A DNA stretch of 59,826 nucleotides from Acidimicrobiaceae bacterium (GTDB lineage: Bacteria; Actinomycetota; Acidimicrobiia; Acidimicrobiales; RAAP-2): contig PLON01000060.1 of the NCBI GenBank assembly GCA_003142095.1, positions 31,344-91,169 of the forward strand. Reading direction: 5' to 3'. A program made the translations under genes and the position numbers. The notes beneath the pieces are model-generated. The model did not search any database, had not been told where the DNA came from, and saw nothing but the letters and a program-made list of their open reading frames with translations. Below are positions 1-59,826 of this stretch, piece by piece (position 1 is the first letter of the stretch; the number at the start of each line of letters is the position of its first letter).

Positions 1-694
1 AGATCATTCTCAAGATCTCTTTTCCGTAGGGCATGCTCGTAACGACCGTGCCGAGAGTGACGTAGATCAACGGTGGAGTCATGTCTTCCCACCAACTCTC
101 GAGAGGACGCGGTTCGTGTAAGTCATGTTCTCGATACCGCAACGTCAGAGGAAACGGCGACGGATCAAGTGACGCGGGAAAGTGAGTGAGGTACGGTGCA
201 TTTTCGACCCACGACGCGAGACCAGCCGATATGTCGTTGAGCACTGGGCCGGAGTATTCCCGTAAGACGCTCAACTCCGCTCGAGCCGTCGAGATGCCCA
301 CCGTGGCGTGGCGTGCGCCATACAGGTCGGCCGCGACAGCACCGGCGTACTCACAGGACTCGCGAAGAACAAGGTCGGGCCGCCATTCGCGCACTGCGTT
401 CTCGACCGACGGGAGTGTGGCCGTTAGGCACAGGCCAGCGAACCAGTCGCGTTCCACGAGCGCTGACGCCTCGGCGCGCGGGAGCGAGGCGAATTGTGAC
501 CACAGGTTGTCGGCGGCGGCGGAGTCAGGATCGTCTCCGAGGCGAAACTCGATCTTGAGTGGCTCAACGGTCGCGACCAGCTTCGCCGGCACCACCGCAA
601 GAACATCATCACCTCGCTCTCGACACGTCCGAATGAACGGGACGAGCCGTTGGAAGTGCCCCTGCCCCGACGTCGAGGTGAACATGACGCGCAT
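1..694 (-). CDS. Glycosyltransferase, GT1/MGT (YjiC-like) family, partial
   Basis: The frame is open at base 1, so only the first ~231 codons of a gene of roughly 400 are present. The protein begins MRVMFTSTSGQGHF, the usual N-terminal Rossmann start of nucleotide-sugar-dependent small-molecule glycosyltransferases, and ends near YVTLGT, where the second Rossmann half begins in this family. Members move a sugar from a nucleotide sugar to a small, often hydrophobic acceptor in the cytosol; the acceptor cannot be told here. The donor-sugar motif would lie in the missing C-terminal half. The ATG at 694 is chosen because a TAGCCT box (701-706) lies six bases upstream. The gene is divergent from the methyltransferase gene at 756. 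Confidence 0.8.
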   Translation of the reverse strand, partial: MRVMFTSTSGQGHFQRLVPFIRTCRERGDDVLAVVPAKLVATVEPLKIEFRLGDDPDSAAADNLWSQFASLPRAEASALVERDWFAGLCLTATLPSVENAVREWRPDLVLRESCEYAGAVAADLYGARHATVGISTARAELSVLREYSGPVLNDISAGLASWVENAPYLTHFPASLDPSPFPLTLRYREHDLHEPRPLESWWEDMTPPLIYVTLGTVVTSMPYGKEILRMI

Positions 695-700
695 CGCGCC

Positions 701-749
701 AGGCTAACCGCGACGATGACAACGTTTTTAGTTGGTGTCGCCGTACGAT
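701..749. promoter_or_regulatory. Divergent pair of leaderless -10 boxes
   Basis: TAGCCT on the minus strand (701-706) is six bases from the glycosyltransferase ATG at 694, and TACGAT on the plus strand (744-749) is six bases from the methyltransferase GTG at 756. With this spacing transcription would begin at or next to the start codons, so neither gene needs a ribosome binding site, and none is seen. No clear -35 hexamer was found for either. Confidence 0.55.
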
Positions 750-755
750 CGACGC

Positions 756-1409
756 GTGGCGAGATCGCACTGGTCGCAGTGGCATGACGCGTACAAGGAT
801 CCCTCCTCGGCACTCAGCGCTCGCTTAAATGAAGTGCGTCGTCAGCTGCGCGAAGTACTCGGTCACTCGACGACGGAGTCGCCTCGGTTGATTTCGATGT
901 GTGCCGGCCAAGGTCGCGACGTCATCGACGTGCTCGCCACTCACCCTCGCGGTCACAGCGTGCACGCCCGTCTCGTCGAGCTCGATGAGAGTCTCGCCGC
1001 CGAGGTCGCTGCGTCGGCGCGTGATCGCGGACTCGCGAACGTGGAGATTGTGAACGGCGACGCGTCGATCGCGTCCGCGTACGTCGGCTTCGTGCCAGCT
1101 GACATCATCATGGTCTGTGGCGTCTTTGGCAACCTCAGCGAAATCGACATCGCGCGCACCATCTTTCTCCTCCCGTCGCTTTGCGCTCCGGCGGCTCGCG
1201 TCATTTGGACTCGCCATCGTCGAGCGCCTGATGTGACGAACGTGATTCGCGCGATGTTCCTTGAATCGGGATTTGCCGAGTTCGAATTCTTCGCACCACG
1301 CGACCTTCTCTTCACGGTGGCTACACACCAGTTGCACCGAGCGCCGGACCCCTTCGAAGAGGACATTCGCCTCTTCACCTTTGAGGGCGACGGACATGAT
1401 CCGGCGTAG
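756..1409 (+). CDS. Class I SAM-dependent methyltransferase family protein
   Basis: The protein starts MARSHWSQWHDAYKD and has the glycine-rich SAM loop LISMCAGQGRDVIDVL around residues 45-60, an acidic ELDE after strand 2 for the ribose hydroxyls, and a GDAS motif after strand 3. This is the fold of a Rossmann methyltransferase, about 217 residues long. The W..YDxP..L opening is typical of a group of actinobacterial methyltransferases of unknown substrate. An upstream in-frame TTG (732) would add eight residues, but GTG 756 sits six bases after a TACGAT box and is preferred. The substrate is not predictable. Confidence 0.75.
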   Translation: MARSHWSQWHDAYKDPSSALSARLNEVRRQLREVLGHSTTESPRLISMCAGQGRDVIDVLATHPRGHSVHARLVELDESLAAEVAASARDRGLANVEIVNGDASIASAYVGFVPADIIMVCGVFGNLSEIDIARTIFLLPSLCAPAARVIWTRHRRAPDVTNVIRAMFLESGFAEFEFFAPRDLLFTVATHQLHRAPDPFEEDIRLFTFEGDGHDPA

Positions 1410-1490
1410 CGCAACCACGAAATCCCATAGAGTGATGGCGTACTGCGCGAGTCTCGCGAGTGACTCAAGCTGCTAGTAGAAACGACAGGT

Positions 1491-2894
1491 ATGCGCTACC
1501 CCGACATGGACGTCGCCGCGAGCCCCCTTGAACTCATTGGTAACACCCCCATGGTTCGCCTCGGCAACATCGCCAAAGGCATCGCCTGCGACGTGCTCGC
1601 CAAACTCGAGACGACGAATCCCGGCGGAAGCTCAAAGGATCGCCCGGCTCTCACGATGGTGCTCGCGGCGGAGCGCGATGGCCTGCTCGGACCCGGTTCC
1701 ACGATCATCGAGCCGACGAGCGGCAACACCGGCGTAGGTCTCGCCATCGTGGCGGCCCAACGCGGCTACAAGTGCATCTTTGTGATGAGCGACAAGATGG
1801 CTCCCGAGAAGATTGATCTGCTGAGGGCCTACGGAGCGCAGGTCGTGGTCTGTCCCACGGCCGTCGCGCCCGAGCACCCCGACTCCTACTACTCAACGGC
1901 CGAACGTCTCACCAAGGAGACGCCGAACTCCTTTCGTCCCGATCAATATTCGAACCCGAACAATCCGCGCGCTCACTACGAAACGACGGGCCCCGAGATC
2001 TGGGCGCAGACCAAAGGTCGCATCACTCACTTCGTCGCCGGCGCCGGGACCGGAGGGACGATTTCCGGCGTCGGAAAATTTCTGAAGGAACAGAACCCCG
2101 CGATCCGGGTGATCGCGGCCGATCCCGAAGGCTCGGTCTATTCGGGTGGGTCGGGTCGGCCGTACCTGACCGAGGGAGTCGGCGAAGATTTCTGGCCCGA
2201 GAACTATGACGCCTCGCTCGTGGACGAGGTCATCGCCGTCAGCGACGCCGACGCGTTCGCGATGGCGCGCGAGATGACTCAGCGCGAAGGACTCTTGATC
2301 GGTGGCTCCGGGGGGACGGCGGTCGCGGCGGCGCTTCGCGTGGCGCGCGATCTACCCGAAGAGGCCGTCGTCGTGGTCCTCATTCCAGATTCGGGACGCG
2401 GCTACTTGTCGAAGATATTCAACGACACTTGGATGACGGATTACGGGTTTCTGCGCCCGCACCACGAAATCGACGTGGGCGATGTTCTGGCCGCAAAGAT
2501 CGAGCGCCAGGCCGACACCCTCGCGGACTTGGTGCTCGTCACCGAGGATGTGCTCGTACGTGACGCGATCACACTCATGCGCGAAAAGGATGTCTCACAA
2601 CTTTTGGTCACCGTAACGGCCGAGCTACCGCTCGCCGCGAAAGAAGTGTCGGGCTCGCTCAGTGAACTGGGACTTCTTGAGGCCACGATGCGCGATGAAT
2701 CAGTGCTGGACCTGCGGGTAAAGGACATCGCGGACCCGTCGATGCCCATGGTGGGGGTCGGTATGAGCGTCAGTGAGTTGACGCGGCGTCTCGGCACGAC
2801 GGCTGGCGTGCTCGTGCTCGACGGCGGCCATCCCGTGGGTGTGCTCACGCGCAGCGATCTGCTCAGCTATCTCGAGCAGAGGAGCGAGAAGTGA
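1491..2894 (+). CDS. cbs: Cystathionine beta-synthase (PLP enzyme with C-terminal CBS domain pair)
   Basis: Joins homocysteine and serine to cystathionine, the first step of reverse transsulfuration. The fold-type II PLP domain covers residues 1 to about 320: GNTPMVRL near the N-terminus, the PLP lysine K49 in PGGSSKDR, the substrate loop SGNTG (77-81) and a phosphate-binding GGSGGT near 270. A pair of CBS modules (about 335-467) follows, as in the mycobacterial enzyme, which is almost the same length (467 residues here). The stop codon overlaps the start of metB, so the two are one transcriptional unit. A cysteine synthase role is possible, but the CBS modules and the metB partner favour cystathionine beta-synthase. 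Confidence 0.92.
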   Translation: MRYPDMDVAASPLELIGNTPMVRLGNIAKGIACDVLAKLETTNPGGSSKDRPALTMVLAAERDGLLGPGSTIIEPTSGNTGVGLAIVAAQRGYKCIFVMSDKMAPEKIDLLRAYGAQVVVCPTAVAPEHPDSYYSTAERLTKETPNSFRPDQYSNPNNPRAHYETTGPEIWAQTKGRITHFVAGAGTGGTISGVGKFLKEQNPAIRVIAADPEGSVYSGGSGRPYLTEGVGEDFWPENYDASLVDEVIAVSDADAFAMAREMTQREGLLIGGSGGTAVAAALRVARDLPEEAVVVVLIPDSGRGYLSKIFNDTWMTDYGFLRPHHEIDVGDVLAAKIERQADTLADLVLVTEDVLVRDAITLMREKDVSQLLVTVTAELPLAAKEVSGSLSELGLLEATMRDESVLDLRVKDIADPSMPMVGVGMSVSELTRRLGTTAGVLVLDGGHPVGVLTRSDLLSYLEQRSEK

Positions 2895-4024
2895 AAGGCT
2901 TCAATACCCGCGCCATCCACGTGGGATCCGAACCCGACCCCGTGACGGGGTCGGTGAATCCGCCGGTCTATCTAACGTCGACCTACGCCCAGGACGCCGT
3001 GGGCGTCATCCGATTCTCCGACTACGCGCGTGGCGACAATCCGACGCGCGCGGCGCTGGAAGCCTGCCTCGCCGATCTTGAAGAGGCGCGCTACGGCGTC
3101 GCTTTCGCGTCGGGCCTGGCGGGTGAAGACGCGCTGCTGCGCACTCTCGCCCCGGGTGATCACGTCATCATGGGCGCCGACGCGTACGGCGGAACGTACC
3201 GTCTTCTCACGCGCGTCTTTGGCGCGTGGGGCGTGAGCGTCTCGACGGTGGACCTCGGTGATGCCGACGCGCTTGAGGGGGCTTTTACCGACAGCACCAA
3301 GATGCTCTGGGTCGAAACACCGAGCAATCCAATGTTGACTGTGGTCTCCATTGACGCGCTCGCGACCCACGCGCACTCTCACGGGGCGTTACTGGTTGTC
3401 GACAACACCTTCGCGACGCCGTATCTCCAGCGCCCCCTCACGTTGGGCGCCGACGTCGTTGTGCATTCAACGACGAAGTACGTCGGCGGACACTCCGACG
3501 TGATCGGAGGATTTGTCGCGACGAACAATGACGAGGTTGCGTCGCAGTTGAAGTTTCACCAGTACGCCATTGGCGCGGTGCCCGGACCACTCGACTGTTA
3601 CCTGTTGCTACGCGGTCTAAAGACCCTCGGGGTTCGCATGGAGCGCCACTGCGACAACGCCCGCGCGATCGCGGCATTCCTGGTGAACCACGACGCGGTC
3701 GAAGACGTCTACTTTCCCGGACTGGCGGGACACCCCGGTCACGAAGTGGCGCGTACGCAGATGAGCGACTTTGGCGGCATGGTGAGTTTCACCGTACGCG
3801 GTGGCGTTGACATGGCGCGCAAGGTGTGTGAGTCAACGACGGTCTTCACGCTCGCCGAATCGCTCGGGGGAGTAGAGAGCTTGATTGAGTTGCCCTCGGT
3901 GATGACGCATCTGTCGACGGCCGGGTCCACGTTGGAGCCGCCCGCGAATCTCGTGCGACTCAGTGTGGGCATCGAAGACCACGACGATCTTCTCGAGGAC
4001 CTTGCGAATGCGCTGGCGATCTAG
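2891..4024 (+). CDS. metB: Cystathionine gamma-synthase/gamma-lyase
   Basis: Cys/Met-metabolism PLP enzyme of 377 residues, the normal family length. The PLP lysine is K196 in VHSTTKYVGGHSD, D171 in DNTFATP contacts the pyridine nitrogen, and ETPSNP is present near residue 142. The GTG start overlaps the cbs stop (GTGA) and has an AGGAG ribosome binding site at about 2880. The SLGGVESLIELPSVMTH segment has features of both synthase and lyase branches. Beside cbs, a gamma-lyase making cysteine from cystathionine is the simpler reading, but methionine-direction synthase activity cannot be excluded. The 3' end overlaps the convergent SDR gene by four bases. Confidence 0.88.
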   Translation: MKGFNTRAIHVGSEPDPVTGSVNPPVYLTSTYAQDAVGVIRFSDYARGDNPTRAALEACLADLEEARYGVAFASGLAGEDALLRTLAPGDHVIMGADAYGGTYRLLTRVFGAWGVSVSTVDLGDADALEGAFTDSTKMLWVETPSNPMLTVVSIDALATHAHSHGALLVVDNTFATPYLQRPLTLGADVVVHSTTKYVGGHSDVIGGFVATNNDEVASQLKFHQYAIGAVPGPLDCYLLLRGLKTLGVRMERHCDNARAIAAFLVNHDAVEDVYFPGLAGHPGHEVARTQMSDFGGMVSFTVRGGVDMARKVCESTTVFTLAESLGGVESLIELPSVMTHLSTAGSTLEPPANLVRLSVGIEDHDDLLEDLANALAI

Positions 4025-4941
4025 GTATTGTCCAACATCGACAGTGAGAGATCCCAGAGTTCTCTGGCGCTGTCAGGGTCCAGGGCGAAGGGGTTGACTC
4101 CGCCGGCGAAGAGTTCCGGTTCGCTGACGACCTCGGCCTCGTGACAGTCCTCGAAGTAGCGTCCCCCGATGCCCTCAACAAGGGGTGATCCCGCGAGGAG
4201 CGCCGACGTGGCGGCACCTTGTTCGACGGTTTTGCGCAAGTTCTCCGGGGTCTGCATTCCACCGATGTAGCGCTGAAGCCGGGTGGGAATAGCCCCAGGA
4301 TGCAGAGCGTTCGCAACAATTCCGTCTTCGGCCCAACGTCGCGTGAGTTCAACGGCGTGCAAGACGTTGGCCGTTTTGGACTGGCCGTACGCAGCCCACG
4401 GGTCGTACGCGCGATTCTCGAAGTCGACGTCGGAGAAGACCACTGGCGAGAGGTGGTGCGCGTTCGAGCTGACGTTGACGACGCGTGCACCGTTGGACGC
4501 CGCCAGGGCTTGGTGCAGCGCAACCGTGAGGGCAAAGTGGCCGAGGTGATTGGTCGCGAACTGACGCTCGTGCCCCTCGAAAGAGAGTTCTAGTTCCGGT
4601 AGTGCCATGACACCGGCGTTATTCACCAAGATGTCGACGGGGCCGAGCCATGTCGCGACGAAGCTGCGAATGGATACCACGTTGGAGAGGTCGAGCCGCG
4701 CAACTTGAACATTGTTGTTACCTGACGACAGCAGAATGTCGCGCGCGGCGACGCCACCCGCCTCTACGTCGCGCACTGCGAGGGTGACCTCTGCGCCGGC
4801 GTGGGCGAGCGCGCGAGCGGTCTCCACGCCGATGCCCGACGAAGCTCCGGTAACGATGGCTCGCTTACCCGAAAGGTCAACGTCGGCGAGTACGTCTTGG
4901 GCTGTGGAGTCACGGTCAAAGGGAGTCGTTACGTGTGTCAT
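4021..4941 (-). CDS. Short-chain dehydrogenase/reductase (retinol dehydrogenase-like)
   Basis: Classical SDR of 306 residues: the NAD(P) motif TGASSGIG at 31-38, NNAG at 107-110, serines of NVSSN near 158, and catalytic Y185 and K189 in YGQSK. The spacing and the NHLGHF motif place it with the retinol dehydrogenase/WW-domain oxidoreductase-like branch, whose bacterial substrates are mostly unknown. The start ATG is seven bases after a TACACT -10 box (minus strand, 4949-4954), so it is probably leaderless. It is divergent from the kinase gene at 4996. Confidence 0.85.
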   Translation of the reverse strand: MTHVTTPFDRDSTAQDVLADVDLSGKRAIVTGASSGIGVETARALAHAGAEVTLAVRDVEAGGVAARDILLSSGNNNVQVARLDLSNVVSIRSFVATWLGPVDILVNNAGVMALPELELSFEGHERQFATNHLGHFALTVALHQALAASNGARVVNVSSNAHHLSPVVFSDVDFENRAYDPWAAYGQSKTANVLHAVELTRRWAEDGIVANALHPGAIPTRLQRYIGGMQTPENLRKTVEQGAATSALLAGSPLVEGIGGRYFEDCHEAEVVSEPELFAGGVNPFALDPDSARELWDLSLSMLDNT

Positions 4942-4948
4942 CCGATGG

Positions 4949-4989
4949 AGTGTAAGTGAGTCAGACGCTCGGCGTGGTCGGTATAGATT
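4949..4989. promoter_or_regulatory. Divergent pair of leaderless -10 boxes
   Basis: TACACT (minus strand, 4949-4954) serves the SDR start at 4941 with a seven-base gap. TAGATT (plus strand, 4984-4989) serves the GTG at 4996 with a six-base gap. The two hexamers are only 29 bases apart, so the two promoters would compete for polymerase. Confidence 0.55.
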
Positions 4990-4995
4990 TTCCTG

Positions 4996-5568
4996 GTGAA
5001 CGCTCCGTTCTTACTGATTCTCACCGGACCGCCGGGCGCCGGGAAAACGACGACGGCGACTCTCGTCGCTGAGCGCTTCACCCCGTCGGTCGTCATCGAA
5101 GCTGATGCGCTCTGGGCGCATGTAGTGCGTGGCTTCATCGAGCCCTGGGAAGTCGCCACCGACGGCCAGAATCAGACACTCGTTCGGGCATCGCTCGCTG
5201 CAGCGGCCCGCCTCGCCAGTGCCGGCTACGCGACGGTCCTCTCGGGCCACGTCGGTCCGTGGTTTCTGGAAGTCGTGCGCGATGAGTTCGCCCGCCTGAC
5301 GGTGCCGGTCGCGTATGTAGTTTTGCGTCCTTCCCTGGAAGTCTGCTTGGTGAATTGCGTTGAGCGTCAGGACAAAGCGCAGCACGCGGGCGCACTCAGT
5401 GACGAAAATGTCATTCGACGTCTCTACGAGTCATACTGCGAATTGGGTGACTTCGAGCGACACGTGTTCGATACCTCCGATCTCACGCTCGACGAGTCAG
5501 CGTTGCAGTTGGTGAGTGAACTCGGATCTGCGCGTTTCCAGATTCACGACCTGAACAAGGGGAATTAG
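4996..5568 (+). CDS. P-loop kinase-like ATPase (AAA_33 type)
   Basis: 190 residues with a Walker A motif GPPGAGKTT at 11-19 and a small-kinase layout: an acidic residue pair in IEADAL at the end of strand 2, a lid region around DENVIRRLYESY, and no membrane segment. It resembles the small predicted kinases and zeta-toxin-like NTPases that phosphorylate small molecules. No antitoxin partner lies beside it, so a toxin role is not supported. The GTG start follows TAGATT (4984-4989) by six bases. Confidence 0.7.
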   Translation: MNAPFLLILTGPPGAGKTTTATLVAERFTPSVVIEADALWAHVVRGFIEPWEVATDGQNQTLVRASLAAAARLASAGYATVLSGHVGPWFLEVVRDEFARLTVPVAYVVLRPSLEVCLVNCVERQDKAQHAGALSDENVIRRLYESYCELGDFERHVFDTSDLTLDESALQLVSELGSARFQIHDLNKGN

Positions 5569-5649
5569 CCCGGGCTGCGAGCTTCGTGGCGAAGTTGCGG
5601 GCGAGGGCGCGACGCACCTCGATCTCTCGCGAAGTAAGTTGGCCCCACA

Positions 5650-6108
5650 ATGAGCGATACTCAGTTTCGCCGTGCGGGTACCAACGACGTTGGAGACATC
5701 GCAAATCTGCGCTACTCGTGGCGCGTGGACGAGCTGGGAGAACACGGACTCGATGCAGCAGAGTTCGAGTCACAGTTACGCGGGTGGATCGAACGTCACC
5801 GTGACACTCACCTCGGCTATCTCGCGACCCAGGAGACGGTCGCGGTCGGGTGCGCCTGGCTCAGCATTGTTGATCGGGTTCCAGGGCCAGCCAAGTTCGT
5901 TCGTCGGGCGGGCCTACTGCAAAGTGTCTTTGTGCGCCCCGCGCGGCGCAACGTGGGTGTCGGTTCGGATCTCGTGCGACTCATCATCAAAGAAGCGCGC
6001 GCGATGGATCTCGACTATCTCAGCGTGCATCCCTCCGAGCGATCCGTGACGTTCTATCAGCGGCTCGGATTCGACAATCCGGATCGCACGGTGGAGCTTC
6101 GGCTCTAG
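5650..6108 (+). CDS. GNAT family N-acetyltransferase
   Basis: 152 residues with the GNAT core: an acetyl-CoA-binding RRNVGVGSDLVRLI segment (motif A, Q/RxxGxG/A) near 115-128 and the C-terminal YQRLGF motif B. The substrate is unknown. A TAAGTT hexamer (5635-5640) lies nine bases before the ATG. The stop overlaps the small convergent gene at 6105 by four bases. Confidence 0.82.
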   Translation: MSDTQFRRAGTNDVGDIANLRYSWRVDELGEHGLDAAEFESQLRGWIERHRDTHLGYLATQETVAVGCAWLSIVDRVPGPAKFVRRAGLLQSVFVRPARRNVGVGSDLVRLIIKEARAMDLDYLSVHPSERSVTFYQRLGFDNPDRTVELRL

Positions 6109-6245
6109 TTCGCCTCGCTTTTGTCTTCGATTTCCCACGCGTGATCGACGATGTGCCAGGCGCGGCGACACCAGCCGGGCCAGTCGAGCGAGACGGCGAA
6201 CACCGAATTCTTGCCCTGTTCCAAGTAGACGCGAGACGCCGCCAC
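6105..6245 (-). CDS. 46-residue protein, apparent internally deleted remnant
   Basis: A tiny ORF with a very good ribosome binding site: AGGAGG just before GTG 6245. It reads RVYLEQGKNSVFAVSLDWPG near the front and AWHIVDHAWEIEDKS at the back. From memory these resemble the two ends of a larger actinobacterial protein family (VYxExGKKxVFA.xLDWPGWCR at the front, W.xLDHAWEIEDRS at the back) joined without the middle. It is therefore probably a shrunken gene rather than a native microprotein, though the intact start and ribosome site mean it may still be translated. It sits directly behind an aminoglycoside phosphotransferase-like fragment on the same strand. Confidence 0.45.
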   Translation of the reverse strand: MAASRVYLEQGKNSVFAVSLDWPGWCRRAWHIVDHAWEIEDKSEAN

Positions 6246-6391
6246 GATCCTCCTCCTCGACGCCAGAGGAAATTGTCAAAGCCTTCGCCGATGTGCCAGC
6301 ACTCCTGCCCGGCGATCAGGGGGAACCGGCTTCGAAGAAGATGGCGCACCCGTTCCTCGTCAACGCGTAACTCCGCGTGGGGCCAGCTCAC
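6246..6391 (-). pseudogene. N-terminal fragment of an aminoglycoside phosphotransferase-like kinase
   Basis: About 45 codons beginning with GTG 6391 read AELRVDEERVRHLLRSRFP and then a GEGFDNFLW stretch, the typical first strand pair of APH/choline kinase-like phosphotransferases (GxxxxDNxxxR). All kinase motifs (HGD, DxxN) are missing. The frame runs on into the next small gene in a different phase and makes no further sense. A deletion has removed the rest. No function is expected. Confidence 0.5.
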
Positions 6392-6498
6392 GATGTGACA
6401 TTCCGGCGTTCTCCGTCGTCGTGCCGGAGTTTCGCGACGCGCGCGATGGGCGCGAGAGGGGCAGACTCGTGGCGTGGCGTTTTTGAGTGGTCCCGTCC

Positions 6499-7377
6499 GT
6501 GAGTGAGCTGGTAGTCACCGACTCGCGGTCGACCCACGTGGGTGAACTTGGCGTTCGCCGAGCGCTCCCGACTCGCGGTCGGCGCACAGTGGGTGCGTGG
6601 TGCTTCCTCGATCACATGGGACCGGCGTCATTCAGTCTCGAAAATCGGTTCGACATCGCGCCGCATCCCCACATTGGACTTCAAACGGTGACCTGGCTCT
6701 TTGACGGCGCGCTCTTACATCGTGATGGTCTCGGTTCCGAACAGCAAATTCGCCCCGGTCAGTTGAACCTCATGACGTCGGGCAATGGTATCGCTCACTC
6801 CGAAGAAAATCCCGGAGTGACCTCGGGCCAATTGCACGGTGTTCAGCTGTGGGTTGCGCTGCCGTCGTCGACGCGTCACACCACTCCGGCATTCGAACAC
6901 CACGCCGCGTTGCCAGAGTTTAAGCTGGCCCACGGTGAGGGAACAGTTATTGTCGGTGAGTTTGCGGGCGAGCAGTCACCGGCGCGTCGAGACAGTGAAC
7001 TGGTTGGCGCGGAACTTCGCCTAGCGCGCGGGGTCAGTGATCTAGCTCTCGAATCGAGCTTTGAGTACGCACTCGTCGCCACCGAGGGCGAACTTCTGAT
7101 CGGCGAGACCCCGGTACGTCCGGGACGACTCTGCTATCTCGGACGAGGTCGCGACGGACTTCATGTCGAGGCGAGAGAGACCTGTCGAGCGATACTCGTC
7201 GGCGGACTCCCGTTCGACGAGACGATTGTGATGTGGTGGAACTTCGTCGCGCGCACGCAAGAAGAAATTGCCCTGGCTTATGAGAGTTGGGCCAAGCGTG
7301 ATAGTCGCTTCGCTCGCGTGGCGTCGCCGCTGCCTCGGATCGAGGTTGCTCCGCCTCCCTGGTTCGCCAAGCGATAG
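6499..7377 (+). CDS. Pirin family protein (bicupin)
   Basis: Bicupin of about 292 residues. The N-terminal pirin cupin has metal ligands H56 and H58 in HPHIGLQTVTW and H100 and E102 in GIAHSEE, matching the canonical pirin ligand spacing. Pirins bind Fe or Mn; some are quercetin 2,3-dioxygenases and some act as redox-sensing regulators. The C-terminal cupin lacks an obvious ligand set. GTG 6499 is preferred over 6487 because homologues begin near here; neither start has a strong ribosome site or -10 box. Confidence 0.85.
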   Translation: MSELVVTDSRSTHVGELGVRRALPTRGRRTVGAWCFLDHMGPASFSLENRFDIAPHPHIGLQTVTWLFDGALLHRDGLGSEQQIRPGQLNLMTSGNGIAHSEENPGVTSGQLHGVQLWVALPSSTRHTTPAFEHHAALPEFKLAHGEGTVIVGEFAGEQSPARRDSELVGAELRLARGVSDLALESSFEYALVATEGELLIGETPVRPGRLCYLGRGRDGLHVEARETCRAILVGGLPFDETIVMWWNFVARTQEEIALAYESWAKRDSRFARVASPLPRIEVAPPPWFAKR

Positions 7378-7424
7378 GCCTGCCTTCTACCGATTCGCTT
7401 CGTAACGACACCTAACGTGGCCTG

Positions 7425-8462
7425 ATGCATAGCCTCGCGTCCTCTCTCCAAGCGACGTGGCCGCCCTTTGTCTTAGTGGCGGGGCTGCTGTTGATCGGAC
7501 ACGCGGCGTCCGGCGAGGGACTCTTTCGACGTCTCGGAGCCTGGTGCGGTCGCGCACCCGGCGGCGCGCGCGGCACGTTCCTCGTGACGATGGGGGCGGT
7601 GGCTCTCGTCACGGCGGTCCTCAATCTCGACACGTCGGTGGTGTTCATGACGCCCGTCGCCCTACAGGCGGCCCGAGCTGAAGGGGCCGACGAGACGGCA
7701 TTCGTTTTCGGCACGATCTTCATGTCGAATTCCGCCTCACTGTTACTTCCGGGTTCGAACCTCACCAACCTGCTCGTCTGGTCTCATCGAGAGGGTTCGG
7801 GCGCGGCGTTTGCCAGTCACATGGTCTGGCCGTGGATCGCTTCGATATCGGTGACGGCGATTGTCGTGGGGGCGTGGCGATGGCGCGCGCTGGCAAAACC
7901 CGTTCGTCCGGCCACGTTGGATGGTTCATTCGAGTTTGGCCCGGGACTGATTGCGGTGGTGCTGGCGGTCGTGGCCATGCTGGCTCTGGCCCAACCAGCT
8001 CCGTGGGTCTTCGCGGTAGGCGTAATCGTTGAAGTTGTCGCCTTGCGACGTCGTCGCGTATCACTCACCAGTGCACTGCGGGCGGCCAGTCCCGTGACCT
8101 TGGGTGTCCTATTTCTGGTCGCTCTGGTGATTGGCACAGTCGCCCGAGCCACGACGCTGAGTTCGCATCTGCTACATCACGCGAGCACGGTGATCACGGC
8201 GGCGGTAGCGGCGGGCAGCGCGCTCGTCATCAATAACCTTCCGGCGGCGTCACTCTTCGCCGCGCGCGGAGTCTCGCACCCCATTGCGCTCTTGCTCGGA
8301 CTCGATCTCGGTCCCAACATTTTCGTGACCGGTGCGCTCTCCTCACTTTTGTGGTTGCGCATCTCACGTCAGAACGACTCTCGTCCGTCGATCCTCACGT
8401 TCGCCGTTGTCGGTACCGTCATAGCGCTCAGTACTCTGGCGTGTTCGTTGGCGTTGATCTAA
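7425..8462 (+). CDS. ArsB/NhaD-type ion permease
   Basis: 345-residue integral membrane protein with about ten hydrophobic segments. It has NLDTSVVFMTPV near residue 68, PGSNLTNLLVW near 110, NNLPAASLFAA near 270 and GLDLGPNIFVTGALSSLLWL near 290. These are the paired-helix signatures of the ArsB arsenite exporter and related IT-superfamily permeases. It is shorter than classical ArsB (about 430 residues), with one cytosolic stretch reduced, and no arsR, arsA or arsC lies nearby, so the substrate is open (arsenite or an organic anion). ATG 7425 is six bases after TAACGT (7413-7418). Confidence 0.75.
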   Translation: MHSLASSLQATWPPFVLVAGLLLIGHAASGEGLFRRLGAWCGRAPGGARGTFLVTMGAVALVTAVLNLDTSVVFMTPVALQAARAEGADETAFVFGTIFMSNSASLLLPGSNLTNLLVWSHREGSGAAFASHMVWPWIASISVTAIVVGAWRWRALAKPVRPATLDGSFEFGPGLIAVVLAVVAMLALAQPAPWVFAVGVIVEVVALRRRRVSLTSALRAASPVTLGVLFLVALVIGTVARATTLSSHLLHHASTVITAAVAAGSALVINNLPAASLFAARGVSHPIALLLGLDLGPNIFVTGALSSLLWLRISRQNDSRPSILTFAVVGTVIALSTLACSLALI

Positions 8463-8468
8463 CGAGGC

Positions 8469-9053
8469 TCAGTCCACCGAGCTGGGATAGAGATTCCATA
8501 CGCTGCAGTTGGTGACTTCGAACGCGTCAAGTCCTTCGAGTGGTTGCGCATCGACGAACGCGCGTAGCGCCCGTATCGTGCCCCCGTGGGTGACGACGAG
8601 TAGTCGCCCGCTGCCCAGCGAGTCCCGTAGGGCGTCGAAGAAAACGCCCACTCGAGTCACAACGTCACGAAATGATTCACCGCCCTCGGGCCGAGCATCG
8701 GGATCGATGAGTACGCCATCCGCGATTCCACTACTCGCGGAATCGAGCGTCTCCGACGGTTCACCTTCGAGCACGCCAAAGCAGCGTTCCCGCAGTAGAG
8801 AGTCAGGAACGGGCGTGAGGTTGAGTCCGACTCCGATGATCTCGGCGGTCTCGCGCGCGCGAATGAGGTCACTGGTGATCAGTTGATCAAACGCCAATGA
8901 TTTCAAGGTCTCCGCAACTTCGCGCGCCTGATCGCGCCCGTTCTGGGTCAACTGGGCGGCGTCATTGTGACCTTGAATGAGATGACGTTGATTCCACGTG
9001 CTTTCGCCGTGACGCACGAGGGTGATCGAACCGTCGCGGCGAGGTGTGTTCAC
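8469..9053 (-). CDS. Histidine phosphatase family protein (phosphoglycerate mutase-like)
   Basis: 194 residues with the phosphohistidine motif LVRHGES (H15), the second arginine in SDLIRARETAE, the catalytic acid region LRERCFGVLEGE, and the C-terminal histidine in VVTHGGTIRAL. It is a cytosolic phosphatase of the branch that also contains alpha-ribazole phosphatase (CobC) and various sugar-phosphate phosphatases. The substrate is not set by sequence. GTG 9053 is seven bases after TAACCT (minus strand, 9061-9066). Confidence 0.87.
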   Translation of the reverse strand: MNTPRRDGSITLVRHGESTWNQRHLIQGHNDAAQLTQNGRDQAREVAETLKSLAFDQLITSDLIRARETAEIIGVGLNLTPVPDSLLRERCFGVLEGEPSETLDSASSGIADGVLIDPDARPEGGESFRDVVTRVGVFFDALRDSLGSGRLLVVTHGGTIRALRAFVDAQPLEGLDAFEVTNCSVWNLYPSSVD

Positions 9054-9120
9054 GCCGACCAGGTTAGTGAGTGTGTCGCGACGGCTTACTCATGACGCGT
9101 CCGTCCTGTGAACGTCGCTC

Positions 9121-9470
9121 GTGACATGCCGTCCGCGGTCGCTCTACCTGCTCGGCGGAGTCATCTGCGCCTTTTATCTCGAGAGCTTTCACGACTGGAT
9201 AGTGCGACACCGCAAAGGAATTGTCGTGGCGACCGTGCTGGTCGCGGTGGTGCCACTCGTGGTGGATTACATGTCCCATCACGGCGTCAGACTTTCGGGC
9301 ATCCTCGTGCCCGGCGGTAATCCCTTCGCCGTTCTCGTCATTCCCTACGACGTCGGAGCCAGTTTCGTCGTGTATCTCCTCGGCGTCCATCTCGTCAGTC
9401 CTCGGCGCAGTGCGCGCACGCGGGCCATCACCGCGTCGGGGTCCGAGGCCGCCTACGGCATCTATGTGTC
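9121..9470 (+). pseudogene. Acyltransferase family 3 (OafA-like) membrane protein, C-terminal fragment
   Basis: About 115 codons resembling the last helices of an acyltransferase-3 protein: YLLGGVICAFYLESFHDWI, hydrophobic stretches at about 35-48 and 75-95, and GSEAAYGIYVS, the conserved G-S-D/E-x-x-Y/F-G-I-Y motif that precedes the final helices. The 5' part is missing and the match stops abruptly at 9470, where the tail of a TnpB transposase starts in another frame. It was thus truncated by, or together with, an IS insertion. No product with activity is expected. Confidence 0.6.
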
Positions 9471-9547
9471 GCCGCGCGTAACATCCTTCGGGCCGGTAGT
9501 TAGCCCAGCGGGCTCTTGCCCGCGTAGGGTCGAACTGACCCACTACC
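9471..9547 (+). mobile_element. IS200/IS605-type right end (TnpB C-terminus plus two hairpins), copy 1
   Basis: The first 33 bases encode AARNILRAGS and a stop (9501-9503), the standard end of a TnpB protein. Then come two stem-loops, GCGGGC/GCCCGC (9508-9523, 4-base loop) and GGGTC/GACCC (9527-9541, 5-base loop), ending at ACTACC. The same 77 bases occur on the other strand at 58197-58273 with nine differences, none in a stem. In living elements this segment is both the DNA end recognised by TnpA and the 3' scaffold of the omega RNA that guides TnpB. No tnpA or full tnpB is present here, so it is a solo right end. Confidence 0.7.
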
Positions 9548-9581
9548 CCACTACGATTCTGATGAGCCAAGGTGAATAGAC

Positions 9582-10970
9582 GTGCCTAAATCAAAGGGCG
9601 GCGACAGCGAGCGCCAGCGGATACCACCTCCGCTCATCAAGCATCGCATTGCGTCAGGTCGTGGCGCCATGGAACAGCCCAACGTCACCCACGACGGTGA
9701 GGCCCGACTAACACCGAAGTTCTGGCTCGCGGTACTCCTGACGGGTATCGCGGCCGGACTATTCGGTGACCTGTTGATGTGGATACTGGCCCTCGCGGAA
9801 CGCGTGGCTTTCAACTACCACTCGGGCAGTTACCAGGCGGCCGTCGCCGCAGTCTCGGGCGTACGTCGCGTTCTCTCACTCGTGATCGCCGGCGTGATCG
9901 GAGCGGTCTCGTGGTACCTCATCCGGCGATTCTTGAAGAAGGAGCGCTCGGAGATCGACGAAGCCGTGTGGAGCGGCGACGGCGAGCTCTCGATGCGGCG
10001 CAGTCTGCTCACGTCGTTGGTGTCTGAGGTCGTCGTCGGGGCCGGCGCCTCGATCGGTCGAGAGGCGGCGCCGAAACTGATGGGTGGCGCGTCGGGTTCA
10101 TTGATCGCGCGCTGGTTCAACTTAACGAGCGCTCAGAAGCGACTCCTCGTTGCCTGTGGTGGAGGTGCGGGCCTCGCCGCGGTGTACAACGTGCCCTTTG
10201 GCGGCGCGATCTTCACCGCCGAAGTCCTCTACGGCAGTTTTGCGTTGCCGGTCGTGTTCCCGGCTCTCGCGACGTCGTTGATTGCGACCCTCGTCTCGTG
10301 GATCTATCTGCCCGCTCACGCAACGTACATTGACATTCCGAACTATCGCTTCAGTACGTCTCTCATGGTCTGGTCGCTCCTGGCTGGCATCGTCATCGGG
10401 TTGCTGGCAGTTTGGTACGTACGGCTCATCGCCTGGGTGTCGTTTCATCGCGCCAAAGGCACGAACATCTTTTGGATGATGCCGCTGGCCTTTTTGCTGG
10501 TCGGCGTGGCTGGGATCTGGTACCCCCAGGTCTTTGGAAACGGCAAAGACATGGCGCACCAGGCGTTCTTAGGAGTAGGGGGAATTGGTCTACTCTTCGC
10601 TCTCTTCGCGCTCAAACCACTCCTCACGTCGCTCACGCTCGGCAGTGGAGCGTCCGGGGGCGTCTTCACGCCGTTTCTCGCGACGGGCGCGATGCTCGGC
10701 GCATTCCTCGGCGCGGCCTGGGTGCACCTGTGGCCTGGTACCCCCATCGGGGCGTTCGCGTTGGTGGGAGCCGCCGCGATGATCGGCGCCGTGATGCAGG
10801 CTCCATTGGCCGGATTGGTTCTGGTGCTCGAACTCACGCACGGGGGATTCAACATCAGCGTCCCGATGATGGCCGCCACGGTCATTGCGACGCTGCTTGT
10901 GCGCCAGATCGACGGATACTCCATCTACTCGGCGCGTTTGCCTCAGCGTGAGCCCGCCCCCGAAACGTAG
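9582..10970 (+). CDS. ClC family chloride channel/antiporter
   Basis: 462-residue membrane protein with the ClC signatures in order: SIGREAAPK near residue 150 (variant of GREGP, keeping the gating glutamate), GLAAVYNVPFGGAIFTAE near 195, and GSGASGGVFTPFLATGAMLG near 350 (GxFxP). The serine motif GSGIP is not recognisable; the region reads SEIDEAVWSGDG. GREAAPK forms occur in a distinct bacterial ClC branch, so this is a variant subfamily rather than a damaged gene. An internal ATG at 9669 (MEQPNVTHD) is a possible alternative start, since the first 29 residues are poorly ClC-like. It lies 34 bases after the IS right end. Confidence 0.85.
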   Translation: MPKSKGGDSERQRIPPPLIKHRIASGRGAMEQPNVTHDGEARLTPKFWLAVLLTGIAAGLFGDLLMWILALAERVAFNYHSGSYQAAVAAVSGVRRVLSLVIAGVIGAVSWYLIRRFLKKERSEIDEAVWSGDGELSMRRSLLTSLVSEVVVGAGASIGREAAPKLMGGASGSLIARWFNLTSAQKRLLVACGGGAGLAAVYNVPFGGAIFTAEVLYGSFALPVVFPALATSLIATLVSWIYLPAHATYIDIPNYRFSTSLMVWSLLAGIVIGLLAVWYVRLIAWVSFHRAKGTNIFWMMPLAFLLVGVAGIWYPQVFGNGKDMAHQAFLGVGGIGLLFALFALKPLLTSLTLGSGASGGVFTPFLATGAMLGAFLGAAWVHLWPGTPIGAFALVGAAAMIGAVMQAPLAGLVLVLELTHGGFNISVPMMAATVIATLLVRQIDGYSIYSARLPQREPAPET

Positions 10971-11037
10971 CGACTACCCGCGTCAATTGGTGAATGAAAG
11001 ACTAGAGAGATGAACGGTCCAACGACGCACCGATCTC

Positions 11038-12003
11038 GTGGCTGAGAGCCCGCTCAGTGTTCGTCGAATCGATCGCGCCGACTGGGCGGCGTTACGCACC
11101 ATTCGACTCGAAGCCCTCGCCGACGCGCCCCAGGCCTTCGGTTCCACGCTGGACGGGGCCACCCGGCTCTCGGCTCGCCAGTGGCGCGCGAAAGTGACAA
11201 CGAGTCAATACTTCGTGGCCGAGCGCGGCCGCGCTGTCGTGGGCATGGCCTCGGGCGGTTTCAACGAGCAGCGTCCGGGAACGCACTGGCTCTACGGCAT
11301 GTACGTGACGCCCGCCGAGCGGGGCAGTCTTGCGGCAAAACTACTGGTCAGGGTGGTTGTGGACTGGGCGCGCGGCGACGGTGGCGACGAGTTGTACCTG
11401 CACGTGGCCTCAGAAGCTCCGCGCGCTCGCGCCTTCTACGAGAAGACCGGTTTCGCTGTGACCGGGGAGCCGTTCACCATGGAGAGGGACCCTAACGTAA
11501 CGATGTACACCATGAAGAAATCGATCGCCAACGAATTTCGCGTCGCCCGCGTCGACGCCGCCGAGTTCTACGAACTGCGGCGAAGAGTGTTGCGCGAGAA
11601 CGATGCGACGAAGTCGGTTGAGGATCCGCGCGACAGGGAGCCAACCGCAATTCACTTCGCGGGGCTGCTCGACGACCGTGTTGTGGTGAGCGCGTCGTTC
11701 TATCCGACGAGCGCGCCGGTCCGCGAGGACCTTACGAGTTATCAACTGCGCTTCATGGCCGTCGACTTCGACGCGCAGGGTCACGGCTATGGCGCACAGG
11801 TGCTCGCCGTCGCGGAAGAGGCGCTGCGCGACGCGGGTGCCGAGCAGTTGTGGGCGAACGCGAGGGACTCGGCGCTGGGCTTCTACACGGCGACGGGGTG
11901 GGAGATCATCACGGATTCGGCGAACATCAGCGCGGAGACGCAACTGCCGCACCACAAGATTGCGAAACTTCTTGACCGCGAAACCAACGCGGCCTCGGGC
12001 TAA
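11038..12003 (+). CDS. Tandem GNAT acetyltransferase (two domains)
   Basis: 321 residues with two consecutive GNAT folds. The first (about 1-160) has MYVTPAERGSLAAKLLVRVV and ARAFYEKTGFAVTGE. The second (about 168-312) has FMAVDFDAQGHGYGAQVLAV and LGFYTATGWEII. Two-domain GNATs often use one domain for catalysis and one for structure or substrate contact; the first domain's RGSLAAK loop departs from the RGxGxG consensus more than the second (QGHGYGA), so the second may be the active one (inference). GTG 11038 overlaps a 12-codon ORF beginning ATG 11010, which could couple translation. Confidence 0.78.
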   Translation: MAESPLSVRRIDRADWAALRTIRLEALADAPQAFGSTLDGATRLSARQWRAKVTTSQYFVAERGRAVVGMASGGFNEQRPGTHWLYGMYVTPAERGSLAAKLLVRVVVDWARGDGGDELYLHVASEAPRARAFYEKTGFAVTGEPFTMERDPNVTMYTMKKSIANEFRVARVDAAEFYELRRRVLRENDATKSVEDPRDREPTAIHFAGLLDDRVVVSASFYPTSAPVREDLTSYQLRFMAVDFDAQGHGYGAQVLAVAEEALRDAGAEQLWANARDSALGFYTATGWEIITDSANISAETQLPHHKIAKLLDRETNAASG

Positions 12004-12029
12004 GCCCGCCGTTTACTAAGTTAGTAAGA

Positions 12030-13046
12030 ATGCGCAAATACGTACTCCTGTTCGTGGCGATCGTCATCGTCGCCGCGGCAGTCTTGATCTACCCTCACGT
12101 AAAAAAATCCACCGGGGCGTCAACGACGACCACGACATCGACCACCACGACGACGGCCCCGACGGCCCCGACCGCTCCGTTAACGGGGCTGCCCGACCCG
12201 ACCGGCGCGTCGCTGACGCGTCCCGCGCTCACGGTCAAGATCGAGAACACGCCCGACGCTCTGCCCCAGTGGGGGATCAGCGAGGCCGACGTTGTCTACG
12301 AGGAGATCGTGAACGGTGGCATCACGCGCCTCGCCGCGATCTTTAACTCCCACGCACCCACCAAGGTCGGACCCGTTCGCTCGGTGCGTCCGACCGATAC
12401 TCAGGTGGTCTGGCCGATCGGGGGTATTTTCGCCTATTCCGGTGGCGCTCAGTACGCCATCGACAGCATTGAAACGGCTCCCGTGAAACTCATCGACGAG
12501 AGTTCGGCCGGGGCGGCAATGTTTCGCGACCCCAACCTGGAAGCGCCGCACAACCTCTTCGCGAGCGCCCCGGCGCTCTTCGCCTTCAAGGGCACCCCGA
12601 CGCCGCCGCCGGCTCTCTTTGGCTACCGCGCGGCGACCGCGAAGCCCGTGGGCGCGCCGGTCACGAAGTTCGTTGTGCCGTTTCCGAGCATCTATCCCGT
12701 CACCTGGACCTGGGACAGCGCGACGAACTCGTGGGACCGCACGCTCTTCGGCCAGCCCGACGTCACCGGTACCGGACAGCGCGAGTCTCCAAAGAACGTC
12801 ATTGTCATGTACGTCAACTACGTGAACGGCATCGGCACTATGAGCTCCTACGCCGACTTGCAGGGTGCGGGCACGGCGATGGTCTTTAGCGGCGGACGAG
12901 AGATCGTGGGCACGTGGTCGCGGGGCTCCTCGAAGGCCGACGTTGTCCAGTACCTCGGCTCGAGCGGCGCCACGATTCGCCTCACTCCGGGCCAGACTTG
13001 GGTTGAACTGCTCAACGACGGCGTGCCGCTCAGCATCACGAGGTAG
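12030..13046 (+). CDS. DUF3048 (YerB-like) exported protein
   Basis: 338 residues. Residues 1-27 are a membrane anchor or uncleaved signal (KYVLLFVAIVIVAAAVLIY), followed by a threonine-rich linker (about 31-45) typical of secreted acidimicrobial proteins. The rest is the DUF3048 pair: ALTVKIENTPDALPQWGISEADVVYEE, FNSH and VGPVRSVRPTD are its hallmark blocks, and a second half begins near PVTWTWDSATN. YerB-type proteins act at the cell envelope; their biochemical role is unknown. ATG 12030 is seven bases after TAAGTT (12017-12022). Confidence 0.85.
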   Translation: MRKYVLLFVAIVIVAAAVLIYPHVKKSTGASTTTTTSTTTTTAPTAPTAPLTGLPDPTGASLTRPALTVKIENTPDALPQWGISEADVVYEEIVNGGITRLAAIFNSHAPTKVGPVRSVRPTDTQVVWPIGGIFAYSGGAQYAIDSIETAPVKLIDESSAGAAMFRDPNLEAPHNLFASAPALFAFKGTPTPPPALFGYRAATAKPVGAPVTKFVVPFPSIYPVTWTWDSATNSWDRTLFGQPDVTGTGQRESPKNVIVMYVNYVNGIGTMSSYADLQGAGTAMVFSGGREIVGTWSRGSSKADVVQYLGSSGATIRLTPGQTWVELLNDGVPLSITR

Positions 13047-13099
13047 TCGCCGAGCGCTCGCTGCGGCGTATCGTACGAAGGTACCTCGAACGGAGATCC

Positions 13100-13249
13100 A
13101 TGACGTACCGCGAAGAACTGATTGAACTCGCCGACGGACGAAGCCTGGAAGTGGCGACCTTGGGTAGCCCGAGCAGTCCAAAAGACGGCCACCTCTCGAT
13201 CTTCATGAGTCACCTCGACGACGTCGCGGCCGCCCTGCAGGCATCGTGA
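13100..13249 (+). CDS. 49-residue protein, apparent internally deleted alpha/beta-hydrolase
   Basis: The ORF has a GGAG ribosome site five bases before ATG 13100. The first ~27 residues (ELADGRSLEVATLGSPSSP) read like the opening strand of an alpha/beta-hydrolase, and the last ~20 (DGHLSIFMSHLDDVAAAL) like its end, where GHLS carries the catalytic-histidine region. The whole core, including the nucleophile elbow and acid, is absent, yet both ends are in one frame. It is most likely a gene that lost its middle by deletion. It could still make a short peptide but cannot be a hydrolase. Confidence 0.45.
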   Translation: MTYREELIELADGRSLEVATLGSPSSPKDGHLSIFMSHLDDVAAALQAS

Positions 13250-13259
13250 GCAAAATCTC

Positions 13260-14270
13260 GTGACGCGACTCGGCAATCTCTACGGCACCGACGCCACGTT
13301 TCTTGGCGTCCCCGCGGCCGACCCCGACGTGATCGATGAGTGGTCGTCGTCGGCCGCCGTCATCATCGGCGCGCCCTTCGACGGCGGCACGTCGCACCGC
13401 CCGGGCGCTCGCTTCGGTCCTCAGGCCATACGCACGACGGACTACCTGCCCCACGACGGGATGCGCCCTTCGCTCGCCCTAGGCGTCGACCCCCTGGTCG
13501 ACCTACGGGTGGTTGACCTGGGCGACGTGGAGATGCCGTCGGGCGAAACCGAGCGGTCGCTGGCGTTGCTCGAAGATCGCGTTGCGATGGTGGCGCGCCA
13601 GGGCGTGATTCCGATCATTCTCGGCGGCGATCACACGATTGCCCTGCCCGACGTGACGGGCGTGGCGAACCACGTCGGCTTCGGTCGAGTCTCGGTGATC
13701 CACTTCGACGCCCACGCCGACACGGGCCAGAGTCAACTCGGTTCGCTCTACGGCCACGGAACGCCCATGCGTCGTCTCATCGAATCGGGCGCCTGTCGTG
13801 GCGATCGATTCCTGCAGATCGGACTGCGCGGATACTGGCCCGAGCCCGAGACGCTCGACTGGATGGCGGGTCAAGGAATGCGATCATTTGAAATGAGCGA
13901 GATCGTTGCTCGCGGATTGGACGACGTGCTCGATGAAACGCTGGAACTGGCGATGGACGACTGCGACGCCGTCTTTCTCTCGATCGACATCGACGTCGTT
14001 GATCCGGGATCGGCTCCGGGGACTGGCACGCCCGAACCCGGGGGCCTCACCAGTCGCCAACTGCTCGACGCCGTGCGCCGTATCGGAATGAGTGTGCCAA
14101 TTGCGGGAGTCGACGTCGTCGAGGTCGCCCCGCCCTACGATCACGCCGAGATCACGGCGTATCTCGCCAATCGTGTGGTGCTCGAAACCCTGGGCGGGAT
14201 CGCGTGGCGCGCCCGCGAAGCGCTCGGCGAGAAAAACCGCCAACCGAGCGACCCGCTACTCGATCGTTAG
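13260..14270 (+). CDS. speB: Agmatinase-like ureohydrolase
   Basis: 336 residues of the arginase/agmatinase family with all three Mn-binding blocks: GGDHT near residue 123, HFDAHADT near 147 and SIDIDVVDP near 241. It hydrolyses a guanidino compound to urea and an amine. Agmatine to putrescine is the commonest activity, but guanidinobutyrate, guanidinopropionate and free guanidine hydrolases share these motifs, so the substrate is inferred. The start GTG 13260 lies 11 bases after the small remnant gene. It converges on a PLP-dependent amino acid decarboxylase, which might supply an amine substrate if the two act in one pathway. Confidence 0.82.
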   Translation: MTRLGNLYGTDATFLGVPAADPDVIDEWSSSAAVIIGAPFDGGTSHRPGARFGPQAIRTTDYLPHDGMRPSLALGVDPLVDLRVVDLGDVEMPSGETERSLALLEDRVAMVARQGVIPIILGGDHTIALPDVTGVANHVGFGRVSVIHFDAHADTGQSQLGSLYGHGTPMRRLIESGACRGDRFLQIGLRGYWPEPETLDWMAGQGMRSFEMSEIVARGLDDVLDETLELAMDDCDAVFLSIDIDVVDPGSAPGTGTPEPGGLTSRQLLDAVRRIGMSVPIAGVDVVEVAPPYDHAEITAYLANRVVLETLGGIAWRAREALGEKNRQPSDPLLDR

Positions 14271-15637
14271 CCGCGCATCGAGTTCAGAATCTCGACGACC
14301 ATCTCTTCTGTGGTGTTGGGGTGCAGGAACGCGATTCGTCCGACCGTCTCGCCCTCCCACTTGGTGGGCGTAATGAAGGCGATCTGCCTTCGCAGAAGTT
14401 CCTGACTCCACTCGTTGTACTTCTCAGCCTTCCAGCCCCGACGGCGAAAGAGCACAATCGAGAGACTCGACGGTCGCACCATCTCGAGGTGGTCGCTCTC
14501 TTCAATGAGCTGCTGGGTGCGTTGGGCGAGATCGATGGCGACCTGGACGCCCGACTCGTAGGCGGCCGCTCCGTTCGTGACGAGCGAGAACCAAAACGGC
14601 AGGCCGCGCGCGCGACGCGAGAGGTGAATGCCGAAGTCTGAGGGATTCCATTCGTACTCGTCGTCGGAGCTGTCGTGCAGGACGTCAAGATAGCTGGCCT
14701 GCTGGGCGAGGACTTTGCGCGCGACGGTCGGATTGCGATAGATCAGCGCACAGCAGTCGAGCGGAGCGAAGAGCCACTTGTGGGGGTCGACAATGAAACT
14801 GTCGGCGTGGCGGATCCCTTTGAAGAGGTGTTTGTGAGTCGCAGAGAAGATAGCGGCGCCACCGTAGGCGCCGTCGATGTGAAACCAGAGGTCGTGCTCG
14901 CGCGCGTAACTTCCGAGCCCTTCCAAATCGTCGACGATGCCGGCGTTCGTGGTGCCGGCGGTGGCGACGATGCCGATGACGTTCTCGGGATGCGGGTCGT
15001 TCGCGAGCGCAGCTTCGAGGGCCTTGAGCGTAAAGCGGTGATCATCGGTCTCGACGATGAGCGTGTCCACATCCAGGACGTGTAGTGCCGTACCGATGCT
15101 CGAGTGAGCATCGCTGGAGATGGCGAAACGCACGTCGTGTGGGTTGAGCTCGGGATGCTTCGCGCGCCCGACGTCACGTCCGACGGTCAAGCTCGAAAGG
15201 TTGCCGATCGAGCCGCCGGAGACGAATGCACCGCCGGAGCCTGCGGGAAGTCCGGCGGTGTCCGCGAGATACGTGAGGGCTTGGTTCTCGGCGACCACGA
15301 CGCCGCTCGACTCCAGCCAACTCGTGCCGTTGAGACCCGAGCACGCGACCACCATGTCGAAGAGCAACGAGTTCTTCGTCGGCGCGTTGGGGATGAACGC
15401 TAAGAAGGCGGGAGAGTCGATGGAAACGACGGCCGGCGCGAGCGTCGTCTCGAAGAAGTCGAGAATCTCTTGGGGGTTTCGACCCTCTGGACGAATGAGA
15501 CCGGCGAGCTTGTCGATCGGGATCTCCCTCTGACTGCCGTAGTCGAGCGGCACCGGATCCATCGAAAGTCGTTCACGGCAGTACGCGAAAACGGCGTCGG
15601 TGAGTTGCGCGTCGTAGTCAAACATCTGGTGCCCCAC
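14267..15637 (-). CDS. Group II PLP-dependent amino acid decarboxylase
   Basis: About 456 residues of the aromatic-L-amino-acid/glutamate decarboxylase fold. Motifs: SDAHSS (ring-stacking histidine near 178), HIDGAYGG (aspartate near 255) and DPHKW (PLP lysine near 287). The start GTG 15637 is chosen because GGGAG lies five bases upstream; a longer frame to 15790 carries no family sequence. Substrate (tyrosine, tryptophan, histidine, glutamate or diaminobutyrate) is not decided by these motifs. It overlaps the convergent agmatinase-like gene by four bases. Confidence 0.8.
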   Translation of the reverse strand: MGHQMFDYDAQLTDAVFAYCRERLSMDPVPLDYGSQREIPIDKLAGLIRPEGRNPQEILDFFETTLAPAVVSIDSPAFLAFIPNAPTKNSLLFDMVVACSGLNGTSWLESSGVVVAENQALTYLADTAGLPAGSGGAFVSGGSIGNLSSLTVGRDVGRAKHPELNPHDVRFAISSDAHSSIGTALHVLDVDTLIVETDDHRFTLKALEAALANDPHPENVIGIVATAGTTNAGIVDDLEGLGSYAREHDLWFHIDGAYGGAAIFSATHKHLFKGIRHADSFIVDPHKWLFAPLDCCALIYRNPTVARKVLAQQASYLDVLHDSSDDEYEWNPSDFGIHLSRRARGLPFWFSLVTNGAAAYESGVQVAIDLAQRTQQLIEESDHLEMVRPSSLSIVLFRRRGWKAEKYNEWSQELLRRQIAFITPTKWEGETVGRIAFLHPNTTEEMVVEILNSMRG

Positions 15638-15739
15638 TGCACTCCCTCTCGAATTTGGTCCCTGACTATCGTACGGGCTCAAACGATGCCGCACGGCTGA
15701 GCGCTTAAGGCCTAATGGCACACCAAGTAGCATCCCGTC

Positions 15740-16660
15740 ATGGCAAGCGACCGTGTGGGTTACCTCGGGCCCGAGGGCTCTTTTTCCCACGAGGCCGTGA
15801 CCACTCTAAAGAACGGGGACGCGGTCGCCTACCCCTCTCTGGAGGATCTCCTCGGGGCAGTGGCCGACGCCACGCTCGACCAGGGGCTTGTGCCGATTGA
15901 AAACGCCCTCGAGGGCACCGTGTCGGCCACCATCGACGGACTCGTCTTCGCTCATGACCTCGTCATCCTTCAAGAGATTGTCCTACCGATTCACCTGCAT
16001 CTGCTGGCTCGCCCGGGTGTCACGTTGAACGCCATCACGAGCGTGCGCAGTTACGTGCACGCTCTGGGACAAGTGCGCGGATTCGTTCACGAGCACGGGT
16101 TCGAAACAGTCCAAACGACCTCCACATCCCAGGCCGCCTCCGATGTCGCCGGGTCGCTCGAACCGTGGGCCGCCGTTGGCTCGGCCCTCGCGGGCCAGCT
16201 CTTTGGGCTCGACGTTGTTGCCGCGGACATCGAAGATCACTCGGAAAATGCCACTCGGTTCGTGTTGGTTGGTCGCGACGTTGTCGCGGCTCCGACGGGC
16301 CACGACCGCACCACGATTGTCTGCTTCCAAGATGCCGACCGTCCCGGATCGCTCTACGCCATGCTTGGTCGATTCGCCGCACGCGATATCAACCTGACCA
16401 AGCTCGAGAGCCGTCCGACGAAGCGGGGACTCGGTGACTACTGCTTTGTCATTGAGTTCGAAGGACATGTAGCGGACCAAGTCGTCGCGGACTGCCTGGC
16501 CGATCTTCAGGCGCATCTTGCGCGTGTGAAGTTTCTCGGTTCCTATCCCGTGACGGGCGAGGGCGCGAGCGACCGACGCGAAGAGGTGGCCGCGGCGCGT
16601 CTCGCGGCGACGCAATGGATCGATGCCATTCGCGCGCGTGTGAGACCGGCGTCGAGGTAG
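15740..16660 (+). CDS. pheA: Prephenate dehydratase
   Basis: 306 residues: a periplasmic-binding-like PDT domain (GYLGPEGSFSHEA at the start, PIENALEGTVSATID near 52, ENATRFVLVG near 168) and a C-terminal ACT domain (from about 190, with DRPGSLYAML and LTKLESRPTK). It converts prephenate to phenylpyruvate in phenylalanine synthesis and is fed back by phenylalanine through the ESRP motif. The catalytic threonine lies in the ATRF motif. It is monofunctional, as in other actinobacteria, without a chorismate mutase domain. ATG 15740 follows TAGCAT (15728-15733) by six bases. Confidence 0.93.
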   Translation: MASDRVGYLGPEGSFSHEAVTTLKNGDAVAYPSLEDLLGAVADATLDQGLVPIENALEGTVSATIDGLVFAHDLVILQEIVLPIHLHLLARPGVTLNAITSVRSYVHALGQVRGFVHEHGFETVQTTSTSQAASDVAGSLEPWAAVGSALAGQLFGLDVVAADIEDHSENATRFVLVGRDVVAAPTGHDRTTIVCFQDADRPGSLYAMLGRFAARDINLTKLESRPTKRGLGDYCFVIEFEGHVADQVVADCLADLQAHLARVKFLGSYPVTGEGASDRREEVAAARLAATQWIDAIRARVRPASR

Positions 16661-16690
16661 TGGCCCGGTTTCCGTTTCCTGTTGTTTGGG

Positions 16691-16915
16691 TCATCGTTTG
16701 GGTTCGCTGATCTCATCACCGGCGAGGAGTCGACGCATATTCCACCGCAGACGCTCGATCATTCCTACCGACACTCCTTCAGGCGGTGTGATCTCCGCGA
16801 TCGTGTCGTTGAGAGCATCGAGAGTTTCCAAGACCGCCGCCGCCGCCCGGGCCGCGGCAATCACGCCCCAGGATTGTGCCTCCGGAAGTGGTTGTAGGAA
16901 GTCGCGATAATCGCG
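16691..16915 (-). pseudogene. Open C-terminal fragment of an unidentified protein
   Basis: A 74-codon open frame without its own start reads DYRDFLQPLPEAQSWGV, then an alanine-rich helix, and ends in GDEISEPKR. Its amino acid pattern (amphipathic helices, no low-complexity) looks like genuine protein, and it overlaps the DUF6314 tail in another frame. It may be the 3' end of a gene whose front was lost when the DUF6314 gene was fused into it. I do not recognise the family. Confidence 0.3.
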
Positions 16916-17318
16916 TCACGGCTTCGTAGTCTTTCGTGGGCCCGAGGACTCGCCATCGTTCCTCGATGAGGTCGTCCGAGAGTACGACGGTGGTGATGTC
17001 GTAACCGTCGCCTCGGCATTGGTGATGATCGCTCGACGATCTCTCGCGCAGATCGAGATCGATGAAGTGGTGTCCGTCCGTGAAACTCACTTCGATTGAC
17101 GTCCCTGAACCTGGTTCTAAGTAAAGTCGGCGGCTCGCGCGACCGGAGTAGTCGCCAAAAGAAACGATCCCCGTCTCGTCAAAGCGAACTCGCGCGCCGT
17201 CGCCGCTCTCTTGAGTGAAGGTGGCGGCGCCTCGGAACGTTCCGCCATCACCGCTGTGGGCGTCGTGGATTGAGCGATGGACACTCCATGAACCGAGCAG
17301 AAAATCCAGAGTTGTCAT
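16779..17318 (-). CDS. DUF6314 family protein with foreign C-terminal tail
   Basis: The front ~137 residues are DUF6314-like: LLGSWSVHRSIHDAHSGDGG, FRGAATF, a VSFTDGHHFIDLDL block, DHHQCRGDGYD and a final RVLGPTKDYEAVTRLSR. Members are small lipocalin-like beta barrels of unknown function. In the family the protein normally ends just after the KDY..xTRxxR block, but here the frame runs another ~43 residues of glycine-rich, low-quality sequence, while the neighbouring frame holds a good-looking 74-codon fragment (16691-16915). A deletion or frameshift has therefore altered the end. ATG 17318 has GGAGGAG upstream. Confidence 0.6.
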   Translation of the reverse strand: MTTLDFLLGSWSVHRSIHDAHSGDGGTFRGAATFTQESGDGARVRFDETGIVSFGDYSGRASRRLYLEPGSGTSIEVSFTDGHHFIDLDLRERSSSDHHQCRGDGYDITTVVLSDDLIEERWRVLGPTKDYEAVTRLSRLPTTTSGGTILGRDCRGPGGGGGLGNSRCSQRHDRGDHTA

Positions 17319-17406
17319 ACCTCGCATCTCCTCCATTATTGCGGCGAGCGAGAATCCGAGCTCATAAGGGTAGACATCCCGGCTCGCAGATACGGAACTG
17401 ACGCCT

Positions 17407-17577
17407 ATGTCAATGACATCGATCGCTTGTAGTCGGTACGGCAGGCTGACAGCTCTGATACTTGTTGTCGGTCTGATCTATGTAACTCCCGCTAGCGCGT
17501 CTGCCCCGAAAGATGTCTATTTGGCGTCCAAGGCACCTTTTGGTCAAAACGGAACCCGCGGAGGGAGTGGGATTTGA
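17407..17577 (+). CDS. Possible small exported protein or 5' remnant with signal peptide
   Basis: A 56-codon frame begins with a credible signal peptide: RYGR, a hydrophobic core LTALILVVGLIYV, then TPASASA and a likely cleavage before PKDVYLASK. The mature part is only about 24 residues and runs into the antisense of the tRNA-Ser gene, where it stops. This suggests the start of a secreted protein cut off by a rearrangement at the tRNA. No ribosome site or -10 box is clear. Low confidence as a real gene. The rest of 17319-17558 holds nothing else I can see. Confidence 0.25.
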   Translation: MSMTSIACSRYGRLTALILVVGLIYVTPASASAPKDVYLASKAPFGQNGTRGGSGI

Positions 17578-17643
17578 ACCCACGGTGGGCAAGCCCACGC
17601 CGGTTTTCAAGACCGGTACATTCGGCCGCTCTGTCATCCCTCC
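17559..17643 (-). tRNA. tRNA-Ser (anticodon UGA)
   Basis: An 85-base cloverleaf on the minus strand: acceptor arms GGAGGGA/TCCCTCC, anticodon stem ACCGGT/ACCGGC-type around the loop CTTGAAA with anticodon TGA, a long variable arm (GTGGGCTTGCCCAC) as required for serine, and a GGTTCAAATCC T arm. The discriminator base is G; CCA is not encoded. Confidence 0.95.
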
Positions 17644-17653
17644 GGGGACCACA

Positions 17654-19486
17654 CTAGTTGGAGACCGGAGCGCCCTTTTTGTTGAGACGGTGACGGGCGG
17701 CGACGTCAAGGACGACCTTACGCAGACGAACCGACTTCGGAGTGACTTCGACGGCTTCGTCGTCGGCGATGAACTCGAGAGCCTGTTCGAGTGAGAAGAT
17801 CGTCGGCGGCGCGATCTTTTCGGTGTTGTCGCTGCCCGAGGCGCGCATGTTGGTCAACTTCTTCTCTTTGGTGGGATTCACGTTCATTTCGTCGGATCGC
17901 GCGTTCTCGCCGACGATCATTCCTTCGTACACTTCGACGCCGGGACCCACGAACAACACGCCGCGCTGTTCGAGGTCGAGCAGGGCGTTGGCCGTGGTGT
18001 CACCGTGGCGGTCCGCCACGAGCGTGCCCTTTTGGCGCAGTCGAATGTCGCCGTACCACGGTTCGTACCCGTCGGACATGGTGTGCATCATGCCCGCGCC
18101 GCGAGTCTCGGTCATGAACTCGGTGCGAATCCCGACAAGCCCGCGCGCCGGAATGCGCCACTCCATGCGCACCCAACCGGTGCCGTGGTTGACGAGGTCG
18201 ACCATGGTGCCCTTGCGCGTGGCGAGAAGCGTGTTGATCGGTCCGACGAAGTCGTCGGGAGCATCGATAGTGACGTGCTCCATGGGCTCGTGTACCTTGC
18301 CGTTGATCGTGCGCGTGACGACCTGGGGCTTGCCGACAGTCAGCTCGAAGCCTTCGCGGCGCATCGTCTCGATCAAGACCGCTAGTTGCAGTTCGCCACG
18401 TCCCTGGACCTCCCAGGCGTCGGGACGGTCGGTGGGCAGCACGCGTAGCGCCACGTTGCCAACGAGTTCTTTGTCGAGGCGGTCCTTCACCATGCGAGCG
18501 GTGAGGAGCTTGCCTTCGGTGCCAGCGAGCGGTGAGGTATTGATGCCGATCGTCATCGAGAGGCTCGGCTCGTCGACGTGCAGAGGTTCGAGCGGTATGG
18601 GGTTCTCGGCGTCTGCCAAAGTCTCGCCAATGGTGATGTCCTCGAACCCCGCGACCGCGACGATGTCGCCGGGACCCGCGCTTTGGGCCGGGATACGTTC
18701 CAGCGCCTCGGTGATGAAGAGCTCGGTTATCTTGGCGTGCTCGACGGTGCCGTCGATGCGGCACCACGCGACTCGCTGGCCGCGCTCGAGGTTTCCGTTA
18801 ATAACTCGACAGAGCGCGAGACGGCCCAAGTAGGGAGAAGCGTCGAGGTTGCAAACGAGGGCCTGGAGGCCGTGTCCCTCTTCGTACTCGGGCGCCGGAA
18901 CGAAGTCGACGATCGTCTGAAAGAGCGGTGTGAGATCACCGGAGGTGGCCGTCGGGTCGAGTGAGGCCCAGCCTTGGCGGGCGCTCGCGTACAGAATCGG
19001 GAAGGAGATCTGGTGTTCGTCGGCGTCGAGGTCGAGAAAGAGGTTCTCCACTTCTTCCAGGACTTCGGCCACACGCGCATCGGGCCGATCCACCTTATTT
19101 ATGACGAGAACGACGGGCAGTCGCTTTTCGAGGGTCTTGCGCAGCACGAAGCGGGTCTGGGGCAGGGGACCTTCGGCGGCGTCAACAAGGAGCACCACGG
19201 CGTCCACCATGGCGAGTCCGCGCTCAACTTCGCCACCGAAGTCGGCGTGACCAGGGGTGTCGATGATGTTGATGGTGAGGCCGTTCCACTTGACGGCCGT
19301 GTTCTTCGCGAGGATGGTGATGCCCTTTTCGCGTTCGAGGTCGCCGGAGTCCATGACCCGGTCCGTGATCTCCTCGTGGGCCGTGAAGGAGCCGGTTTGG
19401 CGCAGCATCTTGTCCACCAACGTGGTTTTCCCGTGGTCTACGTGGGCGATGATGGCGATGTTTCGAATAGATGAGCGTAGCGACAT
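17654..19486 (-). CDS. typA: Translational GTPase TypA/BipA
   Basis: 610 residues, the usual length. GTPase motifs: AHVDHGKTT (14-22), a DTPGHADF switch and NKVD. These are followed by the EF-G-like domains II, III and V and the TypA C-terminal domain (NALLDLEQRGVLFVGPGVEVYEGMIVGE). TypA binds the 70S ribosome and supports ribosome assembly and stress growth. The gene ends 11 bases before tRNA-Ser. A TAGCGT hexamer lies nine bases before the ATG (minus strand, 19496-19501). Confidence 0.96.
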   Translation of the reverse strand: MSLRSSIRNIAIIAHVDHGKTTLVDKMLRQTGSFTAHEEITDRVMDSGDLEREKGITILAKNTAVKWNGLTINIIDTPGHADFGGEVERGLAMVDAVVLLVDAAEGPLPQTRFVLRKTLEKRLPVVLVINKVDRPDARVAEVLEEVENLFLDLDADEHQISFPILYASARQGWASLDPTATSGDLTPLFQTIVDFVPAPEYEEGHGLQALVCNLDASPYLGRLALCRVINGNLERGQRVAWCRIDGTVEHAKITELFITEALERIPAQSAGPGDIVAVAGFEDITIGETLADAENPIPLEPLHVDEPSLSMTIGINTSPLAGTEGKLLTARMVKDRLDKELVGNVALRVLPTDRPDAWEVQGRGELQLAVLIETMRREGFELTVGKPQVVTRTINGKVHEPMEHVTIDAPDDFVGPINTLLATRKGTMVDLVNHGTGWVRMEWRIPARGLVGIRTEFMTETRGAGMMHTMSDGYEPWYGDIRLRQKGTLVADRHGDTTANALLDLEQRGVLFVGPGVEVYEGMIVGENARSDEMNVNPTKEKKLTNMRASGSDNTEKIAPPTIFSLEQALEFIADDEAVEVTPKSVRLRKVVLDVAARHRLNKKGAPVSN

Positions 19487-19525
19487 GACCCATCTACGCT
19501 ACTCGCAACGGACCAGTCGCCAATC

Positions 19526-20332
19526 TTACGCCGCGAGGTGAAGGTGTTGACGCTGGCGCGTGACAGCGGTCCGCACGAGGTCGCGCGCTCCGGCGCGAAG
19601 GTCGGCCATGGTCCCATCGACGCTGAGGACGACGCCCGCCTCGGGCCAGAGGCCAATTACTCGTGCCGCGGCGAGACCGTTGGGCTCGGCGAGAGCGTCG
19701 ATGGTGAGATCGGCCCGCAGTCCCGGGCCCGCGCTCTTTCCGGGCGCGCCCATACGTACGCGCACGAGGACACGACGTGAGTCTCGTGTGACCACGAGGT
19801 CACGTCGACCACGCAGCGTGGTGCGTGCACGCGCCACGTCGTAGTAGGCGTCGCTCGTTGCGACCTGCCAGGGGTCGCAGAGGCACTCTGCGGCTTCGGC
19901 CAGCTGCGTCGTCCAGTTCGTCGCTTCCGCGCTCACGAGACCTAACTCGGCACTAGAGCACGACGCCAGGTACCACGCGAGCGAACCGGGCCGCGCGTAG
20001 CCCGCGTTGTGGCGCAGAAGTTGATCGGTCAGTTCGACGTCGACAGCGTCGACGCGAGTGAGTTGAGGTTCGAAGACGCTTCGGCGTAGTGCGGCGTTGC
20101 CCAGGACCCGACGGGCGGTCGCGGGTGACCAGCGAAAGACGCCGTCGGCTCGACCGGCCCGTTCGACCATCCACGCGTCGAGACGACGGTGCTGGACACT
20201 CGTGACGGCGCGAAAGCGCGCGCTGAGCGAGCGACGATGATCGTCGGTGAGAGCTGCGGGTTCCTCGGGCGACTCGGCGATCAGTCGGTTCATGACGTGT
20301 TGGGACAGTCGACGGTGCGTCAGGGTCGTCAC
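19526..20332 (-). CDS. Conserved protein, PD-(D/E)XK nuclease-like, partner of the upstream gene
   Basis: 268 residues, soluble. The C-terminal half has TTLRGRRDLVVTRDSRRVLVRVR and SAGPGLRADLTIDALAE, a strand pattern (R-D-L-V ... V-L-V-R-V-R) like the core of PD-(D/E)XK folds, and ends with GTMADLRAGARDLV. The front half is helical. From memory, similar proteins occur in actinobacteria as hypothetical neighbours of one another, but I cannot name a function. Its start overlaps the stop of the upstream gene by four bases (ATGA), so the two proteins are made together and may act together. Nuclease activity is an inference only. Confidence 0.5.
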   Translation of the reverse strand: MTTLTHRRLSQHVMNRLIAESPEEPAALTDDHRRSLSARFRAVTSVQHRRLDAWMVERAGRADGVFRWSPATARRVLGNAALRRSVFEPQLTRVDAVDVELTDQLLRHNAGYARPGSLAWYLASCSSAELGLVSAEATNWTTQLAEAAECLCDPWQVATSDAYYDVARARTTLRGRRDLVVTRDSRRVLVRVRMGAPGKSAGPGLRADLTIDALAEPNGLAAARVIGLWPEAGVVLSVDGTMADLRAGARDLVRTAVTRQRQHLHLAA

Positions 20333-21117
20333 GTCGCGAGACCTCTGAGCACGTCGAGCACGTCACCGAGCGCGCGCGCGAGTGTCTCGTCGTTCACGTC
20401 GCTGCTCCACAGTTCGCCGGTCGCTGTAGAAAACATCGACGTGCGCAGCGGCACGATGGACGTGCGCAGCGTCTGTACGAGTGCGTGGTAACGCATCACT
20501 CGCTCGGCGCCTTCGTCGAGTGGGGACGTCGTCACGTCGAGCAGCACCACCGAGGCGACGTCGCTTGAGGTTGTGCCGACCATCAGATCGATGACGTCGC
20601 GCAAAATCACGTTGCCGCCCGCGAGGCGTTGATACGCACGCAGCGACGTGCGTGGCAGCCACCGATTGGAGAGCGGACCGAGCGAGCGCTTCAGGGTCAC
20701 CCAGTGTGCCTCAACGTCAGCCGCGAGGCGGGCGGTCTCGTCGTCGTCGAGTTGGTCGACGTACCGCGTGAGGTCGTTCGCACCGGCCTCGGCGCACCAG
20801 GCGAGCGACGCCTCTCGACAGACGTCGTCAACAGTGACACCTGCACATAGAAGCCGCAGGGCCTGATTGATCAAAATGCCGCGAACTTGCGCGAGTGGGG
20901 CAGAGTTGGTGCTGACAATCGAATCACGACGTAGCGACGACGCGCGCACCGTGAGCGGAACGTCTCGAAGGTCCGGTCCGAGTAGTTCGTAAATCGCGTC
21001 CTCGAGCATCGCGCGCAGTCCGGCGGCGGCGGTGTTGTTCGCGGATGGTCTCGTCGCTCGCTCGCCGCGCAGAACGTCCATCACGCTGGCGGGGGGAGCG
21101 TCCAGAAATGAAGTCAT
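20329..21117 (-). CDS. PD-(D/E)XK (RecB-like) family protein, active-site lysine apparently lost
   Basis: 262 residues. The region NVILRDVIDLMVG ... SVVLLDVTTSPL ... MRYHALVQTLRTSIVPLRTSMF follows the RecB-type nuclease pattern G.(V/I)D, then D-x-K, then Y..L......P. At the D-x-K position this protein has DVTT, so the metal-activating lysine is a threonine. That would make it catalytically dead, perhaps a structural partner of the next protein. It is the first gene of a two-gene unit (ATGA overlap at 20329-20332). No -10 box or ribosome site is convincing. Confidence 0.45.
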   Translation of the reverse strand: MTSFLDAPPASVMDVLRGERATRPSANNTAAAGLRAMLEDAIYELLGPDLRDVPLTVRASSLRRDSIVSTNSAPLAQVRGILINQALRLLCAGVTVDDVCREASLAWCAEAGANDLTRYVDQLDDDETARLAADVEAHWVTLKRSLGPLSNRWLPRTSLRAYQRLAGGNVILRDVIDLMVGTTSSDVASVVLLDVTTSPLDEGAERVMRYHALVQTLRTSIVPLRTSMFSTATGELWSSDVNDETLARALGDVLDVLRGLAT

Positions 21118-21163
21118 ATATCGAGTGTGGCGACCCCGTGTGACAAGCGAATAGCGTGACTAC

Positions 21164-21265
21164 GTGTTCGCCGCCGTCTTTTCTGTCTTCATCGTCGCCG
21201 TCGTGGCGCTGGTGGTGTTGACGCTGCGCTGGGCGATCCAGCGCGACCGCGCCCGACGGCGCTAG
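21164..21265 (+). CDS. 33-residue single-span membrane protein
   Basis: A short ORF reads MFAAVFSVFIVAVVALVVLTL then RWAIQRDRARRR: one transmembrane helix followed by a strongly basic tail, which predicts N-out/C-in topology. GTG 21164 follows TAGCGT (21152-21157) by six bases, as for the larger leaderless genes nearby. Its stop overlaps the convergent coiled-coil gene by four bases. The promoter, start and tight overlap support a real gene; function is unknown. Confidence 0.5.
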   Translation: MFAAVFSVFIVAVVALVVLTLRWAIQRDRARRR

Positions 21266-21507
21266 TCCTCGCCTTTTAGACGATCTTGCAACTCGTGAAT
21301 CGCTCGATCAAGATCGGCAATGGCCCGCTCGATGACCGAAAGTCGGTCCTTCATGGTTTCGTCGACGCGCTGATCGACGCGCTTGTCGACCTGGGCACTC
21401 AGGCGCGAGTCGAGCGAGTCGACAATGGGCTGGGTGATCTGCTTCAGGCGAGCTTTTAGATCGTGGGCGTTGAAGCCGCTGCTGTGGTCGTCGGAAGTGT
21501 CGCTCAT
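21262..21507 (-). CDS. 81-residue coiled-coil protein of unknown function
   Basis: Hydrophilic and highly charged, with heptad-like spacing from about residue 17 to the end (LKARLKQITQPIVDSLDSRL ... ERAIADLDRAIHELQDRL), so probably an all-helical coiled coil. No signal peptide or membrane segment. ATG 21507 is six bases after TAGTCT (minus strand, 21514-21519). I recognise no family. Confidence 0.6.
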   Translation of the reverse strand: MSDTSDDHSSGFNAHDLKARLKQITQPIVDSLDSRLSAQVDKRVDQRVDETMKDRLSVIERAIADLDRAIHELQDRLKGED

Positions 21508-21516
21508 AGGGCCAGA

Positions 21517-23763
<2,247 letters not shown>

Positions 23764-23836
23764 CAGAGCACCCTCACCGTAGAAAGTTTAGATGGGGGCC
23801 TTCGTCGAACTCGGTTCAGCGTTGAGCGAATAAATA

Positions 23837-26227
23837 CTACGAACGTGTTACAACTCGTCGCGCGCTTGACGATACTGAGGCACCGAGCTTGTTCAGCGCT
23901 CGCGCCGTCACGCTGTACGCGCGATCCTTGGCCAATCTCGTGACTTTGATCGTGCGCGAGCCCTTCTTAAGGGCGCTCCAGGATCGTCCGCCGTTGATCG
24001 AATACTGATACGCCGTCACGGCGCTACCTCCCGATGTGGTCGGTGCGCGTAGAACGACAGTGAAGCCACCGGCCAGTGGCGCGAGGGTGAGAATTGTCGG
24101 TGGACCTGGTCGCGTGGTGGCGGCCGCGGCGTCGAAGGTCAACGTTGTTGAATAGATCGTTTGATCGGCGTAACTGAGCGTGACGGCGACGCTCTGAGCG
24201 ATGGACGATCCCACGGTGAAGGACACGACACCCGACGCGTTACTCGTCAAGGTGCTCGTCGCGGCTCCCGCACCGGCCGCTTGGTCGTAAACGTTATTGA
24301 TGCTGAGGAGTCCTCCGGGCGCTGACCCTGTCACGTCGACTTGGGCGTTCGGGATGACGGCACCACTGGCGTTTCGAAGCGTCGCCGTCACGGTCGGGCC
24401 GGCGGTCTGCGCCACGCCGACCGTGCTCGACTCACTGAAGGAACTTTCGCTCGTCGACACGCCCGGTGAGCAGAGTCCGGCGAGGAACGCCGCGCCGTCG
24501 GGGCTCCCCAGTCCCGACGCCCTGTCGTAACCAACACCCGCGTTGTACTCGCCCACGTTGTAGAGGTCGTTGTTGCCGGTCGTCACGTCGACGTAGCCGG
24601 TCGAGGCCATGGAATAGAGAGAGGGGTTCACGAAACCGAGTCGACCGCCCGGCGCGTTACAGGCCTGGGCGGCCACAGCGATTAAGGCGCTGACCAGTGG
24701 CGCGCCGATGGACGTACCGCCGATCGCCCCCCAACCACCCGAGCACGAGTGGTGACAGAAGCCCGTGCCGGCGCCCGTGTAGTACTGGATGAAGCCCGTC
24801 GCCGGGTCGCCCATTACCGAAAGATCGGGCACCATGCGCATCGTGTCCGTGGCGGTGTCGATGCCCGGGGCCACCTGCCACGAGGGGCGGCTCCAGAGCG
24901 AGGACTCGCCGCCGCCGGCGGCGCCGCAGTTGGTCTGGGTGCAGTCGTCGTTCCACACGGACTCACTGAGGGGATCGATGTTGGAGACGGTCAGCCCACC
25001 CACGCCCGTGACGTAGGGCTGGGACGCGGGGTCGTCCACGGCCAGGGCCGACGAGGGACCGGTCGCATCTTCGCAGTCCGACGAGCCATCGTCCCCGGCA
25101 GCCGCCACGACTGTTTGGCCCTGTGCTGCCATCTCCTGAAAGATTGTCTGTTCGGCTTGGGCGGCGCCGTCGGTCTGCGCTTCGCAGATACCCCACGAGG
25201 TTGTGATGATGGTGGCGGTGTCGTCGCTCGCCATCTGGGTGTAGATGTCGGTGGGGCCCGATGCGTTGTTCGTCCCTTGGTAGACCTCGAGTTTCGCGCC
25301 AGGCGCGAGGGCGGCCGACTCTTCGACGTCGAGCGTCGCTTCGTCAGGCGCGTTGTCGGCGTTATCCGACGAGCTCGGCCCACCGTCGACGTTGATTGAC
25401 GTGATCGTCGGCGCGAGACCATAACAACTGGAGTACGTCGCGGCGTCGCTCGCGTCGTAGGTCGCGAGCTCGTAGACGCCAATGGTCTGACCCACGCCGG
25501 TGTCACCACTGCTCCACGCAGCGCTGAAACCGTATAGGGCGGCCTGTTGTTGGACGGTGTAACCGCCCACGCTGTTGGGAGTCGTGCCGGTGGAACTGCC
25601 CGCGGCGGGACACGTGGTCGCGACCGAATCCACGTCGTGGCTGACCTCAAGGTTCGTTGACAGAGGCGCAGTGGTGTCGAGACCGGCGACGGCGGTGACG
25701 TCGTGCGCAAGAGCGTGCGGCAGGGACGCACTGGTCGTGAAGTGCGCGTCGAGTGCACCGTCACTCAAGCGCACCGTCTCCAGCGATGCGTCGAAGGCGT
25801 GCGCGATGTCCGTCGTCGAGCCCGTAACGCGCACGATGTCGCGTCCGGCACTGAGTGCACCCACGCGTAGCCCGTAGCTCGTGAAATAAGTACGAAGGGC
25901 GTTTACCGTCAACGCCGACGCGCCGTAGCGCTGCGCGTACTGCGCGGGAGTGAGGTAGCGGTGGTAGTTCGCCGATCCGGTGTTCGAGAGACTCGCGATA
26001 TACGCACTCAACGCCGCGCGGTGGCGTTGAGTCAAGGCAAGATCGAACGACGTCGTGATGGCTTTGTTGACGACCGCGTCGCGGGTGGGAACCGGCGCCA
26101 GTCCCGCGACCACGACGCGCGCCTCGCTGGCGTTTGCGGACATCGAGGTGAGGGGCACAGCGAGCACGACCAATGACACCGCGACGGCCACGAGCGCGCC
26201 GCGGGAACCGACACGGAGTTTTCGCAT
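23837..26227 (-). CDS. Exported S53 (sedolisin/kumamolisin-type) serine carboxyl peptidase
   Basis: 796 residues. Signal peptide (about 1-34); S53 pro-domain (about 60-185) with RHRAALSAYIASLSNTGSANYHRYLTPAQYAQRYG-like layout, i.e. the autoinhibitory fold; and catalytic domain (about 220-575) with E296 and D300 in DEATLD, the oxyanion aspartate in AGDDGSSDC near 379, and the nucleophile S506 in GGTSIGAP. All four catalytic positions are present with the family's spacing, so it should be active after self-cleavage. The C-terminus carries an Ig-like domain (about 590-690) and a fibronectin III-like domain (about 700-790). S53 enzymes work at acid pH. The ATG is seven bases after TAGGCT (minus strand, 26235-26240). 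Confidence 0.9.
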   Translation of the reverse strand: MRKLRVGSRGALVAVAVSLVVLAVPLTSMSANASEARVVVAGLAPVPTRDAVVNKAITTSFDLALTQRHRAALSAYIASLSNTGSANYHRYLTPAQYAQRYGASALTVNALRTYFTSYGLRVGALSAGRDIVRVTGSTTDIAHAFDASLETVRLSDGALDAHFTTSASLPHALAHDVTAVAGLDTTAPLSTNLEVSHDVDSVATTCPAAGSSTGTTPNSVGGYTVQQQAALYGFSAAWSSGDTGVGQTIGVYELATYDASDAATYSSCYGLAPTITSINVDGGPSSSDNADNAPDEATLDVEESAALAPGAKLEVYQGTNNASGPTDIYTQMASDDTATIITTSWGICEAQTDGAAQAEQTIFQEMAAQGQTVVAAAGDDGSSDCEDATGPSSALAVDDPASQPYVTGVGGLTVSNIDPLSESVWNDDCTQTNCGAAGGGESSLWSRPSWQVAPGIDTATDTMRMVPDLSVMGDPATGFIQYYTGAGTGFCHHSCSGGWGAIGGTSIGAPLVSALIAVAAQACNAPGGRLGFVNPSLYSMASTGYVDVTTGNNDLYNVGEYNAGVGYDRASGLGSPDGAAFLAGLCSPGVSTSESSFSESSTVGVAQTAGPTVTATLRNASGAVIPNAQVDVTGSAPGGLLSINNVYDQAAGAGAATSTLTSNASGVVSFTVGSSIAQSVAVTLSYADQTIYSTTLTFDAAAATTRPGPPTILTLAPLAGGFTVVLRAPTTSGGSAVTAYQYSINGGRSWSALKKGSRTIKVTRLAKDRAYSVTARALNKLGASVSSSARRVVTRS

Positions 26228-26293
26228 AGGTCTCAGCCTAGGGAGGTGGCCATCGCACGGGGACTGAGCCCCTCGAAATTCTTATGTAACGAT

Positions 26294-26797
26294 TTAATTA
26301 ACGTCGTAGCCTGCGCGGCGATACACCGCGGACAGATCACCACATTCGACGCACACCGATTCGGGAATGAGCCCTTTGCGAATGAGCCAGCCAAAGATCG
26401 TGCAGCCCATGCAAAACCCGAGAAATCCCTCAAGCGACGCGGCGCCAATCAGTGGCAGAAGAATCCAGCGCGCGTCCAACCAACCGGCGCTCAACCACGT
26501 GATAAGTGCCGCCGCCGAGAAAGCGAGGCCCATCGCTTGCGCGAAACGCTTGGGTGGACCCGGAACAAATTTCTCCCAACTCTTCAGCCGTGGCCCACTC
26601 ACGTGCACCGCGAACCATCCGAGCGGCGAGATCTTGGGGCCCGCCGCCACGCGCGCGGCGAAACCGTAAGTCAGGAGAATCAAGAGCCACGCCCAGCCAG
26701 TGACGAACGTCACCACGCTCAACGTGATGACGCCGAGCGCGACGCTCCGCGCGGCGGCGTCGTTCACGGGATTCGGGAAGGAGAAGAACCTCTTCAC
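26294..26797 (-). CDS. DUF4395 membrane protein
   Basis: 167 residues with four hydrophobic segments. Signature blocks: FPNPVNDAAARSVALG at the N-terminus, GPKISPLGWFAV, PGPPKRFAQAMG, and GFCMGCTIFGWLIRKGLIPESVCVEC near the C-terminus, with a CxxC pair and a second CxxC. DUF4395 proteins often neighbour thiol-redox or rhodanese genes; the cysteines hint at sulfur or redox chemistry in the membrane. Here the neighbour is a TauE-like sulfur-compound exporter. GTG 26797 is six bases after TAAGGT (minus strand, 26804-26809). Confidence 0.85.
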   Translation of the reverse strand: MKRFFSFPNPVNDAAARSVALGVITLSVVTFVTGWAWLLILLTYGFAARVAAGPKISPLGWFAVHVSGPRLKSWEKFVPGPPKRFAQAMGLAFSAAALITWLSAGWLDARWILLPLIGAASLEGFLGFCMGCTIFGWLIRKGLIPESVCVECGDLSAVYRRAGYDVN

Positions 26798-26824
26798 ACA
26801 GTTACCTTATAGAAATAGTCACGA

Positions 26825-27598
26825 TTACGCGCCGATCGCCAGTTTCACCGTTGTTATCACGCCAATGGTGATGACGAGCACGCGCACCAGGACCGGTGAG
26901 AGGCGCATGATCAGCAGCGCTCCGAGGTAGCCGCCGATCAAGGTGCCCGCGAGCAACATGAATACGTCGGAGGTGGCGAGGTGGCCGTGAAAGATGAAGA
27001 TCACCGCCGCGACGGCGTTGATAACGATGGAGATCGCGTTGCGCAGTCCCTGCAGCTCTTTGATCTCGAATGGCAACGCGATCGCCATGACGGCGAGCAA
27101 TAAGATGCCGAGCCCCGCGCCAAAGTAGCCGCCGTAGATTGAGACGACGAAGATGCCCACGAAGAGTGCCCACTGCCGCGAGGGGTGCGCGTGATCGATG
27201 TGCGCGAGGCGGCGCGTAATGATTGGCGAGATCGCAAAGAGGATCGTCCCCGCGCCAATGAGCCAGGGTACGACGAGTCGAAACGTGGAGGGCGACCCTT
27301 CGAGCAACAACGTCGTCCCCGCGGCCGCGCCGAGAACGCACGAGGGCACTAGTGACGCGATGAGTCGTCGGTGCGGCGCGAGTTGTGTACGAAAGATACG
27401 TAGCGACCCGAGATAACTTGGCAGTACCCCAACCGTCGTCGAGAGGTTGGCTTGTAGGGCCGGTACCCCAATTGCGAGGAGCGTCGGAAACGTGATGAAG
27501 GTACCGCCGCCCGCCATGCCGTTCGCCACGCCCGCGGCGATTCCGGCGACGAAGACGAGACTGAGCCGCCACCACAGTGCAAGGACGCCGACAAACAT
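26825..27598 (-). CDS. TauE/SafE family (sulfite/organosulfonate exporter-like) permease
   Basis: About 257 residues and eight hydrophobic segments arranged as two repeats: VAGIAAGVANGMAGGGTFITFP in the first and VSIYGGYFGAGLGILLL in the second, the paired TauE signature. Members export sulfite, sulfoacetate or related anions, but many have unknown cargo. ATG 27598 is chosen over 27646 because TAGAGT (minus strand, 27606-27611) lies seven bases upstream. Next to the DUF4395 gene it suggests a small sulfur-handling pair (inference). Confidence 0.83.
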   Translation of the reverse strand: MFVGVLALWWRLSLVFVAGIAAGVANGMAGGGTFITFPTLLAIGVPALQANLSTTVGVLPSYLGSLRIFRTQLAPHRRLIASLVPSCVLGAAAGTTLLLEGSPSTFRLVVPWLIGAGTILFAISPIITRRLAHIDHAHPSRQWALFVGIFVVSIYGGYFGAGLGILLLAVMAIALPFEIKELQGLRNAISIVINAVAAVIFIFHGHLATSDVFMLLAGTLIGGYLGALLIMRLSPVLVRVLVITIGVITTVKLAIGA

Positions 27599-27605
27599 TG
27601 TCACT

Positions 27606-27678
27606 ACTCTACGTACGATGGGTTTTTTACAAATGGGCGTGAGCAATCCGCCAGTTCGTCGACGTCGTCATCTACCGT
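27606..27678. promoter_or_regulatory. Divergent pair of leaderless -10 boxes
   Basis: TAGAGT (minus, 27606-27611) is seven bases from the TauE-like ATG at 27598, and TACCGT (plus, 27673-27678) is seven bases from the Nudix GTG at 27686. No ribosome sites are visible before either start. Confidence 0.55.
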
Positions 27679-27685
27679 TAGCCAC

Positions 27686-28150
27686 GTGTACCTCTTGAGC
27701 GGCGAACTCATTGTCCCCAAGGACGACCCCGACGATCTCATTCGAGCGGCCGGGGGAATCGTTATGCGTTTCCTAGCGGGGGGGCGGGTGGAGGTCGGCT
27801 GCATTTATCGCGAAGCGCGTGGTGACTGGACCTTTCCCAAGGGAAAGCTTGAAGCGGGCGAGACGTTCGAGCAGGGCGCGCTGCGCGAAGTGTTCGAAGA
27901 GATCGGACTGCAGTGTCGCGTCGTACGATTCGTCGGAACAACGAACTACACGCACCGCAAGGGCAAACCGAAGATCGTCGCCTACTACCTCATGACTGCC
28001 GACATTGGTGAGTTCCAACCCAACGACGAAGTAGACGTGCTGGTGTGGCTGCCCCTCGAACAGGTCCGCGCCCATTTGACCTGGGACCGGGACCAAGAAC
28101 TCTTCGACATGGTGTTACAACTTCCTGAGATTCGAGTCCTCGCCTCCTAG
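27686..28150 (+). CDS. Nudix hydrolase
   Basis: 154 residues with a complete Nudix box GX5EX7REUXEEXGU: GKLEAGETFEQGALREVFEEIGL spans about residues 52-74, and the preceding WTFPKGK is typical of MutT/diadenosine-polyphosphate hydrolase-like members. It cleaves a nucleoside diphosphate linked to some moiety (oxidised dNTP, ApnA or a capped RNA), with Mg. Unlike mycobacterial MutT1 it has no C-terminal histidine phosphatase domain. Specificity is open. Confidence 0.9.
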   Translation: MYLLSGELIVPKDDPDDLIRAAGGIVMRFLAGGRVEVGCIYREARGDWTFPKGKLEAGETFEQGALREVFEEIGLQCRVVRFVGTTNYTHRKGKPKIVAYYLMTADIGEFQPNDEVDVLVWLPLEQVRAHLTWDRDQELFDMVLQLPEIRVLAS

Positions 28151-28210
28151 CGAGACCAACGTTTTCCTCGCTTTACCTGGGTAATTCGTACACAAAGACG
28201 TCACGATGAC

Positions 28211-28239
28211 TTGACTCGTCCGACACCATCGGTTAGCCT
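28211..28239 (+). promoter_or_regulatory. Canonical promoter of the binding-protein gene
   Basis: TTGACT (28211-28216), a 17-base spacer and TAGCCT (28234-28239) give a standard housekeeping promoter. It would produce a leader of about 50 bases, AT-rich, with a small ATCCAT/ATGGAT stem (28260-28279) just before the ribosome site. This is the clearest gene in the window with a long leader rather than a leaderless start. Confidence 0.6.
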
Positions 28240-28293
28240 CGTCCCTTAATCTCTACTAAATCCATTGTAATTGATGGATATAAAGGAAAACCA

Positions 28294-29310
28294 ATGAAAA
28301 AGTCCACGATTAGACGAGTTTTAGGGGCAGCGGTTGCCCTTTTGCCCCTGAGCCTGCTCGCTCTGACGAATCCCTCGTCAGCGGCGTCCACCACGACCAT
28401 CAGCGTCGTCGGTTACTCGGTAGTTTCGAGCGCCTTTACTTCCCTCGAAAACGCTTTTACCAACACTGCCGCGGGCCAAGGTGTGACTTTCACCAACTCT
28501 TTTGGTCCGTCCACGACCCAAGCCGAAGACGTCGTCGCCGGGCAGCCCGCGGACGTCACCGTCTTTTCGGCCGTGCCGGATCTGAACTTGCTGGTCGGTG
28601 CCGGACTCGTCTCCAAGCAGTGGGCCTCGTACCCGGCTGCCGCCGTCGTCAAGGGCTTTGTGACGGACTCGGTCGTTGCCATTGTGGTGCGCGCGGGCAA
28701 CCCCCTCGGCATCACCGGCTGGAACAGCCTCACCAAGGGCGGCGTGCAAATCGTGACGCCGGACCCCATCAGTTCGGGAAGTGCGCGTTGGAACCTTCTC
28801 GCGGCCTACGAGTCGCAGATCCAACAGGGTCGCACCAAAACTCAGGCCAAGAACTACGTCAACTCGCTCGTGGCCAATGTCGTCTCGGAGCCCACGAGCG
28901 GGAGTAAGGCGCTCACGGCCTTTGAAGACGGCACCGGTAACGTGCTGCTCGCCTACGAAGCCGACGCCAAAGCCGCTGTTACGGCGGGCCAGCCCCTTCA
29001 GATCATCGACCCGGCGCAGAACACACTGATCCAGAATCCTGCGGCGTTGACGACGACGGGCCTGGCGACCCCCGCCGCGGTCGCGTTCTTCGACTTCATG
29101 TTCTCGCGTGCGGGCCAAACCATCTGGGTCAATGAGGGCTTTCGCGCCACCGAATCGGCAATGAAGAGCCTGAAGGCGAGCTCCTTTTACCAGCCCAAGC
29201 GTCTCGCGAGCGTCGCGTCGCTCGGCGGCTGGGGCAAAGTCACCGCAACGTACTTCTCGCCGACGGGCATCATTACGCAGATCGAAAACGCACATGGCTA
29301 CACCAGTTAG
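28294..29310 (+). CDS. Sulfate-type ABC transporter substrate-binding protein (orphan)
   Basis: 338 residues. A signal peptide (KKSTIRRVLGAAVALLPLSLLAL, cleavage near residue 31) and a type 2 periplasmic-binding fold of the sulfate/thiosulfate branch: the TPDPISSGSARWNLLAAYES block near 157 is that branch's diagnostic motif, with FDFMFSRAGQTIWVNEGFRA near the end. It captures sulfate or a related oxyanion outside the cell. AAGGAAAA serves as ribosome site. No permease or ATPase gene follows; a strong terminator does, so it must work with a transporter encoded elsewhere or act as a scavenger. Confidence 0.88.
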   Translation: MKKSTIRRVLGAAVALLPLSLLALTNPSSAASTTTISVVGYSVVSSAFTSLENAFTNTAAGQGVTFTNSFGPSTTQAEDVVAGQPADVTVFSAVPDLNLLVGAGLVSKQWASYPAAAVVKGFVTDSVVAIVVRAGNPLGITGWNSLTKGGVQIVTPDPISSGSARWNLLAAYESQIQQGRTKTQAKNYVNSLVANVVSEPTSGSKALTAFEDGTGNVLLAYEADAKAAVTAGQPLQIIDPAQNTLIQNPAALTTTGLATPAAVAFFDFMFSRAGQTIWVNEGFRATESAMKSLKASSFYQPKRLASVASLGGWGKVTATYFSPTGIITQIENAHGYTS

Positions 29311-29325
29311 CTAGCCCTTACCCCC

Positions 29326-29359
29326 GAGTGCCCCCGGCGTCGCCCCGCCGGGGGCACTC
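29326..29359 (+). terminator. Strong stem-loop after the binding-protein gene
   Basis: A perfect 14-bp stem, GAGTGCCCCCGGCG with CGCCGGGGGCACTC, closes a six-base loop, 15 bases after the stop codon. There is no T tract, as is common for actinobacterial terminators. Confidence 0.75.
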
Positions 29360-29489
29360 TCACGTTCGCTCGTAAATAGCTTCGTCGCGGCGCGAGCGAG
29401 CCGTCGCGACGTTGCACTACGATTTCCCCGTGCGTTAACACCTGACGTTTCTCGAATGAATCCGTATTCCTCGTTCATGGAGACCTCAG

Positions 29490-31178
29490 ATGCCCGTGTC
29501 GCACCTCTCGCACTTATCGCACGCCGACAGCGCTGTGCTGGTCTGCGCTCACGTCACTTTCGAGCGCGCCGGAGTGACCGTTCTCGACGACGTGTCGCTG
29601 AAGGTCAGCCCGCACAGCCGCGTTGGGATTGTTGGACCAAACGGCGCGGGCAAGTCCACCTTGTTGCAGATCCTTGGCGGACTTCTCACTCCTGATTCTG
29701 GATCGCGTCACGTGGATCCGCCGAGCGCGACGGTGGGCTACCTAACGCAAGAGCACGAGCGACTCTCTGAAGAGAGCGTGCGTGAGGCGATCGCGCGGCG
29801 AACGGGTGTCGCCGTCGCCGAAGCCCAGCTGCGCGCCGCCGCGAACGAACTCGCGCTCAATACTCGCGAAGCGAGTGAGCAGTACGACGCGGCGCTCACG
29901 CGCTTTGAATCTCTGGGCGCGAGCACCTTTGACGCGCGATTCAAAACGGTCCTCGCCGATCTCGGTGTCGCGAACGTCACGGACTGGCCAACGTCCGCTC
30001 TGTCGGGTGGACAAGAGGCGAAAGTGGCCCTCGCGAGTATCGAACTCTCGCAGTACGACGTGGTACTTCTCGACGAGCCCACCAACGATCTCGACTTCAG
30101 CGGTCTGGCACGCTTAGAGGAGTGGATTCGCCGACGACCGGGCGGACTCGTCGTCGTCTCGCACGATCGCGACTTTCTCGAACGAACGGTGACGTCGGTG
30201 CTCGAGATCGATGAGCATTCCCACTCGGCGCGAGAGTACGGCGGAGGCTGGTCCGGCTACCAAGCGGAGCGAGCGAACGCTCTTCGCCTCGCGAAGGAAG
30301 CCTTCGAAGTTTTCCAAGAGCGGAGGGAACAACTCACGTCGCGCGCGCAGCGTCAGCGTCAGTGGGCGCTCGAGGGTGTGAGAGGAGAAAAGAAGAAGGC
30401 AACGGACCACGACACCGCCCAACGAGACTTTCGCATCAATCGCACGGAGAAGCTGGCGCAAAAGGCTCGCCAGAGCGAACGCGCCCTCGAACGACTCGAG
30501 GAGGTTACAAAACCCTTCGAAGGGTGGGACCTACGTTTTCGAATCGATGAGGTCCATCGCGCGGGCGACGTGGTGTCGCGACTTAACGACGCGATCGTCG
30601 AATGGCCGGAGTTTCGTCTTGGTCCGATCACGCTAGAGATCGCCTGGGGAGAGCGCGTAGCCCTGACGGGTGAGAACGGCTCGGGCAAGTCCACGTTGTT
30701 ACATGCGATCCTCGGCACGTTGGAGCTTTCACGCGGAACGCGCGTGCTCGGTCCGGGCGTCGTGACGGGAGTGTTGGGACAAGATCGGCGCGCCTTGAAT
30801 TCCGACCACGACCTCGTACGGTACGTGAGCGATCGCTGCTCACTAAATCTCTCGATGACACGTTCGCTGCTCGCCAAGTTCGGTCTGGGCGCGAAGGAAG
30901 TCTCGCGACCGGCGAGCACGTTGTCGCCCGGTGAAAGGACGCGTGTGGAACTGGCGATCTTCCAAGCGCTGGGGGTGAACTTCCTCGTGCTCGACGAGCC
31001 GACCAACCACTTGGACCTGCCCGCGATTGAACAGTTAGAACAGGCGCTTGCGAGTTTCGCCGGGACGTTGCTCGTCACCAGTCACGATCGCCGGTTGCTC
31101 GAGGCTCTCGAGTTCACGAGGATTCTCACCATGGCAAACGGACTGCTCGCCGAGGGCGCTGAAGGTCCGTCCTCCTGA
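29490..31178 (+). CDS. ABC-F family ATPase
   Basis: 562 residues with two complete ATPase cassettes and no membrane segment: Walker A GPNGAGKST near 50 and GENGSGKST near 395, signatures LSGGQEAK and LSPGERTR, and Walker B VVLLDEPTNDLD and FLVLDEPTNHLD. The linker between cassettes (about 250-360) is long and charged, as in ABC-F proteins that enter the ribosomal E site. Members act as translation factors or give resistance to ribosome-binding antibiotics; which applies here is unknown. GGAGA lies seven bases before the ATG. Confidence 0.9.
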   Translation: MPVSHLSHLSHADSAVLVCAHVTFERAGVTVLDDVSLKVSPHSRVGIVGPNGAGKSTLLQILGGLLTPDSGSRHVDPPSATVGYLTQEHERLSEESVREAIARRTGVAVAEAQLRAAANELALNTREASEQYDAALTRFESLGASTFDARFKTVLADLGVANVTDWPTSALSGGQEAKVALASIELSQYDVVLLDEPTNDLDFSGLARLEEWIRRRPGGLVVVSHDRDFLERTVTSVLEIDEHSHSAREYGGGWSGYQAERANALRLAKEAFEVFQERREQLTSRAQRQRQWALEGVRGEKKKATDHDTAQRDFRINRTEKLAQKARQSERALERLEEVTKPFEGWDLRFRIDEVHRAGDVVSRLNDAIVEWPEFRLGPITLEIAWGERVALTGENGSGKSTLLHAILGTLELSRGTRVLGPGVVTGVLGQDRRALNSDHDLVRYVSDRCSLNLSMTRSLLAKFGLGAKEVSRPASTLSPGERTRVELAIFQALGVNFLVLDEPTNHLDLPAIEQLEQALASFAGTLLVTSHDRRLLEALEFTRILTMANGLLAEGAEGPSS

Positions 31179-31215
31179 CGTTGAGAGCTGATTCTTGAGT
31201 AGGCTAATCAGTTAG

Positions 31216-31309
31216 GGAGAGGTGGGTGAGTTCGGTTTAAACCACATTCCTGCTAAGAATGCGGCCTGCGAAAGTGGGCCCGAGGGTTCAAATCCCTCCC
31301 TCTCCGCCA
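31216..31309 (+). tRNA. tRNA-Ser (anticodon GCU)
   Basis: Acceptor stem GGAGAGG/CCTCTCC, anticodon loop CTGCTAA (anticodon GCT), long variable arm (GCGGCCTGCGAAAGTGGGCC region), T arm GGGTTCAAATCCC, discriminator G, and an encoded CCA at 31307-31309. Confidence 0.95.
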
Positions 31310-31359
31310 CTAAACACCGAGCGCAGCGCGCTCGGTGTTGTTACGTGAAGGGAAGTGCG

Positions 31360-32655
31360 GTGCGGTACTGGATCGAGACGCTCGGGTGTCCCAAGAATCA
31401 CGTGGACTCGGACAAGTTGGCGGGACTGCTGGAGTCCCAGGGATACCTCGTGGCGACGAGCCCCGAGAACGCCGACCTCGTGGTCGCCAATACCTGCGCG
31501 TTCATCGAAGCCGCCCGTGAAGAGTCGATCGAAACCGTGTTGGATCTCGCGGACGTGAAGCGCAAGGATGCGCGTCTCGTCGTGACGGGTTGCATGGCCG
31601 AGCGCTACGGCGAAGAACTCGCCGCCGCCCTCCCCGAAGTCGACCTCGTCGCTGGGTTCGGAGCGAGCTTGACCGTGCCGACTCCGGTGACGCTGCGCGC
31701 CACGGCCCTACCGTCGTTCGACCTCTTGAACCTGCCGCGGCCCGCGCCGAAGGCGCCGTGGGCCTACGTGAAGATCGCCGAAGGGTGCGATCGCCGATGC
31801 GGCTTCTGCGCGATTCCGACCTTTCGCGGTGACCAGCGCTCGCGCTCGACGAGCGAGATTCTGAGTGAAGCGCGAGCGCTTGTCGAAGGTGGCGTTCGCG
31901 AGATTGTGTTGATCGCCCAAGACCTCGCGAGTTGGGGACACGACCGTCGTCGCGCCGGGCGCGGCGAAGCGATCGAAGTCCTCGACGAGGGTGGCACGCA
32001 GCCCCTGATTGAACTGACGAAAGCTCTGACCAGTGAGGTCGATCGCGTCCGTCTGCTCTACCTGTACCCGTCCGGTCTCACCGAGGGACTGATCGAAACG
32101 ATTCTTGCGACGAAGGTCCCCTACTTCGACCTCTCGTTGCAGCACGCGTCGCGCCCGTTACTACGCGGGATGCGTCGCTGGGGCGACGGCGCGCGGTTCT
32201 TGGAGCGCATCGCGGCCATTCGCGCCGTGGAACCCGACGCGACGTTTCGTTCGTCGTTCATTCTCGGCTACCCCGGCGAAACCGAAGACGATCAACGCGC
32301 ACTTCTCGATTTCATCGAAGGAGCACAACTGGACTGGGCCGGGTTCTTCACGTTCTCCTCAGAGGTCGGCACCTACGCCAACGACCTCGACGCTCCGGTC
32401 GCCCACGAGTTGGCTCTCGAGCGACTGCGCGAGGTCTCCGAACTCCAAGACGTCATCACCGCGAAGAAGCGCGACGCCCTCGTTGGCACCAGTCAAGAAC
32501 TTCTGATCGACGCACCGGGTGTCGCGCGCAGCGTGCGTGAGTGCCCCGAGATTGACGGGGTCGTGCACGTGGACCCGGCACTTATCGTGGGCTCCATGGT
32601 CAAGGGCGAGATCACAGCGAGTCGGGGCACGGACCTCGAGGCGGTCGTGGCGTGA
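31360..32655 (+). CDS. rimO: Ribosomal protein S12 methylthiotransferase RimO
   Basis: Radical-SAM methylthiotransferase of about 431 residues. It has the UPF0004 domain (ETLGCPKNHVDSD, NTCAF, VTGCMAERY; three cysteines for the auxiliary cluster), the radical-SAM domain with CDRRCGFCAIP (CxxxCxxC for the SAM cluster), and a C-terminal TRAM domain. TLGCPKN and IAQDLASWG mark RimO rather than MiaB. It methylthiolates a conserved aspartate of S12. GTG 31360 is preferred, with AAGGGA a few bases upstream; GTG 31345 is an alternative. The stop overlaps the pgsA start (GTGA). Confidence 0.93.
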   Translation: MRYWIETLGCPKNHVDSDKLAGLLESQGYLVATSPENADLVVANTCAFIEAAREESIETVLDLADVKRKDARLVVTGCMAERYGEELAAALPEVDLVAGFGASLTVPTPVTLRATALPSFDLLNLPRPAPKAPWAYVKIAEGCDRRCGFCAIPTFRGDQRSRSTSEILSEARALVEGGVREIVLIAQDLASWGHDRRRAGRGEAIEVLDEGGTQPLIELTKALTSEVDRVRLLYLYPSGLTEGLIETILATKVPYFDLSLQHASRPLLRGMRRWGDGARFLERIAAIRAVEPDATFRSSFILGYPGETEDDQRALLDFIEGAQLDWAGFFTFSSEVGTYANDLDAPVAHELALERLREVSELQDVITAKKRDALVGTSQELLIDAPGVARSVRECPEIDGVVHVDPALIVGSMVKGEITASRGTDLEAVVA

Positions 32656-33224
32656 GCGTCGAGCGCACTTACGGGCCTACCGCGCTGTTGACGCCCGCGA
32701 ACATGATGACGGCGTTTCGCCTAATCGTCGCGCCGTTTTTCATCTACCTCATTATCTTCGAACGAATCTCGTGGTGGACCACGGTAGTTGGCCTCTCGGT
32801 GGCGGCGTCGGACTACTTCGACGGCATCATCGCGCGTCGTCACGGTACGACGACCTCGGGCGCGTTTCTCGACCCCCTCGCCGACAAGGTCATCGTGCTT
32901 GGTGGGCTCTACGCCATCATCATCTCGCGTCCCCACGGCATCACGTTCTTCGTGATTCCCGCCATCATCATCACGTTGCGCGAAATCTGGATGAGCGTGT
33001 TTCGCGCGCGCGCCGCGAGACAGGGGATCTCGATTCCCGCGAGCCGTCTCGCGAAGTGGAAGACCTTCGTGCAGGACTGGGGGATTGGCTTCTGCGTTCT
33101 TCCCATCACTGGTCACCACCTCGCCTTCGCCTTCGTGACGATCTGGATCGCCGTCGTGCTCACCGTATACACCGGCTGGCAGTACTACCACGTCGGTAAG
33201 AGAGTCGTGGCCGGTGCGCGTTGA
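32652..33224 (+). CDS. pgsA: CDP-diacylglycerol--glycerol-3-phosphate 3-phosphatidyltransferase
   Basis: 190-residue membrane enzyme with the CDP-alcohol phosphotransferase motif DX2DGX2ARX8GX3DX3D: DYFDGIIARRHGTTTSG followed by AFLDPLAD, near residues 54-78, and about six helices. It makes phosphatidylglycerol phosphate for membrane lipids. The synteny rimO-pgsA-cinA is common in actinobacteria and supports the call. It overlaps rimO by four bases and cinA by eleven. Confidence 0.92.
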   Translation: MSVERTYGPTALLTPANMMTAFRLIVAPFFIYLIIFERISWWTTVVGLSVAASDYFDGIIARRHGTTTSGAFLDPLADKVIVLGGLYAIIISRPHGITFFVIPAIIITLREIWMSVFRARAARQGISIPASRLAKWKTFVQDWGIGFCVLPITGHHLAFAFVTIWIAVVLTVYTGWQYYHVGKRVVAGAR

Positions 33225-34473
33225 AATTGTCGCCGTCGGCACGGAGTTGCTGCTCGGCCAGATTCCCGACACCAACTCGCAGTGGCTCGGCGAGCGACTC
33301 GCCGCCAACGGCATCGCCTCGCACTTTCACCAGCACGTGGGAGATAACCACGACCGCATCGTGCTCGCCTTTCGCACCGCGCTCGCGCGTAGCGACGCGC
33401 TGATCGTCTGCGGGGGACTCGGACCGACCCAAGACGACATCACGCGCGCGGCTCTCGCCGAAGTGATGAACGTACCGCTCGAGCGCCACGACGAGATCGT
33501 GGAGGTCATTCGTGCGGCGTTCAGTTCGCGCGGACGATCGATGTCCGACAACAACCTGCTCCAAGCTGACGTGCCGCGCGGGGCGACGATCATCCCTCAG
33601 ACTCGCGGGACCGCGCCTGGTCTCATCTGTCCCCTCGGATTGAAGGTGATTTACGCAGTACCGGGGGTGCCCTACGAGATGAGCGACATGTTCGATCGCG
33701 CCATCTTGCCCGACCTGCTCGAACGACAGCGCGAGGCTGGCGAGACCGGCGTTATCAAGAGTCGCGTGCTGCGCACCTGGGGCGCGAGCGAGTCCGCGCT
33801 CGCCGAAGCGGTCGGTGAGCGATTCGAGGAACTACAGCTCGGCGGGCGCGTCACGATTGCGTTTCTCGCCTCGGGCATCGAAGGCATCAAGGTGCGACTC
33901 ACCGCGAAGGGAAACGACGACGCCGACGCGACGGCACTGCTCGGTGTCGAAGAACTTGCGGTCAGCGCCCTCATCAAAGAGAAGCTCGGCGACATCATCT
34001 TCAGTGTCAATGACGAATCAATGGAAGAGGTCGTCGCGGCGCTGCTCAGTTCTCACGACGCGACCCTCGCCGTCGCGGAGTCGCTGACCGGAGGGCTCAT
34101 CGCGAGTCGACTCGTCAACGTGGCCGGTGCCTCCGCGTGGTTTCGTGGCGGGATTGTGAGTTACGCCTCGCAGGTGAAATTCGATCTTCTCGGCGTGCCG
34201 GAGGGACCGGTCGTGACCGGTGACGCCGCCGAAGCGATGGCGCTCGGCGTGCGCAAGTTGCTCAACAGCGACGTGGGGCTCAGCGTGACGGGGGTCGCGG
34301 GGCCCGACGAACAAGACGGGCAAGTTCCCGGCACCGTCTACGTTGGTCTTTCACTCGGCGAGGGCACCACGCACGCGGCGCTGCGACTACCGGGCGATCG
34401 TGCACGCGTGCGTTCGTACGCCGCCATTAGCGCCCTCGACGTTCTTCGCCGAGCTCTTCAAAGCTCTCGTTGA
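33214..34473 (+). CDS. cinA: CinA family protein (competence/damage-inducible, NMN amidohydrolase-type)
   Basis: 419 residues with the molybdopterin-binding-like N-terminal COG1058 domain (AVGTELLLGQIPDTNSQWL, CGGLGPTQDD) and the C-terminal CinA deamidase domain (AVAESLTGGLIASRLV, GVAGPDEQDG). Full-length CinA hydrolyses pyridine nucleotide derivatives (ADP-ribose pyrophosphatase and NMN deamidase), recycling NAD breakdown products. The GTG start lies within the end of pgsA, so it is translationally coupled. Confidence 0.92.
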   Translation: MRVEIVAVGTELLLGQIPDTNSQWLGERLAANGIASHFHQHVGDNHDRIVLAFRTALARSDALIVCGGLGPTQDDITRAALAEVMNVPLERHDEIVEVIRAAFSSRGRSMSDNNLLQADVPRGATIIPQTRGTAPGLICPLGLKVIYAVPGVPYEMSDMFDRAILPDLLERQREAGETGVIKSRVLRTWGASESALAEAVGERFEELQLGGRVTIAFLASGIEGIKVRLTAKGNDDADATALLGVEELAVSALIKEKLGDIIFSVNDESMEEVVAALLSSHDATLAVAESLTGGLIASRLVNVAGASAWFRGGIVSYASQVKFDLLGVPEGPVVTGDAAEAMALGVRKLLNSDVGLSVTGVAGPDEQDGQVPGTVYVGLSLGEGTTHAALRLPGDRARVRSYAAISALDVLRRALQSSR

Positions 34474-34510
34474 GCGTCCGACTCCTCTAACCTTCAAAGA
34501 GGAGGTTCGC

Positions 34511-35740
34511 GTGTCGAAACTTGTCGTGGATCTCGATCCCGGAGACTGGGGCTTCTCTCCCGAGCGCCTCAGCCGCATCTCCTCGCACTTCGATCGCTAC
34601 GTCGAGGACCGGCGTCTGGCCGGGTGGCTCGCGACCGTGTCGCGCGGCGGTCAACTCGTTTGGACGGGCAACGGTGGGCACCGCGACCGCGAACGCGGGC
34701 TCGCCGTCGAGGATGACACGATCTGGCGCATCTTCTCGATGACCAAGCCCATCACGGCGGTCGCGGTGATGATGCTCTACGAAGAGGGGCTCTTCGATCT
34801 CGACGACGACGTCGGCCAATGGATTGACGCGCTGCGCGCGCCGAGGGTCTGGTCGGGCGGGACGCCGACGAGCCCCGAGACCGTGTCGGCGATCGAGCCG
34901 GTGCGCGTGCACCACCTGTTGACGCACACGAGTGGACTGACGTACGGCTTTCAGTACATTCATCCGGTCGACGCGATCTACCGAGCGAAGGGGTACGACT
35001 TTGCCTTTAAGCCTGGTGCGAGCCTCATCGAGGCGGTGGACGACTTTTGTACCAGCCCGCTGGTTTTTCAACCCGGGTCGCGCTGGAACTACTCGGTCGC
35101 CTTCGACGTGCTTGGCCGTCTGATCGAGATCTGGAGTGGTCAGGAGCTCGACGTCTTTATGAAGGAGCGAATCTTTGATCCACTCGGCATGAACGACACC
35201 GAATGGTGGTGCCCGCCCGACAAGGCCGACCGTCTCGCGATGCTGTACGTCAACTCGCACGGCACGTCGGCCCCGTACGAGCACTGGTCGAACGCGGTGC
35301 TGCATCCGCCGAGCCTCCTTGGTGGCGGCGGCGGACTGCTGTCGACCGCGTATGACTACGACCGTTTCGCCACCATGCTGCTGCGTGGCGGCGAGCTTGA
35401 CGGGGTTCGTCTCCTGTCGAGCCGCACGGTGGAGCTCATGACCTCAAATCACTTACCGGGCGACGTCGACCTCGAAGAGTTCGCGGTCGACTCGTTCTCC
35501 GAATCCGGGTACGCGGGCGTGGGGTTTGGACTGGGCATGTCCGTGGTCGACGACCGGCGCAAAAATAAGTCGCTGATTTCCGAGGGCTCGTTCGCGTGGG
35601 GTGGTGCCGCGTCGACCATCTTCTGGGTCGACCCAGCCGAAGACTTGGTCGTCAGCTTTTACACCCAGTTGCTGCCGAGCTCGACGTACCCGGTTCGCCG
35701 GGACCTTCGAACTCTCGTCTACCAAGCGTTGGCCGATTGA
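34511..35740 (+). CDS. Serine hydrolase, beta-lactamase class C/EstB-like
   Basis: About 409 residues, cytosolic (no signal peptide). Class C motifs: SMTK near residue 77 (nucleophile serine and lysine), a YSV tyrosine motif (WNYSVAFD) near 197, and GGAAST near 370 in place of KTG. This pattern is typical of esterases and peptidases of the EstB type rather than true beta-lactamases. GTG 34511 is chosen because GAGGAGG lies five bases upstream; the frame extends to 34343 but that part overlaps cinA. In other actinobacteria this slot between cinA and recA often holds regulators such as clgR. Confidence 0.85.
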   Translation: MSKLVVDLDPGDWGFSPERLSRISSHFDRYVEDRRLAGWLATVSRGGQLVWTGNGGHRDRERGLAVEDDTIWRIFSMTKPITAVAVMMLYEEGLFDLDDDVGQWIDALRAPRVWSGGTPTSPETVSAIEPVRVHHLLTHTSGLTYGFQYIHPVDAIYRAKGYDFAFKPGASLIEAVDDFCTSPLVFQPGSRWNYSVAFDVLGRLIEIWSGQELDVFMKERIFDPLGMNDTEWWCPPDKADRLAMLYVNSHGTSAPYEHWSNAVLHPPSLLGGGGGLLSTAYDYDRFATMLLRGGELDGVRLLSSRTVELMTSNHLPGDVDLEEFAVDSFSESGYAGVGFGLGMSVVDDRRKNKSLISEGSFAWGGAASTIFWVDPAEDLVVSFYTQLLPSSTYPVRRDLRTLVYQALAD

Positions 35741-35799
35741 CGCGGTTTCCTGCCCGTGGAAGGAAGGCGTTGACGGTAGGAAAATACGGTCGAAAAACC

Positions 35800-35823
35800 T
35801 ACTACGAACAAGTGTTCGTAGTA
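35800..35823 (+). promoter_or_regulatory. LexA-binding SOS box of recA
   Basis: A perfect inverted repeat, TACTACGAAC and GTTCGTAGTA separated by AAGT, contains GAAC-N4-GTTC (35806-35817), the Gram-positive/actinobacterial LexA operator. It lies 80 bases before the recA start and just ahead of a TACTGT hexamer (35822-35827) that could be the -10 element, so LexA would block polymerase. Confidence 0.9.
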
Positions 35824-35902
35824 CTGTGGACCCAACGGTGACCGACCGATGTGACAGCAGGTACCTAGCCTTCCTGCGGTGACAAAGAACAAGGAGATAT
35901 CA

Positions 35903-36958
35903 ATGGCAACCGACGACCGCTCGAAGGCCCTCGACGCTGCGCTCAGCCAAATCGAAAAGCAGTTCGGTAAGGGCTCGATCATGCGCATGGGTGAGACCAT
36001 GAACTTCAACATCGAGTCGATCCCAACCGGCGCCCTCGCTCTCGACATGGCGCTCGGTATTGGCGGTCTACCGCGCGGACGCATCGTCGAGCTCTACGGT
36101 CCCGAGTCCTCGGGTAAGTCAACCCTCGCGATGCACGTGGTGGCCGAAGCACAACGCAACGGTGGCGTGTGTGCCTACATCGATGCCGAGCACGCCATGG
36201 ACCCCGTCTACGCGCGCGCTATTGGCGTGAACGTGGACGACCTCCTCATCAGCCAACCTGATACCGGAGAGCAGGCATTAGAGATCTGCGACATGCTGAT
36301 TCGTTCAGGTGCGCTCGACGTGATTGTCATCGACTCGGTGGCCGCGCTGACGCCTCGCGCCGAGATCGAAGGCGATATGGGTGACACTCACGTTGGTCTC
36401 CAAGCTCGACTCATGAGCCAGGCTCTTCGCAAGCTGACCGGAGGTCTGTCGAAGTCCAACACAGTTGCAATTTTCATAAACCAACTGAGAGAAAAGATAG
36501 GAATCAGTTACGGAAACCCTGAGGTAACGCCCGGTGGCCGTGCATTAAAGTTCTATGCCTCAGTCCGTCTCGACATTCGTCGCATTGAATCAATCAAGGA
36601 CGGAACGGACATCGTCGGCAACCGCACTCGTGTCAAGGTTGTGAAGAACAAGTGCGCCGCGCCCTTTCGCCAAGCCGAGTTCGACATCATGTATGGCCAG
36701 GGCATCAGCCGCGAAGGTTCAGTCCTCGACGTCGGTGTGGAACTGGGCTTCGTGAAGAAGGCCGGTGCGTGGTTCACCTACGAGGGTGAGCAGATGGGCC
36801 AGGGCCGCGAAAACGTGAAGATGTTCCTGCGCGAGAACCCTCAGACCATGGCCGAGATTGATGAGCGCGTGCGCGCACACCTCGCCGAGGCGCTGATTCC
36901 TGACGTGGTGGGTGCCGACGCCGGTATCGACATCGACGCTCCTCTCAGCCTCGACTGA
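35903..36958 (+). CDS. recA: Recombinase RecA
   Basis: 351 residues: Walker [10 protein letters not shown] (66-74), [20 protein letters not shown] (about 142-161), loop L1/L2 regions and NQLREKIG, with a normal acidic C-terminus. It forms filaments on single-stranded DNA for recombination and triggers LexA self-cleavage. ATG 35903 has AAGGAG seven bases upstream; an in-frame GTG at 35879 is less likely. No intein. A stretch at about 36456-36560 uses AT-rich, otherwise rare codons (see findings). No recX follows. Confidence 0.97.
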
Positions 36959-36969
36959 TCACCCGCTCT

Positions 36970-36991
36970 GACGAGATTGTGTGATCTCGTC
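36970..36991 (+). terminator. Stem-loop after recA
   Basis: GACGAGAT and ATCTCGTC form an 8-bp stem with a six-base loop (TGTGTG), eleven bases after the recA stop codon. No T tract. The remaining 36992-37187 shows no gene I can support. Confidence 0.5.
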
Positions 36992-37200
36992 GGCTGAAGT
37001 GTCTCGTCGAAACGCGAACGTGAAGTCTGGCCAGATCGTGGTGTTGCGGCCCTCGCAATTGAGATACCAGCTGGAGCAACCGGTTCCCCAGACGGTGCTC
37101 GGTAACTCGGCCGCCGAAACCGAATCCTACGATCGCGACATCCACCATGGTGCGACGATACACAGATCTCGATATTTGCTTGCGAAGTAGCGTGAGGCAG

Positions 37201-37839
37201 GTGACTTTGCGACTTCAATTACGCCGGTTCCTAGGCGCCCGTATTCGCCAATGGCGACGTTTCGCGAATGAAGTCGCCACTGTCGGACCACACGACGACT
37301 ACGCCAAGATGTTTCACTATTTTGGCTACCGCGCTGCGCTGATGGCGCCCCACGGCGTCATCTACAACGAGCGCTACCTCTCCATCGGCGATGAAACGCT
37401 GATTGGTCCCAACGTCTGTTTGACCGCGGGCATCAACGGCGACCAGGAAATGCTCGCGACTCCGACGGTATCCATTGGGCGGCGGTGCGTGATCGGACGG
37501 GGTTCGCACATCATCGGCCACTGGTCGATCGAACTCGGCGACGAGATTCAAACCGGACCGTACGTGTACATCACCGACCAGAACCACTCCTACGAGGACA
37601 CGGACAAACCCGTTGGCTGGCAGACACCCAGTGAGGCGGCGGTAAAGATCGGCTCCGGAAGCTGGCTCGGGGCCAACGTCGTCATACTTCCCGGCACGAC
37701 ACTCGGCAAAAACACGACGGTTGCGGCCGGCGCCGTGGTGCGCGGCACATTTCCCGACCGCGTGGTGCTCGGAGGAGTACCGGCGAAGGTGTTGCGTCAC
37801 TACGTAGAGGGCGAGGGCTGGGTGGCCGGTCCGCTGTGA
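37201..37839 (+). CDS. Hexapeptide-repeat (left-handed beta-helix) acyltransferase
   Basis: About 212 residues with many hexapeptide turns: LSIGDETLIGPNVCLTAG, VSIGRRCVIGRGSHI, VKIGSGSWLGANVVILPG and GAVVRGTFPDRVVLGGVPAKV, plus the catalytic-type histidine in DQNHSY near 140. This is the maltose/xenobiotic acetyltransferase-like fold; it moves an acetyl or similar group onto a sugar or small molecule as a trimer. GTG 37201 follows TAGCGT (37188-37193) by seven bases and is preferred to 37147. Its stop overlaps the MFS start by four bases. Confidence 0.82.
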   Translation: MTLRLQLRRFLGARIRQWRRFANEVATVGPHDDYAKMFHYFGYRAALMAPHGVIYNERYLSIGDETLIGPNVCLTAGINGDQEMLATPTVSIGRRCVIGRGSHIIGHWSIELGDEIQTGPYVYITDQNHSYEDTDKPVGWQTPSEAAVKIGSGSWLGANVVILPGTTLGKNTTVAAGAVVRGTFPDRVVLGGVPAKVLRHYVEGEGWVAGPL

Positions 37840-39110
37840 GCCAAAGTTTCTTCGGTCTTGACCTCACGCCGCTACGTCAGTCGGCGCAGTACCGCCGTCT
37901 CTACACGGCGGGCTTCATCTCGATGCTCGGCTCGCAAGCGACTTACGTCGCGGTGCCGTTTCAGCTGCGTCTGTTGACACACTCGACGCTCGCGGTCGGC
38001 TCGATTGGTCTCGTCGAGTTGGCGCCTCTCGTCGTCTTCGGTCTCTACGGCGGCGTTCTCGCCGATCGGATGAATCGGCGCCGTCTCATTCTCATTATGG
38101 AGCTCGTGTTGATGGCGTCCACGGCGCTGCTGCTCGCGAACGCGCTGCTCGCACATCCCATTACCTGGATCCTCTATTTCGACGCCGGCATTGTCGCCGC
38201 GGCCTCGAGCCTGCAAAGCCCGAGTGTCTCGGCTATGAATCAAATCTTCGTATCGCCCGATCTGCAGCGTTCGGCCTCGGTGCTCGCCAACGTGAGTGGC
38301 ACGACGGCCTCCATCATCGGGCCGGCTCTCGGCGGCATCCTGGCTGTCGCCTTCGGCCCCGGATCGGTCTACTTTGCGAACGTCGTCACCTTCAGCGTGT
38401 CGCTCTATCTCCTGTACCGACTTCACGCGACACCGCCGCCCGAACTGTCCAGTGAGGGCGTCATCGAATCGATGCGCGAGGGGATCAGCTACGCGAAGAG
38501 TCGTCCCGACATTGTGGGTACCTACGTCGTCGACCTTCTGGCGATGATTCTGGCCTTCCCCATCGTGATGCTGCCCTTCGTGGCCGCGCGCTTTCACGAG
38601 TCGTACGCGCTCGCGATCCTCTACTGCGCGTTGCCGGTCGGAGCGCTGATTGCGACGTTGACCTCGCGTTGGACGCGACGCGTTCATCGTTACGGTCGGG
38701 CTATTGTCGTGGCCGCCGCCTTGTGGGGCCTCGGGATCGCGCTATTCGGCGACTCCTCGACGCTCTGGCTTGTGCTCCTCGGACTCGCCGTCGCGGGCGG
38801 CGCCGACTCGATTAGCGGCATCTTTCGTAACACCATGTGGAACGAATCCATCCCACCCGACGTTCGCGGTCGCATGGCCGGCATCGAGATGATCTCCTAC
38901 TCACTCGGTCCAACCGCGGGCCAGTTCCGCGCCGGCGTGATGGCCGCCTGGACCACGCTGCGCTTCTCTCTCACGTTTGGCGGGCTCGCGTGCACGGGCT
39001 TCGTCGGAGTGGTGACCGCCGCGCTGCCGTCGCTCTGGAGCTTCGACGCGCGCAGTGACGAGCACGTGGCCGAAGTGCGCGCTCTTCGCGAAGGCGACGT
39101 TTCGTTCTAG
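37836..39110 (+). CDS. MFS transporter (EntS/MFS_3-like)
   Basis: 424 residues, about twelve hydrophobic segments, with the N-half signature GLYGGVLADRMNRRRLI (motif A, near 80) and a C-half repeat LTSRWTRRVHRYGRAIV. The start (LRQSAQYRRLYTAGFISMLGSQ) matches the branch of enterobactin exporter EntS and macrolide-efflux-like proteins. Substrate unknown. Co-transcribed with the acyltransferase, so export of an acylated product is possible (inference). Confidence 0.83.
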   Translation: MSQSFFGLDLTPLRQSAQYRRLYTAGFISMLGSQATYVAVPFQLRLLTHSTLAVGSIGLVELAPLVVFGLYGGVLADRMNRRRLILIMELVLMASTALLLANALLAHPITWILYFDAGIVAAASSLQSPSVSAMNQIFVSPDLQRSASVLANVSGTTASIIGPALGGILAVAFGPGSVYFANVVTFSVSLYLLYRLHATPPPELSSEGVIESMREGISYAKSRPDIVGTYVVDLLAMILAFPIVMLPFVAARFHESYALAILYCALPVGALIATLTSRWTRRVHRYGRAIVVAAALWGLGIALFGDSSTLWLVLLGLAVAGGADSISGIFRNTMWNESIPPDVRGRMAGIEMISYSLGPTAGQFRAGVMAAWTTLRFSLTFGGLACTGFVGVVTAALPSLWSFDARSDEHVAEVRALREGDVSF

Positions 39111-39140
39111 GCCCACGCAGTAACCATCTACGCTTTCTCC

Positions 39141-40322
39141 ATGTCCCGTTCCACTTTTCTCGTCACGGTGAGCGGGCCGGACCGCCGCGGCGTGGGCGCC
39201 GAGCTCTTTAGTGCTCTGCGCGATCTCGAAGGTGAGGATGTGCGCCTGATGGACGTAGCCCAGATCACTATTCGTGGAACACTCGTGCTCTGCGCCGAGG
39301 TGAGTGCGGAGTCGCCCTTGACCCACGACGCGCTCGTCGCGTCGATCGCGAAGCGCCCCATCGCTAAAGACGGCATGACGGCCTCGGTCGTTGCCGTCAC
39401 CCCGAGCGACGCGGTTGAGGGACGGCGCCTGCTCGTGACCATGCTCGCCCCAACCATCTCGGCCGGCCAGCTCGAGGGCATCTTTCACGCCATCGCCGAG
39501 AGCGACGCGACCTGTGAGCGCATTGTTCATCTCGCGAGTTACCCCGTGGACTGTTACGAATTGATTGTGATCGGTCCCGATCACGCGAGGCTCCGCGAGG
39601 CGCTGACGACCGTCGCCGACGCGTGCGGGCTCGACCTCGCAGTTCAGCGCGCCGGGCTGCACCGGCGTTCGAAGCACCTCGTCGTGATGGACGCTGACTC
39701 GACGCTTCTCCAGGACGAAGTGATCGACCTGCTTGGCGCGGCGTCGGGTCGGGCCGAGGAAGTCGCCGCCATCACCCACGCGTCGATGAATGGCGAGATC
39801 GACTTCGCGGAAGCTCTTCGCCAACGGGTGGCCCTGCTCGAAGGGCTGCCGGCCAGTGTTCTCGACGAAGTCCGCGCGTCGCTGCGCCTGACCCCCGGTG
39901 CGCGAACGTTGCTGCGCACCCTGCAGCGCCTCGGCTACGTGCCCGCGGTTGTCTCGGGCGGATTTCTCGAAGTCCTCGGACCGCTACTCGAGGAGCTTGA
40001 CGTCACCCACGTGGCCGCCAATCGTCTCGAGATTGAAGGCGGCGTCTTGACCGGACGAGTGCTCGGCGAGATCGTGGACCGCGCCGGCAAGGCCCGTGCT
40101 CTCGAGCGCTTCGCCGCCGAGGTGGGGGTTCCCCTCGAACAGACCGTCGCGGTCGGTGACGGCGCGAACGACATCGACATGATTTCGCTCGCTGGCCTCG
40201 GCATCGCCTTCAACGCCAAAGCGGTTGTTCAAGCCCACGCCGACACCGCGCTCTCGGTGCCCTACCTCGACGCGGTGCTCTATTTTCTCGGGATCAGTCG
40301 CGAGGAGATCGAGGCCACCTAA
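39141..40322 (+). CDS. serB: Phosphoserine phosphatase (ACT-ACT-HAD)
   Basis: 393 residues: two N-terminal ACT-like regions (about 5-90 and 95-172) followed by a HAD phosphatase domain with DADST (D184 nucleophile, D186), SGGF and GDGANDIDMI. This is the last step of serine synthesis; the ACT region gives serine feedback. The architecture matches mycobacterial SerB2. ATG 39141 is six bases after TACGCT (39129-39134). Confidence 0.94.
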   Translation: MSRSTFLVTVSGPDRRGVGAELFSALRDLEGEDVRLMDVAQITIRGTLVLCAEVSAESPLTHDALVASIAKRPIAKDGMTASVVAVTPSDAVEGRRLLVTMLAPTISAGQLEGIFHAIAESDATCERIVHLASYPVDCYELIVIGPDHARLREALTTVADACGLDLAVQRAGLHRRSKHLVVMDADSTLLQDEVIDLLGAASGRAEEVAAITHASMNGEIDFAEALRQRVALLEGLPASVLDEVRASLRLTPGARTLLRTLQRLGYVPAVVSGGFLEVLGPLLEELDVTHVAANRLEIEGGVLTGRVLGEIVDRAGKARALERFAAEVGVPLEQTVAVGDGANDIDMISLAGLGIAFNAKAVVQAHADTALSVPYLDAVLYFLGISREEIEAT

Positions 40323-40393
40323 GCAGTGATCCTGCAGAAGGAGTCGTCGTTACCTGGTAGTAATGTCTGCGACAGTACGACGGAGGGGGAACC

Positions 40394-40594
40394 GTGAAGG
40401 TGGTCATCGACGCCGATCTCTGTCAGGGACAGGGTCGTTGCTTCTCAATTGCGCCGAGCATCTTCGGCTTCGACGATCTCGGTAACGGTGTCGTCCTCGG
40501 CGACGGCACGCTCACCGAGGAGACTCTCGAACTGGCCCGCCTGGCCCAAGCGAACTGCCCGGAGCACGCGATCTTCATCGAGGGCGACGAATGA
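40394..40594 (+). CDS. Single-cluster ferredoxin, P450 redox partner
   Basis: 66 residues with cysteines C10, C16 (CQGQGRC) and C55 (NCPEHAI): three ligands, the pattern of a [3Fe-4S] ferredoxin. Such small ferredoxins pass electrons to a neighbouring cytochrome P450, and the stop here overlaps the P450 start (ATGA). GTG 40394 has GGAGGGGG upstream. Confidence 0.9.
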   Translation: MKVVIDADLCQGQGRCFSIAPSIFGFDDLGNGVVLGDGTLTEETLELARLAQANCPEHAIFIEGDE

Positions 40595-41799
40595 GCGACA
40601 AGCCCCCGGTTCAAGATTTCGCGACGGACTTCGACCACACCGACACCGCGTGGGTCAAGGATCCCTACCCGATCTGGCAGGACCTACGCGAGCGTTGTCC
40701 GGTGGCGCACACCGATCGCTACGGCGGCGCGTGGTTTCCCGCGACGCACGCCGGCGTGTCGACGATCGCGAAGGACACCGAACACTTCACGAGCCGCGCC
40801 GTGATCATGGAAGTGGGTCGTCCCGGCGAGGAGGCGTTACCCGCGCCAATCGGCGTCGCGCCGCCCATCACCTCGGACCCACCCTTTCACCAGATTGCGC
40901 GCAGGCTCATCCTGCCCGCCTTCGCGCCGGGAGTGATCAATGAGCTCGAGCCCCAGATTCGAGAAGTCTGTCGCGGTCTGCTCGAGCGATTCGGCGACGA
41001 CGAAGAAGTGAATGCGTCGTGGGATTACGCCCGGCTCATTCCACCGTCCGTGATTCGCCAGATGCTCGGCTTTCCCGAAGAGGATACCGAGCGCTTCATC
41101 GAGATCGTTCACATGATCACCGAATCCGTCGACAACTCCGAAGAGCAGCGCCTCGCGGAGTTCGAACCGATTGAGGCCTACTTCGTCCAACAGATCGAAG
41201 ACCACCAGGCCAATCCCCGTGACGACCTCACCACGTTTCTCTTGAACGCCGAGATCGATGGCCAGAAGCTTTCGCTCGAGCACGTCTTTGGCACGATTGT
41301 TCTCATTCTCGTCGCCGGCATCGACACCACCTGGGGCGCGATCGGCGCGTCCCTCTGGCATCTCGCGCACCACCCCGAGGATCTCGCGCGACTTGTCAAT
41401 GAGCCCGACCTCATGCCCGTCGCCGTCGAAGAGTTCCTGCGTTATTACGCGCCCGTCACGATGGCGCGCCTCGTGAAAGAGGACATGGAGTACTTGGGCT
41501 GTCCCATGAAGGAGTACGACTGGATCCTGCTGGGCTTTCCGGCGGCCAACCGCGATCCGGTCGTCTTCAAAGACGCCGACCAGTTCATCATCGACCGGGC
41601 CGAGAACCGCCACGTGGCCTTCGGCCTCGGCATCCATCGCTGCATCGGATCGAACCTGGCGCGCCTCGAACTGCGGGTCGCGATCGAGGAGTTCATCGCG
41701 CGCTACCCGCGCTTCGAACTCGCCGAACCCTCGGCCGTCACCTGGGCCCCGGGTCAGATTCGCGGGCCGCGCCAACTGCCGCTACGGATACTTGAGTGA
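40591..41799 (+). CDS. Cytochrome P450 (bacterial class I)
   Basis: 402 residues. I-helix AGIDTT (242-247) with the proton-relay D-T-T, K-helix E281-x-x-R284, and heme loop FGLGIHRCIG with cysteine C351. It is soluble. It hydroxylates an unknown substrate using electrons from the ferredoxin encoded just upstream. The front block WVKDPYPIWQDLRERCPVAH and the AVTWAPGQIRGPRQLPLR end are shared almost word for word with the next gene, so the two are a recent tandem duplication. No ferredoxin reductase gene lies nearby. Confidence 0.94.
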   Translation: MSDKPPVQDFATDFDHTDTAWVKDPYPIWQDLRERCPVAHTDRYGGAWFPATHAGVSTIAKDTEHFTSRAVIMEVGRPGEEALPAPIGVAPPITSDPPFHQIARRLILPAFAPGVINELEPQIREVCRGLLERFGDDEEVNASWDYARLIPPSVIRQMLGFPEEDTERFIEIVHMITESVDNSEEQRLAEFEPIEAYFVQQIEDHQANPRDDLTTFLLNAEIDGQKLSLEHVFGTIVLILVAGIDTTWGAIGASLWHLAHHPEDLARLVNEPDLMPVAVEEFLRYYAPVTMARLVKEDMEYLGCPMKEYDWILLGFPAANRDPVVFKDADQFIIDRAENRHVAFGLGIHRCIGSNLARLELRVAIEEFIARYPRFELAEPSAVTWAPGQIRGPRQLPLRILE

Positions 41800-43020
41800 C
41801 GACGGACTTCGACGCGAAGCGCGAAGTGGTCGACTTCGCGACCGACTGGGATCACACCGATCCCGCGTGGGTGAACGATCCTTACCCGATCTGGCAGGAT
41901 CTGCGCGAGCGTTGTCCGGTGGCGCACACCGATCGCTACGCCGGAGGATGGTTTCCTACGACCCACGAAATGGTGTCGAGCGTCGCGAACGACACCGAGC
42001 ACTTCACCAGCCGCTCGGTCGTGATCTCGAACAACAAGTTCCCGCCGAACGCCATTGCGCCCATCGGGGGGGGCACCGCCCATCACGTCGGACCCGCCTT
42101 TTCATCAGATTGCGCGCCGACTGATTCTTCCCGCCTTCGCGCCCGGCCCGGTTAACGCCATGGAGCCCCAAGTGAGGACCCTCTGTGCGAAGCATCTCGA
42201 CACTCTCGGCGATCGACGCGAGATTGACGCGAGCGCGGACTACGCCCAGTTCATCTCGCCGGGCGTCATCGCCACCATGCTGGGCTTTCCCGAGAAGGAC
42301 GAGGATCTCTTTCGCGACTTCGTGCACCTCGTGCTCAACCTCGTGGACCTGTTGCCGGAGGTGCGCGGAGCGATGTTCTTGCCGATGGCTGAATACTTTG
42401 ACGCCCAGATCGAAGACCACCTGCAGAATCCCCGCGACGACTTCACGAGCTATCTGCTCAACGTCGAAGTGGGCGGTCAGAAACTCGCCCCCGAGCACGT
42501 CCGCGGCACGATGGTGCTCACTCTCATCGCGGGCATTGACACGACGTGGTCGGCGATCGGCTCAGCAATTTGGCACCTCGCTCAGAACCCGGACGATCTC
42601 GCGCGACTGGTCAACGAGCCCGATCTCATGCCCGTCGCGGTTGAGGAGTTCTTGCGTTTCTACGCGCCGGTCACGATGGCCCGCATGGTCAAAGAGGACA
42701 TGGACTTCTACGGCTGTCCCATGAAGAAGGACGACTGGGTGTTACTGGGGTTTCCGGCCGCTAATCGTGACCCCGAAGTTTTCGAGGACGCGGACAAGTT
42801 CGTTATCGATCGCTCCATCAACCGGCACGCTGCCTTCGGTCTCGGCATTCACCGCTGCGTCGGGTCGAACCTCGCCCGGATGGAGTTGCGCGTCGCCATC
42901 GAAGAGTTCATTGCGCGCTACCCGCGCTTTGAACTCTCAGACCCGGGCGCCGTGACCTGGGCGCCCGGACAAGTTCGTGGACCGCGCGCGATTCCGCTTC
43001 GCGTTCTTGCCACAAACTGA
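41796..43020 (+). pseudogene. Second cytochrome P450, frameshifted at a G8 tract
   Basis: Reads as a full P450 except for one frame change. The first frame (from GTG 41796, overlapping the previous stop) gives the N-terminal ~90 residues up to IAPIGG; the rest, from PPITSDPPFHQ through AGIDTT and FGLGIHRCVG (heme cysteine) to the end at 43020, is in another frame. The switch lies at a run of eight G (42066-42073); seven G would restore IGGAPPIT exactly as in the paralogue. Everything after is undamaged, so this is a fresh mutation, a slippage switch or a sequencing/assembly error rather than old decay. Confidence 0.88.
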
Positions 43021-43052
43021 ACCTACGAAATGGAGCCTGTGGGCGAGCTTGT

Positions 43053-44198
43053 CTAAACGTCGCGCTTGGCCATTCGCCACGCGCCGAGAGCGGTCCAAAC
43101 GACAAACCACGCGATGATCACGCAGATCGCGACGGGCGTCGACTCGGTGACGCCTACCGGAGCGCCGTTACCGCTGTTGCCAAAGACGGCGGGTAAAGCG
43201 CTTGGTTCGATATGCGCCATGGCCAAGCCGACTAAGCCGCGTTGGGCGTTAATGAGATGAGGAATGACGCTGTGTAAGAGCAACGGCGTCAGTATCACTT
43301 CCAAGATAATCATCAACACGACCGGGACCGTTCTCTGGCCCATCAAGGACGCCAGTCCGAGTCCGATGACGAACCCGAGCGCCGCTTCGAGTTCAATCCA
43401 CAGTCCCGTTTCGATCATCAACGAGTCCGACGGAGAGCGAAAGGTCTTCGCGTAGTCCGTGTAGTTCTGATTCGCGATGGCGATTGCTAACTTGTGCAGC
43501 TGCGCCTTCGTCGGTGGGGCGATCGTCGCACCGCTTGGCGACTTGACATTGGTGACTATGCCGTTCGGTCCACAGGGCACGTTGATCTGGAGAGGCCCGT
43601 TGTAGCTAAAGCGACAGATGGCCGTACCGGGGTGGGCGTCGGCCCACGATACAAAGGCGGTGCGGCTCATCCCGGGTGCCAGGTTCACGCCGTCGTAGTT
43701 GACCTTCGGAGGTGCCGCCAAACAGCACACTGCGCAGACGATCGTGAATCCGACCGCGACGAGTGGAACAAGGATGGCGAGTCCCGCGGGAATTCGTGCG
43801 AGGTACAGCGCCACCCGGGAACGGCCGGTCACGACGAGGTGGCGAAAGACCCCTTCGGTGAGGTCAACTGATCCCGCGGTGCAGCCGAGAGTGGCCGCGA
43901 CGATGAAGCCAAACACAAACAGGGCGCCGTCCACGATTCCGCTAAAGGTGTTGTAGCCACCCGCGGGACCGTAGGAGCGAGGATCGAAGGCGTGGGCGAG
44001 CAACCGTATGGTGAGAAAGATCACCGGAAGTCCGATGAAAACGACGATGAGAGCGGCCATGAGACCGCGCCGCTTTCGCAGTTCCATGATCCTGGTCGTA
44101 ATCATGGCGCCGGTCGGGATGGGTGAGCCGCGATGGTCGACAGCGAGTGAGGCTGGAGTCAGGCGCGGGGCGGACTCGGTTGCGGGGGTCGTCGTCAT
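43053..44198 (-). CDS. ABC-2 type transporter permease
   Basis: About 381 residues with six or more hydrophobic segments, an N-terminal cytosolic tail, and an extracellular insert of ~100 residues between helices (about 185-270) that contains cysteines (AICRF, NVPCGPNG). ATG 44198 overlaps the stop of the ATPase gene (ATGA), so the pair forms one exporter. Cargo unknown; such pairs export lipids, peptides or antibiotics. Confidence 0.8.
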   Translation of the reverse strand: MTTTPATESAPRLTPASLAVDHRGSPIPTGAMITTRIMELRKRRGLMAALIVVFIGLPVIFLTIRLLAHAFDPRSYGPAGGYNTFSGIVDGALFVFGFIVAATLGCTAGSVDLTEGVFRHLVVTGRSRVALYLARIPAGLAILVPLVAVGFTIVCAVCCLAAPPKVNYDGVNLAPGMSRTAFVSWADAHPGTAICRFSYNGPLQINVPCGPNGIVTNVKSPSGATIAPPTKAQLHKLAIAIANQNYTDYAKTFRSPSDSLMIETGLWIELEAALGFVIGLGLASLMGQRTVPVVLMIILEVILTPLLLHSVIPHLINAQRGLVGLAMAHIEPSALPAVFGNSGNGAPVGVTESTPVAICVIIAWFVVWTALGAWRMAKRDV

Positions 44199-45166
44199 TC
44201 CGGTGCTCCCAATCGGCTCGTGACTTCGAGGAACCATGACTCGAGCGACGCCTGATTGGCCTCGAGGCGATACACCGCAATGCCCCCTTCTACCAGTACT
44301 CGGTTAACTTCGGCGATCACTTCTCGCTTGGTATCGGGCGCGAGGCCAATATTCAAGCCTTCATCGGACACCGTGACGTTGGAACCAAAAGCAGTCCTCG
44401 CGACGAGATCGCGCGCCGCCGAGGGGGTCGAACATTCGATGCGAAGTTCGAACGCGGTGCCCGACAGCAACTCCGTGATGGCCCCTTGGCGGATGACTTT
44501 TCCGTGATCGACAATGGCCACAGCGTCACAGGTTCTTTCAATCTCATCGAGGAGGTGCGACGAGAGCATCACCGTTCGACCTTCCTTGACGAATGACCGG
44601 ATCATCTCGCGCATGTCCTGCATTCCGGCGGGGTCGAGCCCGTTCATTGGCTCATCGAGGATGAGCAACTGCGGGTCACCGAGCAGACAACACGCCACAC
44701 CGAGACGCTGGCGCATGCCCATGGAGTACTTAGAGACCCGATCGTTCGCGCGCTGGCTCAGACCGACTCGTTCGAGCGACGCGTCAATGCGATCCATGGC
44801 TGCGGGTTCGCGCGCGGCGGCCATGATCCGGAGATTTTGGCGCCCGGTGAGATGTCCGTGGAATCGGGGTTCGTCAACGATTGCCCCGACCCTCACCAGC
44901 GCTCGGTCGCGGTGGCGAGGAACCGGGAAACCGAGGAGTGACATCGTTCCGCCATCGGCGTGCGTGAGGCCGAGTAGTACACGAATGAGTGTCGTCTTGC
45001 CGGCGCCGTTGGGTCCGAGGTACCCGAAGGCGCTGCCTCGAGGAACGCGAAGGTCCACGCCATCGACGGCGTTACTGTTGCCGAATCGTTTGGTCAAACC
45101 CCGTGTTTCTACGGCCAACGAGTCGTCCCCTGCGGGCACGGTGGTGTCAAGGACTGCACTGCTCAC
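44195..45166 (-). CDS. ABC transporter ATP-binding protein
   Basis: 323 residues: Walker A GPNGAGKTT near 52, Q-loop near VGAIVDEP, signature YSMGMRQRLG (the SMGM form common in CcmA/BcrA-type exporters), Walker B LLILDEPMNGLDP and the switch histidine in SSHLLDE. A C-terminal ~90-residue domain with an ACT-like pattern follows, as in BcrA/YhaQ-type ATPases. First gene of the pair; start GTG 45166, no clear ribosome site. 45167-45263 contains nothing I can identify. Confidence 0.9.
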   Translation of the reverse strand: MSSAVLDTTVPAGDDSLAVETRGLTKRFGNSNAVDGVDLRVPRGSAFGYLGPNGAGKTTLIRVLLGLTHADGGTMSLLGFPVPRHRDRALVRVGAIVDEPRFHGHLTGRQNLRIMAAAREPAAMDRIDASLERVGLSQRANDRVSKYSMGMRQRLGVACCLLGDPQLLILDEPMNGLDPAGMQDMREMIRSFVKEGRTVMLSSHLLDEIERTCDAVAIVDHGKVIRQGAITELLSGTAFELRIECSTPSAARDLVARTAFGSNVTVSDEGLNIGLAPDTKREVIAEVNRVLVEGGIAVYRLEANQASLESWFLEVTSRLGAPE

Positions 45167-45263
45167 TGAGTGATTCCCGGCTGCGCTGACGGTGGCTTCA
45201 TGCCATCAGCATAGAAAAGCGCGGTCTCGAGAGGTATGAGGGCAAACCCTGAGAGCACCCGGG

Positions 45264-46466
45264 CTACCCAACCTGGCTGGTACCGGGGACTGGAACCCTC
45301 TTCCAAAGTTTTCCGTCGTCGGTTGTGCGCAGTAGTTCGTTGTTCTGGGTGAGCCAGGCTCGCGTGTCGGTCGCAAAGTTGATGGGAGGTGCTGATGCCG
45401 CGTACTTGCGAGGCTTCGACACGCTGTTGGCGTCGCTAGAAATCGTGAACCAGCTCTCGCCGGCGTCGTTCGTCGCCATGATCGTTGTCTTGTAGGCGAG
45501 CCGCCAGACTCGCGGCGTGAGTACGTCGACGTTCCAGGGTCGACGCTTACCGGGTGGAGAGACCGCGTGAAAGGATGTACCTCCATCGTCGGTGACGTAG
45601 ATCACTGAGTACTTTCCTCCCTCGTAACCGACGGCACCGTGATTGCCAGAGAGAACGAGAGGGGAGGGAAATCCCCCACCTTCCGTCTTCAGCGACGCCG
45701 GTGCGATCACGCATGGTGTCCACTTCACCCCGCCGTCCGTCGTTCGGTAGATGATGACTAGGTCAGCGTTGCAGTAGAACAGTGCCCAACCTTTCGTGGC
45801 ATTTATGAAATCGATGGACTTATCGCACTCGAAGGGCAGCGAGTTCTTCGGCGTTCTCTTACTGAGCGACGCCTCCGTCATGTAACTGTTAAAGATGTGC
45901 GCCCAGTGTGCGCCGCCGTCGACTGTTCGATAGATCGCAATGCCCATAGATCCTCCCGCTCCGGCGTAGACGGTGCAAGTTCCATCAGTCGGCGACGTGA
46001 ACTGCAGCCCGCAGTAAAACTGCGGCAACTGACCGACCGTCGACCAGTGGCGACCGGCGTCGCTCGTCGATTCAATGGTCTGTGGTCCCTTATCGACACC
46101 TCCGTAGACAATCCACGCCCGGGTCGGCGAGAGAACGAAGAATCCGTTGATCCAATGGTCGCCACTCTCCACTCGCAGTCCTGGCGGTGTCACGTTCTCC
46201 CATGACGTGCCAGCGTTAATAGTCAATTCGATCTCTTGGCTCCCGCCCGTGAGAGCTGCCTGATTCTGCGTCCAGGCCCAGAGGACCTTCTTGGCGAAAG
46301 GGTCGATTTGGGCGACGGTCTGTCCGCCCGGAACACGACTGGCCGTGAACGTTGGACCGGATGCTCCGGACGCGCAAAGCGCAACTGCGCCGACGGACCC
46401 GATGCAACCAGCGACGATGACCGCAACATATCGACGAACGCGCGAACGGCTCAGTCGGCGCTTCAC
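45264..46466 (-). CDS. Exported Asp-box (BNR/sialidase-like) beta-propeller protein
   Basis: 400 residues: a signal peptide or anchor (RRYVAVIVAGCIGSVGAVAL, with a cysteine inside) and five or more Asp-box repeats: STSDAGRHWSTV, RTVDGGAHWAHI, RTTDGGVKWTPC, VTDDGGTSFHAV, ATNDAGESWFTI and RTTDDGKLWKRV. These SxDxGxxW turns define BNR propellers. No sialidase arginine triad is visible, so it is a binding or structural propeller rather than a sialidase. Substrate unknown. Confidence 0.78.
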   Translation of the reverse strand: MKRRLSRSRVRRYVAVIVAGCIGSVGAVALCASGASGPTFTASRVPGGQTVAQIDPFAKKVLWAWTQNQAALTGGSQEIELTINAGTSWENVTPPGLRVESGDHWINGFFVLSPTRAWIVYGGVDKGPQTIESTSDAGRHWSTVGQLPQFYCGLQFTSPTDGTCTVYAGAGGSMGIAIYRTVDGGAHWAHIFNSYMTEASLSKRTPKNSLPFECDKSIDFINATKGWALFYCNADLVIIYRTTDGGVKWTPCVIAPASLKTEGGGFPSPLVLSGNHGAVGYEGGKYSVIYVTDDGGTSFHAVSPPGKRRPWNVDVLTPRVWRLAYKTTIMATNDAGESWFTISSDANSVSKPRKYAASAPPINFATDTRAWLTQNNELLRTTDDGKLWKRVPVPGTSQVG

Positions 46467-46499
46467 TTTCGTTGCTCGATCTGTGTCGCGGCTCGGCCG

Positions 46500-47987
46500 C
46501 TAGAGGCCGAGGTCGGGCGCGGGGTTGCTCCAGAGTTCGGCCATCCAAGCTTCAATATCGTCGGCCGCCCGGGGCAACGCCGCCGAGAGGTTCCTCGAAC
46601 CGTCGGCCGTGACGAGGACGTCGTCTTCGATTCGCACGCCAATGCCGCGGTACTCCTCGGGCACGGTGAGGTCGTTCGACTGGAAGTAGAGGCCCGGCTC
46701 AACCGTGAGAACGTAACCCTCTCTGAGATCGCCGTGGTAGAACTCGTTGCGCGCGTTCGCGCAGTCGTGCACGTCGATGCCGAGCATGTGGCTGGTGCCG
46801 TGCAGAGTGTAGCGACGGTGCAACTGACGGTCTTTGCGCAACGCGTACTCGGGTTCTTCTTTCAGAATGCCGAGTTCGTAGAGACCTTCGGCGAGAACCT
46901 TCATCGCCGCCTCGTGGGGGTCCATGAAATTTGCCCCGGGCTTCACGGCCGCGATGCCGGCGCTTTGGGCCGCGTAGACGAGGTCGTAGATGCGCCGCTG
47001 CGCAGGGGAGAACTTTCCGTTGATCGGCATGGTTCGCGTGACGTCGGCGGTGTAGAGTTCGTGGCCCTCGACGCCTGCGTCGAGCAACAACAGATCGCCA
47101 CTACGCACGTCCCCGGTGTTACGTTGCCAGTGCAAGGTCGTCGCGTGTGGACCGCTCGCCGCGATGGTCTCGTAGCCGATGTCATTGCCTTCCACTCGCG
47201 CGCGCAGATTAAAGACGCCCTCGATGACCCGCTCGCCGCGTTCGATGGCGGTCGGCAGAGCACGCACCACGTCGCGAAACCCTTGAACGGTGGCGTCAAC
47301 AGCGCGCTGCAGTTGGGTGATTTCGAACTCGTCCTTCACCAGGCGCAGTTCACTGAGGACAACGGCCAACTCGTCGTCGAGCTCGGACTCTTCGTGCAGG
47401 ACCCCGACGCTCGCGTCGAATCCACGCAACGTCACGACGTCGGTACCGCCCAGAGCGACGAGGTCCTTCTCGAGAGACTCGAGAGGGGCGGCCTCGACGT
47501 CGTAGTAGATGGCGGCTTCGATGACGCCGCGCCGCGCTCCGACCCACAGTTCGCCGTAGCGCGCGTCGGTGTAGTACTCGTGCGTCGAGGCGTCGCGACG
47601 GTGGGGCACGTAGAGCGTGGAACGGGGGCTATCGCCGGGCGAGATCACGAGCACGGCGTCGGGCTCGTCGCAGCCCGTTAAGTAGAAGAAGTCGGTGCCC
47701 GCGCGAAAGGGGTAGTCCGTGTCGTTGGCGCGAACCTTGAAGTTGCCCGTCGGAACGACAATCGTTTTGTCCGCGAAACGCTCGGCGAGACGCCGGCGTC
47801 GCGCGGCCGAGTAAGAAGCGCCGGGATGCACGTCAGTGGGTGAGTCGACCGTGGCCCAGTTCGTCGTCATGTGCTCGAACAAGATGCGCGGACTCGGTGG
47901 CCGGTGGGCGCCCACCCAGACCCAGTTCTCTGAGATCGGGTGTTCTTCCGAGACGTCGGGTTCAGGAATTTCTACGTCGTCGCTCAT
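46500..47987 (-). CDS. pepP: Xaa-Pro aminopeptidase (aminopeptidase P)
   Basis: 495 residues with the N-terminal aminopeptidase P domain and a pita-bread metallopeptidase domain. Metal ligands: D in LLLDAGVEGHELYTADVTRT (two aspartates), H in HGTSHMLGIDVHD, E in VEPGLYF and E in GVRIEDD. It removes an N-terminal residue before proline, using two Mn ions. ATG 47987 is six bases after TAAGTT (minus strand, 47994-47999). Confidence 0.92.
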   Translation of the reverse strand: MSDDVEIPEPDVSEEHPISENWVWVGAHRPPSPRILFEHMTTNWATVDSPTDVHPGASYSAARRRRLAERFADKTIVVPTGNFKVRANDTDYPFRAGTDFFYLTGCDEPDAVLVISPGDSPRSTLYVPHRRDASTHEYYTDARYGELWVGARRGVIEAAIYYDVEAAPLESLEKDLVALGGTDVVTLRGFDASVGVLHEESELDDELAVVLSELRLVKDEFEITQLQRAVDATVQGFRDVVRALPTAIERGERVIEGVFNLRARVEGNDIGYETIAASGPHATTLHWQRNTGDVRSGDLLLLDAGVEGHELYTADVTRTMPINGKFSPAQRRIYDLVYAAQSAGIAAVKPGANFMDPHEAAMKVLAEGLYELGILKEEPEYALRKDRQLHRRYTLHGTSHMLGIDVHDCANARNEFYHGDLREGYVLTVEPGLYFQSNDLTVPEEYRGIGVRIEDDVLVTADGSRNLSAALPRAADDIEAWMAELWSNPAPDLGL

Positions 47988-47993
47988 GGCCCC

Positions 47994-48026
47994 AACTTAC
48001 TCCTGGACCTGCTCCACGCATAGAGT
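47994..48026. promoter_or_regulatory. Divergent pair of leaderless -10 boxes
   Basis: TAAGTT (minus, 47994-47999) serves pepP and TAGAGT (plus, 48021-48026) serves the enoyl-CoA hydratase-family gene, each exactly six bases from its ATG. Only 45 bases separate the two start codons. Confidence 0.55.
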
Positions 48027-48032
48027 CGGCTA

Positions 48033-48695
48033 ATGGACATCACCCTCCGCGACGAAGGATCCGTCGCCGTCATTACCTGGAACGATGGGGAAAATCGCGT
48101 CAACCTCGACTCACTCGCCCGGCTAAACGAGATCGCCGATGAACTCGAAGGACGCTCTGGTCCCCTCGCGATCGTGCTCACCGGCAAGGGCAAGTTCTTC
48201 TCGAACGGCCTCGACCTTGAGCGCTTTGGCTCGAATCCGACCGAAATGGCTGAAACCTTCTTGGACGGGAAACGGACGATTGGGCGCCTCTTTCTGTTGC
48301 CCGCGTACAGCGTGGCCGCCATCAACGGCCACGCGTTCGCGGCGGGGGCTCTGATCAGTTGCGCCTTTGATTATCGCGTGATGCGTGAGGACCGCGGCTA
48401 CTGGTGCACGAACGAAGTAGAGATTGGACTCGCGCTCGATGAGGGACTGTGGTCGATCATGCGTCATCGCCTACCAATGGTGACTGCGACGCACGCCGCA
48501 CTCACCGCGCACCGCTACGGTGCGCCCGAGGCGCTGGCCGCCGGCATCATCGACGCGACGGCAGCTGAGTCTGAAGTGTTGAATCACGCTATTGAGGTCG
48601 CCGAACGTTACGCCCACCTGGATCGAAAGATTCTCGCGCGACACAAAGTTCTCGCGCACGGTGACGAAGCCGCTGTCTTGGGCTTTATCAAGTAA
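48033..48695 (+). CDS. Enoyl-CoA hydratase/isomerase family protein
   Basis: 220-residue crotonase fold: KFFSNGLDLERFG near residue 55 (oxyanion loop 1) and INGHAFAAGALISCAFDYRV near 95 (oxyanion loop 2, GHAFAAG), then YWCTNEVEIGL. The usual catalytic glutamates of hydratases are not both apparent; NEVEIGLALDEG offers one acid, which fits an isomerase-type member. The short C-terminus also resembles peroxisomal-type delta3,delta2-enoyl-CoA isomerases. Confidence 0.83.
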   Translation: MDITLRDEGSVAVITWNDGENRVNLDSLARLNEIADELEGRSGPLAIVLTGKGKFFSNGLDLERFGSNPTEMAETFLDGKRTIGRLFLLPAYSVAAINGHAFAAGALISCAFDYRVMREDRGYWCTNEVEIGLALDEGLWSIMRHRLPMVTATHAALTAHRYGAPEALAAGIIDATAAESEVLNHAIEVAERYAHLDRKILARHKVLAHGDEAAVLGFIK

Positions 48696-48702
48696 CGCTT
48701 AG

Positions 48703-49293
48703 TTACGACTCTTTCGTCGTGCGATCGACGAGACGCCACGACGAGGGCAGCGCCACACCGGCGACTCCGGCCTTGATCAGCTCACCCCAGACGAAAGGCG
48801 TAAGGCCAAGCGAGATGGCGGTCGCGACCGACACGTGGAGGTCGTACTTCAACCAGGTCACTCCAATGAGAAACACGATGGCGTCGCCGACGGCCATGGC
48901 CACGAAGGCCTTCGCGATATTGCGGTCGGCTCCGAGTGACGCCACCCAGCCCAGCGCGGCGCCTGCGACAATGAAGCCAATCAGATAACCGAAGTTGGCG
49001 GCGGGGAACCCGCTCGCGTGATCTGCGAACCACGGCATGCCGGCGACCCCGACCGCGACGTAGAGCGCCATCGCTGCCCCGGCACGACGCCACCCGAGCG
49101 CGGTGCCGACGAGCATGACTCCGAGAGTCTGACCGGTGAGGGGAACGGGCGTGAAACCGAGGGGGATCGAGATCTGGGCGAGGGCGCCCATCAGCATCGC
49201 GGCCCCCACAACGAGCGCCACGTTGGTGACAACAGTGCGCGGTAAGAGATCGGCGAGCACGCGACGGGGCTGGGGGATGGCGATGGTGGACAT
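48703..49293 (-). CDS. bioY: Biotin transporter BioY
   Basis: 196 residues with six hydrophobic segments and the BioY blocks FTPVPLTGQTLGVMLVGTALGWRRA and GFPAANFGYLIGFIVAGAALGW. It is the substrate-binding S component of an ECF-type biotin importer. BioM/BioN are not adjacent, so it either uses a shared ECF module or works alone. ATG 49293 has GAGGAG six bases upstream. No BirA/BioR operator was recognised. Confidence 0.93.
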   Translation of the reverse strand: MSTIAIPQPRRVLADLLPRTVVTNVALVVGAAMLMGALAQISIPLGFTPVPLTGQTLGVMLVGTALGWRRAGAAMALYVAVGVAGMPWFADHASGFPAANFGYLIGFIVAGAALGWVASLGADRNIAKAFVAMAVGDAIVFLIGVTWLKYDLHVSVATAISLGLTPFVWGELIKAGVAGVALPSSWRLVDRTTKES

Positions 49294-49373
49294 GTGAACT
49301 CCTCGGCTCGGCGGTACGGTCACTTTATGTCATCTCGCGCATTGCCTTCGGCGTGAGATTTACCTGGTGGTAA

Positions 49374-50156
49374 CTAGATCCAACTCTGATCGCGCGCGAT
49401 CTGTTCGACGTCACCAATGCGCATACCACTGCGGTGTTGCAGCGTGCGAATGAGGCCACCCGCTTCGTAGAGCGACTCGTAGGTGCCGGTATCGAGCCAG
49501 GTCGTGGCGCGCGACAATACTTCCACGCGCAGTTCGCCTCGCTCGAGGTAGGCGTTGTTGAGGGCAGTGATTTCGAGTTCGTCGCGCGCGCTGGGTTTCA
49601 AGTGATGCGCGAACTCCGACGCACGCTCGTCGTAGAAGTAGATGCCGGGAACGGCGTAGCTACTCTTCGGCACGGCGGGCTTCTCTTCAATCGAAATCAC
49701 GGCGCCCGTGTCGTCGAACTCGACGACCCCGTAGGCGCTCGGGTCGGACACCTGGTACGCGAAAATGAGCGCCCCGTTGACGTCGGTGTTCTCTTGGAGG
49801 TGCGTGCCGAGTCCCGGACCGTAAAAGAGGTTGTCGCCCAGAATAAGTGCGCACTTCTCGCCGTCGAGGAACTTCTCGCCAAGGATTAAGGCTTCGGCGA
49901 GTCCGTTCGGTTGGTCCTGCACGACATACGTAATGCGAATACCAAATTGGGTGCCGTCGCCGAGCAGGCGGAAGAACGCGTCCTGGTCGTGAGGGGTGGT
50001 GATGAGCAGAATTTCCCGTAATCCACTCAACATCAGCGTGCTCAGCGGATAGAAAATCATCGGCTTGTCGTAAATCGGAAGCAGTTGTTTAGAGACCGCC
50101 CGGGTGATCGGATACAGGCGAGTGCCGGTACCACCAGCCAGGATGATTCCCTTCAC
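49374..50156 (-). CDS. rfbA: Glucose-1-phosphate thymidylyltransferase, C-terminally short
   Basis: 260 residues beginning KGIILAGGTGTRLYPIT, with SKQLLPIYDKPMIFYPLS, LGDNLFYG and EEKPAVPKSSYAVPGIYFYD. It makes dTDP-glucose from dTTP and glucose 1-phosphate. The protein stops at RDQSWI, where homologues run a further ~25-30 residues (a C-terminal helix ending in KSGYGxYL), so it is slightly truncated; the catalytic core is whole. GTG 50156 follows TATACT (minus strand, 50163-50168) by six bases and is preferred over ATG 50177. Divergent from rfbB. Confidence 0.93.
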   Translation of the reverse strand: MKGIILAGGTGTRLYPITRAVSKQLLPIYDKPMIFYPLSTLMLSGLREILLITTPHDQDAFFRLLGDGTQFGIRITYVVQDQPNGLAEALILGEKFLDGEKCALILGDNLFYGPGLGTHLQENTDVNGALIFAYQVSDPSAYGVVEFDDTGAVISIEEKPAVPKSSYAVPGIYFYDERASEFAHHLKPSARDELEITALNNAYLERGELRVEVLSRATTWLDTGTYESLYEAGGLIRTLQHRSGMRIGDVEQIARDQSWI

Positions 50157-50206
50157 CCCATTAGTATAGGAGTCCACTTCACCCTTTCTAAAGGCCAGGT
50201 TCGCTC

Positions 50207-51184
50207 ATGCGCGTTGTGATCACTGGGGCAGCGGGGTTCATAGGATCGCGACTAAGTGAAATGCTTCTCGTCGATGCGGAGCGACTCGGGTACGACGACG
50301 TAGTCTTTCTCGACGCGTTGACCTACTCCGGACGACTCGAAAATCTGGAGATCGCTCTGCGCGACCCGCGCGCCACGTTCGTGCGCGGATCGATCACCGA
50401 CGAACTCGTGGTCGACGAAGTGCTGACGGGTGCGCACGCGGTGTTGCACCTCGCCGCCGAGAGTCACGTCGACCGATCGATCACTGGCGCGCGCGTCTTT
50501 TACGAGACGAACGTTCTCGGTACTCAGCAACTGCTGGAGAGCGCACGACGCGCAGGCGTCGAGCGTTTCGTGCACGTGTCGACCGACGAGGTGTACGGTT
50601 CGATCGACGAGGGCGCGTGGCGTGAAGACCACTTACTCGAACCGAACTCGCCGTACTCCTCGAGCAAGGCTGGCTCGGACCTGGCGGCCCTCGCGTACCA
50701 GCGCACGTACGGTCTCAACGTGATGGTGACGCGGTGCTCGAACAACTACGGGCCGCGCCAGTTTCCCGAGAAGTTGATTCCCCTCTTCGTGACGCATCTC
50801 TTCGACGGGTTGAAGGTGCCTCTCTACGGCGACGGACTTAACGTGCGCGACTGGCTCTTCGTCGACGATCACTGTCGAGGAATCCTGCGCGTCCTCGAAG
50901 GCGGACGCGCAGGGGAGATCTACAACATCGGTGGCGGCACCGAGATGACGAACTACGAGATCACCCACTATCTATTGGAGCTCTGCGGCGCGGACGCGTC
51001 AATGATCGAGCCCGTCGTCGATCGTCTCGGTCACGACCGTCGCTACAGCGTCGACTGGACGAAGATCCACGACGAGCTCGGCTATCGACCCGAGGTCGAC
51101 TTCACGGACGGACTGGCGCGCACGGTCAAGTGGTACCGCGAGAACGAAACGTGGTGGCGCCCCATCAAGGACTCGATCTCGTGA
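50207..51184 (+). CDS. rfbB: dTDP-glucose 4,6-dehydratase
   Basis: 325 residues of the extended SDR family: GAAGFIGS at the N-terminus, AAESHVDRS near 85, the catalytic STDEVYG (D, E) near 125, YSSSKAGSD (Y and K) near 148, and RCSNNYGPRQFPEK. It converts dTDP-glucose to dTDP-4-keto-6-deoxyglucose. Overlaps rfbC by four bases. Confidence 0.96.
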   Translation: MRVVITGAAGFIGSRLSEMLLVDAERLGYDDVVFLDALTYSGRLENLEIALRDPRATFVRGSITDELVVDEVLTGAHAVLHLAAESHVDRSITGARVFYETNVLGTQQLLESARRAGVERFVHVSTDEVYGSIDEGAWREDHLLEPNSPYSSSKAGSDLAALAYQRTYGLNVMVTRCSNNYGPRQFPEKLIPLFVTHLFDGLKVPLYGDGLNVRDWLFVDDHCRGILRVLEGGRAGEIYNIGGGTEMTNYEITHYLLELCGADASMIEPVVDRLGHDRRYSVDWTKIHDELGYRPEVDFTDGLARTVKWYRENETWWRPIKDSIS

Positions 51185-51756
51185 AGTTAATCGAGCTGTC
51201 CATACCAGGCGCCTTCGTGCTGGAGTCATCGGTGTGGGAAGACGATCGTGGATTCTTTCGTGAATGGTTCAAGCGCGGTGACCTCGAGACGGCGGGGGTG
51301 GATTTTCCGATCCAGCAGGCCAACCTCTCGATGTCCAAGCGCAACGTGGTTCGCGGACTGCACTATTCGTTGGCCCCCGAGGGCCAAGCGAAACTCGTGA
51401 CCTGCGCCTACGGCGAACTCGACGACGTCCTCGTAGACGTGCGCATGGGATCGGCGGCGTACGGTCGCGTCGAAATAGTGCATCTGTCGGCCGACGAAGA
51501 GCGCTCCGTGTTGATACCTACCGGCGTGGCGCACGGGTTCTGCGTGACCAGTGAGATTGGCGCGTTGACCTACCTGTTGTCGTCACCGTTCAACGCCGCG
51601 ATGGAACTCGAGGTCAACCCCTTTGACAAGGTATTGAACATTCCTTGGCCGCTGACGGGTGACGCCATTACGAGTGAAAAGGACGCGACGGCGCCGACTC
51701 TCATGCGCCGCTTGTGGTCAGGGCAACTGCCAAAGTTGGACGGCAAGTCCGTCTGA
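51181..51756 (+). CDS. rfbC: dTDP-4-dehydrorhamnose 3,5-epimerase
   Basis: 191-residue cupin: FFREWFK, QANLSMSKRNVVRGLHY (RGLHYQ-like, catalytic His), VDVRMGS, VLIPTGVAHGF and a Tyr in LTYLLSS. GTG 51181 overlaps the rfbB stop, so the earlier in-frame GTG at 51130 is not needed. No rfbD (the final reductase) is in the window, so the end sugar is either dTDP-rhamnose made with a distant rfbD or another 6-deoxy sugar. Confidence 0.94.
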   Translation: MKLIELSIPGAFVLESSVWEDDRGFFREWFKRGDLETAGVDFPIQQANLSMSKRNVVRGLHYSLAPEGQAKLVTCAYGELDDVLVDVRMGSAAYGRVEIVHLSADEERSVLIPTGVAHGFCVTSEIGALTYLLSSPFNAAMELEVNPFDKVLNIPWPLTGDAITSEKDATAPTLMRRLWSGQLPKLDGKSV

Positions 51757-51791
51757 AACTTGCTCGGGACCTGCTTGGTAGCCTGAGCGAC

Positions 51792-52331
51792 GTGAGCACC
51801 GCCCCACTTCGCCTCGTCACGGCCGACGAACGAGGGGTGCGAGTACCGGCGGGAGCCTCGCGCCCGGTCGTCGAGTCCGAAACTCAACTACGCGCCCTGC
51901 TCGGAGGTCTCTCTGGGGTTGACGCGGTCGGCGCAGAGGCGCGTGCGGCGAAATTGACTACGCGGTCCCTCAAGAAGTCGACGAAAGTGGCCGCTCTGGA
52001 CCTCGCGATCTCGATGGTGGACCTCACGACGCTTGAAGGATCGGACACGCCCGGGCGGGCGACGTCGCTCTGTACGAAGGCGCGTCGACCTGATCCCTCG
52101 GACGAAAGTGTGCCGAGCGCGGCGGCGGTCTGCGTCTACCCTGACCTGGTCGAACACGCGCGACACGTCCTTGGGGGATCATCGGTGAAGGTCGCCTTCG
52201 GCGACGAACTCGCCCTCGTATCTGCCGGCTCGATTAAGCGCGTGCTGCGCCCGAGCGAGCGAGAAAATCCGTTGCGTCGACTACGCGCCTTCGTGGAAAC
52301 GTCCACCGTCTGGCACACGATCGGCCAATAG
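51792..52331 (+). pseudogene. Chimeric ORF: DeoC front half joined to an unrelated C-terminus
   Basis: 179 residues. Residues 1 to about 135 match the N-terminal part of a long-form deoxyribose-phosphate aldolase (VDLTTLEGSDTPGR near 76, CTKARRPDPSD, AAVCVYPDLVEHARHVL), but the TIM-barrel core with the Schiff-base lysine is missing. The last ~44 residues (GSIKRVLRPSERENPLRRLR, FVETSTVWHTIG) look like the end of another protein, perhaps the aldehyde dehydrogenase often found beside deoC (from memory). The joint is in frame. GTG 51792 follows TAGCCT (51779-51784) by seven bases, so it is probably expressed, but it cannot be an aldolase. Confidence 0.6.
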
Positions 52332-53149
52332 TGACCAACCCGTACGAACTCGCTGAACGAGCGGCGGACGAACTTCGCGAGCGAAGTGGTGTCGACTCCT
52401 ATGACGTCGCGGTCGTGCTGGGTTCCGGGTGGAAAGAGGGCGCCACCACGCTCGGCGAACCGCAAAGCGTCGTCGACGCTTCGACGTTGAGTGGTTTTTT
52501 CGCTCCAACGGTCGCCGGACATGGCGGTGAGATCCTCTCCGTCACGATTGGCGGCGCGAACGTGGCCCTCATTGCCGGTCGCGTGCACCTCTACGAGGGC
52601 CACAGTGCCCATGAGGTGGTGCACCCCGTACGTACGGTCATCGCCGCTGGCGCCAAAAAAATCGTTCTGACAAACGCCGCGGGTGGACTCGATCCGGCGA
52701 TCCCTCCCGGACGTGTGGTCGTCATTCGCGACCACCTCAACTTCACCGCGACCTCGCCACTGGAAGGCACCGCGCCACCGGCCGGATACGCGGCGCGCTT
52801 CGTCGATTTGACCGATCTCTACAGCGCGCGACTGCGCACGGCGCTGCTCAGCGCGCGGCCCGAACTTACCGAAGGCGTCTATATGGGGTTTCGTGGCCCG
52901 CACTACGAGACGCCGGCGGAGATTTCTATGGCCGCCACTCTCGGCGCGTCCCTCGTGGGAATGTCGACCGTGCTCGAGGCGATCGCCGCGCGCCACCTGG
53001 ACGCCGAAGTGTTGGCGCTCAGTCTCGTGTCGAACTTCGCCGCCGGCGTGGGCGCCGGTTCCTTGAGTCACAAAGAGGTTCTCGAAGCGGGCCAGGAGGC
53101 CGCGGCTTCGCTCGGCGCGTTGTTGTCCGACGTGCTGCGCGCGCTATGA
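52331..53149 (+). CDS. punA: Purine-nucleoside phosphorylase (trimeric type)
   Basis: 272 residues: VVLGSGWK near 29 (phosphate-binding GSG), GRVHLYEGHSAHEV near 84, TNAAGGLDP, MGFRGPHYETPAEISMA near 185 (base-site Glu in YETPAEI) and SNFAAG near 237 (Asn of the base site). It splits (deoxy)inosine and (deoxy)guanosine with phosphate. Start GTG 52331 shares its first base with the preceding stop; the end overlaps the next gene (ATGA). Confidence 0.94.
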   Translation: MTNPYELAERAADELRERSGVDSYDVAVVLGSGWKEGATTLGEPQSVVDASTLSGFFAPTVAGHGGEILSVTIGGANVALIAGRVHLYEGHSAHEVVHPVRTVIAAGAKKIVLTNAAGGLDPAIPPGRVVVIRDHLNFTATSPLEGTAPPAGYAARFVDLTDLYSARLRTALLSARPELTEGVYMGFRGPHYETPAEISMAATLGASLVGMSTVLEAIAARHLDAEVLALSLVSNFAAGVGAGSLSHKEVLEAGQEAAASLGALLSDVLRAL

Positions 53150-54798
53150 ACGACGAACTGCGCCGCGAGGTTGAGAGGTGGATTGCGCTCGACCCCGACG
53201 AGGACGATCGCAATACGTTGACGTCGCTTCTTGCGAGTGATGACGAGGCGGAACTCGAACGGCGATTTTACGCGCCTCTGACCTTTGGAACGGCGGGGCT
53301 GCGCGGGCCGGAGATGGCGGGACCGGCCGGAATGAATCGGGCGACGGTACGACGCGCGACACTCGGCGTGCTCGCGTGGATGCAGGAGATCGCCGTCGAC
53401 ATGAGTCGCGGTGTCGTAGTCGGACGTGACGGACGGCACGGTTCGGAGACATTCAACGACGAGGTCGTCGGCGTTCTCTTGGGCCGTGGCGCCGTGGTCT
53501 ACGAAATGCCCTCAGCGTTACCGACGCCACTCGTGGCGTACTGCGTGAAGGCGCTGCGCGCCGCGGCCGGCATCATGATTACGGCGAGTCACAATCCGCC
53601 CGAGGACAACGGGTACAAACTCTACGCGAGTGACGGGGCGCAGATCATTCCTCCGGACGACGAGATCGTTGAACGTCACGCTCAGCACGCGGGCGAGGCA
53701 ACGCTCGGTGATCGCGACAGTTCTCTCCACTCGTACGTGCCCGCGACCCTTCTCGAGGAGTACCGTCGCCACGTCGTCGCTCGCTTTCACGCGGAGAGCG
53801 CCAGTGAACTTGCCATTACGTACACGCCACTACACGGTGTGGGGGGAGTGACAATGACTCAGCTCTTCGCCGACGCGGGTTTCTCCAAGGTCACGACGGT
53901 GGCTCGCCAGTTCGAGCCCGACGGTTCGTTTCCGACGCTGACGTTTCCGAACCCCGAGGAACCCGGTGCGCTCGACCTCGCGATCGAAACAGCCACTGCC
54001 GCGAACTCGTCGATCATCATTGCCAACGATCCCGACGCTGACCGACTTGGCGCCGCGGTTCGCGACGGATCTGATTGGCGGGTGTTGCGAGGCGACGAGA
54101 TCGGATGGCTCCTCGCCTCGTCGTTGATCGACGGCATTCATGATCGCGGCGAGAGCGTCGCGACGACGATTGTGTCCTCGACCCTGCTCGAGAAGATGGC
54201 TCGGGCTCATGACGTACGTTTCGAGACCACGCTGACGGGCTTCAAGTGGTTGGCGCGCTCGGCGGGCGAGAGAGTTCTGGGCTTCGCCTATGAGGAAGCA
54301 CTCGGTTTCGCCGTGGATGCGAACGTCGCCGATAAGGACGGGATGTCGGCTGCGCTGGCCCTAGCGACGTTGGCTGACGAACTCGCGTCGAACGGTTCTT
54401 CGTTACTCGAACGCCTCGACGAGATTGAATCGACCTACGGCGTACACGCAACGACTCAGTTAGCGATTCGCGCGGAGGGACCCGAAGTTCTCGCCCAACT
54501 CCATCAAAAGGTGTGGGACGTGACGGATCATCCGCCCACCACTCTCGGAGGCATCATCGTCACCGAGTCGAGTGACTTGTCGGTTGGCTTTCGCGGACTG
54601 TCGTCGACCGACGGCGTGTGGCTGGGACTGGGTGAGACGGGTCGAGTTGTCGTACGACCGTCGGGCACGGAGGCGAAGGTGAAGGCTTATCTGGAAGTGA
54701 CGCCGCCGCGCGAGGGAACGCTCAGTAAACAGCGAGCCCGGGCGGGCAAAATTTCCAAACTCGTTCTGGAAAGCCTTCGCGGACTACTGAGCGTGTGA
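53146..54798 (+). CDS. Phospho-sugar mutase (phosphoglucomutase/phosphopentomutase, PGM2-like)
   Basis: 550 residues of the alpha-D-phosphohexomutase superfamily: GTAGLRG near 48, the phosphoserine loop TASHNPPEDNG near 145, the Mg loop DPDADR near 288, the sugar loop GFAYEEALG near 382 and RPSGTEAKVKAY near 505. Long PGM2-type proteins interconvert ribose/deoxyribose 1- and 5-phosphate as well as glucose phosphates. Sitting behind punA, it most likely handles the pentose 1-phosphate released by nucleoside phosphorolysis. It overlaps convergent add by 15 bases. Confidence 0.9.
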   Translation: MNDELRREVERWIALDPDEDDRNTLTSLLASDDEAELERRFYAPLTFGTAGLRGPEMAGPAGMNRATVRRATLGVLAWMQEIAVDMSRGVVVGRDGRHGSETFNDEVVGVLLGRGAVVYEMPSALPTPLVAYCVKALRAAAGIMITASHNPPEDNGYKLYASDGAQIIPPDDEIVERHAQHAGEATLGDRDSSLHSYVPATLLEEYRRHVVARFHAESASELAITYTPLHGVGGVTMTQLFADAGFSKVTTVARQFEPDGSFPTLTFPNPEEPGALDLAIETATAANSSIIIANDPDADRLGAAVRDGSDWRVLRGDEIGWLLASSLIDGIHDRGESVATTIVSSTLLEKMARAHDVRFETTLTGFKWLARSAGERVLGFAYEEALGFAVDANVADKDGMSAALALATLADELASNGSSLLERLDEIESTYGVHATTQLAIRAEGPEVLAQLHQKVWDVTDHPPTTLGGIIVTESSDLSVGFRGLSSTDGVWLGLGETGRVVVRPSGTEAKVKAYLEVTPPREGTLSKQRARAGKISKLVLESLRGLLSV

Positions 54799-55884
54799 TT
54801 CACGTAGTGCGGCGTATCCCGGCTTGATCACCGTATTGATCATGACGAGGCGCTGGTCGAACTCGTAGAAGGCACTCTTCGCGGCGTTGAGAGTGAGCCA
54901 CTCCATGTCGGTGAGGTCCCACCCGAAGGTCGTGGCGCACGTTTCGAACTCATCGCTGAGAGTGATACCGCTCATGAGGCGATTGTCGGTGTTGAGAGTG
55001 ACGCGAAAGCGGAGTCGCTTCAAGAGATCGATGGGGTGAGTGGCGATCGACGCCGTGGCGCCGGTGTGCACGTTGGACGTGGGGCACACCTCAAGAGGGA
55101 TACGTCGGTCGCGAATGTAGTTCGCGAGACGACCGAGGCGGTATTCACGGTTCTTTAGGTGAATGTCGTCGGCGATGCGCACGCCGTGACCGAGTCGCTC
55201 AGCGTTACAGAACTGCACGGCTTCCCAGATCGAGGGGAGTCCGAAGGCTTCGCCGGCGTGAATCGTGAGGTGAAAGTCCTCGCGCTGAATGAGGTGAAAC
55301 GCTCGCAAGTGCTTCGTCGGCGGGAATCCATCCTCGGGTCCGGCGATGTCAAAGCCGCAGACGCCCTCGTCGCGAAAGTCGACCGCCAGTTGGGCGATGG
55401 TTTCGCTCAGGGCGGCCTGGCGCATGGCCGAGAGCAACGTGCGTACCACGATGCGGTGGCCCTCGTTGGCCGCCTCTTTCGTGCCCAGCGCGAAGCCGTC
55501 GAGCACCGCGCGAACGACCTCGTGCAACGTGAGCCCACCGTCGAGGTGTTGCTCGGGCGCGAAGCGCACTTCGGCGTAGACAATGCCGTCGCGCGCGAGA
55601 TCGATGGCGCTCTCGGCCGCGACGCGCTCGAGCTGGTCGGGCGTCTGCATCACAGTTGTCGTGTGCGCAAATCCCTCGAGGTAGCGCACGAGGTCGCTAC
55701 CCGGACTGTCCACGATGAACCAGCGGCGCAGATCGTCGGGATCCTCCGTCGGAAGACTCGTGTAGTGAACGTCGCGAGCGAGTTCGAGAATGGTGTCGGG
55801 GCGCAGTCCGCCGTCGAGGTGCTCGTGGAGCAACACCTTTGGGGCCCGGCGAATCACGTCGGGCGTCAACGGGGTGCTCGTCAT
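54784..55884 (-). CDS. add: Adenosine deaminase
   Basis: 366-residue amidohydrolase: HEHLDG with zinc ligands H20 and H22 near the start (most family members have HxHLDG), HAGE near 217, GHGVR near 238 and the SLNTDN-like block TLNTDNRLMSG near 304. It converts adenosine and deoxyadenosine to inosine forms, which punA then splits. ATG 55884 is six bases after TAGCCT (minus strand, 55891-55896). Confidence 0.93.
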   Translation of the reverse strand: MTSTPLTPDVIRRAPKVLLHEHLDGGLRPDTILELARDVHYTSLPTEDPDDLRRWFIVDSPGSDLVRYLEGFAHTTTVMQTPDQLERVAAESAIDLARDGIVYAEVRFAPEQHLDGGLTLHEVVRAVLDGFALGTKEAANEGHRIVVRTLLSAMRQAALSETIAQLAVDFRDEGVCGFDIAGPEDGFPPTKHLRAFHLIQREDFHLTIHAGEAFGLPSIWEAVQFCNAERLGHGVRIADDIHLKNREYRLGRLANYIRDRRIPLEVCPTSNVHTGATASIATHPIDLLKRLRFRVTLNTDNRLMSGITLSDEFETCATTFGWDLTDMEWLTLNAAKSAFYEFDQRLVMINTVIKPGYAALRESHAQ

Positions 55885-55905
55885 GGCTTCAGGCTAGCGA
55901 GGGCT

Positions 55906-56396
55906 CTAATCGCGGATGAGGCCGAGTTTTTGGCCCAGCACCGTGTACGGTCCGTCGCCGATTGTGATGGCGCCGTGGATGGCGTGCCGTCCCGCTTCGA
56001 GGTGCGCCTCGTCGTCAGCGTGCAGTTCGAAGAGAGGTTCACCAACGCGTACGGTCGCGCCTTCCTTTTTCAGGCACATCACTCCCGCACTCGCACTGAC
56101 GACGTCCTCCTTGCGGGCTCGTCCGGCCCCGAGTCGCCACGCCGCAACCCCCTCAAGGCGTCTACGCCGTGTACGACTCCATCCTTCGTAGCCAGCACCT
56201 CTTCACACAGTGGCGCCGTGGCCAGGACGGCGTCCGGGTCGCCGCCTTGTGCCGCGATCATCCGGCGATAGACCTCATAGGCTGAGCCGTCGTCGAGTTT
56301 CGCCGCCGGATCCGCCGCAATACCGACCAACTCGCACATGGTCGTGGCTAGTTCAACCGTAAGGTCGCGCACGTCGCGCGGACCCTGTCCGCGAAG
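55906..56396 (-). pseudogene. deoA: Thymidine phosphorylase, C-terminal fragment with frameshift
   Basis: Only the last ~160 codons remain. Reading from 56396: LRGQGPRDVRDLTVELA, AAKLDDGSAYEVYRRMIAAQGGDP, then a frame change at a run of five C/G (56148-56152), then VAAWRLGAGRARKED, SAGVMCLKKEGATV and DGPYTVLGQKLGLIRD to a stop at 55906-55908. This is the C-terminal alpha/beta domain of thymidine/pyrimidine nucleoside phosphorylase. The N-terminal ~260 residues, with the phosphate and thymidine sites, are gone. One extra G at the run would restore the frame. Confidence 0.75.
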
Positions 56397-56740
56397 GAAA
56401 ACTCTCCCTTTATTCGTTTATCAACCCCCGAAGGGGTCGTCCTCGGTTTTCGATGAACTCCCGACCCGGCGTCATCACACTTGCGGATTTGTCATTGTGA
56501 GACTAGGAGACTGTTGAATTAGTCGCTTTTGAGAGACTCGTCCGGAACGGCAACGAAGACCAACACGCTGTAGAACTCTCAGACGGCTTCAAATCGTCGT
56601 CCAAGTCAAATCAGTCCAACAAAAATCGCGAGTGCAAATCTCGGTCTGGATTATTCAACAGACTCCTAGCCCCGAATGAGGGGGCGATTAAGGGCGAGAG
56701 GCTCGCTATTGCGACGAATAACTCTATAGAAATGGTTGAG
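56397..56740. other. Intergenic region with a MITE-like insertion
   Basis: 344 bases without a gene, noticeably more AT-rich than the surroundings. It contains a small CCCC/GGGG stem at about 56427-56438, the MITE-like element at 56507-56665 listed separately, and nothing else I can identify. It separates the decayed deoA fragment from the end of the MFS exporter gene. Confidence 0.6.
56503..56669. mobile_element. MITE-like element, 159 bp with terminal inverted repeats and CTAG duplication
   Basis: The left end reads CTAG then GAGACTGTTGAATTA (56503-56521); the right end, read on the other strand, CTAG then GAGTCTGTTGAATAA (56669-56651). The 15-base inverted repeats match at 13 positions, and a CTAG lies outside each, as expected for a 4-bp target-site duplication (though CTAG is itself a palindrome). 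No ORF of note lies inside. It has the form of a non-autonomous derivative of a DDE-type insertion sequence; the parent is not in the window. Confidence 0.65.
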
Positions 56741-58177
56741 TTAGGACGTGATGGCCCGACCGGTGAGGCGCGGAACAAGAAACGTCATGCCGAGAGCCAC
56801 GAGGGTGATCACCGCGGAGATCTGAAAGGCGCGCTGATAGCCCTCGGTGAGGGCGGCGTTCCTAGAAACCACGTGAAGTACCGAAGCGGTGCGGTCGGTG
56901 GCGACCGTGGCGAGTCCGGCGAGGGCCAGTGATCCACCGACCTGGCGAGCGGTGTTCAACACTCCCGAAGCGAGTCCCGCGTCGGCTCGATCAACGCCCG
57001 AGGTGGCGGCCATGGCGAGGGGCGAGAAGAGCAGACCCATCGCGAGCGCCGTGATGAACGACGGCGCGAGCACGTGACCCCAATAGGAGCTGTGGGGTTG
57101 GACGAGCGAGAGCCAGAAGAAGCCGAGCGTGGCGAGCGTCGCGCCAATCTGCATGAGCGGGCGCCCGCCGGTCTTCGCAATGAGTCGCGAGGAGATCTGC
57201 GCACCGACGATGATGGCAATCGCGGTGGGCACGAAGGCCAGTCCCGCCTTCAACGGTCCGTATCCCAGAACGAACTGGAAGTAGTAGGTCAAGAAGTACC
57301 ACATCGCGAAGAAGACGCCACCGACGAGTACCATGACACCGTTGGCCGCCGACAACGGTCGCGAACGAAAGATGCGAAAAGGCACCAGCGGGCGCGAGGC
57401 GACGCGGGTCTCCCAAAAGAAGAACAGCGAGATCAGAATCAGACCCGCGATCAACCATTCCAGCGTGAAGCTCGACGTCCAACTATGGGTTGTTGTGTTC
57501 ACCACCGCGTAGATCACCGAGGCGAGTCCGCCGGTAACAAAGACGGCGCCCGTCACGTCGAGCTTGGCAGCGGCGTCCTTGTTGCGCATCTCTTGCAGGT
57601 ACAAGAAGGCGGCAACTCCCGCGACCAGACCGATGGGCACGTTGATGAAGAAGATCCAGCGCCACGAGACGAGTCCGGTCAAAATGCCTCCGAGGAGAGC
57701 GCCAACGGCACCACCGGCTCCGGCGACCGCGCTCCAGGCTCCAATGGCCATCGGGAGGCGCGGCCCGCGAAAGGTGGTGACGATAATGGTGAGCGTGGCG
57801 GGTGACAGAATCGCGCCGCCAATACCTTGAATGGCGCGCACCGTGATCATCTCGGTGCCGTTGTGGGCAAACCCTGCTCCGATGCTCGCGAGGGTAAAGA
57901 CGACGATGCCGGTCAGGTAGACGTGGCGGCGACCGAAGTAGTCGGCGGCGCGACCACCGAGGAGCAAGAACCCGGCGAAGGTCAACACGTAGGCGTTGAT
58001 GACCCACTGGGCACTGGCGTAGGTGAAGTGCAAATCGTGGCCCATGCGCGGCAGGGCGACGTTCACAATGGAGACGTCGAGCACGACCATGAACTGCGCG
58101 ATGCACGCAATAGAGAGGATTAACCAGTCTGGGGAATGACGTTTTGGCGCATCGATGAGGATGGTGTCTTCAGACAT
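56741..58177 (-). CDS. MFS drug exporter, DHA2 (EmrB/QacA) family
   Basis: 478 residues with 14 hydrophobic segments. LDVSIVNVALP near residue 34 (motif D1), GGRAADYFGRRHVYL near 73 (motif A) and a motif C-like run GAWSAVAGAGGAVGALLGG near 145 identify a proton-driven 14-helix exporter. The substrate is probably a hydrophobic or cationic compound. ATG 58177 follows TACACT (minus strand, 58184-58189) by six bases; directly upstream of that box lies a TnpB-type right end. No TetR or MarR regulator is adjacent. Confidence 0.9.
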   Translation of the reverse strand: MSEDTILIDAPKRHSPDWLILSIACIAQFMVVLDVSIVNVALPRMGHDLHFTYASAQWVINAYVLTFAGFLLLGGRAADYFGRRHVYLTGIVVFTLASIGAGFAHNGTEMITVRAIQGIGGAILSPATLTIIVTTFRGPRLPMAIGAWSAVAGAGGAVGALLGGILTGLVSWRWIFFINVPIGLVAGVAAFLYLQEMRNKDAAAKLDVTGAVFVTGGLASVIYAVVNTTTHSWTSSFTLEWLIAGLILISLFFFWETRVASRPLVPFRIFRSRPLSAANGVMVLVGGVFFAMWYFLTYYFQFVLGYGPLKAGLAFVPTAIAIIVGAQISSRLIAKTGGRPLMQIGATLATLGFFWLSLVQPHSSYWGHVLAPSFITALAMGLLFSPLAMAATSGVDRADAGLASGVLNTARQVGGSLALAGLATVATDRTASVLHVVSRNAALTEGYQRAFQISAVITLVALGMTFLVPRLTGRAITS

Positions 58178-58183
58178 TTTCCG

Positions 58184-58189
58184 AGTGTA
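58184..58189 (-). promoter_or_regulatory. -10 box of the MFS exporter gene, next to an IS right end
   Basis: TACACT, six bases from the ATG. The transposon right end stops at 58197, seven bases upstream, so the whole -35 region is transposon sequence. The last hairpin contains TTGACC on this strand, but 14 bases from the -10 box, too close for a standard -35. Confidence 0.55.
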
Positions 58190-58196
58190 ATGGCGA

Positions 58197-58273
58197 GGTA
58201 GTGGGTCAAATCGACCCTTCGCGGGCGTGAGCCCGCCGGACTATCTACCGGCCCGAAGGATGTTGCGCGCGGC
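58197..58273 (-). mobile_element. IS200/IS605-type right end (TnpB C-terminus plus two hairpins), copy 2
   Basis: Minus-strand counterpart of 9471-9547: 68 of 77 bases are the same. Stems GCGGGC/GCCCGC (58221-58236) and GGGTC/GACCC (58203-58217) are intact and the nine changes fall in the coding part, loops or linkers. The sequence immediately after the end (reading on the minus strand) is the promoter and start of the MFS exporter gene. In a working element those downstream bases would form the guide of the omega RNA. Confidence 0.7.
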
Positions 58274-58354
58274 TTTCACGTCGGCGTTAGCCTCGTGGCC
58301 ACACGAACAACATCGAAACTCCGCTTGACTCACGCGGTTACCAGGTTCGACGTG
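58241..58354 (-). pseudogene. TnpB C-terminal fragment
   Basis: Reads VEPGNRVSQAEFRCCSCGHE then ANADVKAARNILRAGR and stop (58241-58243). It includes the second half of the TnpB zinc ribbon (CxxC) and the RuvC-III aspartate in NADVKAARNI. Upstream of H-V-E-P (58354) the frame meets a stop and the match ends. The matching TnpB N-terminal fragment lies on the same strand at 59343-59797, with the FAH-family gene between them. Confidence 0.8.
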
Positions 58355-58357
58355 AAT

Positions 58358-58383
58358 TCAACCAATCAAACAAAATTGGTTGA
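58358..58383. promoter_or_regulatory. Perfect 9-bp inverted repeat before the FAH-family gene
   Basis: TCAACCAAT and ATTGGTTGA flank an eight-base AT-rich spacer (CAAACAAA), 18 bases before the start codon. The AT-rich symmetry suggests an operator or an mRNA hairpin. It begins four bases after TnpB homology ends, so it may instead be a scar of the rearrangement. Confidence 0.45.
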
Positions 58384-58401
58384 GAAACGGGGAGATGACG
58401 A

Positions 58402-59307
58402 ATGAAGTTTGCGACGATCAGGACCGAGCAAGGACTGCGCCTGCATGTTCGAGGTACGGACGGCTACGTTGATCTCGCCGAGGCCACCGGTAACGCGGAT
58501 CTCGTGAGCGTCAATGGCCTGGCGGCCGGCGGCACTCGCGCCATGGACGCCGCGCGAGCCGCGTCCACCGGCGCCGGCAAGAAGTTCGCTAACGCCGATT
58601 TCGGTCCCTCGACGCCGAACCCCACGAGAGTCCTGTGTCTGGGCGTGAACTACGCCGAACACGCCATTGAAGGTGGACGGGCCGTGCCGAAGTGGCCAGA
58701 GTCCTTCGTTCGCGGTGCCGGGAGCGTTATTGGCGCGTACGACGACCTGGTAAAGCCCGCGCTCACCGAACGCTTCGACTTCGAAGGCGAGCTCGCGATT
58801 GTGGTGGGCCGAGGCGGTCGCTACATCAAAGCCGAAGACGCCTTTGAGGCAATCCTCGGCTACAGCGTGATGAACGACGGTTCCGCGCGTGAGTGGCAGC
58901 GTGCCGCTACTCAGTGGACACCGGGCAAGAACTTCGACGGCACGATGCCCATCGGTCCTGACGTCGTCACGGTCGACGAAGTCGACGTGACGGATCTCGC
59001 GATCTCCACCACGCTCAATGGAGAGGTCATGCAGTCGGCGCGCACGTCCGACATGATCGTCAGCGTTGCCAAGGCCATCGAGTACTTCTCTTCTTTCACC
59101 ACGCTGCAGCCCGGTGACGTCATCGCGACGGGCACACCCGGAGGCGTGGGCTTCGCTCGCACACCGCCAGTTTGGTTGCTACCTGGCGACCTCATCGAAG
59201 TGACCGTCGAGGGGATCGGCACAATTTCGAACCGCGTCGTTGCCGAAGAGGATGCACCCACGGATTGGCCGTGGATGCCGTTGGGAGCACAAACGTCGTC
59301 GCTCTAA
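58402..59307 (+). CDS. Fumarylacetoacetate hydrolase (FAH) family protein
   Basis: 301 residues. The FAH catalytic domain has LCLGVNYAEHAIE near 77, the metal acids in FDFEGELAIVVG near 125, GYSVMNDGSAREWQ, QWTPGKNFDGTMPIGP near 173 and PGDVIATGTPGGVG near 240. The family includes acylpyruvases, 2-keto-3-deoxy-sugar and aromatic meta-pathway hydrolases or isomerases; no pathway neighbours decide. GGGGAG lies upstream of ATG 58402. It lies between the two ends of a TnpB gene, on the opposite strand. Confidence 0.9.
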   Translation: MKFATIRTEQGLRLHVRGTDGYVDLAEATGNADLVSVNGLAAGGTRAMDAARAASTGAGKKFANADFGPSTPNPTRVLCLGVNYAEHAIEGGRAVPKWPESFVRGAGSVIGAYDDLVKPALTERFDFEGELAIVVGRGGRYIKAEDAFEAILGYSVMNDGSAREWQRAATQWTPGKNFDGTMPIGPDVVTVDEVDVTDLAISTTLNGEVMQSARTSDMIVSVAKAIEYFSSFTTLQPGDVIATGTPGGVGFARTPPVWLLPGDLIEVTVEGIGTISNRVVAEEDAPTDWPWMPLGAQTSSL

Positions 59308-59342
59308 AGATCTGTAGTTTGCAGTAAGTGGATACAACAATT

Positions 59343-59797
59343 GGGATGCCGGCGAATGGCCGGTAGTAGTTCGTTTTGATCTCGCCAATACCCAGCAGTC
59401 GAAGACGCCGCTCGTCTGGCTTGAGTTTCCAGCCGGATCGGTCCTCCCACTGGAGGGAATCGAAACGCTGCGCCGACGTAAATCGGGGAAACCCCGGGGC
59501 CTCGCCGTCCTTCACGCGTCGAAAGAACGCAACGAAAGCTCGATCGAGGCGCTTCAATGTCCCGCGACAGAGTTTGACGCCGCTCGCCATGACCTCGGGA
59601 CGGACCTCGACGAGCCCGCTGAGTGTTCTGCACTGGTCGAAGTAGCTGACCGAGCGACGTTCTCACTGCCAAGCGCCGATTCTCTCTTCGAGGGCCGCGT
59701 TGTAGAGCTCGCGCTGGTAGTCGAGCTGGCGTACGAGCATGTGGGTCTGTTTGACCGTCGCGTGCAGGCGATAGCGATAAGTGCGACGGCGTGTCAC
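59343..59797 (-). pseudogene. TnpB N-terminal fragment with an in-frame stop
   Basis: About 151 codons from GTG 59797: TRRRTYRYRLHATVKQTHML, QLDYQRELYNAALEERIGAW, then a TGA at 59663-59665 (codon 45, where a tryptophan is usual), then SVSYFDQCRTLSGL, GTLKRLDRAFVAFFRRVKDG, FPRFTSAQRFDSLQWED and GIGEIKTNYYRPFAGIP. This is the N-terminal helical and wedge region of a TnpB nuclease (IS605-type OrfB). The match ends near 59343. The window ends 29 bases upstream of the start, so the element's left end is not seen. Confidence 0.85.
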
Positions 59798-59826
59798 GAT
59801 TACCAACGGTCGGGTGTAACAGCATA

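Follow-up and report, generated by a model that had tools for sequence, protein, structure and literature searches.

The window analysed here is the whole 59,826-nucleotide stretch G000:C21:31344-91169, whose final base is also the end of contig C21, and its source is a single assembly of one genome, which is split over 77 contigs and carries 3.5% contamination. On the minus strand an N-terminal piece of TnpB is followed by a TnpB C-terminus with the right end of the element, and a plus-strand gene of the fumarylacetoacetate hydrolase (FAH) family lies between the two. The contig stops at this element, and only the right terminus is visible in the window. The features are as follows:

56741-58177, minus strand: MFS transporter gene, the left host flank of the element (PF07690, E 1.7e-52; adjoins a presumably EttA-like gene in 13/13 relatives)
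58178-58196: rest of the host intergenic spacer preceding the MFS start (likeness to relatives stops about here, by eye)
58197-58212, plus strand: right terminal repeat GGTAGTGGGTCAAATC (13/16 to the family repeat)
58197-58354, minus strand: right end with the C-terminal part of TnpB (coding sequence 58244-58354; 86% to the C65 copy; PF07282, E 3.2e-07 on 58244-58357)
58355-58401, plus strand: captured FAH leader, with an operator palindrome at 58360-58381 and a ribosome site at about 58389-58393 (comparison with 25 relatives)
58402-59307, plus strand: intact FAH-family gene, 301 aa (PF01557, E 3.7e-65, 220 bits; genus orthologues 71-84%)
59308-59340, plus strand: captured portion of the FAH-livK spacer, to about the livK ribosome site (best spacer score L045, from G008)
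59341-59797, minus strand: N-terminal part of TnpB, interrupted by a single in-frame stop and ending before the first RuvC motif (79% to the C65 copy)
59798-59814, minus strand: beginning of the left end, where likeness to C65 persists (sequence comparison with C65)
59815-59826: terminal 12 contig bases TGTAACAGCATA, a TGTNACA-type left end or host spacer (unlike C65)

TnpB pieces of one lineage

The N-terminal piece opens at a GTG at 59797 on the minus strand, is interrupted by an in-frame stop at 59663-59665 and reaches about 59341, while the C-terminus closes at 58244 and the right end lies at 58197. Both pieces match a single copy elsewhere in the same genome (C65:16352-17572) in the same order and orientation. 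The C-terminal piece (58197-58354) shares 86% DNA identity with C65:16352-16508, and the N-terminal piece (59341-59814) shares 79% with C65:17099-17572. Between them, 590 bp of the C65 tnpB (about 197 codons) are absent from the window, replaced by a stretch of 986 bp. The arrangement read by the initial annotation, with a gap of about 990 bases and roughly 200 codons missing, is thus present in every part, order and orientation; the in-frame stop is an addition to that reading.

Among the first 10 to 13 candidates per genome from 61 genus genomes, including the genome under study, C65 is the best match outside the window for both pieces. The N and C regions were aligned and treed separately for the window and the six copies having both regions (7 sequences), and the window piece is sister to C65 in each tree, with support of 0.96 for N and 0.82 for C. 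In these alignments the identity to C65 is 79.2% for N and 87.8% for C, and a comparable gap is seen in the intact pair G084_C60/G084_C190 (N 83.6%, C 91.0%). The initial annotation had proposed comparing both fragments with one intact TnpB; both proved closest to C65 rather than to different lineages. These comparisons show that both pieces derive from one TnpB lineage. They presumably come from one physical copy as well, of which a common lineage alone is no proof.

The protein of the C65 sister copy matches PF07282, PF01385 and PF12323 (OrfB/Cas12f1-like domains). A profile search with the window N piece beyond its stop found no TnpB family at E 0.1, and this piece is assigned to TnpB because of its similarity to C65. 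The lost 590 bp include what we take, by eye in the C65 protein, to be the first two RuvC motifs, and the C-terminus in the window presumably retains the last RuvC motif together with the second half of the zinc finger. With the first two RuvC motifs gone, no nuclease is to be expected from the tnpB of the window.

The FAH gene, its home operon and the receiving site

As the initial annotation had it, the FAH gene is complete, lies on the opposite strand to tnpB and is preceded by a ribosome site and a real palindrome. The best solved relative of its protein is 1gtt (E 4.3e-53), a bifunctional isomerase/decarboxylase of hydroxyphenylacetate degradation. Full orthologues were found in 19 of 36 genus relatives (71-84% identity) and a split one in another, and the best matches in the other 16 were at or below 46%. 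The genome under study holds one copy of the captured gene. In most relatives examined, FAH stands at the head of a gntR / FAH-liv operon. Across 20 genus FAH loci, several of them short, gntR was found in 15/20 and livK in 16/20. A survey of the 4-11 kb context of 30 FAH-bearing relatives, made with crude ORF picking that missed some genes, even FAH in 7, gave a GntR-type regulator in 20/30, a LivK branched-chain-type binding protein in 21/30, the permease family in 15/30 and the ATPase family in 18/30. Genome G008, which lies near the genome under study in the MFS tree, retains gntR-FAH-livK. In the genome under study, livK gave no match in a search run without a positive control, which on its own proves nothing, and the orthologous gntR was not found, the only gntR-like gene being 31% identical. 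The gntR / FAH-liv operon appears to have been lost from this genome.

The edges of the insert were compared with the same operon. The palindrome AACCAAT-N8-ATTGGTT lies before FAH at 58360-58381; its ACCAAT half-site precedes FAH in 24/25 relatives and the full palindrome in 12/25, with the half-site in other arrangements in relatives that do not have the full palindrome. A TTGAC is present in 24/25 relatives, farther from FAH than the half-site. In the window the FAH leader keeps the palindrome and the ribosome site, and the relatives' -35/-10 boxes are missing. A sigma-70 promoter scan of both strands of 58100-59826 found none (shuffles mean 0.5). The similarity to TnpB reaches as far as 58354, five bases short of the palindrome. 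Downstream of FAH, the window tracks the spacer found in relatives (AAGATCTG..TTTGCAGTAA), with the highest score for that of G008 (L045), and TnpB similarity resumes at 59341, about where the livK ribosome site falls. In terms of the operon, the insert extends from the operator as far as the ribosome site of livK, and its origin there is fixed to a few bases on either side. Because the TTGGG at the 59341 joint resembles both partners, a few shared bases at 59340/59341 are possible.

TnpB was found near FAH in 0/78 orthologue or relative loci (C65 protein query, E 1e-3), while the window's own locus, the positive case, gave both pieces. This count covers L025-L082 and L106-L125, leaves out L083-L104 and L126 onward, includes some places present in both collections, and rests on flanks ranging from none or less than 100 bp up to 5 kb. 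At one locus (L029) FAH stands in a different neighbourhood, with no gntR or livK nearby and without TnpB, promoter boxes or half-site. At another (L108, from G005) there is no TnpB, and a search out to 1.5 kb from FAH gave neither gntR nor livK; FAH has also been relocated in other ways in these two cases.

The identity of FAH is highest with G028 (84%), whose MFS is only 72% identical. The branch that sets the captured FAH apart with those of G008, G034 and G027 has a support of 0.51, and for the spacer that follows FAH the closest counterpart is that of G008. Since the FAH tree does not settle the placement, and G028 is best by identity and G008 by spacer, FAH may have been transferred between species within the genus. 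The mean pN/pS of FAH against relatives is 0.246 (others 0.264), and 2/140 otherwise invariant positions are changed (others 0-5). There is no sign of relaxed constraint on FAH, and synonymous change is near saturation, which leaves little power for the time since capture.

At the receiving site, the MFS gene is neighboured in relatives by an ABC-F gene which we take to be EttA-like. In all 13 relatives fetched, the start of this gene lies 87-127 bases from the matched MFS start and the site is uninterrupted, so that the empty site proposed as a check by the initial annotation was found, in other species rather than strains. Agreement between the window and these relatives lasts until about 58196, where the element takes over. 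In the genome under study the EttA-like gene (92% to G007) starts with the first base of contig C47, as it should if C47 were the missing far side of the receiving site. Over 3.7 kb, counted from position 100 upstream of MFS, C47 runs in synteny with G073. The simplest reading is that C21 joins C47 in the order MFS, element with FAH, EttA; this join would leave a short host stretch (about 80 bases by G073) unassembled, and perhaps the outer part of the left end too. Given the uninterrupted site in 13/13 relatives and the start of EttA at base 1 of C47, FAH most likely lies inside the element. As the right end of the element is 20 bases before the MFS start, the control of MFS has probably been altered.

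Terminal repeats and target duplications of the TnpB family

As a rule, TnpB nucleases are associated with IS200/IS605 and IS607 elements, which are described without inverted repeats or duplications. The unexpected part of this study is a TnpB family that has inverted repeats together with 8-bp duplications. Other copies of the family carry GGTAGTGGGTCAGTTT (or GGTAGTGGCCTAGTTT) at the right end and its inverse at the left, forming 16-bp terminal inverted repeats. A repeat of the GGTAGTGGGTCAGTTT type is present at both ends of nine other elements (the genome's own C65, G007_C30 of 246 bp, G007_C78 of 159 bp, G073_C3, G084_C60, G084_C190, G033_C7, G015_C204 and G061_C28 of 440 bp), and in the window the right repeat GGTAGTGGGTCAAATC alone is visible. 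In 1.45 Mb of redundant sequence searched with up to 2 mismatches, the repeat was met only at loci from TnpB searches or larger stretches of them.

The flanking octamers of the nine elements match at 40/72 letters, compared to a permutation mean of 23.0, and this value was reached in 1/5000 permutations; an earlier run with eight of the nine elements gave 20/20000. Some matching flanks had been noticed by eye ahead of this test. At lengths 3-7 and 9-11, the same nine elements gave no signal. Individually, the elements show 8/8, 8/8, 7/8 and 6/8 matches, one has a 7-base repeat, and four are without a duplication (1-3 of 8). Target duplications of 8 bp are thus found in about half of the family elements. 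With inverted terminal repeats and a duplication of fixed length, the family has the end features of DDE-type TIR transposons. Among 12 loci searched for further two-ended copies, only the known G061 pair was found, with no new duplication case. Three mini-elements built from parts of the TnpB family were also seen, and their flanking octamers match at 8/8 (L233:863-1021, 159 bp), 7/8 (L232:1086-1331, 246 bp) and 2/8 (L147:1409-1848, 440 bp).

The last 12 bases of the window (59815-59826) match nine left ends at 6-8/12 and five host spacers at 5-7/12. They may be left end or host spacer, and if they are host, the left end would be cut at 59814. A TGTNACA motif lies upstream of tnpB, within the left end, in 8/15 other copies (for example at about 2573 in L236) and also in the left end of the G061 mini-element; it is absent from C65, the nearest copy. 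Elsewhere in the window, a second right end of the same TnpB family (88%) lies at 9471-9547 on the minus strand, with no left partner found, and closes an ORF at 9121-9579 that by eye resembles a truncated membrane acyltransferase. A word like the terminal repeat, with 2 mismatches, lies at 16656-16671 on the plus strand at the stop of an ORF that by eye resembles prephenate dehydratase; no partner repeat was found, and this word is probably due to chance.

As described in PMC7290912, IS200/IS605 elements have neither inverted repeats nor target duplications, and in the account of PMC6188088, IS607 has neither terminal repeats nor a duplication. The ends reported here do not fit IS200/IS605 or IS607 at the family level. 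No Y1 transposase (TnpA, absent in IS1341-type members) was found in the element. IS1341-type elements of the IS200/IS605 group, which are tnpB-only and for which PMC9956272 gives a length of 1252-1393 bp, are similar to the present family, which is about 1.2-1.3 kb and has tnpB alone with no transposase gene of its own; what sets the present family apart is the pair of 16-bp inverted repeats at its termini and the target duplication of 8 bp. Eukaryotic Fanzor, a relative of TnpB, is placed by PMC3627910 and PMC10711439 in TIR transposons with target duplications, sometimes as the sole gene. The present family likewise has a TnpB relative inside an inverted-repeat transposon with target duplications, but it has a bacterial host, a bacterial TnpB and an 8-bp duplication. 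The PATEs of Haloquadratum are presented in PMC3119063 as core-deleted IS605 remnants whose ends persist as short elements without the tnpB core and, in that account, without inverted terminal repeats, which the mini-elements of 159, 246 and 440 bp have. No case of terminal repeats around a bacterial TnpB appeared in the accessible text of the open-licence literature searched. A TnpB family of bacteria that has inverted repeats as well as duplications would widen the range of transposons joined by RNA-guided nucleases.

History of the arrangement

We propose that a tnpB-only transposon of the family with inverted repeats and 8-bp duplications came to sit between MFS and EttA, and that the middle of its tnpB was replaced by a fragment of the FAH operon through illegitimate recombination. 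Repair of a break within tnpB from a piece of the chromosome, or some comparable illegitimate event, would have swapped 590 bp of tnpB for a 986-bp fragment in the opposite orientation that carried FAH with its palindrome and ribosome site. The rest of the gntR / FAH-liv operon would then have been lost from the genome and FAH retained. The capture could have taken place either at the MFS-EttA site or elsewhere, with later transposition of the FAH-loaded element, and illegitimate recombination of the break-repair type is its most likely route. We put the probability of this whole account at about 0.8.

The initial annotation had suggested cargo capture within an IS605-type element, which would make FAH mobile. 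The capture is supported by the single TnpB lineage, by the cutting of FAH from a conserved operon and by the uninterrupted site in relatives, while the IS605-type assignment falls with the inverted repeats and 8-bp duplications. Mobility is not borne out: the genome has a single copy of this FAH gene, a second FAH-bearing element was not seen, and the left terminus falls outside the assembly. The FAH case is a junction-resolved example in which a chromosomal gene survives in a TnpB element after its operon has seemingly been lost. Pack-type transposons of plants have transposon ends around captured host gene sequence; compared to these, the present example is a single case in which a complete bacterial gene is captured with its operator.

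A broader and tentative idea, which we hold to be rather less likely than its opposite, is that this tnpB-only family is moved in trans by a putative DDE-type transposase, can swap tnpB for complete host genes and can carry them to new sites, the FAH element being a caught case. If true, such a trans-mobilised TIR family would be to bacteria what Fanzor-bearing TIR transposons are to eukaryotes.

The arrangement might instead have arisen from two copies of the same element that flanked FAH in direct orientation, after which deletions removed their inner halves together with what remained of the operon; such a composite could have moved to MFS-EttA. Pieces of the same lineage fit this history equally, and several remnants of the TnpB family are present in the genome, so that neighbouring copies are possible. 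It needs two tight insertions around FAH as well as two deletions within about 50 bp of the gene, and the absence of TnpB from the 78 loci also argues against it, which makes this history improbable. Less probable still is a chimera of assembly or binning, in which the assembler joined a FAH piece to TnpB sequence. The 77 contigs, the 3.5% contamination and the end of C21 at the element are consistent with such an error, but it would take two independent false joins within 1 kb, and there is no long exact repeat that would invite a join, as other sizeable matches to the TnpB pieces in the genome are at or below 88%, apart from one 23-base match at 96%. The FAH spacer is, moreover, nearest to that of G008, a neighbour of this genome in the MFS tree; the FAH tree, with a support of 0.51, does not settle the point.

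That the element is a genuine member of IS200/IS605 or IS607 carrying cargo is hardly credible, since the terminal inverted repeats and 8-bp duplications of the family contradict the descriptions of both groups given in PMC7290912 and PMC6188088, even though the C65 protein has PF07282, PF01385 and PF12323 and the genome has one Y1 transposase gene near another TnpB. That gene, the only Y1 match in the genome, lies on contig C12 (G000:C12:20287-21888; L249, L009) about 1 kb from its TnpB, and this locus is likely a true IS605.
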